The position numbers and the translations under genes are program-made. A stretch of DNA of 64,000 nucleotides from Candidatus Gastranaerophilales bacterium (GTDB taxonomy: Bacteria > Cyanobacteriota > Vampirovibrionia > Gastranaerophilales > Gastranaerophilaceae), in NCBI GenBank assembly GCA_944322855.1, contig CALUQG010000002.1, positions 124,001 through 188,000 of the forward strand. The letters are read 5' to 3'. Each line of letters starts with the position of its first letter. Within the stretch, counting starts at the first letter, position 1. Under the pieces are notes generated by a model. That model did not search any database and was not told where the DNA came from. It saw only the letters and a program-made list of their open reading frames with translations. Positions 1 to 64,000 of the stretch are shown here, piece by piece.

Positions 1-1
1 G

Positions 2-490
2 GATTATGATGTATTGCTTGATGCATTAAACAGCAGATTTCAAAAAGATTTTGTGCTTGCACTGAGGCTGCACCCAAATATGGCTATACAGAAAAAAAAC
101 AGCATGAAAAAATCTGATAGAATTTTTGACTATACAGATTTTGACGATATACAAGAACTTATGTATGCCTGTGATGTACTCATAACCGACTATTCAAGCT
201 GTATATTTGATTTTATGCTTTCAAGAAAACCAGCCTTCATTTATGCCTCGGATATTGAACAGTACAATAATGAAAGGGGGTTTTTCTATCCGCTTGAAAC
301 AACACCTTTTCCTATAGCAAAAAATAATAAAGAGATTAAAGAAAAAATTATTGATTTTGATATCAATATGTATCATCAAAACGTAGAAAAATTTTTGCAC
401 GAAAAAGGCTGTATTGAGGACGGGCTGGCTTCATTTCGCACAGTCAATCTTATTGAAGAACATATAAAAAACTTTGAAAAACAAAATTAA
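2..490 (+). CDS. CDP-glycerol glycerophosphotransferase-family protein (C-terminal part)
   Basis: The reading frame is open from the first bases of the window, so this is the last ~162 residues of a longer gene. It carries the family's C-terminal signature: an LRLHPN stretch followed by CDVLITDYSS and FDFMLSRKPAFIY, typical of TagB/TagF-like enzymes that transfer polyol-phosphate units to surface glycans. By family it should act at the cytoplasmic face of the inner membrane. The surface-glycan genes downstream (waaA, FkbM, acyltransferase) fit. The donor and acceptor cannot be told from this fragment. Confidence 0.75.
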   Translation, partial: DYDVLLDALNSRFQKDFVLALRLHPNMAIQKKNSMKKSDRIFDYTDFDDIQELMYACDVLITDYSSCIFDFMLSRKPAFIYASDIEQYNNERGFFYPLETTPFPIAKNNKEIKEKIIDFDINMYHQNVEKFLHEKGCIEDGLASFRTVNLIEEHIKNFEKQN

Positions 491-644
491 TAAAAAAACA
501 TTAAAAAACGTTTACAAAAACTAATAATTTGTAAATTTTGGAATGAAATTTGTTTTTATTATTTTGTGTAGTGTTCCCATGCCGGAATTATCTGGTAGAA
601 TATATAGGCTGGGATTTATCCCGAAGTGAAAGGTTCAAGTCGAA

Positions 645-1190
645 TTGATTGTTAGTAACAAATATGTTAAATCAAGCTTAGATTTTGCAGGCAAATATCT
701 GCACGCTCCGGAACAGCGTATGATTCTCGGAGCAACTGCGCTTGCTACACAGCCTGTTATTGACTTGAAAAACAAAGAAGTTGATGAAGAAACGAGGATG
801 ACTTCTGTTGCAAGAACCATTGCAAAAATAGTTGCAGGCACAATTGTCGGTGTAGTTGTCAGATATGCAGGTATCGAAGCAGCTAAAGCATTTTCAAAAT
901 ACAAAACAGTTGTAGATAAAGAAAGCCAGAAAGTTATCCAAATTATTCCGGATGCAAAAAGAGGACAGCTTGTTCCTTTGTTTGCCGGTAAAAAGACTAT
1001 CTTCCCGATAGAAGAAGAAATATTGAAAAAGAGATTTACAAAATACCAAAAAGCAATGGGTATCTTTGCAGCAACAGTTGCAATGATTGGAACAAATTTC
1101 CTCATAGATGCACCGTTGACAAAATACTTTACAGGCAAATTCACAAAGATGCTGCTGCCTGAAAACAAAGAAAGTGAGGTACAAAAATAA
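645..1190 (+). CDS. Unknown membrane protein, first of an overlapping pair
   Basis: I do not recognise a named family. The 181-residue product starts at TTG (AAAGG lies about 12 bases upstream) and has two hydrophobic stretches, about residues 52-70 (AKIVAGTIVGVVVRYAG) and 137-155 (MGIFAATVAMIGTNFLI), with a lysine-rich C terminus. Its stop overlaps the next start in TAATG, so the two are almost certainly translated together and may form a membrane complex. The style resembles other membrane unknowns in the window (26228-27166). The function is open. Confidence 0.6.
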   Translation: MIVSNKYVKSSLDFAGKYLHAPEQRMILGATALATQPVIDLKNKEVDEETRMTSVARTIAKIVAGTIVGVVVRYAGIEAAKAFSKYKTVVDKESQKVIQIIPDAKRGQLVPLFAGKKTIFPIEEEILKKRFTKYQKAMGIFAATVAMIGTNFLIDAPLTKYFTGKFTKMLLPENKESEVQK

Positions 1191-1930
1191 TGGCTGTACC
1201 TAACTTTTTGAAACAGTTTAACCAGTATATGTTTGACCAGTACTCAAAAGACGGTGGAAAACTCCTTATTCATATGGGTGCCGCAGGATGGGTTTTCAGT
1301 TCACTGGCTCAAATTGGTATGCTTCTCGGAGACAAAAGCATTGATAAAAAAGAAAAGAAATTCCTGCTCCCTCAAGAATCAGTTGACGCAGTTGTAAACG
1401 TTTTAATGTCTTATTCGGTATGCGATTTGATTAAAAGAGGCGGAGACCATTTTGTTGAAAACGGAAAATTTGTTACTGACAAAGTTGCTAAAGATATTCT
1501 TGCAATTGCTCCTAAAAATGCAAATTTTGATAAAAACAACTGGAAAGATATTTTTACCAAAGAAGAACAAAAAACTAAAATTTCAAAGCTTTTAGAAAAT
1601 TCTGACAAATTAGATTTTGCAAAAAACTTTAATGAATCTGAGAAGAAAGTTTTGAAAGAAGCAGCTCAAAAAGCTCTTAATACTTTTGAAAATCATAAAA
1701 ACAATGTTGGTGTTGTTACAGCTATCGCTTCTTCTATTCTTGCTTGTAACCTTATCACTCCTTATGTAAGAAACAAAGTTGCATCAAAAGTTCAAAAGAA
1801 ATTGCAGCACAACGAAGATGTTGAAATCAGAAAACAACAAATAAGCAAAAATATTACGATGAAAGGGCCGCTTCCGACATCGTTCAAAGCATTCAACAAT
1901 TACAATACATTTTCCGGTTTGAAAATTTAA
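1190..1930 (+). CDS. Unknown membrane-associated protein, second of the pair
   Basis: The 246-residue product has an ATG that shares its A with the previous stop (TAATG). A hydrophobic N-terminal part (about residues 25-48) and a hydrophobic segment near 165-185 (VGVVTAIASSILACNLITPY) flank a charged, helical middle. The C terminus carries the short string PTSFKAF, which resembles the N-terminal SFKG motif of other unknowns here. No enzyme motif is visible. Translational coupling to the preceding gene suggests a joint role. waaA follows 55 bases on, behind its own good ribosome site. Confidence 0.6.
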   Translation: MAVPNFLKQFNQYMFDQYSKDGGKLLIHMGAAGWVFSSLAQIGMLLGDKSIDKKEKKFLLPQESVDAVVNVLMSYSVCDLIKRGGDHFVENGKFVTDKVAKDILAIAPKNANFDKNNWKDIFTKEEQKTKISKLLENSDKLDFAKNFNESEKKVLKEAAQKALNTFENHKNNVGVVTAIASSILACNLITPYVRNKVASKVQKKLQHNEDVEIRKQQISKNITMKGPLPTSFKAFNNYNTFSGLKI

Positions 1931-1985
1931 TTGAACAAATCATTTGTTTTTTTTAAACTTAAAGAAAAATAAATGAGGAGTTAAG

Positions 1986-3257
1986 ATGTTATTATTTTAT
2001 ATTATTTATAATGTAGTTTTAATTACTGCAGCAATAATTCTGCTGCCATTTATTGTACTTGCACTGATACTTGTTCCAAAATTTCGTGCAGGCTTTTGGA
2101 CAAAACTAGGCTTTTATAAAAACATAAAATTAGACCACTCAAAAAAAACAATATTTTTTCATGCTGTATCTGTCGGGGAAGTAAATGCGATTGAAAGACT
2201 TGTGAAAACGGCCCGTGAAACATTCCCTGATTACAACATTGTTCTTTCCACAACCACAAAAACCGGTCAGGAGATTGCAAACAAAAAACTTTCATCAACA
2301 GTGAATGCCATAACATATTTTCCTTTTGATTTTTTCTTTTCTGTGCTTTCTTTTTTAAACACAGTAAAACCTGACAAAATTGTTATTGCAGAAACAGAAA
2401 TTTGGCCTGATTTTGTTTATCTAGCCAACAAAAAAAATATCCCTGTTTATATAGTAAACGGAAGACTTTCACCAAATTCTTACAAAGGATACAAGAAATT
2501 TTCATTCTTCTTCAAACCTGTATTGTCATTGTATAAAGGCATTTTTATGCAGACACAGGGAGATGTGGAAAGAATACTTGATGTCGGAGCAGATGAAAAT
2601 ATTACAAAATTGATGGGTAATTTAAAATATGACATTTACCCGACATTGAATAGCGAACAAATCACAGCTCTTGCTGATGAATTGCACCTGAATGGCTGTA
2701 AAATGATTGCAGCCGCAAGTACACACAAAGGTGAAGATGAAATTCTGCTTGAAGCATTTTGTGATTTGAAAAAAACTCATCCTTCGCTAAAAATGCTGCT
2801 TGCTCCAAGACATCCTGAAAGATATGAAGCCGTAGAAAATTTGATAAAAGCAGCAGGTGTATCCTATGGAAAAAGAAGTCAGAATGCCGGTTTTGAAAAT
2901 AACGATGTAATTATGCTCGACACAATGGGAGAACTAATGAAAATGTACTCCATCTGTCATCTGGCATTTATCGGAGGAAGTTTCTCAAAAACAGGCGGTC
3001 ACAACCCTCTGGAAGCTAATATATGGGGAAAACCTGTTGTATCAGGAGATTGCGTTTTTAATTTCAAAGACATATACAAGTTCCTGACAGACTCAGATGC
3101 AGCAAAACTCGTATCATCGACAGAAGAACTAAAAAATCACATGGAAAAACTTCTAGATGATGAAACTTTTTATGCAAAAGCCTGTGCAGATACACAAAAA
3201 ATCTTTGAACAAAATCGCGGTGCTGTAGATTTTGTTATAAATGAGCTAAAGAAATAG
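1986..3257 (+). CDS. waaA: 3-deoxy-D-manno-octulosonic acid (Kdo) transferase
   Basis: This GT30-family enzyme moves Kdo from CMP-Kdo onto the lipid A precursor at the inner membrane, the first core step of LPS. The 423 residues match the family: an N-terminal membrane anchor (1-30), the FHAVSVGE block (58-65) whose glutamate is the proposed catalytic base, AETEIWP (135-141), APRHPER (273-279) and the C-terminal GGSFSKTGGHNPLEA block (330-344) that binds the nucleotide sugar. GAGG precedes the ATG. It shows that the cell is a diderm making LPS; the msbA-like gene at 33.6 kb is its natural partner. A bidirectional terminator follows. Confidence 0.93.
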   Translation: MLLFYIIYNVVLITAAIILLPFIVLALILVPKFRAGFWTKLGFYKNIKLDHSKKTIFFHAVSVGEVNAIERLVKTARETFPDYNIVLSTTTKTGQEIANKKLSSTVNAITYFPFDFFFSVLSFLNTVKPDKIVIAETEIWPDFVYLANKKNIPVYIVNGRLSPNSYKGYKKFSFFFKPVLSLYKGIFMQTQGDVERILDVGADENITKLMGNLKYDIYPTLNSEQITALADELHLNGCKMIAAASTHKGEDEILLEAFCDLKKTHPSLKMLLAPRHPERYEAVENLIKAAGVSYGKRSQNAGFENNDVIMLDTMGELMKMYSICHLAFIGGSFSKTGGHNPLEANIWGKPVVSGDCVFNFKDIYKFLTDSDAAKLVSSTEELKNHMEKLLDDETFYAKACADTQKIFEQNRGAVDFVINELKK

Positions 3258-3273
3258 TAAGAAATTTCTGTAT

Positions 3274-3308
3274 AAAAAAATCCGGTTAATAAAAACCGGA
3301 TTTTTTTA
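3274..3308. terminator. Bidirectional terminator between waaA and rpsR
   Basis: A 14-base stem (AAAAAAATCCGGTT with AACCGGATTTTTTT) and A/T tracts on both sides can stop the converging waaA and rpsF-ssb-rpsR transcripts. Confidence 0.85.
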
Positions 3309-3334
3309 TTATTCTTTATTCTGTTTTTCTTCAA

Positions 3335-3565
3335 TTAGTCATATACATAATTGATTAAAGCAGCTTCTCTTGCTTTTTTTACAGCTCTTGCAAGCATTCT
3401 CTGATGTTCAGCGCAAGTTCCTGTAATTCTTCTCGGGAGAATTTTTCCTGCTTCTGTCAAATATCTTCTGATTTTTTGAGCATCTTTGTAATCAATAACT
3501 TCAACTTTATCTGCACAGAAATTGCAGCTTTTTCTTTTGTTTTTGTCGATTTGTGGTCTTGCCAT
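3335..3565 (-). CDS. rpsR: 30S ribosomal protein S18
   Basis: The 76-residue product begins MARPQ and has the S18 core: CNFC, then RRYLTEAGKILPRRITGTC and QRMLARAVKKAREAAL. S18 sits on the platform of the 30S subunit beside S6. I start it at the ATG at 3565, because AAAAGGA lies about 10 bases upstream; the ten extra in-frame codons before it look untranslated. It is the last gene of rpsF-ssb-rpsR, the usual bacterial order. The two N-terminal cysteines (CxxC) plus a later one suggest a zinc-containing version. Confidence 0.95.
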   Translation of the reverse strand: MARPQIDKNKRKSCNFCADKVEVIDYKDAQKIRRYLTEAGKILPRRITGTCAEHQRMLARAVKKAREAALINYVYD

Positions 3566-3628
3566 TTTCTTAATCCTTTTCTTTTTGTAATTCAATAGCG
3601 TTTGCGCCCGAACTAATCTGGTAAAAGG

Positions 3629-4030
3629 TTAAAACGGAATTTCGTCTTCACCTATCAGATCGTCCGAGAAATCGTCCTGTCCAAACTGGACAATTGAATC
3701 CGGAGATTTTGAAGAGTTTTGAGAAGAAGCTGAACTGCCTGCCAATTTTTCAAAAGCAAAAGCATCAATTTCTACTATTCTCTTTTCACTGCCGTCTTCA
3801 TTTTTTACTGTATTGTTTTGAAGTCTGCCTTCGACAACAACTCTGTCACCTTTTGAAACAGACTCTTCAACAGTCTGTGCCAAATTTCCTTTGGCAATAA
3901 CTCTAACAAGAGTTTCTTCGTTGTCAGAAATATTCATAGCAAATGCAGAAATTGGGACATTATTGGATGTAAAGCGCTTTTCAGGCGCTCTGTAAACTGT
4001 TCCGGATATAACTGCTTTTGCTAAACTCAT
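3629..4030 (-). CDS. ssb: Single-stranded DNA-binding protein
   Basis: The 133-residue product has an OB-fold at about residues 1-105 (ISGTVYRAPEKRFT, GDRVVVEGRLQ), a short serine-rich linker, and an acidic tail ending DEIPF, the docking tip for replication and repair partners. It coats single-stranded DNA as a tetramer. AAGGAAT stands before the ATG. It lies between rpsF and rpsR, the common arrangement, so replication and ribosome genes share a transcript. Confidence 0.95.
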   Translation of the reverse strand: MSLAKAVISGTVYRAPEKRFTSNNVPISAFAMNISDNEETLVRVIAKGNLAQTVEESVSKGDRVVVEGRLQNNTVKNEDGSEKRIVEIDAFAFEKLAGSSASSQNSSKSPDSIVQFGQDDFSDDLIGEDEIPF

Positions 4031-4052
4031 TTCTATTCCTTACCTTTCAGGA

Positions 4053-4349
4053 CTATGCACTGACTTTTGATTCTTCCATAAACATTGTACGGAGGATATT
4101 GTCATTGAGGCTGAGCTGTCTTCTGAATTCTGTAACTTTTTCAGGAGAGAGTTCGAGTCTTTGTGCAACATAATGACCGTCTCTGAAATTTTGAATATCA
4201 TGAGCAAGTTTTTTTCTGCCCATTTTGTCTGTAGAAGTAACTTTTCCACCGAGTGATTTAACAGTTTCTTCTATTTTTTCGATAACTTTGTCTGCTTCTT
4301 CAGCATCCATATTCGGTTTAATGATTGTGAGTAATTCGTATTTTCTCAA
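4053..4349 (-). CDS. rpsF: 30S ribosomal protein S6
   Basis: The 98-residue product starts LRKYELLTIIKPN in frame; the start is a TTG at 4349 with AAGGAG 8 bases upstream. The longer in-frame extension to 4400 has no ribosome site. S6 motifs are present (GRKKLAHDIQNFRDGHYV). S6 binds S18 on the 30S platform, and both are encoded in this operon with ssb between them. Confidence 0.92.
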   Translation of the reverse strand: MRKYELLTIIKPNMDAEEADKVIEKIEETVKSLGGKVTSTDKMGRKKLAHDIQNFRDGHYVAQRLELSPEKVTEFRRQLSLNDNILRTMFMEESKVSA

Positions 4350-4512
4350 TTTTTTGCTCCTTAATTTATATTCAATGTATGAAAAAATTAGCACAAACAT
4401 ATTTTGATTACAAACAATTTTGGTTCAATTCTTACAGATGCGTAATATTTCGTGTTCCAAAATCACTATTTACGATTGAGAATGTTTAATTTTATGCCGA
4501 AAAATACGGTTA

Positions 4513-4521
4513 TGGTATAAT
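4513..4521 (+). promoter_or_regulatory. Extended -10 promoter for the FkbM gene
   Basis: TGG directly precedes TATAAT (4516-4521), an extended -10 element; no good -35 is seen. Transcription would begin near 4528, about 29 bases before the ATG. Confidence 0.5.
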
Positions 4522-4556
4522 TGTTCGGGATAGATTATATTTTCAGGGGTTATAAT

Positions 4557-5693
4557 ATGATAAACAAAAAAGATGTATTCAAAAAATTTTTTGAACCGGT
4601 AAAAAAAGATGCGAAAGTTTGTATATACGGAAGCAACAAAATTGCAGAAAAAATATATGACAAATTAACTGATTTAAGAAAAGATGTCGAAGTAAAATTC
4701 TTTGTTGACTCAAAAAACAAGGGCGAAGTAAAAAATCTCCCTGTTTATTTAGCAACAGAACTTTTTGACCATATTAATGAAGTTGATACAGCTATTGTTG
4801 CGTCATATTCTTCCAGATTTTATCTCGAACTTGTTCTAAAAAGATTCGGAATAAAAAATGTTTTGATAATGACTGATGAAATATTCGGCGAACTGAACAA
4901 AAAAGCCAAATTGAACTGGGATGTAAACAAGTCTGCAAAAGTTTTTAAAACACACAAAGACAGAGCATTGTACAAATTTATTTCTAAGGGAAGAAATGAC
5001 AGGCAGAAATATTCTTCAAAAGTCAGCGACTATTACAACAAGACTTATCCTGAAAGATATCTCGGAGAATACGCACCAAAGCCTCACTATCTAGAATATA
5101 TAAACAAAAATGCAATAAAAATCGCTATTGACGGCGGCGGATTTGACGGTTTTCAATCATTGCTTTTTCTGGAAAGTTTTCCGAATTGTGAAAAAGTATA
5201 CACATTTGAACCGAGCTATGAATCTTTCAAAAATCCTGTTTTAGATACAATTATTCAACAGGAACCTAAAATAGAAATAGTTAAAAAGGGGCTGTGGGAT
5301 AAAGAAACAACTCTTGAATTCAGAGAAGAAAGCCAGTGCAGAGGCGGTTCCGCTATCGTTGAAACAAAGCCCGGTATAATGCGTCCTCACAAAATTATAA
5401 CAATTGATACTATGAATATTGATAAATTTTCTGAAGAAAAAGGCATAAAAATAGATTTCATAAAAATGGATATAGAAAATGCAGAACTAAAAGCTCTTCA
5501 AGGGGCAGAAAAAGTTCTTGTTGAACAAAGACCTCAGCTTGCAATCTCCATATATCATTCTGACGAACATTTCTACGGCATACCTTTGTATCTGCAAAAA
5601 CTTTTGAAAGATTATGAATTCCATTTCGGTCATTATTCAGGAAGATTTGTAGAATCATTGATATATGCAATTCCAAAAGAACTGGTAAAATAA
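4557..5693 (+). CDS. FkbM-family methyltransferase with N-terminal Rossmann-like domain
   Basis: I start at the ATG at 4557 because AGGGG lies 9 bases upstream. The N-terminal part (about 20-115) has a dinucleotide-binding look (VCIYGSNKIAE) as in sugar-modifying proteins. Residues about 190-345 are an FkbM SAM-dependent O-methyltransferase: IDGGGFDG at 191-198 for SAM, TFEPS at 216-220, then FIKMDIENAELKALQGAE. Such enzymes often methylate sugars of surface glycans. It is followed at 12 bases by an acyltransferase, making a two-gene decoration unit. The substrate is unknown. Confidence 0.8.
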   Translation: MINKKDVFKKFFEPVKKDAKVCIYGSNKIAEKIYDKLTDLRKDVEVKFFVDSKNKGEVKNLPVYLATELFDHINEVDTAIVASYSSRFYLELVLKRFGIKNVLIMTDEIFGELNKKAKLNWDVNKSAKVFKTHKDRALYKFISKGRNDRQKYSSKVSDYYNKTYPERYLGEYAPKPHYLEYINKNAIKIAIDGGGFDGFQSLLFLESFPNCEKVYTFEPSYESFKNPVLDTIIQQEPKIEIVKKGLWDKETTLEFREESQCRGGSAIVETKPGIMRPHKIITIDTMNIDKFSEEKGIKIDFIKMDIENAELKALQGAEKVLVEQRPQLAISIYHSDEHFYGIPLYLQKLLKDYEFHFGHYSGRFVESLIYAIPKELVK

Positions 5694-5705
5694 AGGTGAA
5701 TAGCA

Positions 5706-6449
5706 ATGACTTTTATAAAATATAAATTTCTTTTAATTATTAAAAACAGTTTCTTACAGAAGTTTATAAGACACTTTTTGCGTTCTTTTATTCGAAACAA
5801 CACATGTCTTAATGAAATACAGTTCATTGACAAAGAAGGAAATATTTCAAATAAAATTCCGTCAAAATACAGAAAAAAGATACAACTTATTGTACTTGGA
5901 AAAAATAATATTGTAGAAATACATGAACCCAAATTTGTAAACAAGTTTGTTGTAAAAGTAGAAGGAGACAACAATGTATTTAAGCTGGACAAAAATGCTT
6001 CTATAAATACACTGAAAGCTTCATTGGGAAAAGATACCAGAATAATTATAGGAAAATCATTTTCTTGTCAGGGAACACATCTTCTTACAAGAAAAACTAT
6101 AGGAACAAATATAACAATAGGTGAAGACTGCATGTTCAGCTATGAAATTATTGTTAGAACAGGAGATTCGCATACCATATATGATATAAATACAAAAGAA
6201 TGCTTGAACCCTTCAGCTGACATAAAAATAGGAAACCATGTCTGGGTAGCACCCAGAGTAATTATTTTTAAAGATACCGTTGTTCCTGACAATTCAATTG
6301 TTGCAGCAGGCGCAATTGTAACAAGGAAATTTGATACTCAAAATTCAATCTATGCAGGTGTACCTGCAAAGCTCGTCAGAACGGGAATAAACTGGAATGT
6401 ACATCCCTCTCACAGATGGGAGGATGTAAAAAAGTTTACTGATGTATAA
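5706..6449 (+). CDS. Left-handed beta-helix (hexapeptide) acyltransferase
   Basis: The 247-residue product has hexapeptide repeats from about residue 110 onward. The maltose/galactoside-acetyltransferase-like block GNHVWVAPRVII (176-187), VAAGAIVTRKF and AGVPAKLVR (217-225) are clear, and GDSH (153-156) could supply the catalytic histidine. It probably transfers an acyl group from acyl-CoA to a sugar. The N-terminal 60 residues are basic and hydrophobic. It is translated from a good AAAGG site just after the FkbM gene and converges on dapA with only 5 bases between stops; no terminator is visible there. Confidence 0.82.
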   Translation: MTFIKYKFLLIIKNSFLQKFIRHFLRSFIRNNTCLNEIQFIDKEGNISNKIPSKYRKKIQLIVLGKNNIVEIHEPKFVNKFVVKVEGDNNVFKLDKNASINTLKASLGKDTRIIIGKSFSCQGTHLLTRKTIGTNITIGEDCMFSYEIIVRTGDSHTIYDINTKECLNPSADIKIGNHVWVAPRVIIFKDTVVPDNSIVAAGAIVTRKFDTQNSIYAGVPAKLVRTGINWNVHPSHRWEDVKKFTDV

Positions 6450-6454
6450 AATAT

Positions 6455-7342
6455 TTAGATATACTGTTGCAAAACAGCATACAATTCTTTTTTCTCCTGC
6501 TCATCAAGCTCTACAAGTGGTCTTCTTACATAATTTTTTATCAATCCCATTTTTGCAAGACATTCTTTTACAGGAACAGGATTAGGTGCCATAAATATTT
6601 TTTTGAAAAGAGGATAAAGTTTCAAATGATGTTCGGTAGCCTCTTTTGTGCTGCCTCTTTTGAACTCATGTATCATATCTTTCATCTCTTTACCTATAAT
6701 GTGGGATGCAACAGAAATTACCCCGTGCGCACCGACAGAAATCATCGGAAGAGTCAAACTGTCATCTCCTGAATAAATAATAAAATCATCAGGGCAAAGT
6801 CTTCTTGTCTCAGTAATCATATCCATATCGCCGAGACTCTGTTTTACAGCAAAAATATTTTTATGTTTATTTGCTAATTCGGCTATAGTTTCCGGTTTCA
6901 TTGTAATCCCTGTTCTACCCGGAATATTATACAAAAGAACAGGCAGATCAGTAGAATCTGCGATTGTGCCAAAGTGTTCCAACAGCCCTTTCTGGCTTGG
7001 TTTATTGTAATAAGGCACAACAGATAAGATTGCATCAGCTCCGCATTGTTTTGCATTATTTGTAGCCATTACAGCAGTTTGCGTACAGTTTGAACCTGCA
7101 CCCATTATCAATTTGCATCGGCCTGCTGCAATTTTCTTCACAAAATTAAAAATTTCAACTTCTTCATCATGGGTTAATGTTGGTGATTCACCTGTAGTAC
7201 CGGCCACAAGCAGTGCATCAGAACCTGTTTCTATCAAATGATTGACCAACTTTTCAAGAGCTTTATAATCAACTTTTCTGTCTTCATCCATCGGTGTAAT
7301 CATAGCCGTGATAATCTCGCCGGCATCAAAACGCATTGCCAT
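6455..7342 (-). CDS. dapA: 4-hydroxy-tetrahydrodipicolinate synthase
   Basis: The enzyme condenses pyruvate with aspartate semialdehyde in lysine and diaminopimelate synthesis. The 295 residues have the family landmarks: GTTGES (48-53), Y111, the tyrosine of LLYNIPGRTG (Y138) and the Schiff-base lysine K167 in FAVKQS. AAGGAG lies 8 bases before the ATG. A good promoter overlaps the end of the upstream gene, so dapA can be transcribed alone. Confidence 0.96.
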   Translation of the reverse strand: MAMRFDAGEIITAMITPMDEDRKVDYKALEKLVNHLIETGSDALLVAGTTGESPTLTHDEEVEIFNFVKKIAAGRCKLIMGAGSNCTQTAVMATNNAKQCGADAILSVVPYYNKPSQKGLLEHFGTIADSTDLPVLLYNIPGRTGITMKPETIAELANKHKNIFAVKQSLGDMDMITETRRLCPDDFIIYSGDDSLTLPMISVGAHGVISVASHIIGKEMKDMIHEFKRGSTKEATEHHLKLYPLFKKIFMAPNPVPVKECLAKMGLIKNYVRRPLVELDEQEKKELYAVLQQYI

Positions 7343-7386
7343 AAAACTCTCCTTGGTCTGTTAAACCCTTTGTCTGTACAAATAAA

Positions 7387-7415
7387 AGTATAGTTTATTG
7401 CGGCGGATTATTCAA
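7387..7415 (-). promoter_or_regulatory. Promoter for dapA
   Basis: On the minus strand TTGAAT (7415-7410) and TATACT (7392-7387) are separated by 17 bases. The -35 lies inside the last codons of the preceding gene. Confidence 0.6.
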
Positions 7416-7866
7416 TAGGATGACAGTAACCATTTTTCACAAGAATATCATTTACACTTTCATCGCCAATAAAGAGTTCTCCGACAGATGCAAAATAAAG
7501 ACCAAAACCGTATGGACGAAAATACAAATTATCCTTGTTTTGGACAAGAAGGCTTTCAAGATATTTTGTTGGAATATTAGCAGTTTTTTGTGCATTCGGA
7601 TTTTCTATTGCATATTTTACATTTTGAGAACTGCTTTTTATTTCGTATTTTTGATATTCACCGCATTCTATGCCTTTAAGCCTCAAATTACCCAGAATTT
7701 TTTGTGCTTTAACAGAAATACACTGCGCATTATGCACCTTTCTGAGTTCGACTTTAAAAGGTTCTGTTGAATCAAAGAAAAAAGCATCCATTTTTTTCAT
7801 CGCTGCTGCAGACAAAGACGAAATGCAGTATATAAATAAAAAAGTTGTTATAATACTCTTTTTCAT
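7408..7866 (-). CDS. Secreted thermonuclease-like (SNase-fold) protein, degenerate
   Basis: The ATG at 7866 is chosen because AAAGGA is 12 bases upstream, while a TTG nine bases earlier would be too close to it. Residues 1-22 are a signal peptide. The rest resembles a staphylococcal-nuclease fold by landmarks only: LRLKGIECGEY sits where nucleases have RLIGIDAPE, and the C-terminal VNDILVKNGYCHPIE matches the usual ELVREGYA end. The catalytic acidic and arginine residues are not evident, so it may bind rather than cut. It is 18 bases downstream of miaB and probably cotranscribed. Confidence 0.5.
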   Translation of the reverse strand: MKKSIITTFLFIYCISSLSAAAMKKMDAFFFDSTEPFKVELRKVHNAQCISVKAQKILGNLRLKGIECGEYQKYEIKSSSQNVKYAIENPNAQKTANIPTKYLESLLVQNKDNLYFRPYGFGLYFASVGELFIGDESVNDILVKNGYCHPIE

Positions 7867-7884
7867 TATATCCAATTTTCCTTT

Positions 7885-9288
7885 CTATTCGGCAATTTCA
7901 CCGCGCAAATGCCAGGTGCTTGCAGATGTAACTCTGACATTCACAAACTCTCCGACAAGATTTTTGTCCCCTTTAAAATGTATAATCTTGTTGTTTTCTG
8001 CACGTCCTGCAAGAATAATATTATCGTCTTTTTCTTCGTAAGATTCCACTAAAATTTCAAGACTTCTGCCGACAAATTTTTCATTAGATTTTATACATGC
8101 CTGTCTGTTTTTTTCGTTAAGTCTGGCAAGACGCTCAACCTTTGTTTCTTCATCAATAAATTTGTCTGTCCATTTTGCGGCCCTTGTTTTCAGTCTTGGA
8201 GAATAAGCTGCTGTATTTGAATAGTCCAGCTCAAATTCATCAATGGCGCTCAAAGTTTCTTCAAACTGTTCTTCTGTTTCACCAGGAAAACCTGCAATAA
8301 AGTCAGATGTTATAGCAACATTTTTGAAAGCAGTTCTGATTTTTTTCACAATTTGTCCGTATTCTTCTCTTGTATAACGGCGGTTCATTTGTTTTAGAAC
8401 TTCTGTGCTGCCGGACTGCATAGGTATATGGAAAAATTCACAAACCTTGTCACATTCCTGAACTGATTGTATTAAGTCATCAGTGATATCAGTAGGGTAA
8501 GAAGTTACAAATCGTATTCGAAATTTCCCGTCAATTTTGTTCAAATCTCTTAACAGGTTAGCAAGTGTAACATCTCGCCCGTCATAATCTTTTTGAGCAT
8601 CCAGATGTTTACCGTAGCTGTCGACATTTTGTCCGAGAAGTGTAATTTCCTTAAACCCTTCATTTATAGCTTTTTGGGCTTCTTCTATAATCTCAGCCGG
8701 TCTTCTGCTTCTTTCTCTTCCCCTCGTGAAAGGAACTATGCAGTATGTACAAAAATTGTCGCAGCCTTCCATAATCGGAATCCATGCATTCAAACTTTTT
8801 GCACGTTTGATTTCATACTTTGCCTCGATTTCACCTTCCGTAAATTTTTTCGGTGTTTCGTTTGTGGCGCAAACTCTTTCATTGTTATTTATTCTTTTTA
8901 TTAAATCAGGAAGTTCATAGACATTGTTTGTTCCGAATACAAGGTCAAGAAACGGAAATCTTTTAAGAAGTTTTTCTTTATCCTGCTGTGCAACACATCC
9001 GCAAAAAGCAATTTTTATATCTCTAAACGGCTTTCCTTCAAGTTCTTTTTTTCTTTCTTCGTTTTTCCATTTACCCCAGACTCCAACAGCACTGTATGCC
9101 TTGTCAGCAGAAAGCTGGCGGATTGAACATGTGTTAACAATCAGCAAGTCTGCAGACTTTGGGTCTTGTGTCTCTTCATATCCAAAATGAGATAACATTC
9201 CCAGAATTCTTTCTGTGTCAGACTTATTCATCTGGCAGCCCATTGTCTCTACATATACTTTTTTATTAAATTGCTTTGTTTCTTCCAT
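7885..9288 (-). CDS. miaB: tRNA-2-methylthio-N6-dimethylallyladenosine synthase
   Basis: This radical-SAM methylthiotransferase modifies i6A37 of tRNAs. The 467 residues show the N-terminal UPF0004 cysteines (C18, C54, and C98 in CGCVAQ), the radical-SAM CxxxCxxC (C176, C180, C183) in GCDNFCTYCIVPFTRG, and a C-terminal TRAM domain (about 400-465). GAAGG precedes the ATG. Confidence 0.95.
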   Translation of the reverse strand: MEETKQFNKKVYVETMGCQMNKSDTERILGMLSHFGYEETQDPKSADLLIVNTCSIRQLSADKAYSAVGVWGKWKNEERKKELEGKPFRDIKIAFCGCVAQQDKEKLLKRFPFLDLVFGTNNVYELPDLIKRINNNERVCATNETPKKFTEGEIEAKYEIKRAKSLNAWIPIMEGCDNFCTYCIVPFTRGRERSRRPAEIIEEAQKAINEGFKEITLLGQNVDSYGKHLDAQKDYDGRDVTLANLLRDLNKIDGKFRIRFVTSYPTDITDDLIQSVQECDKVCEFFHIPMQSGSTEVLKQMNRRYTREEYGQIVKKIRTAFKNVAITSDFIAGFPGETEEQFEETLSAIDEFELDYSNTAAYSPRLKTRAAKWTDKFIDEETKVERLARLNEKNRQACIKSNEKFVGRSLEILVESYEEKDDNIILAGRAENNKIIHFKGDKNLVGEFVNVRVTSASTWHLRGEIAE

Positions 9289-9360
9289 TTTTTAGCCTTC
9301 AATTTCTAAAAATATTATAAATAAAATACATTTTAGGTTGTGTAACAAAACGTTAATAAT

Positions 9361-9380
9361 TAGTTGTTATAAAGCAACTA
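9361..9380. promoter_or_regulatory. Short inverted repeat upstream of an orphan gene
   Basis: TAGTTG and CAACTA are separated by 8 bases, in the divergent space between miaB and the orphan gene at 9436. It could be a dyad operator; the evidence is weak. Confidence 0.25.
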
Positions 9381-9435
9381 AATTTATTCATAGGAATTAA
9401 ACTAAATAAGCGTACTGACAAAGAAAGGATGTTTT

Positions 9436-9816
9436 ATGTTCAATGTAACAAGACTTGCAATTAATATGACAACTGCAGGACGAAAAGCAGTAAAAAATAT
9501 AGCTAAAGAAAAAATTGACATTGGCGCCGCATCCAATCAGTTTAAAGATTTTTATCAAAAAAACGTACAGGATAAAGAATACAGCAAAAATATTTTTACC
9601 CGTGCAATGAAATGGATTGGTGAATTCTTTAATAACTATAAAAAAATAAATAACAATCTTAATTCTATGCTTGATAAAATGAAAAAAAATCTTGAAGAAA
9701 CATTCACCAAACAGGACAAAAAAAATTCAAAAAAAGTTTTCTTCGAGAACATTAAAGAATCAATAACCTCATTCAAACAAGAAATGCAAGAAATTTTAAA
9801 GAAAAACGTACAATAA
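9436..9816 (+). CDS. Unknown small basic helical protein
   Basis: The 126-residue product is lysine-rich and probably mostly helical; the C-terminal half (about 60-124) looks coiled-coil-like (INNNLNSMLDKMKKNL). AAAGGATG precedes the ATG and a terminator follows, so it is a stand-alone transcription unit. No signal peptide, membrane span or enzyme motif is visible. I do not recognise it. Confidence 0.55.
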   Translation: MFNVTRLAINMTTAGRKAVKNIAKEKIDIGAASNQFKDFYQKNVQDKEYSKNIFTRAMKWIGEFFNNYKKINNNLNSMLDKMKKNLEETFTKQDKKNSKKVFFENIKESITSFKQEMQEILKKNVQ

Positions 9817-9840
9817 TAATTAATAAAAAATATATAAATT

Positions 9841-9876
9841 ACGAAAAAGGCAGAATATTTATTTTCTGCCTTTTCG
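9841..9876. terminator. Bidirectional terminator between the orphan gene and ftsH
   Basis: An 11-base perfect core stem (AAAAGGCAGAA with TTCTGCCTTTT) and flanking A and T runs serve two converging genes. Confidence 0.85.
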
Positions 9877-9905
9877 TTTAATTATTTAAAAACTAAAGAA
9901 ATTAA

Positions 9906-11768
9906 TTACATCTCATGAGTTGTTCTGCTTGCCTCAACTCTTTTCATAATTTCTTCAAACTCTTCTTCATCAAGAGTTTCTCTTTCAAGAAGTTCTTTTG
10001 CAATAACTTCAAGCATATCACGATTACCGAGAAGAAGTTCCTTTGCGAGATTATATCTCTCATCAACTATTTTCTTAACTTCTCTGTCTATGTCCGCAGC
10101 AATTTCTTCGGAATAATCTCTGGTATGCCCAAAGTCTCTGCCCATAAAGACATGTTCTTCACTTTTACCGTATGCCATATTTCCCATTTTAAAAGACATA
10201 CCGTATGTCGTTACCATGTTTCTTGCTGTTGAAGTAACTTTTTCAAGATCGTTTTGAGCACCTGTTGTAATAGAATCAGGGCCGTAAATAATCTCTTCCG
10301 CAACACGTCCGCCAAGAAGCATTGTGATTCTATCCAGAAGCTGGGATTTTTTCAAAGTTAAATGATCTTTTTCAGGCAGCGTCATTGTTACACCCAGTGC
10401 CATACCTCGTGGAATGATAGAAACTTTGTGCAGCGGATCTGTGTTTTTCAAAAGTTTTGCAAGTAAAGCGTGTCCGACTTCATGGTAAGCAGTGTTTTCT
10501 TTTTCTTCATCAGAGATAATTCTGCTTTTCTTTTCAGGGCCTGCGATAACTTTATCAATAGCTTCTTCAAGATCAGGCATATCAATTTTGTCCTGATTTT
10601 TTCTTGCAGCAAGCAGTGCAGCTTCGTTAAGAAGGTTCTGCAAGTCTGCACCGGTAAACCCGGGAGTTCTTTTAGCAAGAACTTTCAAATCTACATCATC
10701 TGCCAGAGGTTTATTTTTTGCATGAACATTCAAAATCTGTTCACGACCGAGGATATCTGGTCTATGAACAACAATTTGTCTGTCAAAACGGCCAGGTCTT
10801 AAAAGAGCATTATCCAAAATATCAGGTCTGTTTGTTGCTGCAATAACTATAATATTTGTATTTTCATCAAACCCGTCCATCTCAACAAGCAGCTGGTTCA
10901 AAGTCTGTTCTCTTTCATCATGTCCGCCGCCCATGCCTGCGCCTCTTTGGCGGCCTACTGCATCGATTTCATCGATGAAAATTATACATGGCTGATGTTT
11001 TTTTGCCTGTTCAAAAAGATCTCTGACACGAGAAGCACCGACACCGACAAACATTTCAACAAAGTCAGAACCGCTTATAGAAAAGAACGGTACACCGGCT
11101 TCACCGGCAACTGCTTTTGCCATTAATGTTTTACCTGTACCGGGAACACCGACAAGCAATACACCTTTCGGAATTTTTGCTCCGAGTTTTATATATTTTT
11201 CGCCATTTTTCAAGAAATCAACAATCTCTTCAAGTTCCTGTTTTTCTTCGTCAATACCTGCAACATCCTTGAATGTAACTTTCACTTTACTGTCAAGCAT
11301 AAGCTTGGCTTTGCTTTTTCCGAACGACATTGCCTGAGAACCGCCGGATTGAAGAGTTTTAGCCATAAGAACAACAAAACCTATCAATAACAAAATCGGC
11401 AGTATTGCTGACAGTATTGTGATAGTTTGAGATGAATCACTCGGTTTTTTAACATTTATATCAACTTTACTGTCTTCAAGCTTTTTGTATATTGTCAAAT
11501 CATTCATAGGAAGCATAACTTTGTATTGTATTTCAGGCTGCTTCTTTTTGTTAGCTGTGTTAACTGTAACAGCTGTTTTTGGCTTTGCAACCAGAGTATC
11601 TCTGTCAATAAGCACCGATGCTATTTCACCATTTTTGACCTTGCTCAAAAACTGTGAATATGACAAATCCTGAGTGCTTGTTGTTTGGTTAGGGAACAAC
11701 ATTGACCCGAGACACAGTATTAACAAAATTACAACTATCCAAATTCCCGTTGATTGGCTTTTATTCAT
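9906..11768 (-). CDS. ftsH: ATP-dependent zinc metalloprotease FtsH
   Basis: This is the membrane AAA+ protease that removes misfolded or regulatory proteins. The 620 residues have two membrane spans (about 8-26 and 115-136) around a short periplasmic domain, Walker A GVPGTGKT (207-214), the pore loop FVGVGASR, Walker B IIFIDEID (262-269) and the zinc site HEVGH (429-433). AGAGGA precedes the ATG. A clear promoter overlaps a perfect palindrome upstream. Confidence 0.97.
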
Positions 11769-11796
11769 CTTTTTTCCTCTATTTACTTTTTACAAG

Positions 11797-11826
11797 ATTA
11801 TATCACCATTTTGAATTAATTCAAAA
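11797..11826 (-). promoter_or_regulatory. ftsH promoter overlapped by an 18-bp perfect palindrome
   Basis: The minus strand has TTGAAT (11824-11819), a 16-base spacer and TATAAT (11802-11797). The perfect palindrome TTTTGAATTAATTCAAAA (11809-11826) covers the -35 and part of the spacer, as a repressor operator would. Confidence 0.6.
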
Positions 11827-11948
11827 TCCGCTTAATTAATGATTTTAAACAAATTGTAAACTTATGTAAATTATAAACTAAAAAAACTAAAGAAGCTCAC
11901 TCATTTTGTCGATACAAATAGTACAAGCAATAAGGGGTATGGCACAAA

Positions 11949-12464
11949 ATGAGTCTTGGCGTAACATTAAATACAAATAGAAATTATATCGATGTTTCAT
12001 CTGTTAACGAAGTTGCAAAACAAATTTTCTCTAAAGCAGAAGCAAAAACTTTTGACATCAATACAGTTGATCTCTCAAAATTCAGAAGACCTGAAGTAGG
12101 CATCGATCTTTACAGCCAGAGAACAAACCTCGATACAGCAAAACAGGTTGCTGTAAGAAATGCAGGTCTTGATATAAATTTGAATGAAAATTTTATTGCT
12201 AACGTTCAATATTTAAACACAATGGCAGCAATGCAAACTACAAAAGTTCAAAAAAATGTTGAAGGTAAATTAATTGCACCGGTTGCAGAAGGTGAAAAAT
12301 CTGAAATCAGAAATATCTTTAACCTCCCCGGTACAATTGAATTAACAAACTCAAAAAATCTTGACAAAGACAAAAGAGGTTCTAATCCTTTTTCATTCTT
12401 TGCAATGAACACAAATAAAGGCAAAGAAAAACAGGAAGAAAAAGTTATCAACATTTTTGCATAA
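11949..12464 (+). CDS. Unknown protein upstream of the flagellar operon
   Basis: The 171-residue product begins at an ATG with AAGGGG 11 bases upstream. It is polar, with no signal peptide or span. Its N-terminal half contains repeated short helices (VNEVAKQIFSKAEAK, LDTAKQVAVRNAG) and the end is basic and glutamate-rich. A terminator separates it from the flagellar operon, so it is a single unit. The first lines loosely recall flagellar or secreted structural proteins, but I cannot assign it. Confidence 0.55.
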   Translation: MSLGVTLNTNRNYIDVSSVNEVAKQIFSKAEAKTFDINTVDLSKFRRPEVGIDLYSQRTNLDTAKQVAVRNAGLDINLNENFIANVQYLNTMAAMQTTKVQKNVEGKLIAPVAEGEKSEIRNIFNLPGTIELTNSKNLDKDKRGSNPFSFFAMNTNKGKEKQEEKVINIFA

Positions 12465-12500
12465 TACAAGATTCCTCCCCAAATAAATATTATTGCTTTA

Positions 12501-12527
12501 GATGAGTTTTTAACTCATCTTTTTTTT
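12501..12527 (+). terminator. Terminator
   Basis: The stem GATGAG/CTCATC, a 7-base loop and eight T residues end the preceding orphan gene. Confidence 0.8.
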
Positions 12528-12550
12528 GAAAAAAATAAGATTACAAAGCA

Positions 12551-12623
12551 TTGACCACCTGGTCTATTTACCATAAAAAAAATTCAACCATCGGGTTGAT
12601 GAGAAAATACTCTAGATAGAGTA
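12551..12623 (+). promoter_or_regulatory. Flagellar operon promoter with three tandem short inverted repeats
   Basis: TTGACC (12551-12556), 17 bases, and TAAAAA (12574-12579) form a possible promoter. Three dyads follow each other: GACCA-cc-TGGTC (12553-12564) over the -35, TCAACC-atcg-GGTTGA (12584-12599) at the expected start of transcription, and TACTCT-agat-AGAGTA (12608-12623) in the leader. No known riboswitch is recognised in the 100-base leader before the first gene. Confidence 0.45.
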
Positions 12624-12702
12624 ATTTATTTATGAGGAATAATAAATCAGGGATGATTTTAATTCCAAAATGGTAAGAAAACTTGGGTAGGAAAAAAGAA
12701 TA

Positions 12703-13320
12703 GTGGAGCTCAGTGGATTAGATATTACTCTAAGACGTATACAGGCTATAGAAAGCACATTCAATAGTCTGTCATCCTTTGGCACGGATATTGCTGAAAG
12801 ACCAAATCAGGATTTTCAAAAAATTCTTGATGCAAATATGTCTGCAAAATCAGAAGCCGCAAATTCTTCGCCCTTCGCAAACAAAATATTTTCAAGTGGA
12901 CTAAACCCCTCAAAAGATTGCAGCCCAGATATAGATAATCTTATTGATGAATACAGTTCAAAAAACGGTCTTGACAGTGCGTTTGTGAAAGCTGTAATCA
13001 AGCAGGAATCAGGTTTTCAACCCAAAGTCACCTCTCATTGCGGTGCAATGGGATTGATGCAGTTAATGCCGGCGACAGCCAGTTCATTGGGGGTAAAAGA
13101 CGCATATGACCCCGAACAGAATATTGCAGGAGGAACAAAATATTTGAAAGGTCTTTTAGACCGTTTCGGCGGAGATAAATCACTGGCACTTGCAGCATAC
13201 AATGCCGGTCCGAATGCGGTTTTAAAGTACAACGGAATTCCTCCTTACAAAGAGACCCAAAACTATGTGAAAAATATTATGAGTATGTATCAAAAATACA
13301 CTAACGGAGGTCAGCAATGA
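12703..13320 (+). CDS. Lytic transglycosylase (SLT) at the head of the flagellar operon
   Basis: The 205-residue product starts at GTG, with AGGAAAA upstream. Residues about 78-200 are a Slt-type domain: catalytic E102 in KQESGF, the GLMQLMP block (117-123) and AYNAGP (~165-170). It cleaves peptidoglycan glycan strands with anhydro-sugar formation. No signal peptide is visible, so export through the flagellar apparatus is possible. Placement before rod genes, and the lack of a hydrolase domain in flgJ, suggest that it opens the wall for the rod. Its stop overlaps the next start (ATGA). Confidence 0.85.
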   Translation: MELSGLDITLRRIQAIESTFNSLSSFGTDIAERPNQDFQKILDANMSAKSEAANSSPFANKIFSSGLNPSKDCSPDIDNLIDEYSSKNGLDSAFVKAVIKQESGFQPKVTSHCGAMGLMQLMPATASSLGVKDAYDPEQNIAGGTKYLKGLLDRFGGDKSLALAAYNAGPNAVLKYNGIPPYKETQNYVKNIMSMYQKYTNGGQQ

Positions 13321-14132
13321 TTTCAAGAGGCATCGATATAGCGGCAAAAGGTATGATGAGTCTGATTGATTTGCAAGACTCAACCGCAAACAATATAGCA
13401 AACGTTAATACAGCAGGCTACAAAAAAGAAGGTCTTTCTTTCAGAAATGTATATAATGCCCTTATTGAAGAACCTGTTGAAAGAAACAACCCGAAAAATC
13501 ATGACGGGAGACTCGTCGGAGAAATAAGCATGGGGTCAGTTACGCACAGACTCGTTCATCAATTTTCACAGGGCACACTTTCACGTACGGAAAATCCTCT
13601 TGATTTAGGTATTGAAGGTGACGGTTTCTTCAAATTAAGAGCACCGGACGGAACAATTACTTATACAAGAAACGGCTCATTCTGCATTAATTCACAGAAC
13701 CTGCTTACTGACATGCAGGGTAATCTGGTTCTTGATTATGAAAACAATCCGATACGTCTTAATCTTGTGGAATTGGATGTTAAATCAGAAAAAGACCTGA
13801 CTGTAAACGAAGACGGAACAATAGTTGCAGTTCGTGATGAAACAGCACAGGCTCTGCAGCGCATCGGAATTTATGATTTTGCAAACAAAGATGACATGAT
13901 GGCAGTCGGAACATCTATGTATGTGCCTAAAAATATTCAAACAAACCCTGAACTGAGAGCACAGAAATATTCAGTTCAGCAGGGTGCCATAGAATTGTCA
14001 AACGCAAATATTATCAATGAAATGATAAATTCAATTAAAGTTTCAAGAAACTATGAAACACTTAGTAACTTTATGAGAGAAAAATCGAATCAGCTTTCAC
14101 AGGCAATTAATCTTGGAAGGCTTAATTCGTAG
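13317..14132 (+). CDS. flgF: Flagellar basal-body rod protein, FlgF-like
   Basis: The 271-residue product has the rod/hook N-terminal signature (LQDSTANNIANVNTAGYKKE) and the C-terminal helix that packs in the rod core (SNANIINEMINSIKVSRNYE). Being a FlgG-type protein directly before flgG, it is most likely the proximal rod protein FlgF, although FlgF and FlgG paralogues are hard to tell apart by eye. It is made in the cytoplasm and exported by the flagellar type III system. It overlaps the transglycosylase gene by 4 bases. Confidence 0.82.
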   Translation: MISRGIDIAAKGMMSLIDLQDSTANNIANVNTAGYKKEGLSFRNVYNALIEEPVERNNPKNHDGRLVGEISMGSVTHRLVHQFSQGTLSRTENPLDLGIEGDGFFKLRAPDGTITYTRNGSFCINSQNLLTDMQGNLVLDYENNPIRLNLVELDVKSEKDLTVNEDGTIVAVRDETAQALQRIGIYDFANKDDMMAVGTSMYVPKNIQTNPELRAQKYSVQQGAIELSNANIINEMINSIKVSRNYETLSNFMREKSNQLSQAINLGRLNS

Positions 14133-14191
14133 CAGCTAGAAAAAGGGGAAACGGGAAAGACTATTAACTAAAGACCCGCAGGAGAGAAAAA

Positions 14192-14980
14192 ATGTTAAGA
14201 TCACTAACAACAGCAGCAACAGGAATGATAGCACAACAGAACAATTTGGATGTTGTCGCAAACAATGTTGCAAACGTAAATACTACAGGTTTTAAAAAAT
14301 CAAGAGCAGAGTTTCAGGATTTGCTTTCAACAGCAATAAGAACACCGGGTGCAATGATTACACAGGGAACATATCAGCCGGTTGGTGTTGAAATCGGACT
14401 CGGTGTAAAAACTTCTGCAACGAGAAAGATTATGACAGGCGGTGTAATGCAAAGCACCGGAAACAAATATGATATGGCAATCGAAGGCGAAGGCTTTTTC
14501 CAGATAGTCAGACCGGATGGTACACTTGCTTACACAAGAGACGGATCATTTGCACCGGATGCAGTTGGTCAGCTTTGTACATCTGACGGTTATTTGCTTC
14601 AGCCGCAGATTACCATTCCTCAAAACACAACAGAGGTAAACATTACTCCTGACGGAAATATTTCGGTAAAAGTTGGTAACGACAACACACAAACAATTGT
14701 CGGTCAGGTTCAGCTTGTAAGATTTCAAAACCCTGCAGGTCTGCTTTCAATAGGTCACAACCTTTATGTTGAGACTCCAGCTTCCGGTACTCCAATTCCT
14801 GGAACACCGGACCAAGACGGTGTTGGTTCAATTCAGCAGGCATTTCTTGAAGGTTCAAACGTTCAAATCGTAGACGAAATGATTAATTTGATTAAAGCCG
14901 AAAGAGCATTTGAAACCAACTCAAAAATTATCACAGCAGCCTCTGACATACTCAGAACAACAAATCAGATAGTGACATAG
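14192..14980 (+). CDS. flgG: Flagellar distal rod protein FlgG
   Basis: The 262-residue length is typical of FlgG. It begins MLRSLTTAATGMIAQQNNLD, then VVANNVANVNTTGFKKSRAEFQDL, which is diagnostic of FlgG, and ends with IVDEMINLIKAERAFETNSK. It forms the distal rod that passes through the P and L rings encoded downstream (flgI, flgH). AGGAGAG precedes the ATG. Confidence 0.95.
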   Translation: MLRSLTTAATGMIAQQNNLDVVANNVANVNTTGFKKSRAEFQDLLSTAIRTPGAMITQGTYQPVGVEIGLGVKTSATRKIMTGGVMQSTGNKYDMAIEGEGFFQIVRPDGTLAYTRDGSFAPDAVGQLCTSDGYLLQPQITIPQNTTEVNITPDGNISVKVGNDNTQTIVGQVQLVRFQNPAGLLSIGHNLYVETPASGTPIPGTPDQDGVGSIQQAFLEGSNVQIVDEMINLIKAERAFETNSKIITAASDILRTTNQIVT

Positions 14981-15041
14981 TGACCTAATGACAGTTAAAA
15001 AATAAATTCTTAAACATTTTTCAACAGGGACAAAAATATAA

Positions 15042-15755
15042 ATGAAAAACTTAATCAAAACATTGTTAATAGCATCAATATTGATAAGCACAATGCCTGC
15101 AGGATTTTCGCAGGAGCTTTCTATTGAAAAATTCAAGTCTCTTGTAAAAGAACAGGCTCAAAAAGATTTGCTCAAATACAATGTTGATGAATCAGAAGTC
15201 GTCGTAGGCCACCTGCCTGTTGAAACGTTGTCTTTGCCTGACGGAAAAGTCTCTGTAGAAATAGTTTCAGGTTCAACAGGACTCAGCGCAAGAGAATATA
15301 AAAAAATAAATATTAAAGTAAACGGCAGATATGTAAGAAGCTATTATGCACCGATTGAAACAAAAGCATACAAATACGCTGCCGTTGCTAAACAGGTTAT
15401 ACAAAGAGATAAAGTTATTCCTCTTCAAGCAGTGGAATTTAAAAAGGTAAACATTGTCGGAAATTTAGGCAACACCCTTGATCAAAACGACATTGCAAGA
15501 GAAATCGTTGCAACAAAAATGTTTTATCCGGGAGATTTGATTACAAAAAGATATACAATCTCAAAACCTGACATCGTAAAAAATGCGATGGTGACAGTAA
15601 ATTTTACAACAGGTTCAACGCTGAATGTTTCGGTAGAAGGAATAGCTCTTATGCAGGGGAATATCGGCGACACCATTCAGGTTAAAAATAAAAGATTTAA
15701 CAAAATTTATACAGGCGAAGTTGTAGGTGTAAACCAGGTGCTTGTACAAATATAA
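15042..15755 (+). CDS. flgA: P-ring assembly chaperone FlgA
   Basis: The 237-residue product has a signal peptide (1-23, cut after FS or AGFS), then the SAF-type C-terminal half seen in FlgA (QVIQRDKVIPLQAVEFK, ending YTGEVVGVNQVLVQI). It helps FlgI subunits form the P ring in the periplasm. It lies between flgG and flgH, as in many operons. Confidence 0.88.
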   Translation: MKNLIKTLLIASILISTMPAGFSQELSIEKFKSLVKEQAQKDLLKYNVDESEVVVGHLPVETLSLPDGKVSVEIVSGSTGLSAREYKKINIKVNGRYVRSYYAPIETKAYKYAAVAKQVIQRDKVIPLQAVEFKKVNIVGNLGNTLDQNDIAREIVATKMFYPGDLITKRYTISKPDIVKNAMVTVNFTTGSTLNVSVEGIALMQGNIGDTIQVKNKRFNKIYTGEVVGVNQVLVQI

Positions 15756-15781
15756 AATTCTTTGAGGAGAAACAAAAATAA

Positions 15782-16444
15782 ATGGGGAAGATTAAAACAA
15801 AAAATTTAATAAAAAGAACAATCGCACTGACTGCATTACTTATGCTTATGGCAAATGCTGTTCAATGTCCTGATATGAGCGTCAGAGCAGAGTCATTATA
15901 TGCTTTGAATTTGACTCAATCATATTACACTGAACCAAAATCTCTTTTCAGCGGTGTAAGAGCACGTTCTGTCGGAGACCTTGTAACAATTGTTCTTTCA
16001 GAAACAATTACATTTAACGATTCATTGAACTATTCATCAGATCGTTCAGCAAACACAGTTGATAATTTTACGAATTTTATAAACAAAATTTTGCCTGGCA
16101 CTCCGTTAAATAACCAGTTTAACAACTTTGGCGGTTCAAACACGGTAGAATCAACAACAAGCAACCAGCGTCAATTAGGCATCAACGACTATGTAACAGT
16201 ACAGGTTGTTCAGCTTTTGCCTAACGGAAATCTTATGGTACAGGGCAAAAAGACTCTTGTAAACGGGAATGAAAGAGTCGATTTCCTTGTGAGCGGTGTT
16301 GTTGACCCAAGATTTATCGACCAGAACGGTCAGGTATATTCAAGAAATGTAGCAAACTTCCAGTTCGCACTGGCAGGAAAAGGCACAGTTTCAAGAGCAG
16401 GAAACGAAGGTATCATAAACAGAGCTGTAAAATACCTGTTCTAA
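15782..16444 (+). CDS. flgH: Flagellar L-ring protein FlgH
   Basis: The 220-residue product shows the family core SLFSGVRARSVGDLVTIVLSE and TVQVVQLLPNGNLMVQGKKTLVNGN. It forms the outer-membrane ring around the rod. Unlike typical FlgH it has no proper lipobox: the only early cysteine (C28) is in AVQC, with Gln at -1. A plain signal peptide cut after VRA is more likely. GAGGAGA precedes the ATG. Confidence 0.92.
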   Translation: MGKIKTKNLIKRTIALTALLMLMANAVQCPDMSVRAESLYALNLTQSYYTEPKSLFSGVRARSVGDLVTIVLSETITFNDSLNYSSDRSANTVDNFTNFINKILPGTPLNNQFNNFGGSNTVESTTSNQRQLGINDYVTVQVVQLLPNGNLMVQGKKTLVNGNERVDFLVSGVVDPRFIDQNGQVYSRNVANFQFALAGKGTVSRAGNEGIINRAVKYLF

Positions 16445-16485
16445 TAATTAGCGCAAAAAACGCAAGCATTATGAAGGAAAATATA

Positions 16486-17589
16486 ATGAATAAAATTTTC
16501 AAAATAGTAACAATAACAATGATGTTGACAGCAATGATAAGCTCTGATGCTATGGCAACAATGGTAAGAATAAAAGATATAGCCCATGTCCGCGGTGTCA
16601 GAAACAATCAACTCGTAGGCTACGGTGTTGTTGTAGGACTTCCCGGAACAGGTGACAACTCACGTTCAACACAAATTACAAACCAGATGTTATTACAAAA
16701 TCTCGGTACAGTAATTGAACAGTCAAACTACATCCAGAAAGGTTCTTCAGCTGCAGTACTCGTAACTGCCACAGTTCCGCCTTTTGCAAAAAACGGAGAC
16801 CAGATTGATCTTACTGTTTCAACTATGGCTGACGCAAAGAGTCTTGAAGGCGGTGTACTCGTTCAGACACAGCTTAGAGCACCAAACGGTGAAATTGTTG
16901 CAATCGGTCAGGGGCCTGTATCAGTAGGCGGTGTTTCCAAAGATGCAAACGGCTCCAGCACAAGAACAGCCGTAACAACAACAGGAAGAATCCCCGGAGG
17001 CGGTATAGTTGAAAGAGATATAAATACTGTTATTGGTGATGAAAATTCACTTACCTTATTGCTGGATAAGTCAGACTATACAATGGCAACCAGAGTTGCA
17101 AATGCTATTTGCAAAAACGTTACTTCTGCAAAAGCTATGGACGGTTCAAGTATTAAAGTTTCAATTCCGGCAAAATTCAATGATAACAGGATTGCGTTTC
17201 TTTCAATCCTTGAAAACATGATGGTAGACGCAACAAGAGACAAAGCAAGAGTAGTAGTAAACGAAAGAACGGGAACTGTTGTAATCGGAAGTGAAGTAAA
17301 ACTACTCCCTGCAGCGGTAGCACACGGAAATATTACGGTAACAGTCCAGACAACAAATCAGGTATCTCAGCCTGAACCTTTTGCAGGCGGCACAACTACA
17401 GCATTTGCTAACAGTTCAGTATCTGTTAATAAAGGCGGAGGAAGTCTGGTTACTATCCCGGCAAACAGCACTCTTAACGACCTTGTCAGAGCATTGAATG
17501 CTATCGGAGTAGCACCGATTGATCTTATATCAATTATGCAGGCACTTCGCGAGGCAGGAAGTTTACAGGCGGAAATTCAGGTAATCTAA
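16486..17589 (+). CDS. flgI: Flagellar P-ring protein FlgI
   Basis: The ATG at 16486 is chosen because AAGGA is about 9 bases upstream; an earlier in-frame ATG overlaps that site. The product has a signal peptide of ~24 residues ending AMA, then the FlgI start VRIKDIAHVRGVRNNQLVGYG and GLPGTGDN, and the end LVRALNAIGVAPIDLISIMQ. It forms the ring in the peptidoglycan layer. Confidence 0.95.
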   Translation: MNKIFKIVTITMMLTAMISSDAMATMVRIKDIAHVRGVRNNQLVGYGVVVGLPGTGDNSRSTQITNQMLLQNLGTVIEQSNYIQKGSSAAVLVTATVPPFAKNGDQIDLTVSTMADAKSLEGGVLVQTQLRAPNGEIVAIGQGPVSVGGVSKDANGSSTRTAVTTTGRIPGGGIVERDINTVIGDENSLTLLLDKSDYTMATRVANAICKNVTSAKAMDGSSIKVSIPAKFNDNRIAFLSILENMMVDATRDKARVVVNERTGTVVIGSEVKLLPAAVAHGNITVTVQTTNQVSQPEPFAGGTTTAFANSSVSVNKGGGSLVTIPANSTLNDLVRALNAIGVAPIDLISIMQALREAGSLQAEIQVI

Positions 17590-17609
17590 AAAAGAAATCG
17601 GTAAAAATC

Positions 17610-18029
17610 ATGTCATTAATATCATCACAAGCAGCAAATATAACACCGGATGTAGTCAACTTTGATGTACAGCGTCTGGGCAACATAAAATCAATGAAGT
17701 CGCCAAAGGCACAGCTTCAGAAAGTTTCAAAAGAATTTGAAGCAATCTTTGTTACAAAAATGCTCAACACCATGGACAAAACAGTAAACAGAGATGAAGG
17801 GATTTTTGGCAATGACGACAAATATATGGATAAATTCAAATCATTTATCTATGACGAAATCGGAAGAGATATTGCAAAAAATCCAAGAACAAGTGTAGGC
17901 TTTGCAAAACAAATCTATTCACAGATGGAAAGATACTTACCGAAAGAGCCGGAACAACTTCAAACTGCAGCAGCAGAAACTGCAAATCAAACTAAAGGGA
18001 TAAAAAATCGAGTCGACAAGGAGATATAA
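17610..18029 (+). CDS. flgJ: FlgJ rod-binding domain protein (no hydrolase domain)
   Basis: The 139-residue product is only the N-terminal rod chaperone domain of FlgJ: LQKVSKEFEAIFVTKMLNTMDKT and SVGFAKQIYSQMER. Proteobacterial FlgJ (~310 residues) adds a muramidase domain, absent here. The stand-alone transglycosylase that opens this operon probably supplies that activity. A start ATG follows a weak site. Confidence 0.88.
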   Translation: MSLISSQAANITPDVVNFDVQRLGNIKSMKSPKAQLQKVSKEFEAIFVTKMLNTMDKTVNRDEGIFGNDDKYMDKFKSFIYDEIGRDIAKNPRTSVGFAKQIYSQMERYLPKEPEQLQTAAAETANQTKGIKNRVDKEI

Positions 18030-18036
18030 GTAAAAA

Positions 18037-18327
18037 ATGCTAGGTTCTGTAAATTCATCAAATCAAACTAATCACATAAGTGCAATTCAACTGTTTAATG
18101 CGTCAAATGCATTCAAAAACAATTCTCATGCAAATACAATTGAACCTCAAGAACCATTTACAACAGAAGGTACAAATCTGAATGATTCTGACAGTATTCT
18201 TAAAGGACAGAACATTGATGAAATAAGAAAATACGCAGAACTTGCTGGAGAAAACAATCTTACTGAAGATGATATAAAATACGGTCTGAGCTACGGCAGA
18301 AGCGTTATCGTAGAATATATCGCATAA
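18037..18327 (+). CDS. Small unknown protein in the flgM position
   Basis: The 96-residue, Asn/Ser-rich product begins as a probably disordered region and has a more ordered end (about 58-96: NIDEIRKYAELAG, EDDIKYGLSYGRSV). It lies between flgJ and flgN, where many operons carry flgM, the anti-sigma-28 factor, and it has a similar size and disorder. The FlgM C-terminal consensus is not recognisable, so the name is not given. A divergent FlgM or another export regulator are the options. Confidence 0.5.
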   Translation: MLGSVNSSNQTNHISAIQLFNASNAFKNNSHANTIEPQEPFTTEGTNLNDSDSILKGQNIDEIRKYAELAGENNLTEDDIKYGLSYGRSVIVEYIA

Positions 18328-18352
18328 AATTTACTAAATCAGGGGAAAAGAT

Positions 18353-18853
18353 ATGATACAAGAACAGATTAAATCACTTGAAAATATTGTGGATAAAGAA
18401 ATAGACGGATATAAAAAAATAGAAAAACTATACACAGACAAAAAAGAAATTCTTATCCATGCAAAAAGCACCGAACTTTTTTCGGTAGACGAAGAAATTA
18501 AAAATGTCTACAAAAATATAAACGGCTGCTGTGAAGAAAGAAAAAGAATTACAAAATCGCTCAATCTTCCGACTTTTTCATTAACAGACATAATAAATAA
18601 AGTCAGAGAGTATGATGAGCCTGCAGCCGAAAAATTCTCGCAAAAAAGAGAAGAGGTTAAAGTTTTGGCAAAAAAAATTTTTGAACTTGAAAAAGTAAAT
18701 GCCGAACTTCTAAAACATGGCATGCATGTTACGAACAAAACTCTTGAAATAATAATAAAAGGTATAAAACCTGTTACGCAGGAATATAATCACAACGGTA
18801 AAAATATCGCAAAAGAACAGTTTGAAATGTCATCAATTGTAGAAGAAGCATAA
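18353..18853 (+). CDS. flgN: Flagellar export chaperone FlgN
   Basis: The 166-residue product is all-helical, with the pattern of FlgN: an N-terminal LENIVDKEIDGYKKIEKLYTDKK, a central LTDIINKV, and a long C-terminal helix. FlgN binds the C termini of FlgK and FlgL, the next two genes, and brings them to the export gate. AGGGGAAAAG precedes the ATG. Confidence 0.8.
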   Translation: MIQEQIKSLENIVDKEIDGYKKIEKLYTDKKEILIHAKSTELFSVDEEIKNVYKNINGCCEERKRITKSLNLPTFSLTDIINKVREYDEPAAEKFSQKREEVKVLAKKIFELEKVNAELLKHGMHVTNKTLEIIIKGIKPVTQEYNHNGKNIAKEQFEMSSIVEEA

Positions 18854-18877
18854 TTAAAAATAAAAGGAAAACCGCTA

Positions 18878-20431
18878 ATGGGCACAACATTAAACGGAAT
18901 AATGAATATAGCACAACAGTCAATCAATAACAATCAGATTGCTCTAAATGTTGTGAGTAACAACATAGCAAACATGAACACTGAAAATTATACAAGGCAG
19001 GAAGTAGAGTTTGCCGCAATACCCGGATATAGAATTTTTGACTGGTGTGCAAGCAACGGCAAAGTAACTATAGGACAAGGGGCAGAAATTGTAGGTATCA
19101 GAAACAAACGTTCTGAATGGCTTGACAATTATTTTCGTGAACAAAACGGTCCAAATGGTTACTATGACCAGATTGGCGGTATGCTAAACAATATGGAAAA
19201 TCTTCTTAATGATGAGTTGAGCGCAAACGGTCTGCAAAAAATGTTTTCAGACTTCTTTGCAGCATCTCAGGCTCTAAGCGGTGACCCGACAAATACGGCA
19301 TACAAAATCGCTTTCATCAATGCAGCACAAAATGTTTCAGATATGCTGAACGATATGTCAAATACAATTCAAAGCTATATGAAACAGGCAGTTGGAGTTA
19401 TTGGCGATCCTGATAGTTTTGAAACTTCTATGATAAAAACAAATGTAGATTCACTAGATTCAAAATTGCAGCAGCTTGCGGATTTAAACAACAAACTTGC
19501 TCAAAATCCTGATTCAAACACAATTCAGGATCAGAAAAATGCACTGCTTGATGAAATCTCTTCAATGGTTCCTATTACAACAACCACAAATTCAAACGGA
19601 ACAGTCAATTTAATGATAGCAGGGCAAACTGTTGTTAAAGGCGGTGAAAAAGTTCTTACTATCCAAGCGGTACAGGGCGACGACGAAAATAACCCAGTAA
19701 AAATCCAACTTGTTGACGAAGAAGGTAAAATAAAAAGCGATGACATATCAGGTTCTCTCGGTGACTGTTCAATAACCGCTGTTTTACAGGCAGGAAAAGG
19801 TGATTCATTTGGCTACAAATCACTTATGAACGATTTGGATAAACTTGCAGCAGCTTTTGCAGAAGAAATGAACAGAATTCAAACTCAAGTTGATGCTGCG
19901 AATGGAACCCCTATGTATATAGGCCCTGACGGAACTTTGGTAGAGTCAACAACACCTTTCTTTGTTACAAGTGACGGTTCTGCTGATTTTACTGCAGGAA
20001 ATATAACTATTAACCAGGCTTTGATTGATGATCCGACTCTTGTTGCAACAGCCAGACTCGATCCGAATGCAGCGGACTTTGATGACAGAGCTGTCGGAAA
20101 TGCATCCAACATGCTTGAGTTCAACAATCTTGCAAGCAAAAAACTTGTAGGATTGAGCCTATCCGATCCTCCTGGTGAGGGGATGTCTTTAATTGATTAT
20201 TTATCATCACTCGTTTCAAAAATCGGTTCTTCAATTGACGATATTAACAGCGCCGGTGATGCGCAGGATGCAATTATGGATCAGGCTCAAGCTCAAAGAG
20301 ATGAATTATACGGTGTTGATTTAAACGAAGAACTTGCTGATTTGATTAAGTATCAAAGAGCCTATGAGGCTTCAGCAAGGCTGTTTACAGTTTCAAATGA
20401 GCTTATGCAGACAATTATACAGATGGTATAA
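18878..20431 (+). CDS. flgK: Flagellar hook-associated protein 1 FlgK
   Basis: The 517-residue product has the N-terminal signature (ALNVVSNNIANMNTENYTRQEV), the FlgK-typical NLLNDELSANGLQKMFSDFF and the C-terminal DLNEELADLIKYQRAYEAS. It joins hook and filament. AAAAGGAAAA precedes the ATG. Confidence 0.95.
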   Translation: MGTTLNGIMNIAQQSINNNQIALNVVSNNIANMNTENYTRQEVEFAAIPGYRIFDWCASNGKVTIGQGAEIVGIRNKRSEWLDNYFREQNGPNGYYDQIGGMLNNMENLLNDELSANGLQKMFSDFFAASQALSGDPTNTAYKIAFINAAQNVSDMLNDMSNTIQSYMKQAVGVIGDPDSFETSMIKTNVDSLDSKLQQLADLNNKLAQNPDSNTIQDQKNALLDEISSMVPITTTTNSNGTVNLMIAGQTVVKGGEKVLTIQAVQGDDENNPVKIQLVDEEGKIKSDDISGSLGDCSITAVLQAGKGDSFGYKSLMNDLDKLAAAFAEEMNRIQTQVDAANGTPMYIGPDGTLVESTTPFFVTSDGSADFTAGNITINQALIDDPTLVATARLDPNAADFDDRAVGNASNMLEFNNLASKKLVGLSLSDPPGEGMSLIDYLSSLVSKIGSSIDDINSAGDAQDAIMDQAQAQRDELYGVDLNEELADLIKYQRAYEASARLFTVSNELMQTIIQMV

Positions 20432-20448
20432 ATTTTGAGGACTAAGTA

Positions 20449-21387
20449 ATGAATATAACAAGTTATTCCAGCAAAAACTTGCTTGGCAGTGTGACAGAAC
20501 AACAAAATAAACTTTATGAGCTTTATCAAAAACTCAATACAAATCAGAAATACACGAACATTTCTGAAAATCCTATTGTTGCTGCCGATTTAATAAAAAT
20601 TAACCAGCAGCTTTCACAAATAGGCGCATATGCCAAAAACGTTCAGGATGCAATAACTCAAATTAATGCCCAGGACGGCGCTTTTTCAACAATAGTTGAT
20701 AAACTTCAAAGAATTAATGACTTAACAATTCAAGCAGCAAACGGAGCAAGCGGCCCTGACGGTATTGAAGCTTGTGCAACTGAAATTGCTGAACTTAAAG
20801 AAACAATTGTATCTCTGGCAAATACACAATATGACGGAAAATACATTTTTGCAGGGACAAATGTGACTACAACCCCTTTTGAACTTGCGGAAGACGGCTC
20901 TGTCATATATAACGGAACTCCGGCTGACAATACGGCCGGCTATGAAAGATATCTTGAAATTTCTGACGGCACTATTGTTGACTTAAACAGCGCAGGAGAC
21001 ACAATATTCGGTTCATATGACGCAAATGCTCCCGATGATCCTGATGCAAGCTCCGGCTTATTTAAAGTTTTGGGTGACCTTGAAGCAGCACTAAACGCTG
21101 ATCCTCCGGATTCTAATGCTATTAGAGAACAGCTCGGGCCATTGCAGGAGTCTATAGAACACATTTCAGAAATTCAATCTGTTCATAGTTCTACAGTTGA
21201 AAAATTGAATATGACTGCAAAAATGCTTGATAATACAGAATTAACTCTCACATCAAAAAAAGCTGAAATTTCAGAAGTTGATATGGCAAGCACAATTTCT
21301 GAACTTGTACAGCAAAATTACGCATTACAGGCTTCTATGCAGGCATATACAATCATTTCTAACCAATCTTTGCTTGATTATCTATAA
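20449..21387 (+). CDS. flgL: Flagellar hook-associated protein 3 FlgL
   Basis: The 312-residue, flagellin-like product has an N-terminal coiled domain with KLNTNQKYTNISENP, the FlgL-type QYDGKYIFAGTNVTTTPF, and the C-terminal VDMASTISELVQQNYALQAS. It sits directly under the filament. It is the last gene of the operon. Confidence 0.94.
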   Translation: MNITSYSSKNLLGSVTEQQNKLYELYQKLNTNQKYTNISENPIVAADLIKINQQLSQIGAYAKNVQDAITQINAQDGAFSTIVDKLQRINDLTIQAANGASGPDGIEACATEIAELKETIVSLANTQYDGKYIFAGTNVTTTPFELAEDGSVIYNGTPADNTAGYERYLEISDGTIVDLNSAGDTIFGSYDANAPDDPDASSGLFKVLGDLEAALNADPPDSNAIREQLGPLQESIEHISEIQSVHSSTVEKLNMTAKMLDNTELTLTSKKAEISEVDMASTISELVQQNYALQASMQAYTIISNQSLLDYL

Positions 21388-21430
21388 TCTTCAAAGATTT
21401 AAAACGGATTAATCTTACCATTTATTTATT

Positions 21431-21470
21431 AGGGCGTGACTAGGGAAATAATAGTTTTGCCCTTTTTTTT
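21431..21470 (+). terminator. Terminator of the flagellar operon
   Basis: AGGGC at 21431 can pair with GCCCT at 21459, and an inner AGGG/CCCT pairing is an alternative; eight T residues follow. The loop is long (23 bases), so the stem is weaker than others here. Confidence 0.55.
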
Positions 21471-21497
21471 ATTAATATTAACTAGTACAATCAGGCA

Positions 21498-21526
21498 ATG
21501 ACTTATTCTGTAAAAAAGTTTATGCT
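21498..21526 (+). promoter_or_regulatory. Candidate promoter for the glutaredoxin gene
   Basis: ATGACT (21498-21503), 17 bases, then TATGCT (21521-21526). Transcription would start near 21533, only about 3 bases before the ATG. No Shine-Dalgarno sequence is seen, so the mRNA may be leaderless. Confidence 0.4.
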
Positions 21527-21535
21527 TATACTGTT

Positions 21536-21820
21536 ATGACAAATGATATAGAAATTTACACAATACCGACATGCCCGTTTTGCAAAAAGGCAAAAGAACT
21601 TTTGAAAGACAATTATCTTGATTTTAACGAATATGACATTTCACATGATGAAGAAAATATAAGGAAAGAATTAGGTAAAAAATTCAATATCCAAGGATAT
21701 GTGACTGTGCCGCAGATTATAATAAACGGAACACGCATAGGCGGTTATTCGGATTTAAAAGAAATTGTAAAAGACGGCAAATTATGTGATTTTGTCAATT
21801 GTGACAATAACTGGTCTTAG
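21536..21820 (+). CDS. Glutaredoxin
   Basis: The 94-residue product is a thioredoxin-fold disulfide reductant. It has the dithiol active site TCPFC (C13 and C16), the cis-proline block VTVPQIIING and the GGYSDL glutathione-binding end. Dithiol type (GrxA/GrxC-like). Its end overlaps the convergent PilZ gene by 4 bases. No ribosome site is visible before the ATG. Confidence 0.9.
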   Translation: MTNDIEIYTIPTCPFCKKAKELLKDNYLDFNEYDISHDEENIRKELGKKFNIQGYVTVPQIIINGTRIGGYSDLKEIVKDGKLCDFVNCDNNWS

Positions 21821-22422
21821 CCTTTAAATTTCATACACTGAAGTGTAATAAAGTTCATTTCTTCTTTGCTTATAGTTGTAAACGTGACGGCTGTAAGAAA
21901 TTTAAATGTATTGTCAACTCTAATTGGAGAACAGTATACAAGCTCCGCTTGAGTCTTTATTTCTTTACCGGCAAGAAACAAATCAACATCAAGTGATGTA
22001 TAAGCCCCGAACTGCCTGTCTGCTATAAAAGCCATGCCTTTTGCACAGATATTTTTGGTTGTAGAAATTATTTTTTCGATTTGAGTGCCCTCGAAATTTA
22101 TACTAAGTGCGAAATCAGTTTCTATATCAGCTCTTAAATATTCTCGCCGTTGAGAATGTTTTATATTTGAAGGAAATGACAGCATATAGAAAGTTGTTTC
22201 ATTGAGATAATTGCTTGATAGTATACGGCTTGTTGCATTGTAAATTCCGTCTTCCGCATAAATATTTATCTCAATTTCCTTTTCCGGGAGCTCTGTCTGC
22301 TTTTCAAAAAAGACTGTAAGCTTTTCATTCTCAACGTAGTATATAGTACAAAAATAGCTTTTGTTATCAACAATTATTTCAAGTTTGTTTGAGGGCTTTA
22401 AAAAACTGTATTTATCCAACAT
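21817..22422 (-). CDS. YcgR/MotI-like PilZ-domain protein
   Basis: The 201-residue product has a YcgR-type N-terminal domain (1-88) and a C-terminal PilZ domain (~90-200) starting with the c-di-GMP-binding RREYLR (R92/R93, R97). The second motif, usually (D/N)xSxxG, reads N124-I-C126-A-K-G129, so cysteine replaces serine. Proteins of this type bind the flagellar stator or rotor and slow the motor when c-di-GMP is high. Position next to the flagellar operon supports that role. Confidence 0.8.
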   Translation of the reverse strand: MLDKYSFLKPSNKLEIIVDNKSYFCTIYYVENEKLTVFFEKQTELPEKEIEINIYAEDGIYNATSRILSSNYLNETTFYMLSFPSNIKHSQRREYLRADIETDFALSINFEGTQIEKIISTTKNICAKGMAFIADRQFGAYTSLDVDLFLAGKEIKTQAELVYCSPIRVDNTFKFLTAVTFTTISKEEMNFITLQCMKFKG

Positions 22423-22493
22423 AAACTCCCGTGATTATATCTGATGGTCATATATATATTATACCCTATTTTACAAAATTTTAGACAAATATA

Positions 22494-22523
22494 TTGTAAT
22501 TTTTATGAAAAATATCCTATAAT
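22494..22523 (+). promoter_or_regulatory. Promoter for the leuA-like gene
   Basis: TTGTAA (22494-22499), 18 bases, and TATAAT (22518-22523). An AAAAGG ribosome site follows before the ATG at 22560. Confidence 0.6.
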
Positions 22524-22559
22524 ACTTAAAATCATCCAGTTGAAAAGGTTTAATTTAAT

Positions 22560-24092
22560 ATGAACAGACAGCCGTTTTTCTATGACATTACACTGCGTGA
22601 CGGAAATCAGTCTCTTAAAAAACCCTGGAATATGAAGGAAAAAGAATTTATCTTTAACAAACTTGTTGAATTCGGGGTTCAAGCTGTAGAAGCAGGATTT
22701 CCTGCAGCATCAGAAATGGATTTTGATGCTGTAACAAGACTCGCTGAAATTGCTCCGGATAATCTTGTTATAAGTGCACTGGCCAGAGCCGTGGAACATG
22801 ATATAGAAAGAGGTATTGAAGCAATAAAAAATTGCAAAAGACCGAGACTGCATACTTTCATTGCAATGAGTCCTTTTAACATGCAATACGTCTTGAATAA
22901 AAAGCCTGAAGATGTCAGAAAAACAGCTATTGAAGCAGTAAGTTATGCAAAAAATATTTTGAATAAAGCAGGATGCAAAAACGGCGAAATTCAATTTTCC
23001 GTTGAACATTTCGGAGATTGTATGGACAATCTGGATTTTGTCATCGGTACTTTAAAAGAAGTTGTTAAATCAGGCGCAAATGTTATTAATTTGCCGAACA
23101 CAGTTGAACGGACGAGAATAAAAACATTTGTGGATATGGTAGAAAAAGTATATAATGCACTGCCAAAAGATATTATGATTGCGGTTCACTGCCACAATGA
23201 TCTTGGTATGGCCACTGCAGCTACTGTGGAAAGTTATTTTGCCGGAGCGACACAGCTCGAGTGCTGTCTAAACGGACTCGGAGAACGTGCCGGCAATACA
23301 AATATGTATGAAGTTGCAATAGCGCTGCATAATAGCGGTGTTGAAGTACCTTTAAACCTTGGGAATATCTATGAATTAGCACTAACAATTTCTGAAATGT
23401 CAAAAGTAGAGATACCTGAAAAAGCTCCTTTAATAGGGCCTGAAGCACTGGCTCACAGAAGCGGCATTCACCAGGACGGTGCAGTGAAAACTAAAGATAT
23501 GGAAAAAGGTGCATACAGACCAATCCATCCTACATTGATAGGCAGAAAAGATGATGAAAAAATAGGATTCACGAGCCAGTCAGGAAAAACTGCAGTATTT
23601 GAAATAATTTCCGATGCCGGATATCCAATTACTATGCAAGAAGCAATAAGAATAACACCTACCGTTAAAGAAGCAGCAGAAAAAGTCGGAGAACTCCCGA
23701 CAAGAAATATCATAGACATTTATTTCAACGAAGTATTTAATGTCAAAGGTGATTTTCGTCTTGTTGCATTTGAAAAACTTTCAGAAAATGTATTTAATCT
23801 GAAATTTTTCCATAAAACGGAATTTTTCGACTTGAATGCGCACGGTAACGGCCCTGTTGATGCTTGTTTATCAGCACTTAAGCAGGCCGGTTTTCCTCAA
23901 AAGCTTGTTGATTATGAACAGTCTGCGATGGACGGGGAGATATTTGGTTCCGGCGCTGTTGCAATGACGGTTATTCATTTTGAAGATTTGGAAGGAAAAA
24001 TTATTCTTGCCAGAGGAAAGGATGAAAGTACTCTCAAAGCTAACGTGAAGGCTATTTTTAACGGTCTTAATCTGATGAACAAAAAAGCCTGA
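22560..24092 (+). CDS. leuA: 2-isopropylmalate synthase-family enzyme
   Basis: This DRE-TIM enzyme joins acetyl-CoA to a 2-oxoacid, most likely 2-oxoisovalerate in leucine synthesis. The 510 residues have TLRDGNQS near the N terminus, the metal-binding HCHNDLGMATAA, the glycine-rich GLGERAGNTN, the catalytic-loop HRSGIHQDG and a C-terminal LeuA regulatory dimer domain (about 390-510). RDGNQS instead of the usual bacterial RDGEQS recalls type-2 isopropylmalate synthases. Citramalate or homocitrate synthase is less likely. No other leu genes are nearby. Confidence 0.85.
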   Translation: MNRQPFFYDITLRDGNQSLKKPWNMKEKEFIFNKLVEFGVQAVEAGFPAASEMDFDAVTRLAEIAPDNLVISALARAVEHDIERGIEAIKNCKRPRLHTFIAMSPFNMQYVLNKKPEDVRKTAIEAVSYAKNILNKAGCKNGEIQFSVEHFGDCMDNLDFVIGTLKEVVKSGANVINLPNTVERTRIKTFVDMVEKVYNALPKDIMIAVHCHNDLGMATAATVESYFAGATQLECCLNGLGERAGNTNMYEVAIALHNSGVEVPLNLGNIYELALTISEMSKVEIPEKAPLIGPEALAHRSGIHQDGAVKTKDMEKGAYRPIHPTLIGRKDDEKIGFTSQSGKTAVFEIISDAGYPITMQEAIRITPTVKEAAEKVGELPTRNIIDIYFNEVFNVKGDFRLVAFEKLSENVFNLKFFHKTEFFDLNAHGNGPVDACLSALKQAGFPQKLVDYEQSAMDGEIFGSGAVAMTVIHFEDLEGKIILARGKDESTLKANVKAIFNGLNLMNKKA

Positions 24093-24098
24093 CCTGAT

Positions 24099-24950
24099 TT
24101 ATAAAGTATCAGCGTGCTTTGCCTGACGTCTTTGAGCGCCTATTTCTTTTCTTATTTTACTCATCAGGAGTTTATATTCCGGATGTGCTTTCCAGAATGC
24201 ATCGTAAAAATCCATCGAACTCAATTCCGGATTGTCTCTTCTGAATTTGCTCATCTCTTCTCTGACATCAGGCATACGTAACCACATCTCTTCTGCCAGC
24301 TCTTTGTTCATTTGGATTATTTCAGGTCTTTGAGCAAGCAATCTGTTATGTTCAACAATCTTTTCAGGATGAAGCCTGTTAAATGCTTTTACCTTTTCTG
24401 CAATATCTTTATTTAAATTTTCATCAGAAGCTTTTAATAATGCCTGATAATTTTTTCCTAAATCAGGCATACGGATTTTTTCGAGCAGCCAGCCAAGAGC
24501 ACTTCTGTTTTTTAATCCCAGTAATTCTGCCACTTCATTGAGTGTCTTCAGTTTACCCCATCGTTCTTTTAATATATATAAAGACAAATCTTTGAGATCA
24601 ATATGTTCATTAATTGTCCTGATGTTTTTGGAGCCCTTTGTTATTACGGTATTTGTCTGTAAAATTTCTCTAAATTCGGGAAAAAGATTTTGAGCTTTGC
24701 CAAGAGTCTTGCACTCAAGAAGAGGAGCATAAGTTTTGAGATGAAGCTCTCTTAATGTCGGCATATATCCGGTTTTTGGATATTTATCAAGCACAAATTT
24801 TACAGCTGTTCTCATTCGCTGAGGAAGGAGACGAATTCTGTTTTCCTGTATATATTTCAAAGAAATATCTGCAGCACCCTTAAATGAAGTATTGAAACAA
24901 TTGTATGGTGATGAATTATATTGATTGCTGTGGTATGAATTTATTTTCAT
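24099..24950 (-). CDS. Unknown protein with N-terminal SFKG motif and helix-turn-helix-like segment
   Basis: The 283-residue product has an Asn/Ser/Tyr-rich start and then SFKG at residues 22-25. Around residues 135-160 LKTLNEVAELLGLKNRSALGWL looks like a helix-turn-helix. The remaining chain is basic and helical, with HPE repeats in the C-terminal half (LHPEKIVEHN, AHPEYKLL). No signal peptide or span is seen. It may bind nucleic acid. It is the third gene of a STAS-rsmI-this set, 31 bases after rsmI. Confidence 0.55.
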   Translation of the reverse strand: MKINSYHSNQYNSSPYNCFNTSFKGAADISLKYIQENRIRLLPQRMRTAVKFVLDKYPKTGYMPTLRELHLKTYAPLLECKTLGKAQNLFPEFREILQTNTVITKGSKNIRTINEHIDLKDLSLYILKERWGKLKTLNEVAELLGLKNRSALGWLLEKIRMPDLGKNYQALLKASDENLNKDIAEKVKAFNRLHPEKIVEHNRLLAQRPEIIQMNKELAEEMWLRMPDVREEMSKFRRDNPELSSMDFYDAFWKAHPEYKLLMSKIRKEIGAQRRQAKHADTL

Positions 24951-24981
24951 ACAGGTTTAAAAACACTGAATATTTTTTTTG

Positions 24982-25824
24982 CTATTTATTTTGAGAACCA
25001 AGCAGCATTTTGTAAATTTTGTTTTTATTCATATCATATAGTGTACTTAAAATAGTTGAAATATCTTTATCAGAGTATTTTAAAGCTTTCAGCTTATTAA
25101 TTTTTTCCTCAATATCATAGTCATCAGCATTCTGCGTTGAATCAGAATACAAAAGACAGACTATCTCGCCTTTTAATACATTGTTTTTATAATATTCAGA
25201 AACTTCTTTTACAGTGCCTTTTTTAACCTCCTCAAACATCTTGGTTAGTTCTCTTCCTACTGCTATTTCTGTCTTACTGCCCCTTGAAGAAGCTATATTC
25301 TCAAGAGTATCCTGCAGCCTGTTTGGAGATTCATAAAAAACAAGATCGGAAAAACGATATTTTTCAAAAAGTTTCACCTGTTGATTTTTTGCTCTCGGTA
25401 AAAAACCTGCAAAAGAAAATTCTTCACATTCTCTTGGAACAATAGACAGAAATGCGGTTATTGCACTTGCCCCAGGTATGGATGTTATTTTCACTCCTTT
25501 ATCAAACAATTCTTTTACAAGAATTCTTCCCGGATCAGAAATACAAGGAGTTCCAGCATCTGATATAAGAGCAATTTTTTTTCCTGAATTAATTAGTTCT
25601 AAAAACTCTTCTGTTCTCTGTTTTTCATTAAATTTATGATACGATACAAGTTTTGTGTTTATATCATATTGCCTTAAAAGAGGAGTGCTGGTTCTACAGT
25701 CCTCGCATGCAATCATGTCAACGTTTTTAAGCACATCTACCGCTCTTTGCGAAAAATCTTTCAGATTTCCTATTGGTGTGGAAACAACAAACAGCTGGAT
25801 TTGTTCTTGTTTTTCGTTACTCAA
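24982..25824 (-). CDS. rsmI: 16S rRNA (cytidine1402-2'-O)-methyltransferase
   Basis: The 280-residue product is a tetrapyrrole-methylase-fold enzyme that methylates C1402 in the decoding centre. Landmarks are LFVVSTPIGNLKDFSQRAV, ACEDCRTS, ISDAGTPCISDPG and YESPNRL. Its start overlaps the end of the STAS gene by 8 bases, implying coupled translation. Confidence 0.95.
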   Translation of the reverse strand: MSNEKQEQIQLFVVSTPIGNLKDFSQRAVDVLKNVDMIACEDCRTSTPLLRQYDINTKLVSYHKFNEKQRTEEFLELINSGKKIALISDAGTPCISDPGRILVKELFDKGVKITSIPGASAITAFLSIVPRECEEFSFAGFLPRAKNQQVKLFEKYRFSDLVFYESPNRLQDTLENIASSRGSKTEIAVGRELTKMFEEVKKGTVKEVSEYYKNNVLKGEIVCLLYSDSTQNADDYDIEEKINKLKALKYSDKDISTILSTLYDMNKNKIYKMLLGSQNK

Positions 25825-26122
25825 AAGCCAACCCCTGTCTTTTCTTTATTTTTAAAACGGGTGTTGTATTTAATGAATTCATCATTTTGTACAGACCTGT
25901 TTGTTCAAATATTCGCAAAATAGCAGGTTTCATATTCTCAACACGAATTTTTGCCTCATTAAACACTGCAATCTTTTGCAGCATAAGAAGCTTTTCAATA
26001 TCGTCCATTTTTATCTCATCGACATTTGAAAAATCAAGCTCAAGTTCATTTTCAATATTTGGTACAAATTGAATGGAAGAACCCTGTTTGTTCAACCAGG
26101 AGTTTATATATACTTTTGACAT
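25817..26122 (-). CDS. STAS-domain protein
   Basis: The 101-residue product fits a single STAS domain (about 20-95): a beta strand LELDFSNVDEIKMDD, then LLMLQKIAVFNEAKIRVENMKPAILRIFEQTGL, matching the anti-sigma-factor-antagonist fold. The site usually phosphorylated (Ser or Thr) is lysine-methionine here, so switching by phosphorylation is doubtful. No sigma or kinase gene is nearby. It overlaps rsmI. Confidence 0.6.
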   Translation of the reverse strand: MSKVYINSWLNKQGSSIQFVPNIENELELDFSNVDEIKMDDIEKLLMLQKIAVFNEAKIRVENMKPAILRIFEQTGLYKMMNSLNTTPVLKIKKRQGLAFE

Positions 26123-26227
26123 TAATTAAATTTTCCCAAGATTAACAAGAGCAAAAAGCAGCTCTCTATTTCCTCAACTCCTTTATAATAACAGAATTAT
26201 AGACCATGCCAATTTTTTAACATTTTT

Positions 26228-27166
26228 TTACACAACAATTCTTTTTAAATCGAGAGCATCAATTGTATCATAAATTTTTTGTTTGTATTTATCTGCAACT
26301 TTCTCTCCGACAAAAGCACCAACAGATAAGGCAACAAATAATGCAGGATATTTTATTAAAGGTTTTTTATTCTTAACCGCAATACTCATTGCTGACACAA
26401 AAATTGTCGGAATAAGAGAGTTTGCAAGAAGTTCATAAGTTGTTTTCTTGAGTTTGTTATGATACCCCTTCGTGTCAGCAACATTAAAACCGGTCAAAGC
26501 CATCATAGGTTTTTCCATAACTTTTAAATTTGAATAATCCGTAAGTGTCACAAGCATCCTATTTGCTGTGGCAACAGCAAAATCAGCACCTGGACTAAAT
26601 TTAGAAAAAACTTTGCTGTTTTTGAAATAGCCGTTTTCTTCTTTTTCGGTGTTACTGTTTTGAACTGGTGCTGCAGCCTTTTGATTTGCTTCATCGTTTT
26701 CACTTGAAAACGGAGGCTTTGAAAATACGTACTTATGCATAAACTCATTTGAATAAACTGCCCCCAAAACACCTGCAAACATATTTATTGTTCCGGCGAT
26801 AGATTCTTTTACAATATATTCAGTATATTCTATAAACTTTTCGGTCTTTGCTATTGTATTTTTATTTGTGGACACAGGTGTTTTTTTTAATTTTGCAAGC
26901 AATTTATGAATACCACTAAGAAATAAATTAAAAAAGCTGGTATTGCAAAAGGCTTTTGTTAATGGACTGACAAGTGCAAAAGAAGCTACAGAGCCTGCTA
27001 AAATAGCTGTATCTTTTAACAATATTTTGCTTTTTCGCTCAGGTTTTGCCTTCTGGTAATCCTGATAAGTTTTGTATGCACCTATTCCGACAAACACTGA
27101 CGGGCCGAGGAACCTCGGACTGGTAAAAAAGCTTGTTATAGGTTTTTTGATTGCACCCGGTCTCAT
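26228..27166 (-). CDS. Unknown multi-span membrane protein
   Basis: The 312-residue product has 4-5 hydrophobic segments (near 18-30, 49-70, 127-145, 250-268 and 272-288) separated by basic and polar loops; the loop at about 155-185 is Asn/Glu-rich. No family is recognised. The layout (basic start, paired spans, lysine-rich end) recalls the unknowns at 645-1930. There is no good ribosome site before the ATG. Confidence 0.55.
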   Translation of the reverse strand: MRPGAIKKPITSFFTSPRFLGPSVFVGIGAYKTYQDYQKAKPERKSKILLKDTAILAGSVASFALVSPLTKAFCNTSFFNLFLSGIHKLLAKLKKTPVSTNKNTIAKTEKFIEYTEYIVKESIAGTINMFAGVLGAVYSNEFMHKYVFSKPPFSSENDEANQKAAAPVQNSNTEKEENGYFKNSKVFSKFSPGADFAVATANRMLVTLTDYSNLKVMEKPMMALTGFNVADTKGYHNKLKKTTYELLANSLIPTIFVSAMSIAVKNKKPLIKYPALFVALSVGAFVGEKVADKYKQKIYDTIDALDLKRIVV

Positions 27167-27327
27167 TAATTCTATCTATTCTATCTCTATATATGTTGCA
27201 TATATTACTAAACTGCTGAATATATTTTTTTGTCAGTCTCAACAAAATTTTAATGTAAAGAAATGTAACAGTATATACTCATGTCTGCAATTTTGAAGTT
27301 TGTATATACTTTATATATATGTAAGCA

Positions 27328-27470
27328 TTAAATAAACAAAATCGAGAAAACAAATAAACAATTTCAAATAAGACGAGACTTTCACACTATCAAACACTAA
27401 CCTACCTAACTTCCTAACCTTCCCTTCCTATTAAAAGTATTGCTCTAAGTTAAATTAGAGCTTTTTTTTT
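27328..27470 (+). ncRNA. Candidate small RNA with a C/U-rich segment
   Basis: The 393-base gap between two minus-strand genes has no plus-strand ORF, yet a strong plus-strand terminator ends at 27470. A possible promoter is TTGAAG (27293-27298), 17 bases, TATATG (27316-27321). The predicted ~143-base RNA holds a purine-poor stretch (27371-27432) with CCTAACC, CCTTCCC and TTCCT, complementary to Shine-Dalgarno-like sequences. A regulator acting by pairing is inference. Confidence 0.35.
27442..27470 (+). terminator. Strong plus-strand terminator with no gene before it
   Basis: Perfect 7-base stem GCTCTAA/TTAGAGC, 6-base loop and nine T residues. It has a T run on the plus strand only. Confidence 0.75.
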
Positions 27471-27472
27471 GC

Positions 27473-27499
27473 AAAAAAAAAGGGAGCGATTTATGCTCC
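27473..27499 (-). terminator. Terminator of the AMIN-domain gene
   Basis: On the minus strand GGAGC-ataaatc-GCTCC is followed by C and nine T residues. Confidence 0.75.
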
Positions 27500-27559
27500 G
27501 CATATTGTTGAGTATCGTCTAATTTAAGTTAGGTTAGTTAGTTTTCACTCTCTCTATTT

Positions 27560-28813
27560 TTATACTCTGGACATTTGAGCTTTTCTCAAATTATCCTTTA
27601 AACCCTTTGCAAGATCTGATCTTCCGCTATTTTCATAAATTTTTGTTATTGATTCTAAAAATTTCATACTATCCAAATCTGATTGTTGAGAAGGTGCTTG
27701 TCTATGGCTGCCTGAAATAGGCTGATTACCTCCAATTGACATATTAATTGCCGGTTTTTGAGACTGATTTAGCTTAGGCAAAACAGGTGACATAGGCGAA
27801 TTAACTTTATTATTCAACACATTCTGTTTGAGTGGTGCTGACATATTGTTTACAGGCTGTGCACTCAGGGTTTGTTTTTTAATAGGACTGCTTGATGAAG
27901 ACAACGGCTTTCTTCTGGCAATACCTGATATTCCGTTAGTGACAGTATTAGCCGTTATATAAGGATTTTTCTGACTTTGTTGGTAAGCTTTCATTCCATA
28001 TCCTGCTTTTGTCGCTGGCAATCTGGTTTGAGAAGCTTTACTCAAATTCATATTACCTGCAAGATTTCTATTTATATCTATTTCTCTGTCAAGATTTGCT
28101 CTTGAAGTAAGACCGATTGTTCTTTCAGGTTTAACGGAACCCTGTTTTTTATTTGACTTGAACATAAATGCACCGATTATAAGAATAATGCCAACAACCG
28201 TTGCAAGGTTTATATCACCGTGCAGTGCATTGTTCAAATGATTTGCTGCAGATTTAATATATCTTTTTACGGAAAGCAGCATTTCTTTTGTTATGTGCAT
28301 TTGTGTAAGAACTTCATTCAATTTAGGGTTTGAAGTTTGAGATTCATCTTCTTCAACAAAATTATCAGGATTATATACAGGTGAATAGCTTGATACCGGA
28401 GCATTAAGCTTAATAGACTGATTAACCGGAGCAGGCACTGCTGGGATATCAGTTTTTAAAGTTTCAAAAGAAATTTTGCTGTTAGCAATATCTTTGCCTT
28501 TAAAAGTAATTTTTATATCGTTTTTTGATGCAGGAGATATTGTTACATTGTCTATATTTGCAACATTATTATAAACAGTATTCAAATTTTCTGAGGCTGC
28601 AACATCTTTAAGTTCAATAGACATTTTGTCAGGAGAAGATATTATTTTCTTCATTTGTGCTGCTTCTTCTGTTTTCAGCACAATCCCGTATCCGGAATCC
28701 ATTGAATTTATTTCGACCTCAGAAAGCGTATTTGCGTACACACCAGAAAAGCCGGTGCAAACAATCAACGCAGTTAAAGATAATTTTGTAGCAAATTTCA
28801 CGATACTTCTCAT
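27560..28813 (-). CDS. Secreted AMIN-like-domain protein with one membrane span and a long tail
   Basis: The ATG at 28813 is preferred over a TTG 12 bases earlier. It has a signal peptide (~1-27, ending VYA), an AMIN-like beta domain (about 30-120: SGYGIVLKTEE, PDKMSIELKDV, VTISPASKNDIKITFKG), a linker, one membrane span (about 200-218) with basic residues after it, and a ~200-residue Ser/Asn/Gln-rich tail. AMIN domains localise envelope proteins to peptidoglycan. A FliO-like or envelope scaffold role is possible, but no motif decides it. Confidence 0.5.
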   Translation of the reverse strand: MRSIVKFATKLSLTALIVCTGFSGVYANTLSEVEINSMDSGYGIVLKTEEAAQMKKIISSPDKMSIELKDVAASENLNTVYNNVANIDNVTISPASKNDIKITFKGKDIANSKISFETLKTDIPAVPAPVNQSIKLNAPVSSYSPVYNPDNFVEEDESQTSNPKLNEVLTQMHITKEMLLSVKRYIKSAANHLNNALHGDINLATVVGIILIIGAFMFKSNKKQGSVKPERTIGLTSRANLDREIDINRNLAGNMNLSKASQTRLPATKAGYGMKAYQQSQKNPYITANTVTNGISGIARRKPLSSSSSPIKKQTLSAQPVNNMSAPLKQNVLNNKVNSPMSPVLPKLNQSQKPAINMSIGGNQPISGSHRQAPSQQSDLDSMKFLESITKIYENSGRSDLAKGLKDNLRKAQMSRV

Positions 28814-28959
28814 TTTATTTTCCAATACTCCCCAAATAGGTTTTACTCAACTTAGACAAGACTTTTATTTTGTAACTCAATAATATCTTTTCGGAAATTG
28901 AAAAACATCAATCAGCAGGTTTAAAGTAAATAACTTTTATATAGACCATATGGTTAATA

Positions 28960-28989
28960 TTGAGCTTGACTCTGTTTTGTAAGTATAAG
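28960..28989 (+). promoter_or_regulatory. Candidate promoter for ffh
   Basis: TTGAGC (28960-28965), 18 bases, TATAAG (28984-28989). A consensus TTGACA at 28999 has no matching -10 and is not favoured. Confidence 0.35.
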
Positions 28990-29036
28990 AAAATGATATT
29001 GACATACAAAATTGATAAATAAAGGCTTGGAGGGAT

Positions 29037-30413
29037 ATGTTTGACTCGCTTTCAGATAAATTACAGGAAATAATAAGAAAAACATCAGGAACATATAAAC
29101 TTACTGAAGAAAACATGTCAGATGCTCTTCGTGAGATAAGAAGAGCACTTTTGGAAGCAGATGTTAACCTTCGTGTAGTAAAAGCTTTTGTTGCTTCAAT
29201 AAGAGAACGCGCAGAAGGTGAAAAAGTAGTTCAGGGTGTTGATCCTGCCCAACAGCTGATTAAAATAGTCAATGACGAACTTGTAAAATTGTTAGGCGGT
29301 CACAATGAGCCTCTAAAACTTGACGGACACCCCTCTGTAATAATGATGCTCGGGCTTCAAGGGTCAGGTAAAACGACTTCTAGTGCAAAGCTTGCAGTTA
29401 AATTAAAAAAAGAAGGGAAAAATCCTCTGCTTGTTGCCTGTGATGTATATAGACCGGCTGCAATTGCACAATTAAAAACCCTCGGACAGCAAATTGAAAC
29501 AGAGGTTTTTTCAATAGATAATTGCAATGACGTACAAAAAATTGCACAGGAAGCAATAGATTATGCAAAAAACAACGGATATAATGTAGTAATTCTTGAT
29601 ACTGCAGGCCGTTTACAAATAGATACGCAAATGATGGCAGAGCTTCTTATTCTGGACAGAGTTTTACATCCGCAGGAGAAACTTCTTGTTATTGATGCAA
29701 TGACAGGTCAAGAAGCTGTAAATGTAGCAGAGAATTTCAATGCACAGCTTGAAATAACTGGTCTTGTTCTTACAAAATTGGACGGTGATTCCAGAGGCGG
29801 TGCAGCTTTGAGTGTTGTTTATTGCACACAAAAGCCGATAAAATTGACCGGAACTGGCGAAAAAATCGATGCTTTGCAAGATTTTTACCCTGACAGAATG
29901 GCGACTAGAATTCTCGGAATGGGAGATATTGTTTCGCTCGTTGAAAAAGCACAGGAAAACTTTGATGCGAAGCAGGCTCAAGAGCTAGAAAAGAAAATGA
30001 GAAAAGCTGAGTTTTCTTATAATGACTTTCTCGGTATGCAAAAACAGATGAAAAATCTTGGATCTATTGACCAAATTCTGGGTATGCTGCCTATTCCGGG
30101 TTTGAAGAAAGATGACAGACAGACAATCGCTCACGAAGGAGAAAAACAGCTAAAAAGAATTGAAGCATTTATACAAAGTATGACGCCTGAGGAAAGGGAC
30201 AATCCTTCTATAATCAATTCCAGCAGAAAAAAACGTATTGCAAAAGGCTGCGGAATGGAACTCCATGAAATAAATCAATTCATCAACCAGTTTGACCAGA
30301 TGAGACAAATGATGAAGGGATTTTCAAAAATTTCCGACAAAATGAAATCCGGCAAAATGAAAATGCCAAAACTTCCAAAAGGTTTTGGAGGAAAAAGCAA
30401 GCTTCCTTTTTAA
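29037..30413 (+). CDS. ffh: Signal recognition particle GTPase
   Basis: The 458-residue product targets nascent membrane proteins to FtsY and SecYEG. It has the helical N domain (1-95), the G domain with GLQGSGKT (106-113), DTAGR and TKLDGD, and a methionine-rich M domain (about 300-458: MQKQMKNLGS, GCGMELHEINQFINQFDQMRQMM) that binds signal sequences and 4.5S RNA. GGAGGG precedes the ATG. Confidence 0.97.
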   Translation: MFDSLSDKLQEIIRKTSGTYKLTEENMSDALREIRRALLEADVNLRVVKAFVASIRERAEGEKVVQGVDPAQQLIKIVNDELVKLLGGHNEPLKLDGHPSVIMMLGLQGSGKTTSSAKLAVKLKKEGKNPLLVACDVYRPAAIAQLKTLGQQIETEVFSIDNCNDVQKIAQEAIDYAKNNGYNVVILDTAGRLQIDTQMMAELLILDRVLHPQEKLLVIDAMTGQEAVNVAENFNAQLEITGLVLTKLDGDSRGGAALSVVYCTQKPIKLTGTGEKIDALQDFYPDRMATRILGMGDIVSLVEKAQENFDAKQAQELEKKMRKAEFSYNDFLGMQKQMKNLGSIDQILGMLPIPGLKKDDRQTIAHEGEKQLKRIEAFIQSMTPEERDNPSIINSSRKKRIAKGCGMELHEINQFINQFDQMRQMMKGFSKISDKMKSGKMKMPKLPKGFGGKSKLPF

Positions 30414-30440
30414 TAAAAATAAAAAAAAGTTATACAATAA

Positions 30441-30467
30441 AAAATGCGGTTTCTAACCGCATTTTTT
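30441..30467. terminator. Bidirectional terminator between ffh and infC
   Basis: AAAATGCGGTT and AACCGCATTTT pair around a 4-base loop, with T runs on both strands, between converging genes. Confidence 0.85.
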
Positions 30468-30492
30468 ATTATTTGCTTATGTTTTATAAAGT

Positions 30493-31035
30493 TTAATTTG
30501 ATGGAGCAAGAATGATAATCAAGTTTCTGCCTTCCATAGAGGGCTTTTTCTCAACATTGATAGGCTCACCTTCCAGATCAGTCAAAAATCTGTTTGCAAG
30601 ATCAAAAGCCAGTTCTGTATGCTGCATTTCTCGCCCACGAAGCATAATGACAATTTTAACTTTATCGCCCTGAGCAATGAATTTCTTAATATTTTTAATT
30701 CTTACATTATAATCGTGTACATCAATTTTATAGCGTATTTTTATTTCTTTAATTTCAACTGTATGTTGTTTTTTCTTTGCTTCTTTGGCTTTTTTTTCAA
30801 GTTCATATTTATATTTCCCGTAGTTCATAATCTTTGCAACTGGGGGATTTTGATTCGGAGAAACAATTACAAGGTCTAAATCCTTTTCGTCTGCCATTCT
30901 CTGTGCTTCTGAAGTAGGAATAACACCAAAATTTTCGCCTTCACTACCTATTAATCTAACTTCTTTGCTTCTAATATTTCTGTTAATTAAGGCCTGCTGT
31001 TCTCTATCTCTGCCGCCTGAAAAATCTCTGCTAAT
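30493..31035 (-). CDS. infC: Translation initiation factor IF-3
   Basis: The ~180-residue product keeps the 30S free and checks start codons. It has the N domain (VRLIGSEGENFGVIPTSEAQ), a lysine-rich linker and the C domain (EIKIRYKIDVHDYNVR, LRGREM, MEGRNLIIILAP). An ATG at 31041 lies only one base after AAAGGAG, too close; the AUU at 31035 is 7 bases after it. IF-3 genes of other bacteria use AUU for self-control, and the product would then begin like B. subtilis IF-3 (MSRDF against MSKDF). I therefore favour AUU. No rpmI or rplT follows. Confidence 0.93.
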   Translation of the reverse strand: MSRDFSGGRDREQQALINRNIRSKEVRLIGSEGENFGVIPTSEAQRMADEKDLDLVIVSPNQNPPVAKIMNYGKYKYELEKKAKEAKKKQHTVEIKEIKIRYKIDVHDYNVRIKNIKKFIAQGDKVKIVIMLRGREMQHTELAFDLANRFLTDLEGEPINVEKKPSMEGRNLIIILAPSN

Positions 31036-31067
31036 AATCATTCTCCTTTATTACGCTACTATCAAAT

Positions 31068-31097
31068 ATTTTAGTGCGCTAAATATCGAAATGTCAA
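31068..31097 (-). promoter_or_regulatory. Promoter for infC
   Basis: Consensus TTGACA (31097-31092), 18 bases and TAAAAT (31073-31068) on the minus strand. Confidence 0.6.
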
Positions 31098-31147
31098 CAA
31101 GAATACGCAGTATAGATTATGTATAAGTATTTACGTATTAAAAACAA

Positions 31148-31966
31148 CTATAAATTGTCATCTTCAAAGCCTGGAGAACGGGACGGAAGGTTTGCGTACC
31201 CAGGATTTGCAAAGACAGTTTTCTTTATAAATTTATTTGTATAATTACCTTTTATAAAGAGTTTTTTCAAAGTATTTTCTCTTATGACAAGCGGATGGAT
31301 ACTGTCATTATATTTTGGATCTTTTTCAGATAGCTGAGTCCAAACAGCAGCTTCAAGAGTCCAGGCATAAGTTTCTTCATTCAATGAATTAAATTCATCT
31401 TGATGCAGTGCCTCATGCGCCAGAACAGCAGCAAGTGCCGGTGCTGGTGCATCTTGATGTTTTTTGTTTATATAAATGTATAATTTTTCTTTCTTTTTCC
31501 ATCCAAGCGCATCATAGTTTGTGTATGCCTGACCGAATTTGCTTAAATCTTCAAAGGCTATAAATATAGGCTCTGATGTCAAATTGTTGCCCATAATTGC
31601 GCGTCTTGAAAAATCAGCAAGTCCGCCTTTCATTACCTCTAAAGCTTCCATTATCCTTTCTTCTTTTGTTACTTTTTTGTATGTTTTTTTCAACTGATCA
31701 ATTCGTTCTTTTTGTTCTTTCGAAATAGGATTACCATTTTTGTCAGTATATAATTCAAATTTTTTCTTTTTTGTTTCATTTTTAGATTCTTTTTTAACTT
31801 CAATTTTGGAAGGCTGTGAAGGAGAAACTTTTTGAACCGCATTGTCAGGCAATACCAGAGGCTTTAACTTTGGCGGTTGATTTTCTGCAGCAAAAGAACT
31901 ATTACACAATAAAAAGCTTACTGCTGATAATACTATTAATTTTTTAAAAAACTTTTTCTTTTCCAA
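31148..31966 (-). CDS. Secreted zincin-like putative metalloprotease
   Basis: I place the start at a TTG (31966) 7 bases after GACGGG, giving MEKKKFFKK and a signal peptide ending SFA; an earlier TTG at 31987 has no ribosome site. After a Lys/Pro-rich linker (30-100) comes a helical domain holding LAHEALH (HExxH at 184-188) and, 9-10 residues on, paired glutamates in NEETYAW (197-198), as in gluzincin-like sites. This suggests a zinc peptidase in the periplasm or outside. The family is not recognised and activity is untested. Confidence 0.55.
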   Translation of the reverse strand: MEKKKFFKKLIVLSAVSFLLCNSSFAAENQPPKLKPLVLPDNAVQKVSPSQPSKIEVKKESKNETKKKKFELYTDKNGNPISKEQKERIDQLKKTYKKVTKEERIMEALEVMKGGLADFSRRAIMGNNLTSEPIFIAFEDLSKFGQAYTNYDALGWKKKEKLYIYINKKHQDAPAPALAAVLAHEALHQDEFNSLNEETYAWTLEAAVWTQLSEKDPKYNDSIHPLVIRENTLKKLFIKGNYTNKFIKKTVFANPGYANLPSRSPGFEDDNL

Positions 31967-32245
31967 TATTAAACCCGTCCATCTCAACTGATATAAAGAT
32001 TTCTGTAAATCTTATAAAACATTATTAATTATTATTTTTATGATATCAAATTTCTTTATTTTTGTGAAAAGTTTTGTTAAGCATAAACAAAGCTTTGTAT
32101 ATGAAAAACAAAAAATTTATTAAGATACATAATATAACAATAATACTGAAACTATCTTGTTAAGTTATTGATTTATATTATAAAATCACAAACAAGTTCT
32201 GATGAACAAAATAGCTATGTTCACAAACATTATACGTATTATATT

Positions 32246-33397
32246 TTAGATATTTTTGAAACAATCAAATATGTCTTTTACAAGAATATTATCAAACCAA
32301 TTTTTATCAGGCTCAGGAGTATATGTTCCATTATTACGATATTTAATGTTGGTTCTTATCATATTAGCATATTCTGTCATTTGTTCTCTAAGTTTATTTT
32401 TTAACTGTTCAATTTCTTTGGCATCTGTGACATCTACATATTTATCCAATTTTTCATCATATACTTGGCACAAATCTTTTTTACCCTTTGTAAATGAAAA
32501 ATGGTAGGCTTTTTTCGGGGAGTAGTGAAATTGAGGTAAAGAATCTCTACCGAATATTGCATATATATTTTGTTCACCGGGGACTGACGCAAATTGAGCG
32601 TATTTTGACTCGCCAACAAATTCACGTGTTTCTTTAGGTGTTTCTACACGTGTTTTTGTCTTTTCTATAAATGAATTGCCTTTCATCATAAAAGAAGGTT
32701 TTCCGTCAACAAATTTTGTATATTTTAATTCGCTTCCTGCGTCTACAATAAAATCCAGATCTTTTTTACCAGGTAAAGAAAATATTGTTTTCGTTCTCGA
32801 ATAAGCTTTATCTGGTCTTTTAATCTCAATTATATTGCGCCCATCTATAACTGAACGTTTTAAATATCCTTCCTCTAACTGTAATCCGTTGTCAGGTTTA
32901 TAGACTTTTGACTCTATTTTCTGTAATTTGCCGGTGTCAGAATAAGAATATTTTTTTACTATATTAGTTTCAAATGCATTTCCCATAGCAGGTTCATAAG
33001 AATATCCTGAGGATTTTGATTGGATAAGTTTTCCGTTCAAATATTCAAGGGAAACATTTTTTCCTGAATTTGCGGTATAGGATATAGTTCCTGTAAATTT
33101 CTCACCGTTATTCAAAACGGCTTCACCTTTTTGGAGTTTACCGATATTTTTAAACTCTGCAAGATTAATATCTTTTGTAAGGGTTTCAGAACCTGCCGCA
33201 GGTTTTATTTTTACTTTGCCTTTTGTTGCGAGATAAATGCCTGCTGCAGCGAGTGCTATCAATCCGGTTCCTATTGCAACTTTTGCCGTAGTTGAGAGCT
33301 TCTGTTCTTTTTTATTTTCTATAGGCTCTGTAACAGGTTTTAACTGACTTTTAAAGTTTACACTGTTTGGATAACGGCTGTTTACGTTCGCTAACAT
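32246..33397 (-). CDS. Unknown single-span protein with N-terminal NFKS motif
   Basis: The 383-residue product has a polar start with NFKS (14-17), close to the SFKG motif seen elsewhere, one membrane span (about 38-58, KVAIGTGLIALAAAGIYLAT), and then a large beta-rich region of repeat-like strands (FTGTISYTANSGKNVSLEYLNGKLI, YLKRSVIDGRNIIEIKRP). Such strand-turn repeats recall MORN-like or antitoxin-like repeat proteins, but I cannot assign it. About 200 bases of non-coding DNA lie before it and 250 after it, with nothing recognised apart from the msbA promoter. Confidence 0.55.
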   Translation of the reverse strand: MLANVNSRYPNSVNFKSQLKPVTEPIENKKEQKLSTTAKVAIGTGLIALAAAGIYLATKGKVKIKPAAGSETLTKDINLAEFKNIGKLQKGEAVLNNGEKFTGTISYTANSGKNVSLEYLNGKLIQSKSSGYSYEPAMGNAFETNIVKKYSYSDTGKLQKIESKVYKPDNGLQLEEGYLKRSVIDGRNIIEIKRPDKAYSRTKTIFSLPGKKDLDFIVDAGSELKYTKFVDGKPSFMMKGNSFIEKTKTRVETPKETREFVGESKYAQFASVPGEQNIYAIFGRDSLPQFHYSPKKAYHFSFTKGKKDLCQVYDEKLDKYVDVTDAKEIEQLKNKLREQMTEYANMIRTNIKYRNNGTYTPEPDKNWFDNILVKDIFDCFKNI

Positions 33398-33529
33398 ATC
33401 ATTTTCTCTTACACTTTATTACCTAAATTTAACAAAACATAAAAGAAAAAATTATTGTCTAAATATTACAAAATTTTAAGAAAAATAGTTGTAAAAAACG
33501 GAAATCCCAAATACCCAAAAATATATTCC

Positions 33530-33566
33530 TGATATAATATTATTCTAGCAGCCGGCATGACTGCTC
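33530..33566 (+). promoter_or_regulatory. Extended -10 promoter and leader hairpin of msbA
   Basis: TGATATAAT (33530-33538) is an extended -10. A small stem AGCAG/CTGCT (33547-33566) lies in the ~55-base leader before AAGGGAC and the ATG. Confidence 0.5.
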
Positions 33567-33597
33567 TGTATAAATCGGGTAAATAAAAAGGGACTAT

Positions 33598-35424
33598 ATG
33601 AAATTAAGTAACACGACTGCAAAAAACTCTTTTAAATACGGCTGGCTTTTGTCCAGAATTTGGCCTTATATAAAACCGTATATGTTCAGGATAATATGCG
33701 GATTTGCAATTGCAATACCTTTAGGTTTACTTGATGGCATAACTGCATTTGCACTGAAACCTTTTATGGATTATGTGGTCGGAAAACAAGACTGGGTGTT
33801 TCATATTTTAGGTCATGAATATACGCTTACCTGGCAGCTTTTTGCATTTTTAATACCTTTTGGTGTTGTACTTTTTGCAGGCTTTCAAGGTCTTTTGAGA
33901 TACTTAAATGATTATATATCAGCATGGACAAGTCAAAAAATTACAAACGATGTAAAAATGGATCTTTTTCACAAATTAATATATATGGATCCGCAGTTTT
34001 ATGATGAAAACCCTTCCGGGATAATTATTACAAGATATATGAGCGACCCTCAGACTGCATCTGCCGGTATTGTTGAACAAATAAAAACTATTACAACAAG
34101 TTTGTTTGGAGCACTCGGGCTTATCGGAGTAATGTTATACAGTTCCTGGAAGCTTGCTTTTATCGGTGTTCTTGTTTTGTGTATAGCGTTTATTCCGGTA
34201 GCTTTAATCAGAAAAAGAATAAAAGCGGCTTCTAACAAAAATATGGTTATCGGCGGTAATATTACAACAAATATCAACGAAACATATAACGGCAACAAAG
34301 TTATGGCGGCCTATGAACTGCAAAACAGGCAGGAAGAATACTTTAGAAACCAGATTATAGCTTCTTTTAATGTAAATATGTCTTTGACAAAAAGAGCTGC
34401 CTGGATGAGCCCTCTTATGTATCTTATCGCATCATGCGGCATTGCCACAGTTTTGGGATACGGAACTCATTTGATTACATCAGGTCAAATGACAGCAGGA
34501 AGTTTTGCTTCTTTTGTAACATCTCTGCTTCTTTTATACAAACCTGTAAAAACTCTCGGCGGTACTTTGACAGGTATCCAGAACATATTTGTTGCAATGG
34601 GCAGGGTTTTTGAGCTGTTTGATTTGAAACCTGCTATTCAAGACAGTCCAAATGCAATCGATATGGACGATTTACATAGCAACATACAATTCGAAAATGT
34701 ATGTTTTGAATATCTGCCTGATCAGCCGGTGTTAAAAAATCTTTCACTAAATGTTAACAGAAATGAAACTTTGGCTATTGTCGGCAATTCCGGCGGCGGA
34801 AAATCTACACTTGTTAACCTTATACCGAGATTTTATGACATAAAATCAGGCTCGATTAAAATAGACGGCACAGATATAAGAGATATTTCACTCAGTTCAT
34901 TGCGCCGCAACATAGCAATGGTATTTCAGGACAACTTCCTTTTTACAGGCACTATCAGAGAAAATATAATGATGGGCAATCCTGATGCAACTGAAGAAGA
35001 ACTTAATCAAGCTATAGAATCTGCTCACCTTCAAGAGATGATTGCAGAGCTTCCCGATGGAATTGAAACTTTGCTTGGAGAAAGAGGATTGACCCTCTCG
35101 GGCGGTCAAAGACAACGTGTTGCAATTGCAAGGGCAATGATAAAAAACACTCCTATTGTCATTCTTGATGAAGCCACATCTGCTCTTGACAACAAATCGG
35201 AAGCAATTGTACAAAAAGCTCTGGATAATTTAATCCAAAACAAAACAGTATTTGTTATTGCTCACCGTTTATCAACAATCAAAAATGCTGACAGGATTGC
35301 AGTAATTAACGAAGGTGAACTTGTTGAATTGGGCAACCATGACGAGCTGATGTCAATTGAAAACGGTCAGTACAAAGCTCTTTATGAAATGCAGTTTAAA
35401 AAACAAGAAGAGCTTGTCGTATAA
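33598..35424 (+). CDS. msbA: MsbA-type lipid A/glycolipid ABC exporter
   Basis: The 608-residue half-transporter has a six-span membrane domain (about 20-330) fused to an ATPase domain. Walker A is GNSGGGKST (396-404); LSGGQRQRVAIARA and VILDEATSALD follow, and the H-loop IAHRLST is intact. By family it flips lipid A-core across the inner membrane; the waaA gene supports this. Other multidrug half-transporters look alike, so the substrate is inferred. Confidence 0.85.
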   Translation: MKLSNTTAKNSFKYGWLLSRIWPYIKPYMFRIICGFAIAIPLGLLDGITAFALKPFMDYVVGKQDWVFHILGHEYTLTWQLFAFLIPFGVVLFAGFQGLLRYLNDYISAWTSQKITNDVKMDLFHKLIYMDPQFYDENPSGIIITRYMSDPQTASAGIVEQIKTITTSLFGALGLIGVMLYSSWKLAFIGVLVLCIAFIPVALIRKRIKAASNKNMVIGGNITTNINETYNGNKVMAAYELQNRQEEYFRNQIIASFNVNMSLTKRAAWMSPLMYLIASCGIATVLGYGTHLITSGQMTAGSFASFVTSLLLLYKPVKTLGGTLTGIQNIFVAMGRVFELFDLKPAIQDSPNAIDMDDLHSNIQFENVCFEYLPDQPVLKNLSLNVNRNETLAIVGNSGGGKSTLVNLIPRFYDIKSGSIKIDGTDIRDISLSSLRRNIAMVFQDNFLFTGTIRENIMMGNPDATEEELNQAIESAHLQEMIAELPDGIETLLGERGLTLSGGQRQRVAIARAMIKNTPIVILDEATSALDNKSEAIVQKALDNLIQNKTVFVIAHRLSTIKNADRIAVINEGELVELGNHDELMSIENGQYKALYEMQFKKQEELVV

Positions 35425-35479
35425 TTTTAAGATAAAAATTTAAAAATTTTTACAATCTTTAACTACCACTATACGGCAA

Positions 35480-35508
35480 TTCATTTTTGTTTGATAATAA
35501 TTTATACT
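35480..35508 (+). promoter_or_regulatory. Candidate promoter for the rubredoxin-flavodiiron operon
   Basis: TTCATT (35480-35485), 17 bases, TATACT (35503-35508); the -35 is weak. Confidence 0.4.
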
Positions 35509-35534
35509 GCTCAGGTAAATAAAAGGAGCAAAAA

Positions 35535-35672
35535 ATGGATAAATACATTTGTTTGGTGTGTGGTTATGAATATGACCCGAAGGAAAACAATAATGTAGCT
35601 TTTGAAAATTTACCTGCCGATTGGACTTGTCCTTTATGCGGAGTCGGAAAAGATCAGTTTGCAAAGGAATAG
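35535..35672 (+). CDS. Rubredoxin
   Basis: This 45-residue gene is easily missed because of its size. It encodes [15 protein letters not shown] at the start and [11 protein letters not shown] at the end: two CxxCG iron knuckles that hold one Fe(S-Cys)4. Length matches short rubredoxins such as that of Desulfovibrio desulfuricans. AAAGGAG lies 7 bases before the ATG. It passes electrons to the flavodiiron protein encoded 65 bases downstream. Confidence 0.95.
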
Positions 35673-35737
35673 CCTTTCGGATGAAGAATTAAAGGATTTT
35701 TGGCAGTAAAATCCCCTTAAAATAAGGAGAACTAGCC

Positions 35738-36919
35738 ATGGATTTAAAAATCAGACCGATAAAAAACAATGTCTTTTATATAGGTTCAAAAGACGCAAAC
35801 AGAAAACTCTTTGATCAGCTTGTACCATTGCCTCAAGGCACAACATACAATTCATACCTTGTAAAAGGCTCTGAAAAAACTGCTATAGTTGATACTGACT
35901 ACCCCAAAAAACTTGATGAGTACAAAGCAAGACTTCAAGAAAACAATATTGACAAAGTTGATTATATAATCTCAAATCACGCAGAACAAGATCATTCAGG
36001 CGGCATACCGATGTTATTGGAAATGTTTCCTGATGCAAAAGTTGTTACTAATGCGAAAGTAAAAGAAAACATAATGAATATGCTTCATGTAAGTGAAGAC
36101 AAATTCATTGTTATTAATGATGGAGATGAGCTTTCACTCGGTGATAAGACTTTTCAATTTATTCTTGCACCTTTTGTACACTGGCCTGACACAATGTTTT
36201 CTTATTTAAAAGAAGACAAAATGCTGTTCACATGTGATTTTTTAGGTTCGCATTATACAAAGCATGAACTATTTGCTGATTACACACCGGAACTAATTGA
36301 AGCAGCAAAAAGATATTATGCTGAAATCATTATGCCGTTCAGAAATTTTGCAAAAAAATATACTGACAGAGTAAAAGAAATGGATGTCGAAATTATTCTG
36401 CCAAGCCATGGCCCGGTATATGACAAACCGCAGTGGATACTTGATCTTTATGCAGACTGGACTTCTGACAGGGTTGAAAACAAGGTTGTTATCCCGTATG
36501 TTTCAATGTATGACAGCACAACAATGCTTGTTGAAAGACTTGCAGAAAAACTAAAAGCAGCAGATATTGAAACCAAAGTTTTTGATCTTGTTCACTGCGA
36601 TGAAGGTGAACTTTCAATGGAGCTCGTTGACTGTGCAACTGTTGTCCTTGGCTCATCAATGGTGCTAGCAGGTCCTCATCCTGCAGCAGTTACAGCAGCT
36701 TATCTTGTAAATGCCCTGAGACCAAAACTCAGATTTTACTCAATCGTCGGTTCTTTCGGATGGGGCGGCAATCTGACAGGAGCAATTGAAAATATGTTTA
36801 CAATAATAAAACCGGAAAAACTGGATTACGTTGTTGTAAAAGGTCAGCCAAGAAATGAAGATTTTGAAAAAATTGATATGCTGGCACAACAAATTATTGA
36901 AAAGCATAAAAATTTGTAA
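35738..36919 (+). CDS. Flavodiiron protein (rubredoxin:O2/NO oxidoreductase)
   Basis: The 393-residue product reduces O2 to water or NO to N2O. The N-terminal metallo-beta-lactamase domain carries the diiron ligands H81-x-E83-x-D85-H86, H148 and D167 plus the later SHGP histidine, and the C-terminal flavodoxin domain (about 255-393) binds FMN. It lacks fused rubredoxin, which is supplied by the preceding gene. It protects an anaerobe against O2 or NO. Whether O2 or NO is preferred cannot be read from the sequence. Confidence 0.95.
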   Translation: MDLKIRPIKNNVFYIGSKDANRKLFDQLVPLPQGTTYNSYLVKGSEKTAIVDTDYPKKLDEYKARLQENNIDKVDYIISNHAEQDHSGGIPMLLEMFPDAKVVTNAKVKENIMNMLHVSEDKFIVINDGDELSLGDKTFQFILAPFVHWPDTMFSYLKEDKMLFTCDFLGSHYTKHELFADYTPELIEAAKRYYAEIIMPFRNFAKKYTDRVKEMDVEIILPSHGPVYDKPQWILDLYADWTSDRVENKVVIPYVSMYDSTTMLVERLAEKLKAADIETKVFDLVHCDEGELSMELVDCATVVLGSSMVLAGPHPAAVTAAYLVNALRPKLRFYSIVGSFGWGGNLTGAIENMFTIIKPEKLDYVVVKGQPRNEDFEKIDMLAQQIIEKHKNL

Positions 36920-36935
36920 ATTTTACTCAACACTT

Positions 36936-36967
36936 AAAAGCCGTTTTATTATTTAAAACGGCTTTTA
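36936..36967. terminator. Bidirectional terminator
   Basis: AAAAGCCGTTTTA and TAAAACGGCTTTT pair around a 5-base loop between converging genes. Confidence 0.85.
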
Positions 36968-36980
36968 TTAGTGATTTATC

Positions 36981-37421
36981 TTAATTTAATGTATCTTTGA
37001 ATTTATCTTTTAATTCGAAAATCATGTCTCTTATGTTCAAAAAAATATCAGTAGAAGAGTAGTTTTCAATGTCATTTAATCTTTCATGAATAACCTGCGG
37101 TTTTTTACCCCATAATTGATTATGAGCTCTTTCAAAATTTATATTTAAAGTAACAAGATTAATCAGTTCGTTTGTTGATAGGTTAATTTTTTCGGCAATA
37201 TCAGGTTCTAATAAATATAGTAAAGGATGTCTCTTTTTTATAAATACATCGATACACCCTTTTTTATCAGCTGAAATAAACATATCGTGTTCCGGAAAAA
37301 ATTTATTAAACATTGATAAGCTTGTATTAAGTTTTTTTATATTTTTAGGAGATAAGGAATTTAAGGTAGATGAAGCAAAAACACCTTTAAATGACATATT
37401 TCTATTTGTTTTTTGTATCAA
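36981..37421 (-). CDS. Unknown small protein with N-terminal SFKG motif
   Basis: The 146-residue product starts at TTG, with GAGG 5 bases upstream. SFKG stands at residues 10-13, followed by a Ser-rich stretch and a helical body. No signal peptide, span or enzyme motif is seen. I do not recognise it. It is a single gene between two terminators. Confidence 0.55.
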   Translation of the reverse strand: MIQKTNRNMSFKGVFASSTLNSLSPKNIKKLNTSLSMFNKFFPEHDMFISADKKGCIDVFIKKRHPLLYLLEPDIAEKINLSTNELINLVTLNINFERAHNQLWGKKPQVIHERLNDIENYSSTDIFLNIRDMIFELKDKFKDTLN

Positions 37422-37494
37422 TTTTACCTCACGATTTTTATAGAAAATAACAATTCTTATGTTTCAAAACTCCTGAAAATATTTTTTGCTACAA

Positions 37495-37523
37495 AAAACT
37501 CCTGTTTATACAGGAGTTTTTAT
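37495..37523 (-). terminator. Terminator of the UPF0173-DUF3326-prepilin operon
   Basis: AAAACTCCTGT and ACAGGAGTTTT form an 11-base stem with a 4-base loop and a T run on the minus strand. Confidence 0.85.
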
Positions 37524-37539
37524 GTTATTGGATTTTTAT

Positions 37540-38457
37540 TTAGAAAGGACTTCTTCTTTCATCAACCTCTATTGAACAAGGAGTAACATCTCCTGAAGAA
37601 ACCCTGCATTTGGAATCTTGTGATTTTTCTGTTGGATATGTTTTTGGTGATATAGAAGAGAATTTTGTTTTGAATGATTTTCTTATAGAAAATAAATCAA
37701 TAGTAGGATATTCTTTACTTCCATATGCATCCATTTGTGCTTCGTAATATGTCATAGGCTCAGAATAATATGTTTGAGTGTCTGTGACATATTTTACGCT
37801 GGTAGTAAGATATCTTTTGTCTGTAATAGGATAACCTATAGGAACAACTTCGCCGTAATCAGACACAAAAAACGGAACTATATCTGCAGGTCTGCCTTCT
37901 TTCCATTCTTTTGTATTTGGTGCTCTGTCTCCGTTTAAATCAACCCATATTAAGTAATAAGTAAGTGTTGTTGTTCCGCTAGACAAATTATCCGTAAAAG
38001 AACTGCTGCTTTTAGAAGAAATATAGTATTTCATAGAATTAGATGCTTGAAAAGCAACTTTGCTGTTATTTTTAAAATCACTATCATTCGGGTTCGTACT
38101 TACTGCAGAAAAAGAGTTACAATTATATTTTGCTGTGTTAATATAACCGTATTTTGCATCTGCAGTACCTTCAGCGGCATTTCTGTTAACAGCCAGTCTT
38201 TTACACCATTCAGCAGGTGTATTAGGCAGTCTTTTGTCAAAACTGGTTAAAGTTGTATCATCACTTTGCTGTGCATCTGCAACGTCTTGAGAGACATTGT
38301 AGCCTGCAGTTCTTAAAGTATTATATGCATTGTAATACTGGTATTTTAGCGCTTTGTCATTCGGTTTTACTATAGTAAGCATCAAGACAGAAATTATGCC
38401 GACTATTACAAGAAAAATCAAAAGTTCGGGAAGCGAAAATGCGTTTAACTTTTTCAT
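37540..38457 (-). CDS. Type IV prepilin-like protein
   Basis: The 305-residue product has a type III (prepilin) leader: basic MKKLNA, then FSLPELLIFLVIVGIISVLM with the glutamate at +5. The residue before the cut is Ala instead of Gly. The rest is a large Ser/Asn/Thr/Tyr-rich pseudopilin or pilin body with paired cysteines (C85, C112, and two near the C terminus). It would be cleaved by PilD and assembled in a pilus or secretion pseudopilus. It starts 3 bases after the DUF3326 stop. Confidence 0.75.
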   Translation of the reverse strand: MKKLNAFSLPELLIFLVIVGIISVLMLTIVKPNDKALKYQYYNAYNTLRTAGYNVSQDVADAQQSDDTTLTSFDKRLPNTPAEWCKRLAVNRNAAEGTADAKYGYINTAKYNCNSFSAVSTNPNDSDFKNNSKVAFQASNSMKYYISSKSSSSFTDNLSSGTTTLTYYLIWVDLNGDRAPNTKEWKEGRPADIVPFFVSDYGEVVPIGYPITDKRYLTTSVKYVTDTQTYYSEPMTYYEAQMDAYGSKEYPTIDLFSIRKSFKTKFSSISPKTYPTEKSQDSKCRVSSGDVTPCSIEVDERRSPF

Positions 38458-38460
38458 ACT

Positions 38461-39450
38461 CTATATCTCCGTTTTTAAAATATTTATATAATCATCGTAA
38501 GTATCTAAAACTATTATATCATTTTGTAACCCTAATGAATAGCTGTTTATATTAAGAACAGTAGAATTTTCTTTTATCGCATAAACCGGAATATTGTGTT
38601 CGATTGCGTCTAACACAACACTTGAGCCGAGACAATCATACGGAACTGTAACAGAATGCAGATTTTTGTATGAAATACAATTATTGAAGTCATTTGCCAA
38701 TTTTTTTAACATGGGAGCGTTTTTTAATCCAAACAAAAGACAAGGCAGAAAAGTCGGAGTAATGAACTCTGAACTGACTTTTGGACTTACAATATCAGTA
38801 TTTATTGAAAAATCTGCAAAAGCAGGAGCATGTACGCACGGACAAAGGAGTTCTTTTGTCAAATAATGAGAAATAACAGCTTCAACACCGCCGACAATGT
38901 CTACTCCTTCACCATTTTCATAATCATCTTCGGGCGGTTCTTCAAAAAAACAGACAACAGCAAGAGCATTTGCTCCTTTTTGAATAAGTTTTTGTCCTGC
39001 AAGTTTCAGGGTAACAGGATTTTTTACGGAACCTGAGGAAATTCCGTTTTTTGTATTAAAAAATTCCACTCCCACAGGACTTTCAGTGATTTCAAAACCT
39101 GCAATATCTGTGTTAAATACGGTTTTTATTGCATTTAAGGTGTTGATATGTATGTTTAAAACATTTTCAGGAATAGCGCTGTCAAAAATAATGCCAATTC
39201 GATTGTTGTATGACGGCACAAGCCCAATTGTGCCTTTGACAAACTGTTCTATTGCATATCCTTCGACATAGAGCATATTTGATGTGATACCGGAGAATAC
39301 AGCCGCATTAACTATGTTCGGGTTTACTATAAGAGGAATATGTTTTGCAATTTTTTGAGCAACAGGACTTGCATCACCGGCATATCCGCCTATATTGGCG
39401 CCTACTCCTGTCGGAACTATCATTAGTGAAAATTTATCAGCATTTTTCAT
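38461..39450 (-). CDS. DUF3326 protein
   Basis: The 329-residue product matches the DUF3326 family as I recall it from cyanobacteria and plants: LMIVPTGVGANIGGYAGDASP at the start, SPVGVEFF in the middle and DCLGSSVVLDAIEHNIPVYAI near the end. The function is unknown. Its ATG overlaps the last base of the UPF0173 gene, and the prepilin gene follows at 3 bases. It supports a cyanobacterial-lineage origin. Confidence 0.7.
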   Translation of the reverse strand: MKNADKFSLMIVPTGVGANIGGYAGDASPVAQKIAKHIPLIVNPNIVNAAVFSGITSNMLYVEGYAIEQFVKGTIGLVPSYNNRIGIIFDSAIPENVLNIHINTLNAIKTVFNTDIAGFEITESPVGVEFFNTKNGISSGSVKNPVTLKLAGQKLIQKGANALAVVCFFEEPPEDDYENGEGVDIVGGVEAVISHYLTKELLCPCVHAPAFADFSINTDIVSPKVSSEFITPTFLPCLLFGLKNAPMLKKLANDFNNCISYKNLHSVTVPYDCLGSSVVLDAIEHNIPVYAIKENSTVLNINSYSLGLQNDIIVLDTYDDYINILKTEI

Positions 39451-40130
39451 TATATTTTTATGCTTTCTGAAGGATTGAGAACAATTGCTTTTATATTTTC
39501 GTTTTCAAGTTTTGATTTGAAATCCCGTATATTAACATTAATAGCATCAAAAGTATTGTAATGCATAGGAATAACTTTTTTTGCATTTAGCCATTTTGCT
39601 GCAATTAAGGCATCTTCCATATCCATGGTAAAATGCGAGCCAACCGGCAGCAATGCGATATCCGGCGGATACAATTCACCAATCGTTTTCATTTCCTGAT
39701 TAAGGCAGGTGTCACCGGCATGATATATTCTTTGTCCGTTTATTTCAAAAAGGATAGAAGCTGGCATACCTGCATAATAACCTTCAGGAGTAGAGCTGCT
39801 ATGAAAGGCCGGCAGAAATTTTGCATTACCCCAGTTAAATTTAATTTTTCCACCCATATTTACACCGTTAACAAATGCTCCTTTTTGAGCGCAGTAATTG
39901 GCAAGTTCGAATATTGCCGTAATAGCAGCCTGTTGGCCTCTCGATATTTGTATTGCATCACCGAGATGATCAGCGTGTCCGTGGGTAACAAAGATATCAG
40001 TTATCAAAGCGGATTTAAAATCAAAATCAGCTTTGGGGTTCTGCGTTATAAAAGGATCAACAAGCAAACCGTATTCACCTGTTTTTATATAAAAAGCACT
40101 GTGTCCTATGTATTGTATTATCGTATCCAT
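39450..40130 (-). CDS. UPF0173 metallo-beta-lactamase-fold hydrolase
   Basis: The 226-residue product is a full UPF0173 protein: DPFITQNP, the dinuclear zinc site HGHADH (50-55), HAGDTCL and PMHYNTFD at the end. Members are predicted zinc hydrolases (UlaG-like) with unclear substrates. It is the first gene of a tight three-gene unit with the DUF3326 and prepilin genes. Confidence 0.88.
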   Translation of the reverse strand: MDTIIQYIGHSAFYIKTGEYGLLVDPFITQNPKADFDFKSALITDIFVTHGHADHLGDAIQISRGQQAAITAIFELANYCAQKGAFVNGVNMGGKIKFNWGNAKFLPAFHSSSTPEGYYAGMPASILFEINGQRIYHAGDTCLNQEMKTIGELYPPDIALLPVGSHFTMDMEDALIAAKWLNAKKVIPMHYNTFDAINVNIRDFKSKLENENIKAIVLNPSESIKI

Positions 40131-40196
40131 ACTTTACCTCATATTTTCTATGGTATAGTTATTATAATATCAATTTCAAATCATATAAACAATGTG

Positions 40197-40225
40197 TTGG
40201 CATTTAGAAAAAAATAGCCTATAAT
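40197..40225 (+). promoter_or_regulatory. Promoter for the HD-GYP gene
   Basis: TTGGCA (40197-40202), exactly 17 bases, TATAAT (40220-40225): one of the best promoter matches in the window. A leader of about 34 bases follows, without a strong Shine-Dalgarno sequence. Confidence 0.7.
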
Positions 40226-40265
40226 TTAAGTTGTAGTAGTATTTGTATTATTTTTATTTGTATTT

Positions 40266-41270
40266 ATGGAAAGAATTCCTGTAGAAGAACTTATAAAATT
40301 TAAAATGCTTCCGTTTGACGTATATAACGAGAACGGAGAGAAACTTATTGATGCAGGTGAAATTCTAACATCAGGGAAATTGCTTCAAATAAGCCAGTAT
40401 GATGTTTTGTATAAATCTGCACCAAAGCTCAAAAACAGGCATCAAGAGCAGTACGAAAAACAGGATGAACCTGTAGGAATAAATTCTTTTGAAAATATTG
40501 AACCGGAAAGACCAAAAGAAATAATTTTTGATAAAACAGTAAATAGAAAATCAAAAATTAAAGCACAGTCTCAAGTCGATATGAAATCGTATTATGCAAC
40601 CACAATGTTTGCATTGAAAGAAAATGCAAACCAGGATGCAATTCAGATGGTTGATGAAATCAAGGATAAAATATTAACTGATGTTCAAGCAGTATTGCCG
40701 GACGTAAAATACTGTTCACAGTTGAAACTCCTTGGAAGTTACAATGACTGTCATGCACTTAACACTGCTATTCTTGCTACAGCGATGGGTTATAGACTCA
40801 ATTATGAAGAGGATGTAATTGAAAAACTTGCACAGGCTGCATTGCTGCATGACATAGGGATGACAAGACTTCCGAAAGAAATTCTTGAAAAAATCACACT
40901 GTCCCAACAAGACAACAAAATATTTCAAAGACACACCCAAATTGGCTATAAAATACTGAAATATGAAATGCATTTGCCGGAGGATATCTGTCTTGTTGCG
41001 CTTGAACATCACGAAAATAATGACGGTTCCGGATATCCTTTCAAACTTTCGGGAGAACAGATTAGCCCGTTAACAAGAGTTGTCGCTCTTTGCAGCTTTT
41101 TTGATGACCTTACTTCCAATAAGACAACTCACAAGGTTAAAAATACAAAAGAAGCTCTTCGTATAATGCTTGAAGTTGGAACAAAAAGATTTCAGGCGGC
41201 ATTATTGTATCAGTTTGTTAATATGTATAACTACAATGATCTTGAAGCATATGAAGATATGGCGCAATAG
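40266..41270 (+). CDS. HD-GYP domain protein (putative c-di-GMP phosphodiesterase)
   Basis: The 334-residue product has an N-terminal region (1-115) of unknown fold and a C-terminal HD-GYP domain: LLHDIGM (H195, D196) and HHENNDGSGYP (248-258). These residues bind the metals and give the domain its name. It probably breaks down c-di-GMP, in line with the YcgR-like protein at 21.8 kb. No receiver or membrane domain is present. trmFO follows 30 bases later. Confidence 0.88.
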   Translation: MERIPVEELIKFKMLPFDVYNENGEKLIDAGEILTSGKLLQISQYDVLYKSAPKLKNRHQEQYEKQDEPVGINSFENIEPERPKEIIFDKTVNRKSKIKAQSQVDMKSYYATTMFALKENANQDAIQMVDEIKDKILTDVQAVLPDVKYCSQLKLLGSYNDCHALNTAILATAMGYRLNYEEDVIEKLAQAALLHDIGMTRLPKEILEKITLSQQDNKIFQRHTQIGYKILKYEMHLPEDICLVALEHHENNDGSGYPFKLSGEQISPLTRVVALCSFFDDLTSNKTTHKVKNTKEALRIMLEVGTKRFQAALLYQFVNMYNYNDLEAYEDMAQ

Positions 41271-41300
41271 AAGATTTATTCAGGAAAGGTTTTTTAGAAA

Positions 41301-42611
41301 ATGACAAAAGCCATAGTTGTGGGAGCAGGATTAGCAGGCTGTGAAGCTGCATTACAGCTGGCAAAAAGGGGGATAGAAGTCGATTTATATGAAATGCGAC
41401 CTCTAAAGACTACCGGCGCTCATACAACACAAAATCCGGCAGAATTTGTATGTTCAAACAGTCTCGGCTCTTTTGATACAACCAATGCAAGCGGACTTTT
41501 GAAAGCTGAAATGAAAGCTATGGGCTCATTTTTAATCAATATTGCTTTTGATGTTTCGCTTCCGGCAGGTAATGCTCTGGCAATAGACCGATCTTTGTTT
41601 TCACAAAAAGTAGAAGAACTTCTTAAAAAAAGTGAAAAAATTAATTTTATAAGAAAAGAGATTACCCAAATACCGCAAAATCTTCCTGTCGTAATAGCTT
41701 CCGGCCCACTTACCTCAGATACTCTGGCTGAAGATATAAAAACTTTCACCGGTTCACAGCATTTGCATTTTTTCGATGCTATTGCCCCGATTGTGGAAAA
41801 AGAATCGATTAATTTTGAAAAAGCTTTTTATGCAAGCCGCTATGACAAAGGCGAAGCCTCATATATCAACTGTCCTATGAACAAAGAGGAATACGAAAGA
41901 TTTTACGAAATTTTAATTAATGCTCCTAAAATCGAACTAAAAGAGTTCGAAAAAGATGCAAAATTTTTTGAATCCTGCCTTCCTATAGAAGTACTGGCAT
42001 CACGAGGAACAGATACACTGAGATATGGGCCGATGAAGCCTGTCGGTCTGGTTGACAAAAGAACGGGAACAGAAAATTATGCTGTCGTACAGCTCAGACA
42101 GGATGACAAGTCCGCAACCATGTATAATCTTGTTGGGTTTCAAACAAATTTGAAGTGGGGCAGTCAAAAAGAACTCGTTCATTCCATTCCGGGGCTGGAA
42201 AATGCAAATATTCTAAGGTACGGTGTAATGCATCGAAATACATTTATAAACAGCCCTAATCTGCTTAATCCTACTCTTCAATGCAGGAAAAGAGAAGATT
42301 TGTTTTTTGCAGGACAAATTACAGGCACAGAAGGTTATACTGAATCGATTGCATCAGGCATGCTTGCAGGGATTAATATGGCAAAATATCTTTTAAAAGA
42401 ACCGCTTTTAGAACTGCCTCAAATAACAATGCTCGGAGCACTGACACATTATATTTCAGACAGCAGTCAAAAACATTTCCAGCCTGTTAATTCAAACTGG
42501 GGCATTGTTGAAGAACTGAATGTTGATAAAAAAATTAAAAAGAATAAGAAGCTTAAAAATGAAATGCTAAGCAAGCGTTCTATAGAATATTTTGAAAATT
42601 TTCAAGTATAA
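41301..42611 (+). CDS. trmFO: Folate-dependent tRNA (uracil-5-)-methyltransferase TrmFO
   Basis: The 436-residue flavoprotein makes T54 in tRNA with methylene-tetrahydrofolate and NAD(P)H. It shows the FAD-binding VGAGLAGCEAA (7-17), the family block EMRPLKTTGAHTTQ, FVCSNSLGS, and PVGLVDKRT. AGGAAAGG precedes the ATG. Confidence 0.95.
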   Translation: MTKAIVVGAGLAGCEAALQLAKRGIEVDLYEMRPLKTTGAHTTQNPAEFVCSNSLGSFDTTNASGLLKAEMKAMGSFLINIAFDVSLPAGNALAIDRSLFSQKVEELLKKSEKINFIRKEITQIPQNLPVVIASGPLTSDTLAEDIKTFTGSQHLHFFDAIAPIVEKESINFEKAFYASRYDKGEASYINCPMNKEEYERFYEILINAPKIELKEFEKDAKFFESCLPIEVLASRGTDTLRYGPMKPVGLVDKRTGTENYAVVQLRQDDKSATMYNLVGFQTNLKWGSQKELVHSIPGLENANILRYGVMHRNTFINSPNLLNPTLQCRKREDLFFAGQITGTEGYTESIASGMLAGINMAKYLLKEPLLELPQITMLGALTHYISDSSQKHFQPVNSNWGIVEELNVDKKIKKNKKLKNEMLSKRSIEYFENFQV

Positions 42612-42740
42612 AAACATATCCATATAAATAGCCTTAACGGTATAAAGATATAAACATACGGGTAATTAAACTTATGCATAAAATTTTATAGTATAAGACT
42701 GTGCATATTCCACTCTCACTCGTAAACTGTTTACTTTAAT

Positions 42741-42767
42741 GCCGCTCAAGTATTGCGGCTTTTTCTT
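42741..42767 (+). terminator. Terminator downstream of trmFO
   Basis: GCCGC/GCGGC stem with a 9-base loop and TTTTTCTTT, 130 bases after the trmFO stop. The stretch between them shows nothing else. Confidence 0.65.
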
Positions 42768-42785
42768 TATCAATGTTTTGCGTAC

Positions 42786-42814
42786 TTTACCATAGCGGAA
42801 AATGGGAGTATAAT
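42786..42814 (+). promoter_or_regulatory. Promoter for pepA
   Basis: TTTACC (42786-42791), 17 bases, TATAAT (42809-42814). Confidence 0.6.
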
Positions 42815-42843
42815 TTGAAAAAGAGTTAATAAGAGGGTAAGAA

Positions 42844-44325
42844 ATGTCAGCAGAAAAATTAGAAATAAGTGTTGCTAAAGGTCTTTTGGAAGAAACACCT
42901 GCAAATGTTCTTGTTTTAAATCTTTTTGAAGGTGTCAAAATTCCTGCCGGAGCAACAGGAGCAATCGATATAGCTCTTGACGGATTGATTTCAAAATTCG
43001 TAATTGCCAAAGAAGGTTTTGACGGAAAATTTGGCTCAATGTATGTTTTCCCTACTTACGGAAAAATTGCAGCTGAAAAAGTACTCCTTGTAGGTTTAGG
43101 AAAAAATAAAGATTTCAACCTTAATCGTCTTAGAGAAATTTCTCAAAAAATCATAAAAAAATGTATGAAGATGCATAATGCAAGGAAAGTAATCTCAGTC
43201 TTGCATGGTGCAGGTATCGGAGGTTTTGACCCCGAACAGTCTGCACGTATGATTGCTGAAGGCACTCTGATTGGAGCTTACTCATTTGACAAATACAAGA
43301 CCGAAAAGCAATCTAAAAAAGTAGAAGATTTTGTTATTGTTGATATGGTTGAAGAAAATTGTAAAAAAGCGAAAACAGGAGCCAAAAGAGGGAAAATTAT
43401 TGCCACGGCGGTAAATTTTGCAAGAAATCTCTCAAATGAACAGCCTGCTTATGCAACACCTTCAAAACTGGCAGAAATCGCTCAGAGTTTAAAAGATATA
43501 GATGTCAAAGTATATGACAAAGACGAAATTGAAAAAATGGGTATGGGTGCATTTTTGGGTGTAGCTCGAGGAAGCAGTCAGGAACCTAAGTTTATCCATA
43601 TGAGATATAAAAGTTCAAAAGTTCCTCAAAGAAAAGTCGCTATCATTGGCAAAGGTATCTGCTTTGATTCAGGCGGCTTGGATATAAAACCACCGTCATC
43701 AATGCTTACAATGAAAGATGATATGTCGGCTGCAGCAGCAGTTTTGGGTGTCATGAGTGTAATAAAAGATTTGAAACCAAACTGCGAAGTTCATGGCTTA
43801 ATTGCGGCCTGTGAAAATATGCCAGGCTGTTCTGCTTACAAACCCGGAGATATCCTTACAGCAAAAAATGGTAAAACAATTGAAGTTGACAATACAGATG
43901 CAGAAGGAAGACTTACTCTTGCAGATGCATTGTGTTATGCCTGTGAGCTTGATGTAGATGAAGTGATTGACCTTGCTACATTAACAGGAGCCTGTGTTGT
44001 CGCTTTAGGCAATACTGTTTCAGGCATTATGGGAAACCATCAGCCCACAATAGACAAGCTTATCAAATGCGCAAATGCAGGCGGTGAAAAATTGTGGCAG
44101 ATGCCGATGTTTGAAGAATACGGTGAATCGTTAAAAAGTAACATTGCTGATATGAAAAATACAGGCTCAAGAATGGGCGGTACGCAGATTGCTGCAATGT
44201 TTCTGCAAAATTTTGTCAAAAAAGTTCACTGGGCACACATTGATATCGCAGGTACGGCTTATATCGAGAAAAAAGGTGCTACGGGTGCAGGTGTAAGAAC
44301 TATTATTAACTACCTGCTGTCATAA
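42844..44325 (+). CDS. pepA: Leucyl aminopeptidase (M17)
   Basis: The 493-residue product is a two-metal aminopeptidase. Metal and catalytic residues are in GKGICFDSGGLDIKP, MKDDMSAAAAV and NTDAEGRLTLADAL. The N-terminal domain (1-160) is the usual macro-like regulatory part. It removes N-terminal residues from peptides and forms hexamers. GAGGG precedes the ATG and a strong terminator follows. Confidence 0.95.
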   Translation: MSAEKLEISVAKGLLEETPANVLVLNLFEGVKIPAGATGAIDIALDGLISKFVIAKEGFDGKFGSMYVFPTYGKIAAEKVLLVGLGKNKDFNLNRLREISQKIIKKCMKMHNARKVISVLHGAGIGGFDPEQSARMIAEGTLIGAYSFDKYKTEKQSKKVEDFVIVDMVEENCKKAKTGAKRGKIIATAVNFARNLSNEQPAYATPSKLAEIAQSLKDIDVKVYDKDEIEKMGMGAFLGVARGSSQEPKFIHMRYKSSKVPQRKVAIIGKGICFDSGGLDIKPPSSMLTMKDDMSAAAAVLGVMSVIKDLKPNCEVHGLIAACENMPGCSAYKPGDILTAKNGKTIEVDNTDAEGRLTLADALCYACELDVDEVIDLATLTGACVVALGNTVSGIMGNHQPTIDKLIKCANAGGEKLWQMPMFEEYGESLKSNIADMKNTGSRMGGTQIAAMFLQNFVKKVHWAHIDIAGTAYIEKKGATGAGVRTIINYLLS

Positions 44326-44348
44326 TTTTGTATGTGCAATTCAGCAAT

Positions 44349-44384
44349 AAAAGAGGTCATTTTTTAAATGACCTCTTTTATTTT
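44349..44384 (+). terminator. Terminator of pepA
   Basis: A 12-base stem (AAAAGAGGTCAT with ATGACCTCTTTT) and a 7-base loop, then TTATTTT. Confidence 0.85.
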
Positions 44385-44462
44385 CTATACAAATGTTTAA
44401 CCTGACCAAAAGATTCTTTTGTGATAGATTAAAAAAAGATTATTAACAAAGGGATATTAAAA

Positions 44463-45407
44463 ATGAATGACAATTATGAAAAACTTTTTGATGTTGAGCC
44501 AAGAATTTTAAAATACGGTGAAAATCCCCATCAAAAGGCATTTTTGTATAAAACACAAGAAAATGCGGATTTTGAAAATCTGACAGAAATAGAACTTTCA
44601 TATAACAATATTCTTGATATAAACTGCGCGGTCAAAATTGCTGCCGAATTTTTTGATGTAAATGCTGCAGTTATTGTAAAACACAACACACCCTGCGGTG
44701 TTGCACTCGGCAAATCGCTTAATGAGGCATATTTAAAAGCCTTTGACACTGACCCGATTAGTACATTCGGAGCAACTATTGCTTTTTCTCAGAAAGTAGA
44801 TAAAGAAATAGCAAAACATGCTTCTTCTGTCTGTCTTGATGCGATAATCGCACCGGATTTCGATAATGAAGCTATAGATATACTTAAAAACAATAAAGAG
44901 CTAAGAATAATTAAACTCAATACACCCTACAAAACAATCCGCACTATGCAGGAGCAGGAAATTCATATAACACCATTTGGAACTCTTGTTCAAGAAACTG
45001 ATAACAAAGAACTGGATAAAGATTTATTTAAAGTAGTCACAAAAACAAAACCGGATGCAGAGATGATAGAAGACATGGTATTTGCCTGGAAAATAGCAAA
45101 ACATGTAAAAACAAATGCAGTTGTAGTGGCAAAAGATTTCAAAACTTTTTCGATTGTCGGCGGACAAACAAGCAGAATAGATGCTGTTGAAACTGCACTT
45201 AACAGAGCATGTGACGGGGCAAAAAAAGCCGTAATTGCGTGCGACGGATTTATACCGTCAATAGACAGTATACACGCAGCTGCACAATGTAGAATAGGCG
45301 GCATTATTCAAACCGGAGGAACTTTAAAAGATAATGAAATTATTAAAGCTGCGGACAAGTTTGAAATCGCAATGATTACAACAGGTATCAGACATTACAA
45401 ACATTAA
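44463..45407 (+). CDS. Stand-alone AICAR transformylase domain (purH C-terminal half)
   Basis: The 314-residue product matches only the second domain of PurH, which formylates AICAR with 10-formyl-THF. It begins LKYGENPHQ (YGENPHQ at 18-24), keeps the catalytic Lys-His of VKHNTPCG (K73, H74) and ends like PurH (IIQTGGTLKDNEIIKAAD, MITTGIRHYKH). The N-terminal IMP cyclohydrolase domain (~200 residues) is missing, and none is encoded upstream. A clear ribosome site (AAAGGGA) precedes the ATG, so it is not a frameshifted remnant. IMP cyclohydrolase must come from another gene. Confidence 0.85.
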   Translation: MNDNYEKLFDVEPRILKYGENPHQKAFLYKTQENADFENLTEIELSYNNILDINCAVKIAAEFFDVNAAVIVKHNTPCGVALGKSLNEAYLKAFDTDPISTFGATIAFSQKVDKEIAKHASSVCLDAIIAPDFDNEAIDILKNNKELRIIKLNTPYKTIRTMQEQEIHITPFGTLVQETDNKELDKDLFKVVTKTKPDAEMIEDMVFAWKIAKHVKTNAVVVAKDFKTFSIVGGQTSRIDAVETALNRACDGAKKAVIACDGFIPSIDSIHAAAQCRIGGIIQTGGTLKDNEIIKAADKFEIAMITTGIRHYKH

Positions 45408-45430
45408 TATAAGACATGACAGGGAAAATT

Positions 45431-46618
45431 ATGCCAAACGAAACACCTAATAACGAACAGAATACATCTGAAAACAAAAAAGCACTAGCCTGGCTGACTC
45501 TCGGACACGGGCTTTCTGACAGCTATTCAAGTTTCATTAACCCGATTTTGCCTTTCATTGTCGCAAACATCGGCGCAAGTCTTGCACTTGCAACCTGTGC
45601 AATGAGTGCATCACAGCTTTTTTCATCAATGATGCAGCCTGTTTTTGGATTTATTGCTGATAAATGGCAAAAAAGATTTTTTATATTCTGGGGCATAATT
45701 CTTGCCTCTGTTGCTTTTTCTCTGTCCGGGCTTGTTAACAACATCTGGCAGCTTGCAGCTTGTTTAATTATAGGTGGACTCGGAGTTGGATTTTATCATC
45801 CGCAGGCAACAGGTTTTGTTGTGAGGTACAGCGGAAATAACCTTGCAAAAAACATGAGCATATTTATTGCGGCAGGAACTATAGGATATTCATTAGGCCC
45901 TATAATTTCTTCTGCAATTACACAGTTGTTCGGAGTAACAAGACTTCCAATCGCTTCAAGCTGGGGGTTGATATTCGCTTTTTGCCTTTTCCTTTTTGTT
46001 CCGAAAATTCAGGCAAAAAACTTTGTCAAAAACAAAAATTCGTTTAACCAAACACTGGTTGATATTTTTTCAAACAAAACAATAAGAATTCTGATAATGG
46101 TATCAGCCTTAAAATCTCTTGTAACATCAAGTTTTAGTATATTAATGCCTTTTTATTGGAAAGAACTCGGTTACAACGCTTTTCAAATAGGTATAGCCGT
46201 TTTTGTATTTCTTACTGTTGGTGCCTTTGGTACATACATAAGCAGTAAATATGAAAAAATTATAGGCTACAAAAATGTATTTTATACCTCATTAATTGTC
46301 CCTTTTATTTTGACTTTAGTTTTTGTAAGCATTATCAAAACAGCACCGGTATTGTCTTTTGTGTTGTTTATCCTGACAGGATTTATTACAATGTTGTCAG
46401 TTTCGATAAACATGGTTATGGCTCAAAAAACCATGCCTGAATACAAAAGTATGATATCAGGTTTCATTGGCGGTTTCAGCTGGGGCATAGTCGGGGTATT
46501 TTTACCTTTAATCGGATATATTGCACAGAATATCGGTATCATAAAAACACTTTTGATAATATCATTTATACCGTTTGCTCTTTCATACTTTGTAAAATAT
46601 CTGCCTGACAAAAACTAA
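45431..46618 (+). CDS. MFS transporter, fosmidomycin-resistance (Fsr)-like
   Basis: The start at 45431 is chosen because CAGGGA is 5-10 bases upstream. The ~395-residue product has 12 membrane spans and the loop motif GFIADKWQKR between spans 2 and 3. The opening LTLGHGLSDSYSSFINPILPF and the GFYHPQATGFV block are typical of Fsr-type proton-linked efflux carriers. The substrate is unknown. It follows the AICAR transformylase gene within 24 bases. Confidence 0.75.
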   Translation: MPNETPNNEQNTSENKKALAWLTLGHGLSDSYSSFINPILPFIVANIGASLALATCAMSASQLFSSMMQPVFGFIADKWQKRFFIFWGIILASVAFSLSGLVNNIWQLAACLIIGGLGVGFYHPQATGFVVRYSGNNLAKNMSIFIAAGTIGYSLGPIISSAITQLFGVTRLPIASSWGLIFAFCLFLFVPKIQAKNFVKNKNSFNQTLVDIFSNKTIRILIMVSALKSLVTSSFSILMPFYWKELGYNAFQIGIAVFVFLTVGAFGTYISSKYEKIIGYKNVFYTSLIVPFILTLVFVSIIKTAPVLSFVLFILTGFITMLSVSINMVMAQKTMPEYKSMISGFIGGFSWGIVGVFLPLIGYIAQNIGIIKTLLIISFIPFALSYFVKYLPDKN

Positions 46619-46639
46619 TGGAATACAGGTTGAATAAGC

Positions 46640-46666
46640 TTGTAAAATAAATCAAAAAATTATAAA
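46640..46666 (+). promoter_or_regulatory. Candidate promoter for folK
   Basis: TTGTAA (46640-46645), 15 bases, TATAAA (46661-46666). Transcription would begin about 2 bases before the ATG; no Shine-Dalgarno sequence is seen. A leaderless mRNA is possible. Confidence 0.4.
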
Positions 46667-46674
46667 ATCATACC

Positions 46675-47184
46675 ATGGCAATTGCGTACTTATCTCTGGG
46701 TTCAAATAAAGGCAACAGAATGCAGCTTATTGAACAGGCTGTGAGTTTTCTTGATTTGTCTGAAGACATAAAAGTCATAAGGGTTTCTGCGCTGTATGAG
46801 ACAGAGCCATGGGGTGTAAAAGAGCAAAACTGGTTTTTAAATTCAGCTGTTGAAATTAAAACAAAACTTTCTGCGCAAGATTTGCTTTTTAAATGTTCAA
46901 ATATTGAAAAAGCCCTTGGAAGAAACCGCCGGAATGAACAAAGGTGGGGTGAAAGAACACTGGATATAGATATAATTTTTTATAACAGTGATGTAATCAA
47001 TACAGATGTTTTAACAATTCCTCATAAACAAATGCATAAACGTGCATTTGTGCTTGTTCCTCTGCTTGAACTGATACCGGATTTTGTACATCCGGTTTTA
47101 AATAAAACTATATCTGAAATTTATGACGATCTTGATGATGTAGAAGATGTTTATCTATATGGTACGAGGAAAACGCATGACTGA
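46675..47184 (+). CDS. folK: 6-hydroxymethyl-7,8-dihydropterin pyrophosphokinase
   Basis: The 169-residue product transfers pyrophosphate from ATP to the pterin in folate synthesis. It has AYLSLGSNKGNR, SALYETEPWG, and RWGERTLDIDIIFY, with the two Mg-binding aspartates. There is no ribosome site; a -10 element lies 8 bases upstream. Its end overlaps the next gene by 8 bases. Confidence 0.93.
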   Translation: MAIAYLSLGSNKGNRMQLIEQAVSFLDLSEDIKVIRVSALYETEPWGVKEQNWFLNSAVEIKTKLSAQDLLFKCSNIEKALGRNRRNEQRWGERTLDIDIIFYNSDVINTDVLTIPHKQMHKRAFVLVPLLELIPDFVHPVLNKTISEIYDDLDDVEDVYLYGTRKTHD

Positions 47185-48388
47185 AATTGCAATAATAGGC
47201 GGCGGCCCTGCCGGTGTCATGTGTGCATTAAACGCTGCCCAGAATATAGATAACAAAATTTTTCTTTTTGATAACGGCATTATACTTAACACCCTGCTGC
47301 CGACCGGAGGCGGCAGATGCAATCTCGCATATGCAGAATATGATTTTAAAGAGCTTGTAAAATTTTATCCGAGAGGAGAAAAATTCTTATACAGCATTTT
47401 TTCCAGATTTTCAACTCCTGACACAATCAATTTTTTTGAAAAAATCGGTATAAAAATTTATACCCAAAACGACAACCGGATATTTCCGGTTTCGAATTCC
47501 TCTAAAGATGTCAAAAACGCACTAACAAAACAAATAGAAAAACATAAAAATATCAAAAAAGTATTTGAAGAAGTTATTGATATACAAAAACAAAACAATC
47601 AGTTCTTATTAAAAACAAATAAGAAAACATATCTTTTTGACAAAGTTGTAATAGCAACAGGAGGAAGAGGCGGCGGACAAAAGCTTGCTCAAAAGTTAGG
47701 ACACAAAATAACAGAACTCAAGCCTGCACTGTGTTCATTAATTACATGTGAAAAAGAGTATGCCTGTTTGACCGGAATAAGTATAAAAGATGTTGAGGCA
47801 TCAGTGTTTTTTAAAAACAAAAAATTTAAAGAACTTAAAGGTGATTTTTTATTCACTCATAAAGGCATTTCAGGGCCTGTTGTTTATAAAATTTCATCTT
47901 ACTGCGCATACTTAAATTTCAACGAGAAAGAACCGCTGAAAATCGTATTCAATCTTGCAGGTAAAGACTTTGAGAACTTTGATTGTGAGTTTTCAAAGTT
48001 ATTAAAAAAACATCCACAAAAAGCTTCCGTAAATATTCTATCAGGAATGTTACCATCAAATCTTGTTCTAAAGATTTTTGAAGCTGAAAACGTAGACCCA
48101 AAAACCAGAGCAGGACAGCTTACCAAAAAAGATAGAGAAAAAATATCGAAAAAAATTACAAATTTTATTTTGCATGCAAAAAATGTCAGCAAAGGCGAAG
48201 AAATTGTGACAGCAGGAGGCGTAGATTTAAAAGAGATAAACCCGAAAACTCTTGAATCCAAAATTGTAAGCGGATTATATTTTTGCGGAGAAGTTCTTGA
48301 TATAGACGGACTAACAGGAGGATTTAATCTTCAAAACTGCTGGTCAACAGGTTTTGTCGCCGGAACACAACTCGCTCAAAATATCTAG
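47177..48388 (+). CDS. NAD(P)/FAD-dependent oxidoreductase, HI0933/YhiN family
   Basis: I start at the ATG at 47177 because GAGG is 8 bases upstream; a longer in-frame start at 47147 has no site. The ~403-residue product has the Rossmann motif IGGGPAGVMCALNA, the family block LPTGGGRCNLAY, KVVIATGGRGGGQ, and a C-terminal FCGEVLDIDGLTGGFNLQNCWSTG. These flavoproteins are of unknown function. It is coupled with folK. Confidence 0.85.
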   Translation: MTEIAIIGGGPAGVMCALNAAQNIDNKIFLFDNGIILNTLLPTGGGRCNLAYAEYDFKELVKFYPRGEKFLYSIFSRFSTPDTINFFEKIGIKIYTQNDNRIFPVSNSSKDVKNALTKQIEKHKNIKKVFEEVIDIQKQNNQFLLKTNKKTYLFDKVVIATGGRGGGQKLAQKLGHKITELKPALCSLITCEKEYACLTGISIKDVEASVFFKNKKFKELKGDFLFTHKGISGPVVYKISSYCAYLNFNEKEPLKIVFNLAGKDFENFDCEFSKLLKKHPQKASVNILSGMLPSNLVLKIFEAENVDPKTRAGQLTKKDREKISKKITNFILHAKNVSKGEEIVTAGGVDLKEINPKTLESKIVSGLYFCGEVLDIDGLTGGFNLQNCWSTGFVAGTQLAQNI

Positions 48389-48390
48389 AA

Positions 48391-49191
48391 TTATATCTCT
48401 TCAATTACAGCCATTAAAAGTTTCATAAAGGAATCTTTTGTTTTTGCAGCTGTTTCAACAACTTCACTATGCGAAAGCCTTGATGGATGAACTCCTGCTG
48501 CTGAATTAGTTATGCAGCTTATTCCAAGCACTTTCATAGAACAGTAATTTGCAACAAGTGCCTCCGGTACAGTAGACATTCCAACAGCATCCGCTCCCAT
48601 AATCCTGAGCATATTTATCTCTGCAGGTGTCTCATAGCTGGGGCCGCTCATGGCAGCATAGATACCTTTTCGCATCGTGAGTCCTAATTTCTGGCCTTTT
48701 GAAAGAGCAAAATCACACAATGCATGGTTATAGACTTCAGACATATCTGGAAATCTGTCACCAAGAGTAGCATCATTTTCTCCGATTAAAGGGTTTACAC
48801 CCATTAGATTAATATGATCAGAAATAACCATTAAATCTCCGGCATTGTATGCTTTATTTACACTGCCGGCAGCGTTAGTTATTATAAGAGTTTTAACGCC
48901 AAGTTTTTTCATAACTTTTACCGGATAAACAATTCTGCTTATATGGTACCCTTCATAATAATGATATCGTCCCTGCATAATTACAGCTTTTTTACCTAAT
49001 ACTTCCCCAAAAACAAGCTGGCCTTTATGCCCTGCCACAGTAGAAGTCTCAAAACCGGGGATGTCCTTGTATTGAATTCTTACACCCTCTATATTGTCGG
49101 CAAAATCACCTAGACCGGAGCCTAAAATAATTCCAAGTTCCGGTTCAAAATCTTTTATCTTTTTTTTGATATATTCTACAGTTTCTTTCAT
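48391..49191 (-). CDS. punA: Purine nucleoside phosphorylase
   Basis: The 266-residue product splits inosine and guanosine with phosphate (trimeric PNP type). Landmarks: ILGSGLG, phosphate-site GRYHYYEG, NAAGS, MSGPSYETPAE and the base-binding ITNSAAG. It starts 5 bases after the korC stop, so it belongs to that operon. No terminator is seen between it and the converging flavoprotein. Confidence 0.94.
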   Translation of the reverse strand: MKETVEYIKKKIKDFEPELGIILGSGLGDFADNIEGVRIQYKDIPGFETSTVAGHKGQLVFGEVLGKKAVIMQGRYHYYEGYHISRIVYPVKVMKKLGVKTLIITNAAGSVNKAYNAGDLMVISDHINLMGVNPLIGENDATLGDRFPDMSEVYNHALCDFALSKGQKLGLTMRKGIYAAMSGPSYETPAEINMLRIMGADAVGMSTVPEALVANYCSMKVLGISCITNSAAGVHPSRLSHSEVVETAAKTKDSFMKLLMAVIEEI

Positions 49192-49196
49192 AGTTA

Positions 49197-49769
49197 CTAT
49201 ACAGCAGCCGGTTGATTTTTCATTACACTGACACCAAAATGCAGAGATTCAATGTTATTTGGCAGCAGTGCGGCTTTTTTTGCTGACACCTTCTTTGACA
49301 TATCTTTCATAACTTCTATAATGGATTCTATTTTTAAGATACCTGTTTTTTCAATCAGAGCACCAAGTGCCATTACATTTACAAATGCAGGCTGGGTAAG
49401 TTTTTGTGCAAGATCGTTAAACGGTATTCTTATATAATTTATATCTTTTCTTGTTGTAGGGATGTGAGAAAGAGACGAATTTATTATCATAAAACCGCCT
49501 TTTTTCACTTTATGTTCAAACTTTGCCTGCGAAGCATCATTCAACGCAATAACCGCATCTGCTTCATCAATTACAGGAGACGGTATCTCGTCATCAGAAA
49601 TATTTACGGCGCAATTTACGGCTCCGCCTCTCATTTCAGCACCGTAAGCTGGAAACCATGTTGTATGTTTTCCTTCTACAACCGCTGCGTGGCAAAGGAG
49701 TATACCAGCAAATAATGCGCCCTGTCCGCCAAATCCTGAAATTATTATACTCATATCTTTGATATTCAT
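49197..49769 (-). CDS. korC: 2-oxoacid:ferredoxin oxidoreductase gamma subunit
   Basis: The 190-residue product begins IIISGFGGQGALFAGILLCHAAV and has the GAEMRGGAVNC block of the gamma subunit. It is the fourth gene of a korDABC set in which alpha, beta and gamma parts are separate. GGAGAAAG precedes the ATG. Confidence 0.9.
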   Translation of the reverse strand: MNIKDMSIIISGFGGQGALFAGILLCHAAVVEGKHTTWFPAYGAEMRGGAVNCAVNISDDEIPSPVIDEADAVIALNDASQAKFEHKVKKGGFMIINSSLSHIPTTRKDINYIRIPFNDLAQKLTQPAFVNVMALGALIEKTGILKIESIIEVMKDMSKKVSAKKAALLPNNIESLHFGVSVMKNQPAAV

Positions 49770-49772
49770 AGT

Positions 49773-50531
49773 CTAAGCTTTCTCCAATGCTGTGACATCT
49801 TTAAATACACCCAGGGGATGTACTTTTTCAATAATATCATCAATCCGTTCAATTGATTCAACGGGTGTCAAATGCCAGTTTGTCGGGCAAGCCGCAAGCA
49901 CCTCAACAAAACCGTAACCCAACCCTTTAATCTGTGTTTCAAAAGCTTTTCTGATTGCTTCTTTTGCCTGTCTGATATTTTTTGATGTTGTAATTGCAAC
50001 CCTTGCACTATAAGCAGTACCTTCACATTTTGCGACTATCTCTGCGGCATGCAAAGGATAACCTGTAAGTTCTGCTTTTCTTCCTTTCGGGGTAGTTGTT
50101 GTAACCTGCCCGACAAGGGTTGTAGAACTTGCCTGACCTCCTGTCATACCAAAATTAGTATTGTTTATCATAATCGTAGTGATATGTTCACCTCTGCAGG
50201 CTGTATGAATTGTTTCATTAAACCCGATTGTAGCAGCATCACCATCACCTTGATATGTGAAAACGAATTTGTCAGGTTTGCATCTTTTTATACCGGTAGC
50301 AACACACGGTGAACGACCATGCGACGCACCTGCAACATCCAGATTGAAAAACTTTTCTAAAAATATTGAACAACCTACGGAAGAAATCGCTATTGTATCT
50401 TTTTGCAGGTTATATTCATCAATTAATTCAGCAATAATTCTCAAAATTACACCGTGGCCGCATCCCGGGCAAAAAGTAAAATGTCCGTCTTTCAGAAGAG
50501 ATTCGGGTCTTTTATAAACAAGTGTTTCCAT
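49773..50531 (-). CDS. korB: 2-oxoacid:ferredoxin oxidoreductase beta subunit (TPP-binding)
   Basis: The 252-residue product binds thiamine diphosphate: FCPGCGHGVILRII, HGRSPCVATGIK, then GDGDAATIGFNETIHTACRG and NNTNFGMTGGQ. It decarboxylates the oxoacid and passes electrons to ferredoxin. The type (2-oxoglutarate or branched-chain) is not certain from sequence alone. Confidence 0.9.
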   Translation of the reverse strand: METLVYKRPESLLKDGHFTFCPGCGHGVILRIIAELIDEYNLQKDTIAISSVGCSIFLEKFFNLDVAGASHGRSPCVATGIKRCKPDKFVFTYQGDGDAATIGFNETIHTACRGEHITTIMINNTNFGMTGGQASSTTLVGQVTTTTPKGRKAELTGYPLHAAEIVAKCEGTAYSARVAITTSKNIRQAKEAIRKAFETQIKGLGYGFVEVLAACPTNWHLTPVESIERIDDIIEKVHPLGVFKDVTALEKA

Positions 50532-50533
50532 AA

Positions 50534-51616
50534 TTAATTCACCCCTGCTTCCGTTTTTGTGCCTAATTTTGAGTATAATTCTTCAATTTTTTTCATAATC
50601 ATATCAGGAGTTAAAAGACCGCCTGCTGTCCTTCCGAAAAATTCAACAGGACAAGCACCGAATACTGCTGAACGAACATCCAAAAGCATCTGTCCCTTAT
50701 TAAGTTCCAAATCCAAAATCATATCAGTATTCTTTGCAGTCTCTTGAAGCTGTTTTTCCGGGAACGGGAATAATGTCACCGGTCTGAATAAACCGACTTT
50801 CATTCCTTTTTCTCTGGCTTTGTTTACAGCTGCTTTGGCTATTCTTCCGACAGTACCAAATGCCGTCAAAACCAGTTTTGCATCTTCCAGTTTATATCCT
50901 TCAAAAGTTGTTTCTTCCTGTGCAATTTTTTCATATTTTTCAAAAATTCTGTTTGTAAGTGCTTCCATAGCGCCTTCAGGCATATGAAGAGAAACTATAT
51001 TTCTTGCAGGACGATTATTGGCACCATCTAGAGCCCATGTACTCACATCAGGATCATCATAAGGATATTCGCCAAATTCAGCAGGTTCCATCATTTGTCC
51101 CAGTATTCCGTCAGCAAGAAGCATAACAGGATTTCTGTATTTTAAGGCAAGGTGAAATGCTCTGTAAGTTAAATCAATAGCTTCCTGCACTGTTGAAGGA
51201 GAAAGTACAACTGTTTTATAATCACCGTTGCCGCCGCCTTTAAGCGCTTGAAAATAATCTCCCTGAGCAGGTGCAATATTACCTAACCCCGGGCCGCCTC
51301 TCATTACACTAACAATTACACCCGGTACCTCAGCACAGCACATTGCGGAAATTGCTTCTTGCATAAGTGCAATTCCGCATGAAGAAGATGAGGTCATTGC
51401 CTTTGTTCCTGTGGTACCTGCTCCGATTACCATATTTATTGAAGCAAGTTCACTCTCAGCAGTTATAAAAGTTCTGCCGAGTTCAGGCAAATGCGCTCCC
51501 ATATATTCACCGATTTCACTTTGCGGAGTAATCGGATAACCAAAATAGCACTGACATCCGGCATTAATCGCTGCCTGTGCAATTGCTTCATTACCCTTTA
51601 CCAATACTTTTGCCAC
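50534..51616 (-). CDS. korA: 2-oxoacid:ferredoxin oxidoreductase alpha subunit
   Basis: The 360-residue product starts at GTG, with AGGAAGA upstream. It has GNEAIAQAAINAGCQCYFGYPITPQSEI, a second block MTSSSSCGIALMQEAISAM and NPVMLLADG. It pairs with korB across the active site. KorA/VorB-type; the substrate is inferred, most likely 2-oxoglutarate. Confidence 0.9.
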   Translation of the reverse strand: MAKVLVKGNEAIAQAAINAGCQCYFGYPITPQSEIGEYMGAHLPELGRTFITAESELASINMVIGAGTTGTKAMTSSSSCGIALMQEAISAMCCAEVPGVIVSVMRGGPGLGNIAPAQGDYFQALKGGGNGDYKTVVLSPSTVQEAIDLTYRAFHLALKYRNPVMLLADGILGQMMEPAEFGEYPYDDPDVSTWALDGANNRPARNIVSLHMPEGAMEALTNRIFEKYEKIAQEETTFEGYKLEDAKLVLTAFGTVGRIAKAAVNKAREKGMKVGLFRPVTLFPFPEKQLQETAKNTDMILDLELNKGQMLLDVRSAVFGACPVEFFGRTAGGLLTPDMIMKKIEELYSKLGTKTEAGVN

Positions 51617-51626
51617 AGTCTTCTTC

Positions 51627-51836
51627 CTATCTGTACACTTCTTTTATTGCAACATCAGGGCAATTTAAAGCGCACATTGCGCACCCTATACATTCATTGT
51701 TCGGGTCTGCGAACTCAACAGGAAAATATCCATACTCATTCGCTTCACTGCTCTTTTTTAACAGCCCTTTAGGACATGCCTTTACACAAAGGTAACATCC
51801 CTTGCACACATCTCTATCTACTACAATCCTGCCCAT
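51627..51836 (-). CDS. korD: 2-oxoacid:ferredoxin oxidoreductase delta subunit (ferredoxin-like)
   Basis: The 69-residue product has two 4Fe-4S motifs: CKGCYLCVKACP and CIGCAMCALNCP. It carries electrons for the complex. It is the first gene of the operon. The ATG has no Shine-Dalgarno sequence, and a TATAAT lies 14 bases upstream, so the leader is only ~8 bases. Confidence 0.93.
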   Translation of the reverse strand: MGRIVVDRDVCKGCYLCVKACPKGLLKKSSEANEYGYFPVEFADPNNECIGCAMCALNCPDVAIKEVYR

Positions 51837-51850
51837 TTAAAATACGCTCG

Positions 51851-51880
51851 ATTATACTATTTATCTTATTTTATTGTATC
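51851..51880 (-). promoter_or_regulatory. Candidate promoter of the kor operon
   Basis: Minus strand GATACA (51880-51875), 18 bases, TATAAT (51856-51851); the -35 is weak. Transcription would start near 51844. Confidence 0.45.
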
Positions 51881-51902
51881 ACTTAGCAACGAAAACACAA
51901 GA

Positions 51903-54434
51903 TTATTTCTTGCTTTGTGAGTGTAATGGTGACATTACTTTATCAAACGTATCTTTGTAAAAGTCCGTATTTATATTGAGCTTGTTTCCAAGTTCTAAAA
52001 GCAGCAGAACAAATTTTCTGTCATATTCATCTTTTAAGTCATCGATGTTAGAAACAACTTCCTCAAGAATTTCATGTATTTTGTTAAAGTATGTATTTTG
52101 AGATTCTGATGTATCTATTCTTAGTTCAAGCTGCTCAACATACTTAAACAAATTCAGCACCGTTTCTATCCTGTGAATTTCAGGATTCTTTGCAAGTGCG
52201 TACATAGCGTCAGTAATTTTTTCCGTAAAGATTTTATTAGCAAGTTTTTTATCAAGCTTGATATCAAGCATTTTGGCTTCATTATTGATATCTATAGCTT
52301 CTTGAAGGTCATGTTCATTAATAACTTTTTCGTCATTTTCAAATTGTTTATTGAATTCAATACCAAGCACATATCTTGCTGCAATTTTGAATTCATCAGG
52401 CGGTGTTAAGCCGAGATTTTTGAAATGGAATATTGAGGCTTTTCCGTCTTCATAGATATCTTTATATAAGCCTGAAAATTTATTAGTTTTGCCCTGAATC
52501 ATAATATTGAGGATTTTCCTTCTCTCTTCAATAAAGATATCCTTAAGAGTGTAATATTCTGAACCAAAGTTTTTGTCCAGACTTCTGATAATTTCTGTTA
52601 ACGGATAATTAACAAAAGTATCTGTGAGTGATTTTTGAATTTCATTAAATTCTTCCGCAGTAGAATATTCCTTAATAGCACAATGGAAATCACCGCCTGA
52701 ATATTTTAACAATGCAAAAATCAAATCATATTTTTCAAGAGTAATTTGTGACTTGATTGCTATACGTCCGAGATAAAGACTATTTTTTCCTTTGGAAACA
52801 GTTTTGTAGCTCAAACGTTTGATGTCATAGCAATAAAGCGTTGTTTCATCTTCAATTTCTTCATAAAGAGAGATTATAGCCCAGAGGCTTGCAATCTGTT
52901 TTATTGTAACAACCGATGGTTTAACAAATTTTTTGTAGATATCCGCACCTGAACCGAATTCTTTAATGTTGCTTTGTGCACCAGAAAGGATATTAACAAA
53001 TTCTGTTTCGAAATCTTCATCGGTAAATGTAGCAGCCAGCTGCATAGCTCTTGCTGCATATTTCATAATCTGTGTAGTTTCAATACCTGAAATATCTGCA
53101 AAGAACCAGCCGCAGCTTGTATACATAAGCATTGCCTGCCTTTGTATTTCAAGAAGTTTCATTGCATAAACTTTATCCTGATCGTTGCATTCAGGTTTCA
53201 GATTGTTTCTAAAAAAGTTTTTTATGGAAAGTTCACTTCTGTCGAGAATAACGTTGATATATTCATTACGAACATCCCAAGGATTTTTTGTGAAAAATTT
53301 CTTACCCTGTTTTTCATATAGTGCAGCAAGTTTATCTCTAAGATAGTCTAAGGCTTCTCTTAAAGGTTTTCTCCATTTTTGATTCCAGCTTGGCTGACCG
53401 CCTGTTGAACAGCCACAGTCTTCTTTCCATCTTCCGACTCCATGGAAGCAGCTCCATGACGATGCCTGTTTTATATCAACCTCATCTTTTACACCGTATT
53501 TATCAAGATATTCGGCATAGTTTGTTATTGTAAAACCTGCATCTTTTGCTTTTACTCTCAAAACATAAGCAAGAGCCATATCACCGAATTTTGTGTGGTG
53601 TCCGTAGCTTTCACCGTCAGTACCGATATTAACCAGCTGAGGATAATCTCTCAAATCCGACAAACCTTCTTTAAGCCGGTTAACAAATTTGTTTCCGTCT
53701 TGAAGAATATTGTCAAAAGCAACAGATTTTGAAATAGCGCCGTCGTAGAAAAATAAATCTATATATTTTTTAGGATTTTTCTTTATAAAATATCTGTATG
53801 GTTTTGCAGGATCAATATTGCCCCAGCCTGCATCCGTCCATTCTTTTGAGCCTAGTTTACGATAGCTTTGTGCCTGATAAGGCGAAAGAATAGTAAACTT
53901 AATACCGTTATCTGCAAGCACCTCTAGGGTTTCATCATCAACTGCCGTTTCTGCAAGCCACATACCCTCAGGCATCCTGCCAAAACGGTATTCAAAATCT
54001 CTTATGCCCCATCTAACCTGTGTTTCTTTATCGTGACGGTTTGCAAGAGGCATAATCATATGGTTATAGACCTGTGCAATAGCGTTTCCGTGTCCTGAAA
54101 ATTTCACACGGCTGACTATATCAGCTTTGATTACTCTTTCATAAGTTTTTGGAGCATGAGTTTCCATCCATGAAAGCAGTGTCGGGCCGAAATTGTAGCT
54201 CATTAAAGAATAGTTGTTTACAATATCAAGAACCTTGTTATTTGCATCTACTATTCTTGATGCGGAATTCGGATTATAGCATTCTAAGTTAACTCTTTCA
54301 TTCCAATCATGAAACGGCAGAGCGCTGTCCTGGAGCTCTATTGCTTCAAGCCAAGGGTTTTCTCTCGGCGGCTGGTAAAAATGTCCGTGGATTGTAAGAT
54401 AATTCTTTTTCTTTTCGTTTTTATTTTCTGCCAT
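51903..54434 (-). CDS. GH57/DUF3536-type glycoside hydrolase
   Basis: I start at the ATG at 54434, with GGAG 10 bases upstream. The ~843-residue product opens with HGHFYQPP (16-23), the GH57 first motif; EGMWLAE (156-162) would hold the nucleophile glutamate, and TDGESYGHH (272-280) the acid/base aspartate. A long helical C-terminal part (about 400-843) matches DUF3536. GH57 enzymes cut or transfer alpha-glucans. A glycogen-related role is inferred; no signal peptide is seen, so it is cytoplasmic. Confidence 0.8.
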   Translation of the reverse strand: MAENKNEKKKNYLTIHGHFYQPPRENPWLEAIELQDSALPFHDWNERVNLECYNPNSASRIVDANNKVLDIVNNYSLMSYNFGPTLLSWMETHAPKTYERVIKADIVSRVKFSGHGNAIAQVYNHMIMPLANRHDKETQVRWGIRDFEYRFGRMPEGMWLAETAVDDETLEVLADNGIKFTILSPYQAQSYRKLGSKEWTDAGWGNIDPAKPYRYFIKKNPKKYIDLFFYDGAISKSVAFDNILQDGNKFVNRLKEGLSDLRDYPQLVNIGTDGESYGHHTKFGDMALAYVLRVKAKDAGFTITNYAEYLDKYGVKDEVDIKQASSWSCFHGVGRWKEDCGCSTGGQPSWNQKWRKPLREALDYLRDKLAALYEKQGKKFFTKNPWDVRNEYINVILDRSELSIKNFFRNNLKPECNDQDKVYAMKLLEIQRQAMLMYTSCGWFFADISGIETTQIMKYAARAMQLAATFTDEDFETEFVNILSGAQSNIKEFGSGADIYKKFVKPSVVTIKQIASLWAIISLYEEIEDETTLYCYDIKRLSYKTVSKGKNSLYLGRIAIKSQITLEKYDLIFALLKYSGGDFHCAIKEYSTAEEFNEIQKSLTDTFVNYPLTEIIRSLDKNFGSEYYTLKDIFIEERRKILNIMIQGKTNKFSGLYKDIYEDGKASIFHFKNLGLTPPDEFKIAARYVLGIEFNKQFENDEKVINEHDLQEAIDINNEAKMLDIKLDKKLANKIFTEKITDAMYALAKNPEIHRIETVLNLFKYVEQLELRIDTSESQNTYFNKIHEILEEVVSNIDDLKDEYDRKFVLLLLELGNKLNINTDFYKDTFDKVMSPLHSQSKK

Positions 54435-54514
54435 AATATGGTAACTCCGCAACTTATCTTAAATTCTTTTCAATGAATATTATAAATACTATTTTTTATA
54501 TTTTTCAAATTATC

Positions 54515-55078
54515 CTAAGCTTTTTTGTCTTCTTTTTTGTTCTTTTTAGTTAAAACAACAAGCTTGTCAGTATCAACCCAGGCATCATTTAACGCTGCAG
54601 AAAATACTTTTCCATATACTTCAATTATGTCCCCTGATTCAAGGTCAATGAACTTTTCTGCTTCTGTCCTTTTAATAAAAATCTTCATCTCAGAAAGAGG
54701 AATTGTATGATCAGTTACATCATCTCTTTTAATCAGAAAAGATATGTACTTTTGAGAATCACGATATGCCGGTTTGTAATCAAGACCGAGGGTTGAAAAT
54801 TTGTCAAAAACAGCTCTGAATTTAACCTGTTTGCCGACATACACGCAGGGATTTGCTACTATATCAAGCGGTTGTGCGGATGAATAATTTTTTTCATTAA
54901 CTATTGGAGATGATGATTTTGATTTTAAATCAAGATCAACAGTCTTTGCCGCCGGCGCTGACTGTGTTTTAACTTCTGTCAAAACAGGCTGCTGTTTATT
55001 CGCTGATGCAACAAGTCCTCCTGCCAGCATTACTGTTATAACAAACAATGATATTATTTTTGATTTTATATTTTTCAT
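54515..55078 (-). CDS. Secreted OB-fold-like protein
   Basis: The 187-residue product has a signal peptide (1-26, ending ASA), a Ser/Pro/Ala-rich linker and a beta-rich C-terminal domain (75-175): VGKQVKFRAVFDKF and then GDIIEVYGKVFSAA. This pattern fits a small OB-fold. The end is very lysine-rich. No enzyme motif is visible. It stands alone, 60-70 bases from each neighbour. Confidence 0.5.
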   Translation of the reverse strand: MKNIKSKIISLFVITVMLAGGLVASANKQQPVLTEVKTQSAPAAKTVDLDLKSKSSSPIVNEKNYSSAQPLDIVANPCVYVGKQVKFRAVFDKFSTLGLDYKPAYRDSQKYISFLIKRDDVTDHTIPLSEMKIFIKRTEAEKFIDLESGDIIEVYGKVFSAALNDAWVDTDKLVVLTKKNKKEDKKA

Positions 55079-55147
55079 TTATTTTCACCTTATTTTATTT
55101 AAATTTTACACTTCAATTTTATCATATATCTAAAATTTAGTAATTAA

Positions 55148-56479
55148 TTAGTTTATACTATCCGGTTTACCAATTCGCAAAGTTGTCGGAAATATAAACA
55201 AAAATACCGGCAGTATCTGAAGAATTAATCTATCCATAGAATTTTCCACAAGCCAGTTTATATCATGCGGTGCCAGAACATATACAGCAACATAGCCTGC
55301 TATCATCAAAATGAATATTATTGCTGAAACAATAAACGGTTTTTTGATTTTGTCTCGCAATTTAAATCCTTTAACACATAGCAAAACAAGTGCAAGGAAT
55401 AGTACAAATTTATCAAATACCATAGATATAAATGTTTTTAATATAACTGCATACCTATGCAAATCAAACGCAAAAGCGTAAGATTTGATTTCGAAAAATC
55501 CATAGATTAAATCATTCGGTGCACCGCTAAATTTTTTATACAGGAATGCACAGGCAAAAAACGGCAGAGAATACAATGCAAAAATTAAACTTTTTTTGTA
55601 CTTTTTCTCAGAAATAAAGCCTGAAATTATTGTTAAAACATAAATTGCAAAAAACATCATTCCTTCATTTTTTACCCATACACTTAATCCTGCAATGAGC
55701 AAACCCAGAAGCAGTGTCGTAAATCTTTTGCTTTTGAAATAGAAAAACAGGCAAATAATTGAACACAAAAAATACATAGCAAGAGGAATATCAGCACATT
55801 GTGATGCGCCGTTTACAAGAAAAATATCACTAATCATAAAAACTGTACAAACAGCAATTGCGACCTTTTCACTCTTGAAATAACTCAATGCCTGATATAA
55901 AAGATATACAAGTCCGAATGTAAATATAAGACCGAAAATCATATTTGTCCAGAAATTTTGATATCCTGCATAATGCCACAATCTTGCCATTGACGAAGGC
56001 AAAAACAAAGGATAATCACAATGTGACATAAAATGAGGGAGTGTAAAAACATTTTTCCACAACGGGTTTTGCAAAAACAAAAATTCAGCCTTTGTATTCC
56101 AAATACGAAAGCCGTCCCAGCTTCCCATCGGATTGTTTACAAAATACTTTAAAAATATCATAAATGCATATAAATTGGCTACATAAAACCAGTTGCTGAG
56201 CTTTTTAAAATTGTGTTTAGACATATCAGGCCTGTCCTGGTTGTAATAGATTATCGCAAAAATCAAAGCAACAATCAGCTCCAGCCATTGAAAATCTTTA
56301 AAGTTATAAATATTCAAACACTGATAAACAAAATACAATATTGAGTGAATTCCATACCCGACAGGGATAGCAAAAAGCAGACGAAATCTCAATTCAAGCT
56401 CTCGGTCTATCAATGAAACTATAAAATATCCTGTTGCAAACGCTATCAAAAATGCGGCAATTAAGCTCAGTATTATCAT
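55148..56479 (-). CDS. Multi-span membrane protein, PMT/ArnT-like glycosyltransferase candidate
   Basis: The 443-residue product has about 10-12 membrane spans. After the first three spans comes NNPMGSWDGFRIWNTKAEF, a periplasmic-loop motif reminiscent of C-type glycosyltransferases (aspartate in WD). That suggests transfer of a sugar from a polyprenyl-phosphate donor. The family is not certain. It overlaps the preceding 149-residue gene by 4 bases. Confidence 0.6.
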   Translation of the reverse strand: MIILSLIAAFLIAFATGYFIVSLIDRELELRFRLLFAIPVGYGIHSILYFVYQCLNIYNFKDFQWLELIVALIFAIIYYNQDRPDMSKHNFKKLSNWFYVANLYAFMIFLKYFVNNPMGSWDGFRIWNTKAEFLFLQNPLWKNVFTLPHFMSHCDYPLFLPSSMARLWHYAGYQNFWTNMIFGLIFTFGLVYLLYQALSYFKSEKVAIAVCTVFMISDIFLVNGASQCADIPLAMYFLCSIICLFFYFKSKRFTTLLLGLLIAGLSVWVKNEGMMFFAIYVLTIISGFISEKKYKKSLIFALYSLPFFACAFLYKKFSGAPNDLIYGFFEIKSYAFAFDLHRYAVILKTFISMVFDKFVLFLALVLLCVKGFKLRDKIKKPFIVSAIIFILMIAGYVAVYVLAPHDINWLVENSMDRLILQILPVFLFIFPTTLRIGKPDSIN

Positions 56480-56925
56480 TTATTTTCCTTTTTTAATATA
56501 TACAATTTTTCATTGATTTTCTTTACTATAGAAAATCCTTGCGGCAGCAGAATATTTCTATCAAAAAATGCTATTTCATATTCATGTTCCGTATCGTTTT
56601 TCAAAATTGACGGAATTACTGCATATTGAGCAATATAAAAGTTTTTAATGGATGTTGGGATATCAAAAACATTGTTTTGCGGTTCATCGCTCACAAAGCC
56701 GATTTCTCCTTCATCTTGAAAACTCTTTATATCAGAAGCTGCTTTCTTAAGTGCAAAAACTGAAGAATAAAAAGGATTTTTCCAGATAAAGTCCTGTGTA
56801 AGAATTGTAAAAGGCACCTGAACAGGCAAAAATAAGTATTTTAAATTCCATAATATAACAATTAAAAATACAGCTTTAAAAAAGACTTTGTCAGGTATTT
56901 TGTGGATTTTTTTTATCATGTCCAT
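56476..56925 (-). CDS. Unknown single-span protein coupled to the glycosyltransferase-like gene
   Basis: The 149-residue product has one N-terminal membrane span (about 15-34) followed by an extracytoplasmic domain. No family is recognised. It overlaps coaE by 10 bases and the next gene by 4, so all three are translated together. It probably assists the membrane protein encoded next. Confidence 0.55.
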   Translation of the reverse strand: MDMIKKIHKIPDKVFFKAVFLIVILWNLKYLFLPVQVPFTILTQDFIWKNPFYSSVFALKKAASDIKSFQDEGEIGFVSDEPQNNVFDIPTSIKNFYIAQYAVIPSILKNDTEHEYEIAFFDRNILLPQGFSIVKKINEKLYILKKENK

Positions 56926-57506
56926 AATCTTTCAATTGTTTTATTAATCTGTGTCTCGAGTTCAAGCAAATCATTGTTATTTTCAATGATAAAATCTGCC
57001 ATGTATCTTTTTTCTTCCTGAGAAACCTGAGCATTAATCCGTTCTAAAGCGTGCTCAAGGCTGTATCCGTTTCTGTTCATCAAACGTTGAAGACGTATTT
57101 TTTTGTCCGCACATACAAGAATTGTCCTGTCAAAAAGATTCTGCATATTTTCTTCAAATAATAAAGGAACAGAAGCAACAACGATTTCATCGTTTGCGTG
57201 TTCTTCAAAAAACTGCAAAATTCTTTTTTCAACAAGCGGATGTAAAATATCCTCAAGAGCTTCCATTTTTTCAGGATTTGAAAAGACAATAAGTCCTATT
57301 TTATGTCTGCCGAGTCTTCCGTCATCAAGCAATATATCTTTGCCTTCAAAAAGTTTTTTGACTTTTTCAATTACTTCTTCATTTTCATCCATCAACCGGT
57401 GACAAATCCAATCCGCATCAATAATAGGAATGCCTCTTTTTTCAAGATAGCTTTGTACAATTGATTTTCCTGAGGCGATGTTGCCTGTGAGACCTACTTT
57501 TAACAT
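56916..57506 (-). CDS. coaE: Dephospho-CoA kinase
   Basis: The 196-residue product phosphorylates dephospho-CoA, the last step of CoA synthesis. P-loop GNIASGKS (8-15), DADWICHRLM and VSQEEKRYMADFIIENN are typical. It opens a three-gene overlapping unit. The ribosome site is weak (AAGAAAG). Confidence 0.93.
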   Translation of the reverse strand: MLKVGLTGNIASGKSIVQSYLEKRGIPIIDADWICHRLMDENEEVIEKVKKLFEGKDILLDDGRLGRHKIGLIVFSNPEKMEALEDILHPLVEKRILQFFEEHANDEIVVASVPLLFEENMQNLFDRTILVCADKKIRLQRLMNRNGYSLEHALERINAQVSQEEKRYMADFIIENNNDLLELETQINKTIERLWT

Positions 57507-57577
57507 CTTTTGCCAACTTTCTTATTTTTAGTCCGCAGTTTTTTACAAAACAGAGCCGATATTTCTTATGGAAACTA

Positions 57578-59014
57578 CTACTTCAATTCAAAAACAGTTC
57601 CTTCTTTTGTATCCTTTAATACAACATTGATTTTATCAAGAGAATTTCTGATTTTGTCAGCGACAGCCCAATTTTTTTGTGCTCTGGCTTCATTTCTGAC
57701 TTCAATAATTTTTTTCATAATCTCTTTTGCACCTGCCGATTTGTCTGTTACAAAATCAAATTCGTCTATAATTGTATCAAGTTTATCCTTCAATTGATTT
57801 TCGTCAAGTTCAACTTTTTCAAAGTCAAAGCCCAAAACTCTTGCAAGTCTTATAAGAACAGAAATATACTTGATTGCATTCTCTTTATCACCGGCATCTT
57901 TCGCTTTATTTGCGTTTGTTGCTGTTTCAAACAATACAGCAAGCGCTTTGGAGGTGTTTATATCATCATTCATGGCTTCTTTAAAAGCATCAATATCTTC
58001 AGACTCAATATCTTCAATTAACGAATTTTTCCCGACCCATGCAAGCACATTTCCTGCCGCATTTCTCAAACGCTGAACACCTGCCTGCGCAGCAGACAAA
58101 GCTTCATCATTAAATTCTACCGGCATTCTGTAATGATTAGTCAAAATGAAAAATCTGATTGTATTTGCATCATATTTTTCCAAAAGTCCGTCGATTGTAA
58201 TAAAATTGCCCAAAGACTTGGACATTTTTTCTTTGTTAATAGTTACAAAACCGTTGTGCATCCAATACTTCACAAATCTGCAGCCATTTGCACATTCAGA
58301 CTGGGCTATTTCATTTTCGTGATGTGGAAAAATTAAATCGGCGCCTCCGGCATGGATATCAATCTCATCAGCAAGGTGTTTCTTGCTCATTGCAGAACAT
58401 TCAATGTGCCACCCCGGGCGTCCGATGCCCCAGGGACTTTTATATCCGAATTTTTCATCTTTTTTCCACAGAGCAAAATCAAGAGGATCTTCTTTTATAG
58501 AAGAAGCTTCAACTCTTGCGCCTGCTTCCAGATCATCAATAGGCTGCTTGGAAAGCATTCCGTATTTAGGAAACTTCTTGACCCTAAAATACACATCTCC
58601 GTCAACCTCGTATGCATAGCCTTTTTCAATAAGCGTTTTAACCATTTTAATCATATCGCCCAGAGTTTTTGTAGCGAAAGGTTCTACATCCGGTTTCAGG
58701 TTATTGAGTTTTTTCATAGAGTCTGAAAATATATCATAATATTTTTTTGCAATCTCATCAGGTGTACAATTTTCTTTGACGGATTTATTTAAGATTTTGT
58801 CATCAACATCAGTGACATTTCTGCAATACTTTACATCATATCCGAGAAACTTAAGATATCTGTATAAAACATCCCAGGTAATATAGCATCTTGCGTGGCC
58901 CAGATGAGGATGGTCATACACTGTAGGGCCGCATACATACATATTTACATGATTTCCGTTAATCGGAGTAAATTCTTCTGTTTTACCTGAATATGAATTA
59001 AAAATTTTCAACAT
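57578..59014 (-). CDS. cysS: Cysteinyl-tRNA synthetase
   Basis: The 478-residue class I synthetase has the zinc cysteine in YVCGPTVYD (C28), HLGH (37-40, the HIGH motif), the second zinc ligands in HIECSAM and the KMSKSLGN loop. The length is usual. AGAAGAG precedes the ATG. Confidence 0.96.
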   Translation of the reverse strand: MLKIFNSYSGKTEEFTPINGNHVNMYVCGPTVYDHPHLGHARCYITWDVLYRYLKFLGYDVKYCRNVTDVDDKILNKSVKENCTPDEIAKKYYDIFSDSMKKLNNLKPDVEPFATKTLGDMIKMVKTLIEKGYAYEVDGDVYFRVKKFPKYGMLSKQPIDDLEAGARVEASSIKEDPLDFALWKKDEKFGYKSPWGIGRPGWHIECSAMSKKHLADEIDIHAGGADLIFPHHENEIAQSECANGCRFVKYWMHNGFVTINKEKMSKSLGNFITIDGLLEKYDANTIRFFILTNHYRMPVEFNDEALSAAQAGVQRLRNAAGNVLAWVGKNSLIEDIESEDIDAFKEAMNDDINTSKALAVLFETATNANKAKDAGDKENAIKYISVLIRLARVLGFDFEKVELDENQLKDKLDTIIDEFDFVTDKSAGAKEIMKKIIEVRNEARAQKNWAVADKIRNSLDKINVVLKDTKEGTVFELK

Positions 59015-59148
59015 AATCTCTTCTGTCCTAAATAATCCGTTTGTACATCACAAACATCCTCGATGATAATCTATATTACATCAAATTTGGCTATCTTAAA
59101 AGCCCCTTTAAGGGAATATAATACAGCTGAATTAAAAGATTATTTTTT

Positions 59149-60777
59149 TTACTTTTGGACAGTATTTTTATACAAAAGTTCTCTTCTCTTTTTCATTTCA
59201 GGATTCATCATATATTCTTCATACTTATAATGAGATTCAATCCAGCCGTTAGGAGAAATTTCAATTATTCTGTTTGCGACAGTTTGGATAAACTGATGAT
59301 CCTGAGAAGTAAACAAAACCGAGCCGTTGAAATCAATTAACGAATTGTTCAAAGAGGTAATTGCTTCCAAATCGAGATGGTTCGTGGGTTCGTCAAAAAT
59401 CAATACATTTGCTTCAGCTATCATCATTTTAGCAAGCATACAACGAACCTTTTCCCCTCCGGAGAGGACGTTAGCACTTTTTTCGGCTTCTTCACCGGAA
59501 AAAAGCATTCTGCCGAGATATCCTCTGATAAAACTTATATGCTGCTCCTGAGAATACTGTCTGAGCCAATCTATAAGACTTAAATTTGTATCAAAATAAG
59601 CATTGTTATCTTTTGGAAAATATGAACGTGTCGCAGTTACGCCCCACTCAACCTTCCCTGAATCAGGTTCCATTTCTCCTGCAAGAATTTGAAAAAGCGT
59701 TGTAACCACAAGAGGATCGCGGCTGATAAATCCGATTTTATCTCCCTGATAAACATCCATTGAAAAGTTTTTTATAACAAGTTCTCCGTCAATAGACTTA
59801 TTTAACTTTTCAACATGTAAAACGTCTTTTCCCGGTATCTTTTGGTAATTAAAACGTATTCTCGGAAATTTTCTGGAAGAGGGTTTTATATCTTCAAGAG
59901 TCAGCTTATCCAGCATATTTTTTCTGGAAGTAGCCTGAGCCGCTTTTGATGCATTTGCGCTGAAACGTGCAATAAACGCTTTGAGCTCTTCAATTTTTTC
60001 TTCAGTCTTTCTGTTTTGCTCTTCTTTTTGTTTTTGTATAAGCTGGCTTGCCTGGGCCCAGAAAGAATAATTCCCCGTATAAAGCTGTATATTATGATAA
60101 TCGATATCTGCAATGTGCGTACAGACATTATCAAGAAAGTTTCTGTCGTGAGAAACAACTATAACAAGGTTTTGGAAATTTATCAAAAACTCTTCAAGCC
60201 ATTTTATAGTAGTGATATCAAGATGGTTTGTCGGCTCATCAAGAAGCAGAATATCAGGATTTCCAAACAAAGCCTGAGCAAGAAGTACTCTAACTTTTTC
60301 ACTGCCGGAAAGCTCGCTCATCAATCCATAGTGCTTTTCGTCTTCTATTCCAAGATCACTCAACAATGTTGCAGCCTGAGATTCTGCCTGCCAGCCGTCA
60401 AGTTCGGCAAATTCTGTTTCAAGTTCGGAGACTTTTAAACCGTCTTCATCATTAAAATCAGGCTTGGCATAAAGAGCTTCCTTCTCTTTCATTACATCAT
60501 AAAGCCTTTTGTGTCCCATAATAACAGTTTCAATTACAGGAAAGCTGTCATAAGCAAAGTGATCCTGTTTTAGCACTGCAATTCGCAGTCCTTTTTGTAT
60601 ATGAACTTCACCTGATGTAGGCTCTACATCACCTGAAATAACCCTCAAAAGAGTAGATTTTCCTGCACCGTTTGCACCTATTACACCATAGCAGTGACCC
60701 GGCAAAAATTTTATGCTCACATTTTCAAATAAAGTCTGGCTTCCAAAACGGACTGTAAGCTTATTTGTTGTTATCAT
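59149..60777 (-). CDS. ABC-F ATPase, YbiT-like, with degenerate second Walker A
   Basis: The 542-residue, twin-ATPase protein has no membrane domain; ABC-F proteins act on ribosomes. The first site is intact: GANGAGKST (34-42), LSGSEKVR (156-163), LLLDEPTNHLD. The linker (240-290) is a charged coiled helix. In the second domain the Walker A reads ISRDPLVVTT (351-360), lacking the lysine and glycines, though LSGGEKVR and FDEPTNHLD are kept. Subfamily members can have weak second sites, but this one looks inactive. Function in the cell is unknown. Confidence 0.85.
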   Translation of the reverse strand: MITTNKLTVRFGSQTLFENVSIKFLPGHCYGVIGANGAGKSTLLRVISGDVEPTSGEVHIQKGLRIAVLKQDHFAYDSFPVIETVIMGHKRLYDVMKEKEALYAKPDFNDEDGLKVSELETEFAELDGWQAESQAATLLSDLGIEDEKHYGLMSELSGSEKVRVLLAQALFGNPDILLLDEPTNHLDITTIKWLEEFLINFQNLVIVVSHDRNFLDNVCTHIADIDYHNIQLYTGNYSFWAQASQLIQKQKEEQNRKTEEKIEELKAFIARFSANASKAAQATSRKNMLDKLTLEDIKPSSRKFPRIRFNYQKIPGKDVLHVEKLNKSIDGELVIKNFSMDVYQGDKIGFISRDPLVVTTLFQILAGEMEPDSGKVEWGVTATRSYFPKDNNAYFDTNLSLIDWLRQYSQEQHISFIRGYLGRMLFSGEEAEKSANVLSGGEKVRCMLAKMMIAEANVLIFDEPTNHLDLEAITSLNNSLIDFNGSVLFTSQDHQFIQTVANRIIEISPNGWIESHYKYEEYMMNPEMKKRRELLYKNTVQK

Positions 60778-60847
60778 GTTTCGTTTCTCGCATTTAATAA
60801 TAAAAGTTAATAATACAATTTTGGCATAAATACAGGAGAAATCAAAA

Positions 60848-62353
60848 TTAGCCGAATGTTCTTATCACATTTTCAAAAATGTGATATACGTTATTGCGAT
60901 ACTCATTTGCGGCAGGAGATGTGTTAAAGGCGCCGTCATAATGCCTTTCACATTCTGTCCATGCATCAGAGCCGTTCATTTCTTTTGTATGCATCATCAA
61001 TTCATGTGTGTTTGTATATGGCGATAAAGGAAACAAATCATGAATTTGCATAAACGACGGCAATTTTTCTCCAACATTGTTAAATGCAAACAAACATGAA
61101 TTAATTCTATTTAACCTCTGAGGGAAAGGCATTCCGCCATCATCGTTGTCATTGGAAACTTCGGGGCCTCCTGCATATTCACCTGACCAGCTCTGCTGTT
61201 GAGATTCCCATTTTACACTGCAGAAATCATCAGCCTTACCCCAATCTGTTCCTGCAGTAAATCCCATTTCTTTATATTCCTGATTATTGTTACATTTTTC
61301 ACCCACAAATGACAGATCTGTTCTACCGGTTTGTTCTCTTATTTTATAAAGTATATATGCCATTTGAGCTTTATTAGGCAAATCGCCCACTCCTATATAC
61401 CCGTCTCTGTCAATTATATGCTTTGCGCTGTCAAAAAATATTGAATCAAATCCGAGTTCTATTCCCCATACACAGGCATCGATAAAAGCTTTTTCGTCCT
61501 TACCCCAGTTAAATTCATGACCTTTAACCCTCAGCTGTCCGGCAGAAAGAGGCATTCTGAATCCTGTTTTAAAACCCAGTAAATGAGCCATATCATTAAA
61601 TGCTTTTACCTGCTCATCCGCTCCCATTTTTCCATATAAACCGTCTGATGTCAGGGTCTGGCTGATACCTCTGTGTAAATCCGCACAGTATAAAGAATCT
61701 GCATCTTTATATCCATCGCCGTATATTGAAGGATAAAGCTGTGACAACATAATACAGTTTGCAAATGAATTCGGAGATGTCGGAACAGCAACAAGAAGTT
61801 TCATTGTGTTTAAAAGTCCTTCTGTCGCACGATTTCCGTCATATTTTGCAACAACTCTTGGGTTGATTTCTATATAATTAGCTCTTCTTCCCCATTTATC
61901 GCCGAAATTAGGAGATGGTATGTAAGGAGGAATTCCGGGATACTGCATGTCAGGTTTTGTTATTGTACACAACGATTGAATAAGCTGTTCCGGAGTACGT
62001 TTTAAAAGTTCTGCAGGGTGAGCATTTACCCATTTTTTCATGCCAACCTGATATATATGCTCTTTTGTCCAATTATCTTCATACACATCATTTCTGTTTG
62101 TAGAAATCCAGAAAAGTTTTTTTAAAGGCTGCTGATCACCGTAATAGCCTTTAAATGAAACTTTTGACGGTATGCCTATGTACAACCTGTTCAGCATTGA
62201 GCGATTTTTGTCATACTGAAGAAAGCTGTTTGTATTAAATGTGTTTTTACCCATATCCGGTGTTTGGAAAGTTTTTTCAGACTTTAAATTACACGAAAAT
62301 AATTTTCCGTTGACCGGCGAAATTGCACCTATCATAAAAGCAGTAAAACACAA
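60848..62353 (-). CDS. GH13-like (alpha-amylase-fold) protein with N-terminal SFKG motif
   Basis: The ~501-residue product has a TIM-barrel glycosidase look. LGFDSIFFDSAKHI (302-313, D308, K311, H312) matches the alpha-amylase region with the nucleophile, and FVGEKC (349-353, E352) matches the acid/base glutamate. SFKG stands at residues 66-69. The start is unsure: the TTG at 62353 has no ribosome site, and later ATGs are no better. The N-terminal end may be a signal or a leader. It may be secreted; this is not settled. Confidence 0.55.
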   Translation of the reverse strand: MCFTAFMIGAISPVNGKLFSCNLKSEKTFQTPDMGKNTFNTNSFLQYDKNRSMLNRLYIGIPSKVSFKGYYGDQQPLKKLFWISTNRNDVYEDNWTKEHIYQVGMKKWVNAHPAELLKRTPEQLIQSLCTITKPDMQYPGIPPYIPSPNFGDKWGRRANYIEINPRVVAKYDGNRATEGLLNTMKLLVAVPTSPNSFANCIMLSQLYPSIYGDGYKDADSLYCADLHRGISQTLTSDGLYGKMGADEQVKAFNDMAHLLGFKTGFRMPLSAGQLRVKGHEFNWGKDEKAFIDACVWGIELGFDSIFFDSAKHIIDRDGYIGVGDLPNKAQMAYILYKIREQTGRTDLSFVGEKCNNNQEYKEMGFTAGTDWGKADDFCSVKWESQQQSWSGEYAGGPEVSNDNDDGGMPFPQRLNRINSCLFAFNNVGEKLPSFMQIHDLFPLSPYTNTHELMMHTKEMNGSDAWTECERHYDGAFNTSPAANEYRNNVYHIFENVIRTFG

Positions 62354-62475
62354 ACATAAATGTTTTTGCTAGTAAAAATTATTATTTACAAATATTTACC
62401 AGTATCTGAATAGGTCCTTTATTCATTTATCTCTAGAAAATATATGTAAAATAGAAGCATTTAAATAGATTGTTT

Positions 62476-63894
62476 TTACAATTTTGCTCCTGTTGATTTA
62501 TACAAAGAAATATAATCAACAAGCCTTTGAGCTTTTGAATTGTTTTTTTCAATCTGCAGACTTAAAAGCGTTTCTTGATATTGTATATAGTCCAGATATG
62601 ATATTATACCGGCTTTGAGTCTTTCATAAATAAGCTTAATGTTCTTTTTTTCGAGGTTTAACTTTTTAAGATTATTTTTGTCTTTTTGAGTATCATATTT
62701 TACCCGGCAAAGACAGTCATTTATTTCTTGCAGAGCAGTAATATCGATTTGTTTATATTCCTCAAAAATTTGCTCAAATTTTATTTTTTTTATTCTGAGA
62801 TTTGCCATCAAATATCCGCCTGTATAAATTTTCTCAAAAGCGCCAATACCGACAAGTGCCATGATATTTTCCCAGTCAAACAGCCTTTTTAACAAAAGAG
62901 AGTTATATCCTGCGATACCCAGTATTTGAATACTAGGAAGAAATTCTTTTCTTGCAATTTTTACATCCAATCCTGCTTTTTTTAAATCAGCCTCAGCTTT
63001 CATAATATCGGGACGAAATAAAATTATCTCAGAATTTATGTATTGCGGTACAATCTTTTTGTATTCAAGATCGTTAAGTGCTCCTCTCTTCATCTGAAAT
63101 GCATCTGCAGGGTTTTCATCAATATAAACAGCCAGCTCATGAAGCAAAAGATTTCTGTTTCTCATAAGGTCAAGAAGTTCAATCTGTGCTTCTGTATGCA
63201 ATTTGTCTGTATAAGTAACATCATATACAGAGGCGAGCCCTGCTTTATTTCTTTCTTTTGTCAGTTCAAATATCTTTTCTCTGATTTGCGCAACTCTTTG
63301 TTTGATTAATATATTTTCATCGAGTTTTAGTATATTTATATATAACGTAGCAACATCAGATGCCATTGCGATATTAGCAGCCTTTTCTTCATATTCCATT
63401 GCTTCTTTTTCAAGTTTTGCAGATTTTGTTTTGTCATGATTTTTCAAAAATATATCAGCTTCATACCTTGCAATAAAGGGAAGTGCATAGATATTGCTTC
63501 TTGTTTGGGAAAATTCTAAATCAGCTATTTGATTTCTTGCTGTTTTAATTCTGGCAAATGCCGGAGCAAAGGTGATTTCAGGTAATTCATTTGAAAATGT
63601 GCTTTTGACTTTCTGTCTGTACTCTTCAGATTTTAAAGCCGCTTTTTTTATATCATGATTTTTTGTTATTGCCTGACAAACATAGTATTTGAGATATTCA
63701 TCAGAAAAATTATCAAACCAATTTATGTTAATAGAGTTAAGTCTGTATTCGCAGCTGCATTGGAGTTTTGCTGATTTTTCAATAAGCTCTTTTTCTTTTA
63801 TTTCTTTTAAACAAAAAGCATTTGCTTCTGTAAAACAGAAATTAGTTAAAAAGACCAGTAAAACAAAATTCTTTATTAAACTAACTGAACGCAT
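62476..63894 (-). CDS. TolC/NodT-type outer membrane efflux protein
   Basis: The 472-residue product has a signal peptide (1-27, ending ANA) and the outer-membrane-factor fold of long helical hairpins. FRPDIMKAEADLKKAGLDVKIARKEFLPSI is typical of CusC/NodT-type channels, and a similar stretch occurs near the N terminus, reflecting the family's internal repeat. It would form the outer duct of a tripartite exporter. No inner-membrane pump or adaptor is present in this window. A 29-base inverted repeat lies upstream. Confidence 0.82.
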   Translation of the reverse strand: MRSVSLIKNFVLLVFLTNFCFTEANAFCLKEIKEKELIEKSAKLQCSCEYRLNSININWFDNFSDEYLKYYVCQAITKNHDIKKAALKSEEYRQKVKSTFSNELPEITFAPAFARIKTARNQIADLEFSQTRSNIYALPFIARYEADIFLKNHDKTKSAKLEKEAMEYEEKAANIAMASDVATLYINILKLDENILIKQRVAQIREKIFELTKERNKAGLASVYDVTYTDKLHTEAQIELLDLMRNRNLLLHELAVYIDENPADAFQMKRGALNDLEYKKIVPQYINSEIILFRPDIMKAEADLKKAGLDVKIARKEFLPSIQILGIAGYNSLLLKRLFDWENIMALVGIGAFEKIYTGGYLMANLRIKKIKFEQIFEEYKQIDITALQEINDCLCRVKYDTQKDKNNLKKLNLEKKNIKLIYERLKAGIISYLDYIQYQETLLSLQIEKNNSKAQRLVDYISLYKSTGAKL

Positions 63895-63943
63895 GATTTG
63901 AATTCCGTAAATTATTTATTTCTTGTTTTTTATAGAGGGTTAT

Positions 63944-63972
63944 GTTAGCATAATAATTGTTATTATGATAAC
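63944..63972. promoter_or_regulatory. Operator-like inverted repeat upstream of the efflux gene
   Basis: GTTAGCATAATAA and TTATTATGATAAC form 13-base arms with one mismatch around TTG. A possible -10 (TATAAA on the minus strand at 63934-63929) follows, so a repressor bound here could block the efflux gene. Confidence 0.5.
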
Positions 63973-64000
63973 AGTTTTGATGTAGAGGTAAACATTGGCT

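Follow-up and report, generated by a model that had tools for sequence, protein, structure and literature searches.

Locus and extent of the unit

Positions 27252-27470 of the window (the whole 64,000-nt stretch of DNA analysed here) almost certainly constitute a small RNA gene, apparently an uncatalogued one. The unit consists of a DNA box, a promoter, an unstructured A- and C/U-rich RNA of ~145 nt and a terminator. On balance, we read its product as a CU-rich, trans-acting regulatory RNA of Gastranaerophilales, non-photosynthetic gut relatives of the cyanobacteria; it is often encoded in at least two copies and would be controlled by RpaB. The RNA gene itself is strongly supported: it is conserved all the way from the box to the terminator, exists in a second copy, keeps the terminator paired across changes, has low coding capacity and lies in varied neighbourhoods. 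The features of the locus are as follows, with mean majority-letter fractions over 45 copies in brackets.

26228..27166, minus strand: divergent neighbour gene, 312 aa; shares its intergenic region with the box
27252..27269, no strand assigned: HLR1-like box AATGTAAAGAAATGTAAC, candidate RpaB site; the other-strand reading fits KTTACAWW-N2-KTTACAWW with 0 mismatches (0.92)
27270..27304, plus strand: conserved spacer with GTATATAC and TGCAATTTT, possible -35 region or site of a second factor (0.82)
27305..27325, plus strand: presumed promoter -10 region TATACTTTATATATATGTAAG; similar motifs occur before other genes of the genome (0.98)
27326..27470, plus strand: small RNA of ~145 nt with presumed start, conserved up to the T run
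27388..27409, plus strand: pyrimidine/A-rich stretch with CTAACCTACCTAA, 5' of the core (0.77)
27410..27430, plus strand: core CUUCCUAACCUUCCCUUCCUA, single-stranded, presumed binding site; perfect in 43 of the 45 copies (0.99)
27442..27470, plus strand: intrinsic terminator with a 7-bp stem and a U tract; pairing kept in 28 copies (0.91)
27560..28825, minus strand: convergent neighbour gene, 421 aa; a terminator of its own stands at 27483-27499

The terminator at 27442-27470 is formed by GCTCTAAGTTAAATTAGAGC and a T run on the plus strand. Both flanking genes lie on the minus strand, and no credible plus-strand gene precedes the terminator; the plus-strand ORFs that are listed for this area are short ones overlapping a minus-strand gene. 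The terminator is thus an orphan on its strand, as had been claimed in the original prediction. The same prediction described 27371-27432 as nearly free of G and rich in C and U, and this agrees with its base composition (C22 A19 T18 G3). It was the sole such stretch in the window, with one on the plus strand and none on the minus strand, under a rule (62 nt, G<=3, C>=20) chosen after 27371-27432 had been seen. The small RNA had been placed at 27293-27470; the RNA gene stands, but this extent was too short, since the unit begins at the box. Neither Pfam nor NCBIfam gave a match to the 312-aa and 421-aa neighbour proteins at E<=0.001.

Conservation and spread

The 2.0-Mb genome that harbours the gene carries it twice, and the second copy is 98% identical over 193 bp. 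A 196-bp query matched all 23 genomes of the genus at E<=2.7e-40; the matches were partial in G003, G007 and G010, where contigs end. Of the 50 copies found with this query, five that were cut at contig ends were dropped and 45 were aligned. The mean majority-letter fraction was 0.71 in the leader and 0.97 in the linker that follows the core, and it dropped in the flanks to 0.49 upstream (9 columns only) and 0.43 downstream (45 copies). The first GTATATAC of the spacer was absent from more distant copies. The invariance of the core is stated from these 45 copies, and loci derived from the exact core are excluded from that claim. The functional part of the RNA is presumably this invariant, unpaired segment.

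The exact core matched 89 stretches, 80 of which were examined; their records were named Gastranaerophilales, Galligastranaerophilus, Melainabacteria or just bacterium. One core-bearing record labelled 'Clostridia' was contig 2 of the genus-mate G004. With model R1 at E<=0.01, a threshold at which a few chance matches are expected across 383 genomes, matches were found in 133 of the 383 genomes and 39 of the 52 genera of the order, while 250 genomes had no match under these strict filters. Genomes of the genus had one to four matches each. In a sample of the phylum, 46 of 194 genomes matched model R1 at E<=0.1, and all of them belonged to the same family.

Diverged members were found in other families of the order. 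Among the weaker matches, of which 20 were fetched and 19 viewed, most from families f2-f5 showed a TGTAA-type repeat, the ACTTTATATAT promoter, the core, and a terminator in other letters. The core was rewritten in some genera of the own family (TTCCTTCCTTCCTA; TTCCTATTCCTACCTTCCTA), where the UUCCU repeats were kept. Five of 17 genomes from other families of the class gave matches at E<=1 (best 0.039), none of them convincing, and the full architecture was seen in 0 of the 4 matches inspected out of 7. One of these families has TGTAAATAAATTGTTAC upstream of CCTCAACCTCCTCCCC and a terminator (L268, ~1501-1565, minus strand; E 0.79), a possible distant analogue.

RNA folding and coding capacity

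The RNA folded no better than its shuffles, and only the terminator stood out. Covariation among the copies was uneven. In 28 chosen copies of one terminator type, with 21 of the other type left out, 92.8% of the cells were paired, compared to 17-56% when the arms were slid, and 20 cells were changed on both sides, compared to 8.2 in shuffles. However, pairs with changes on both sides (2 versus a mean of 2.0) and further pair types (4 versus 5.6) did not exceed the shuffles in the same 28 copies. RNAalifold gave no pair on a mixed alignment of 57, in our view because terminators of the two types align poorly.

The window copy contains neither ATG nor GTG. One of these codons occurs somewhere in 47 of 74 other distinct copies, and a closed ORF of at least 15 codons in 3 of the 74; an ORF of at least 90 aa crosses the core in 1 of 64 contexts. 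Rfam 15 gave no match at the gathering threshold in the window. Three matches at E<=10 were found in 27200-27600, far below gathering (E 0.65, 4.3 and 8).

A candidate RpaB site upstream of the promoter

The box at 27252-27269 fits the RpaB consensus HLR1, the DNA element by which cyanobacteria exert light and redox control, at 16 of 16 non-N positions. The consensus and its position rule were taken from the available portions of PMC13421787 and PMC9241938. Among 92 distinct upstream regions, which are related and not independent sequences, the HLR1 score was 16 in 62, 15 in 10, 14 in 15, 13 in 3 and 11 in 2. Shuffled upstream regions reached 16 in 1 of 1840 cases and at least 13 in 288 of 1840. 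The set of 92 excludes copies with no recognisable promoter or with <85 nt upstream, several of the 20 weak-match loci among them, and includes one row (L142, plus strand) that is probably no true copy. The distance from box to promoter was 55/56 bp in 76 regions, 44-46 in 12, 66/67 in 2 and other in 2, so that the main classes differ by about one helical turn. The box was weaker in the 11 copies scored from the order's other families (16/16 in 1, 13-15 in 9, 11 in 1), and the 55/56 bp spacing was seen in 8 of them.

The window's own genome holds 10 perfect HLR1 sites, two of which belong to the two copies of the small RNA gene. When up to one mismatch was allowed, 70 sites were found, and the reversed pattern gave 36. 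Nine stretches from relatives, which adjoin the gene and sum to 178 kb, held 8 perfect boxes, all of them at the small RNA promoter; the ninth stretch had a box with one mismatch. The start presumed at ~27326 puts the box at about -74 to -57. The activating range of HLR1 in cyanobacteria is given as -45 to -66 in the accessible text of PMC9241938 and PMC13421787; the box is at or just beyond the edge of this range.

An RpaB equivalog (NF045944) was found in the genome with 368.7 bits against a cut-off of 330. Of 40 relatives, 39 had an RpaB match at E<=1e-90, with 79-100% identity. We consider control by RpaB via the candidate box probable. OmpR-family regulators commonly bind direct repeats, and the genome encodes three Trans_reg_C (OmpR-type) proteins, so another regulator of this type might bind the box instead. 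We regard this as a minority possibility, because the RpaB equivalog cut-off is reached by just one of the three, and all 16 defined positions of the published RpaB consensus are matched by the box.

Other sites in the genome were observed in passing. A perfect HLR1-like site at 11853-11870 of the window lies between a divergent FtsH-like gene, as read from its N-terminus, and an uncharacterised gene. According to the available part of PMC13421787, ftsH2/ftsH3 belong to the high-light regulon of RpaB. No ftsH was found in the nine stretches of relatives (178 kb beside the small RNA gene). Variants of the TATACTTTATATATATGTAAG promoter also stand in front of several small proteins in this genome that are uncharacterised (L003, L004, L006, L007, L176-L179), and a TGTAA- or TTAAG-type repeat is often found upstream of these promoters. 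The genes behind TATACTTTATATATATGTAAG-like promoters are a possible regulon.

Predicted mode of action

The commonest use of an unpaired pyrimidine core is base-pairing to purine-rich stretches, and we lean slightly towards base-pairing to mRNAs as the action of this RNA. RpaB would bind the HLR1-like box and set transcription of the small RNA, and the signal to RpaB might be redox or envelope. The RNA would then act in trans: its repeated (C)UUCC(U) blocks would pair with short purine-rich segments in or close to the ribosome sites of selected mRNAs. Such pairing would lower the translation of these mRNAs, and extra gene copies would raise the dose of the RNA.

Anti-Shine-Dalgarno action, which had been proposed from the pyrimidine blocks, is plausible for the core but only partly supported. 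Sites of the AGGAA type form the complement of the UUCCU repeats, and purine motifs of this sort are commoner before starts: AAGGA, GGAGA, AGGAG and AGGAA were found 19, 17, 13 and 12 times before the starts of 159 simple ORF calls, and 1, 2, 2 and 3 times in coding controls. These 159 ORFs came from 71 partly overlapping pieces (273 kb summed), 58 of which had been brought in by motif searches. However, the complement of the core was not in excess. The 12-nt complement RGGRRGGGRRGG, with G:U allowed, had 22 sites compared to 19 for the reversed control. With no mismatch it occurred only on the antisense strand of the two copies, and one mismatch added 20 more places. Twelve of the 22 contexts were read by eye and none resembled a ribosome site; two self-matches and eight G-run sites were left unread. 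One RGGRRGGGRRGG site is antisense within a 608-aa ORF.

Target prediction against ribosome sites, a check named in the original prediction, did not show such pairing. The start-over-coding preference of the core was -0.94 kcal/mol, compared to a mean of -1.52 kcal/mol for shuffled cores, and fell below that of all 60 shuffled cores, in a test of low power in which a typed 16S tail gave only -1.01. Strong duplexes (<=-12 kcal/mol) numbered 16 in start regions and 9 in coding controls. No single target was significant. The rpaB leader was tried as a target; it ranked 4 of 159 and is conserved in the genus, but shuffled RNAs equalled it in 58 of 300 trials (6 of 23 leaders were tested). A MINSL gene (L206) reached -23.1 kcal/mol, but it is present in 2 of the 23 genomes of the genus, with 35% identity in the second one, and it was likewise rejected. 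Hfq, searched with the Pfam model, gave weak matches in 7 of 30 genomes and none above the cut-off; the Synechococcus elongatus control likewise gave none, so a diverged Hfq is possible.

Protein titration is another way in which such an RNA could act. CsrB and RsmY titrate protein by GGA repeats, and the CUUCC/UUCCU blocks could similarly soak up an RNA-binding protein. The repeats sit in an unstructured stretch, they are kept in some genera where the exact core changes, and the mRNA searches gave no target signal, all of which would suit titration. However, the whole 21-nt core, spacers included, is near-invariant in 45 copies, beyond the needs of an array, and there are just three to four repeats and one to four matches per genus genome. 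We judge titration a less likely alternative to base-pairing to mRNAs.

A partner role with another small RNA, as a sponge or decoy pair and not with mRNAs, appears improbable. It is suggested by a minus-strand locus of the same genome (L005, ~1380-1550), where a similar promoter is followed by a short segment that contains GGAACGGGAATAGG and has a terminator. The predicted duplex of L005 with the core is -15.3 kcal/mol; however, 20 of 500 shuffled cores reached that value, which is weak statistics for a locus chosen by eye.

Genomic contexts and copy number

The neighbourhoods were compared in 64 contexts, after those with <900 nt on either side had been dropped. The protein family of 26228-27166 is the upstream neighbour in 17 of the 64. 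The gene downstream is not constant in either family or strand; it faces the RNA in 30 of the 64, as it does in the window. A conserved single-stranded stretch followed by a terminator might suggest a cis-acting leader or attenuator of the downstream gene, yet this variation and orientation make such a role highly improbable, and for the convergent cases it is largely refuted.

Two loci recurred across species: locus A adjoins the 26228-27166 gene family (17 of the 64), and locus B adjoins a protein of 120-136 aa (9 of the 64). The copies are more than one per genome and near-identical within several genomes, but a mobile or repetitive element with no regulatory function is hardly credible, since the same gene families adjoin them in different species, there are only one to four matches per genus genome, and the box and the terminator form their edges.

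Copies A and B of the same genome shared 95.8% mean identity (6 pairs), compared to 83.3% between A copies of different genomes (78 pairs). In some species, this suggests conversion or more than one round of copying. Within-genome likeness is not general, since the sister copy was the closest relative in 9 of the 18 genomes compared, the third copy of G020 being excluded. In 11 of the 18, the two copies were <98% identical, down to 69.5%. In one copy of G020, ~104 bp separate the promoter part from the rest of the gene (L056, 2659-2764).

Comparison with known systems

LisR is a regulator of the OmpR type. In the text available from PMC4132741, LhrC1-5 of Listeria are described as several near-identical copies with redundant CU-rich target motifs and LisRK-dependent transcription, and LhrC binds lapB mRNA directly and impedes its translation. 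The RNA described here is similar in having two copies of 98% identity in its genome, repeated single-stranded CU-rich motifs and a proposed two-component-type switch in the place of LisRK. It differs from LhrC in its phylum and in its HLR1-like box, and the likeness is one of logic.

PsrR1 is a small RNA in the RpaB regulon, according to the portions of PMC13421787 and PMC12850537 available. Both are small RNA genes with RpaB control, which here is a candidate one. Unlike PsrR1, the present gene has its box upstream of the promoter and a host whose relatives are described as non-photosynthetic. Cyanobacterial HLR1/RpaB promoters such as atpT (PMC9241938, as far as its accessible text goes) likewise have a direct repeat upstream of the promoter, and an RpaB equivalog is present in our genome as well, whereas our candidate site reaches somewhat beyond -45 to -66. 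We assign the RNA neither to LhrC nor to PsrR1; by analogy, it resembles them in logic or in switch. Yfr1, and anti-Shine-Dalgarno RNAs such as alpha-r14/cuckoo, share with it an unpaired pyrimidine-rich motif and a final terminator. None of these RNAs was among the three weak Rfam matches (E<=10) in 27200-27600.

We know of no role for RpaB in Gastranaerophilales. RpaA, RpaB and NblS have been reported in non-photosynthetic Melainabacteria, where another function was considered possible (PMC3787301), and their orthologs in all three orders studied (PMC4040986), both as given in the available text. In the literature on Melainabacteria, Gastranaerophilales and Vampirovibrionia, as far as its accessible portions go, we found no such RNA, nor any bacterial small-RNA study. 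What is new here is a full HLR1 match upstream of a small RNA gene, together with an RpaB equivalog in the same genome. The gene is a concrete candidate for an RpaB output in a non-photosynthetic lineage, and, provided that the box is real, it is relevant to the role of a light-response regulator in the absence of light.

A broader reading is that the circuit of RpaB, HLR1 and small RNA predates oxygenic photosynthesis or arose independently of it, with the CU-rich RNA as a main conserved RpaB output in the non-photosynthetic sister lineage. The light and redox wiring of cyanobacteria, in which RpaB has a small RNA arm such as PsrR1, would then have been built on an older stress circuit. We hold this only as a speculative and rather unlikely reading, because outside the family the box was full in just 1 of the 11 scored copies.

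Additional observations

The original prediction also noted a related sequence in reverse sense at 27526-27537. AAGTTAGGTTAG is indeed present there, but it is part of the 3' end of the transcript from the opposite gene, next to a separate conserved motif; the CTAACTAACCTAACTT part of it was found in 2 of the 4 species seen. On the minus strand at 27474-27556, the transcript from the convergent gene carries the conserved motif GACGATACTCAACAATAT in its 3' end, shortly 5' of its terminator. The motif was seen in four species (the window, L043/L128, L097 and L122), and 27474-27556 is possibly a 3'-UTR-derived small RNA. In L182-L183 (at the contig start) and L187-L188, repeats with AGGAGAGGAAGG stand ~106-109 bp apart just 5' of putative tRNA genes, and each AGGAGAGGAAGG repeat holds a piece that resembles a tRNA 5' end.
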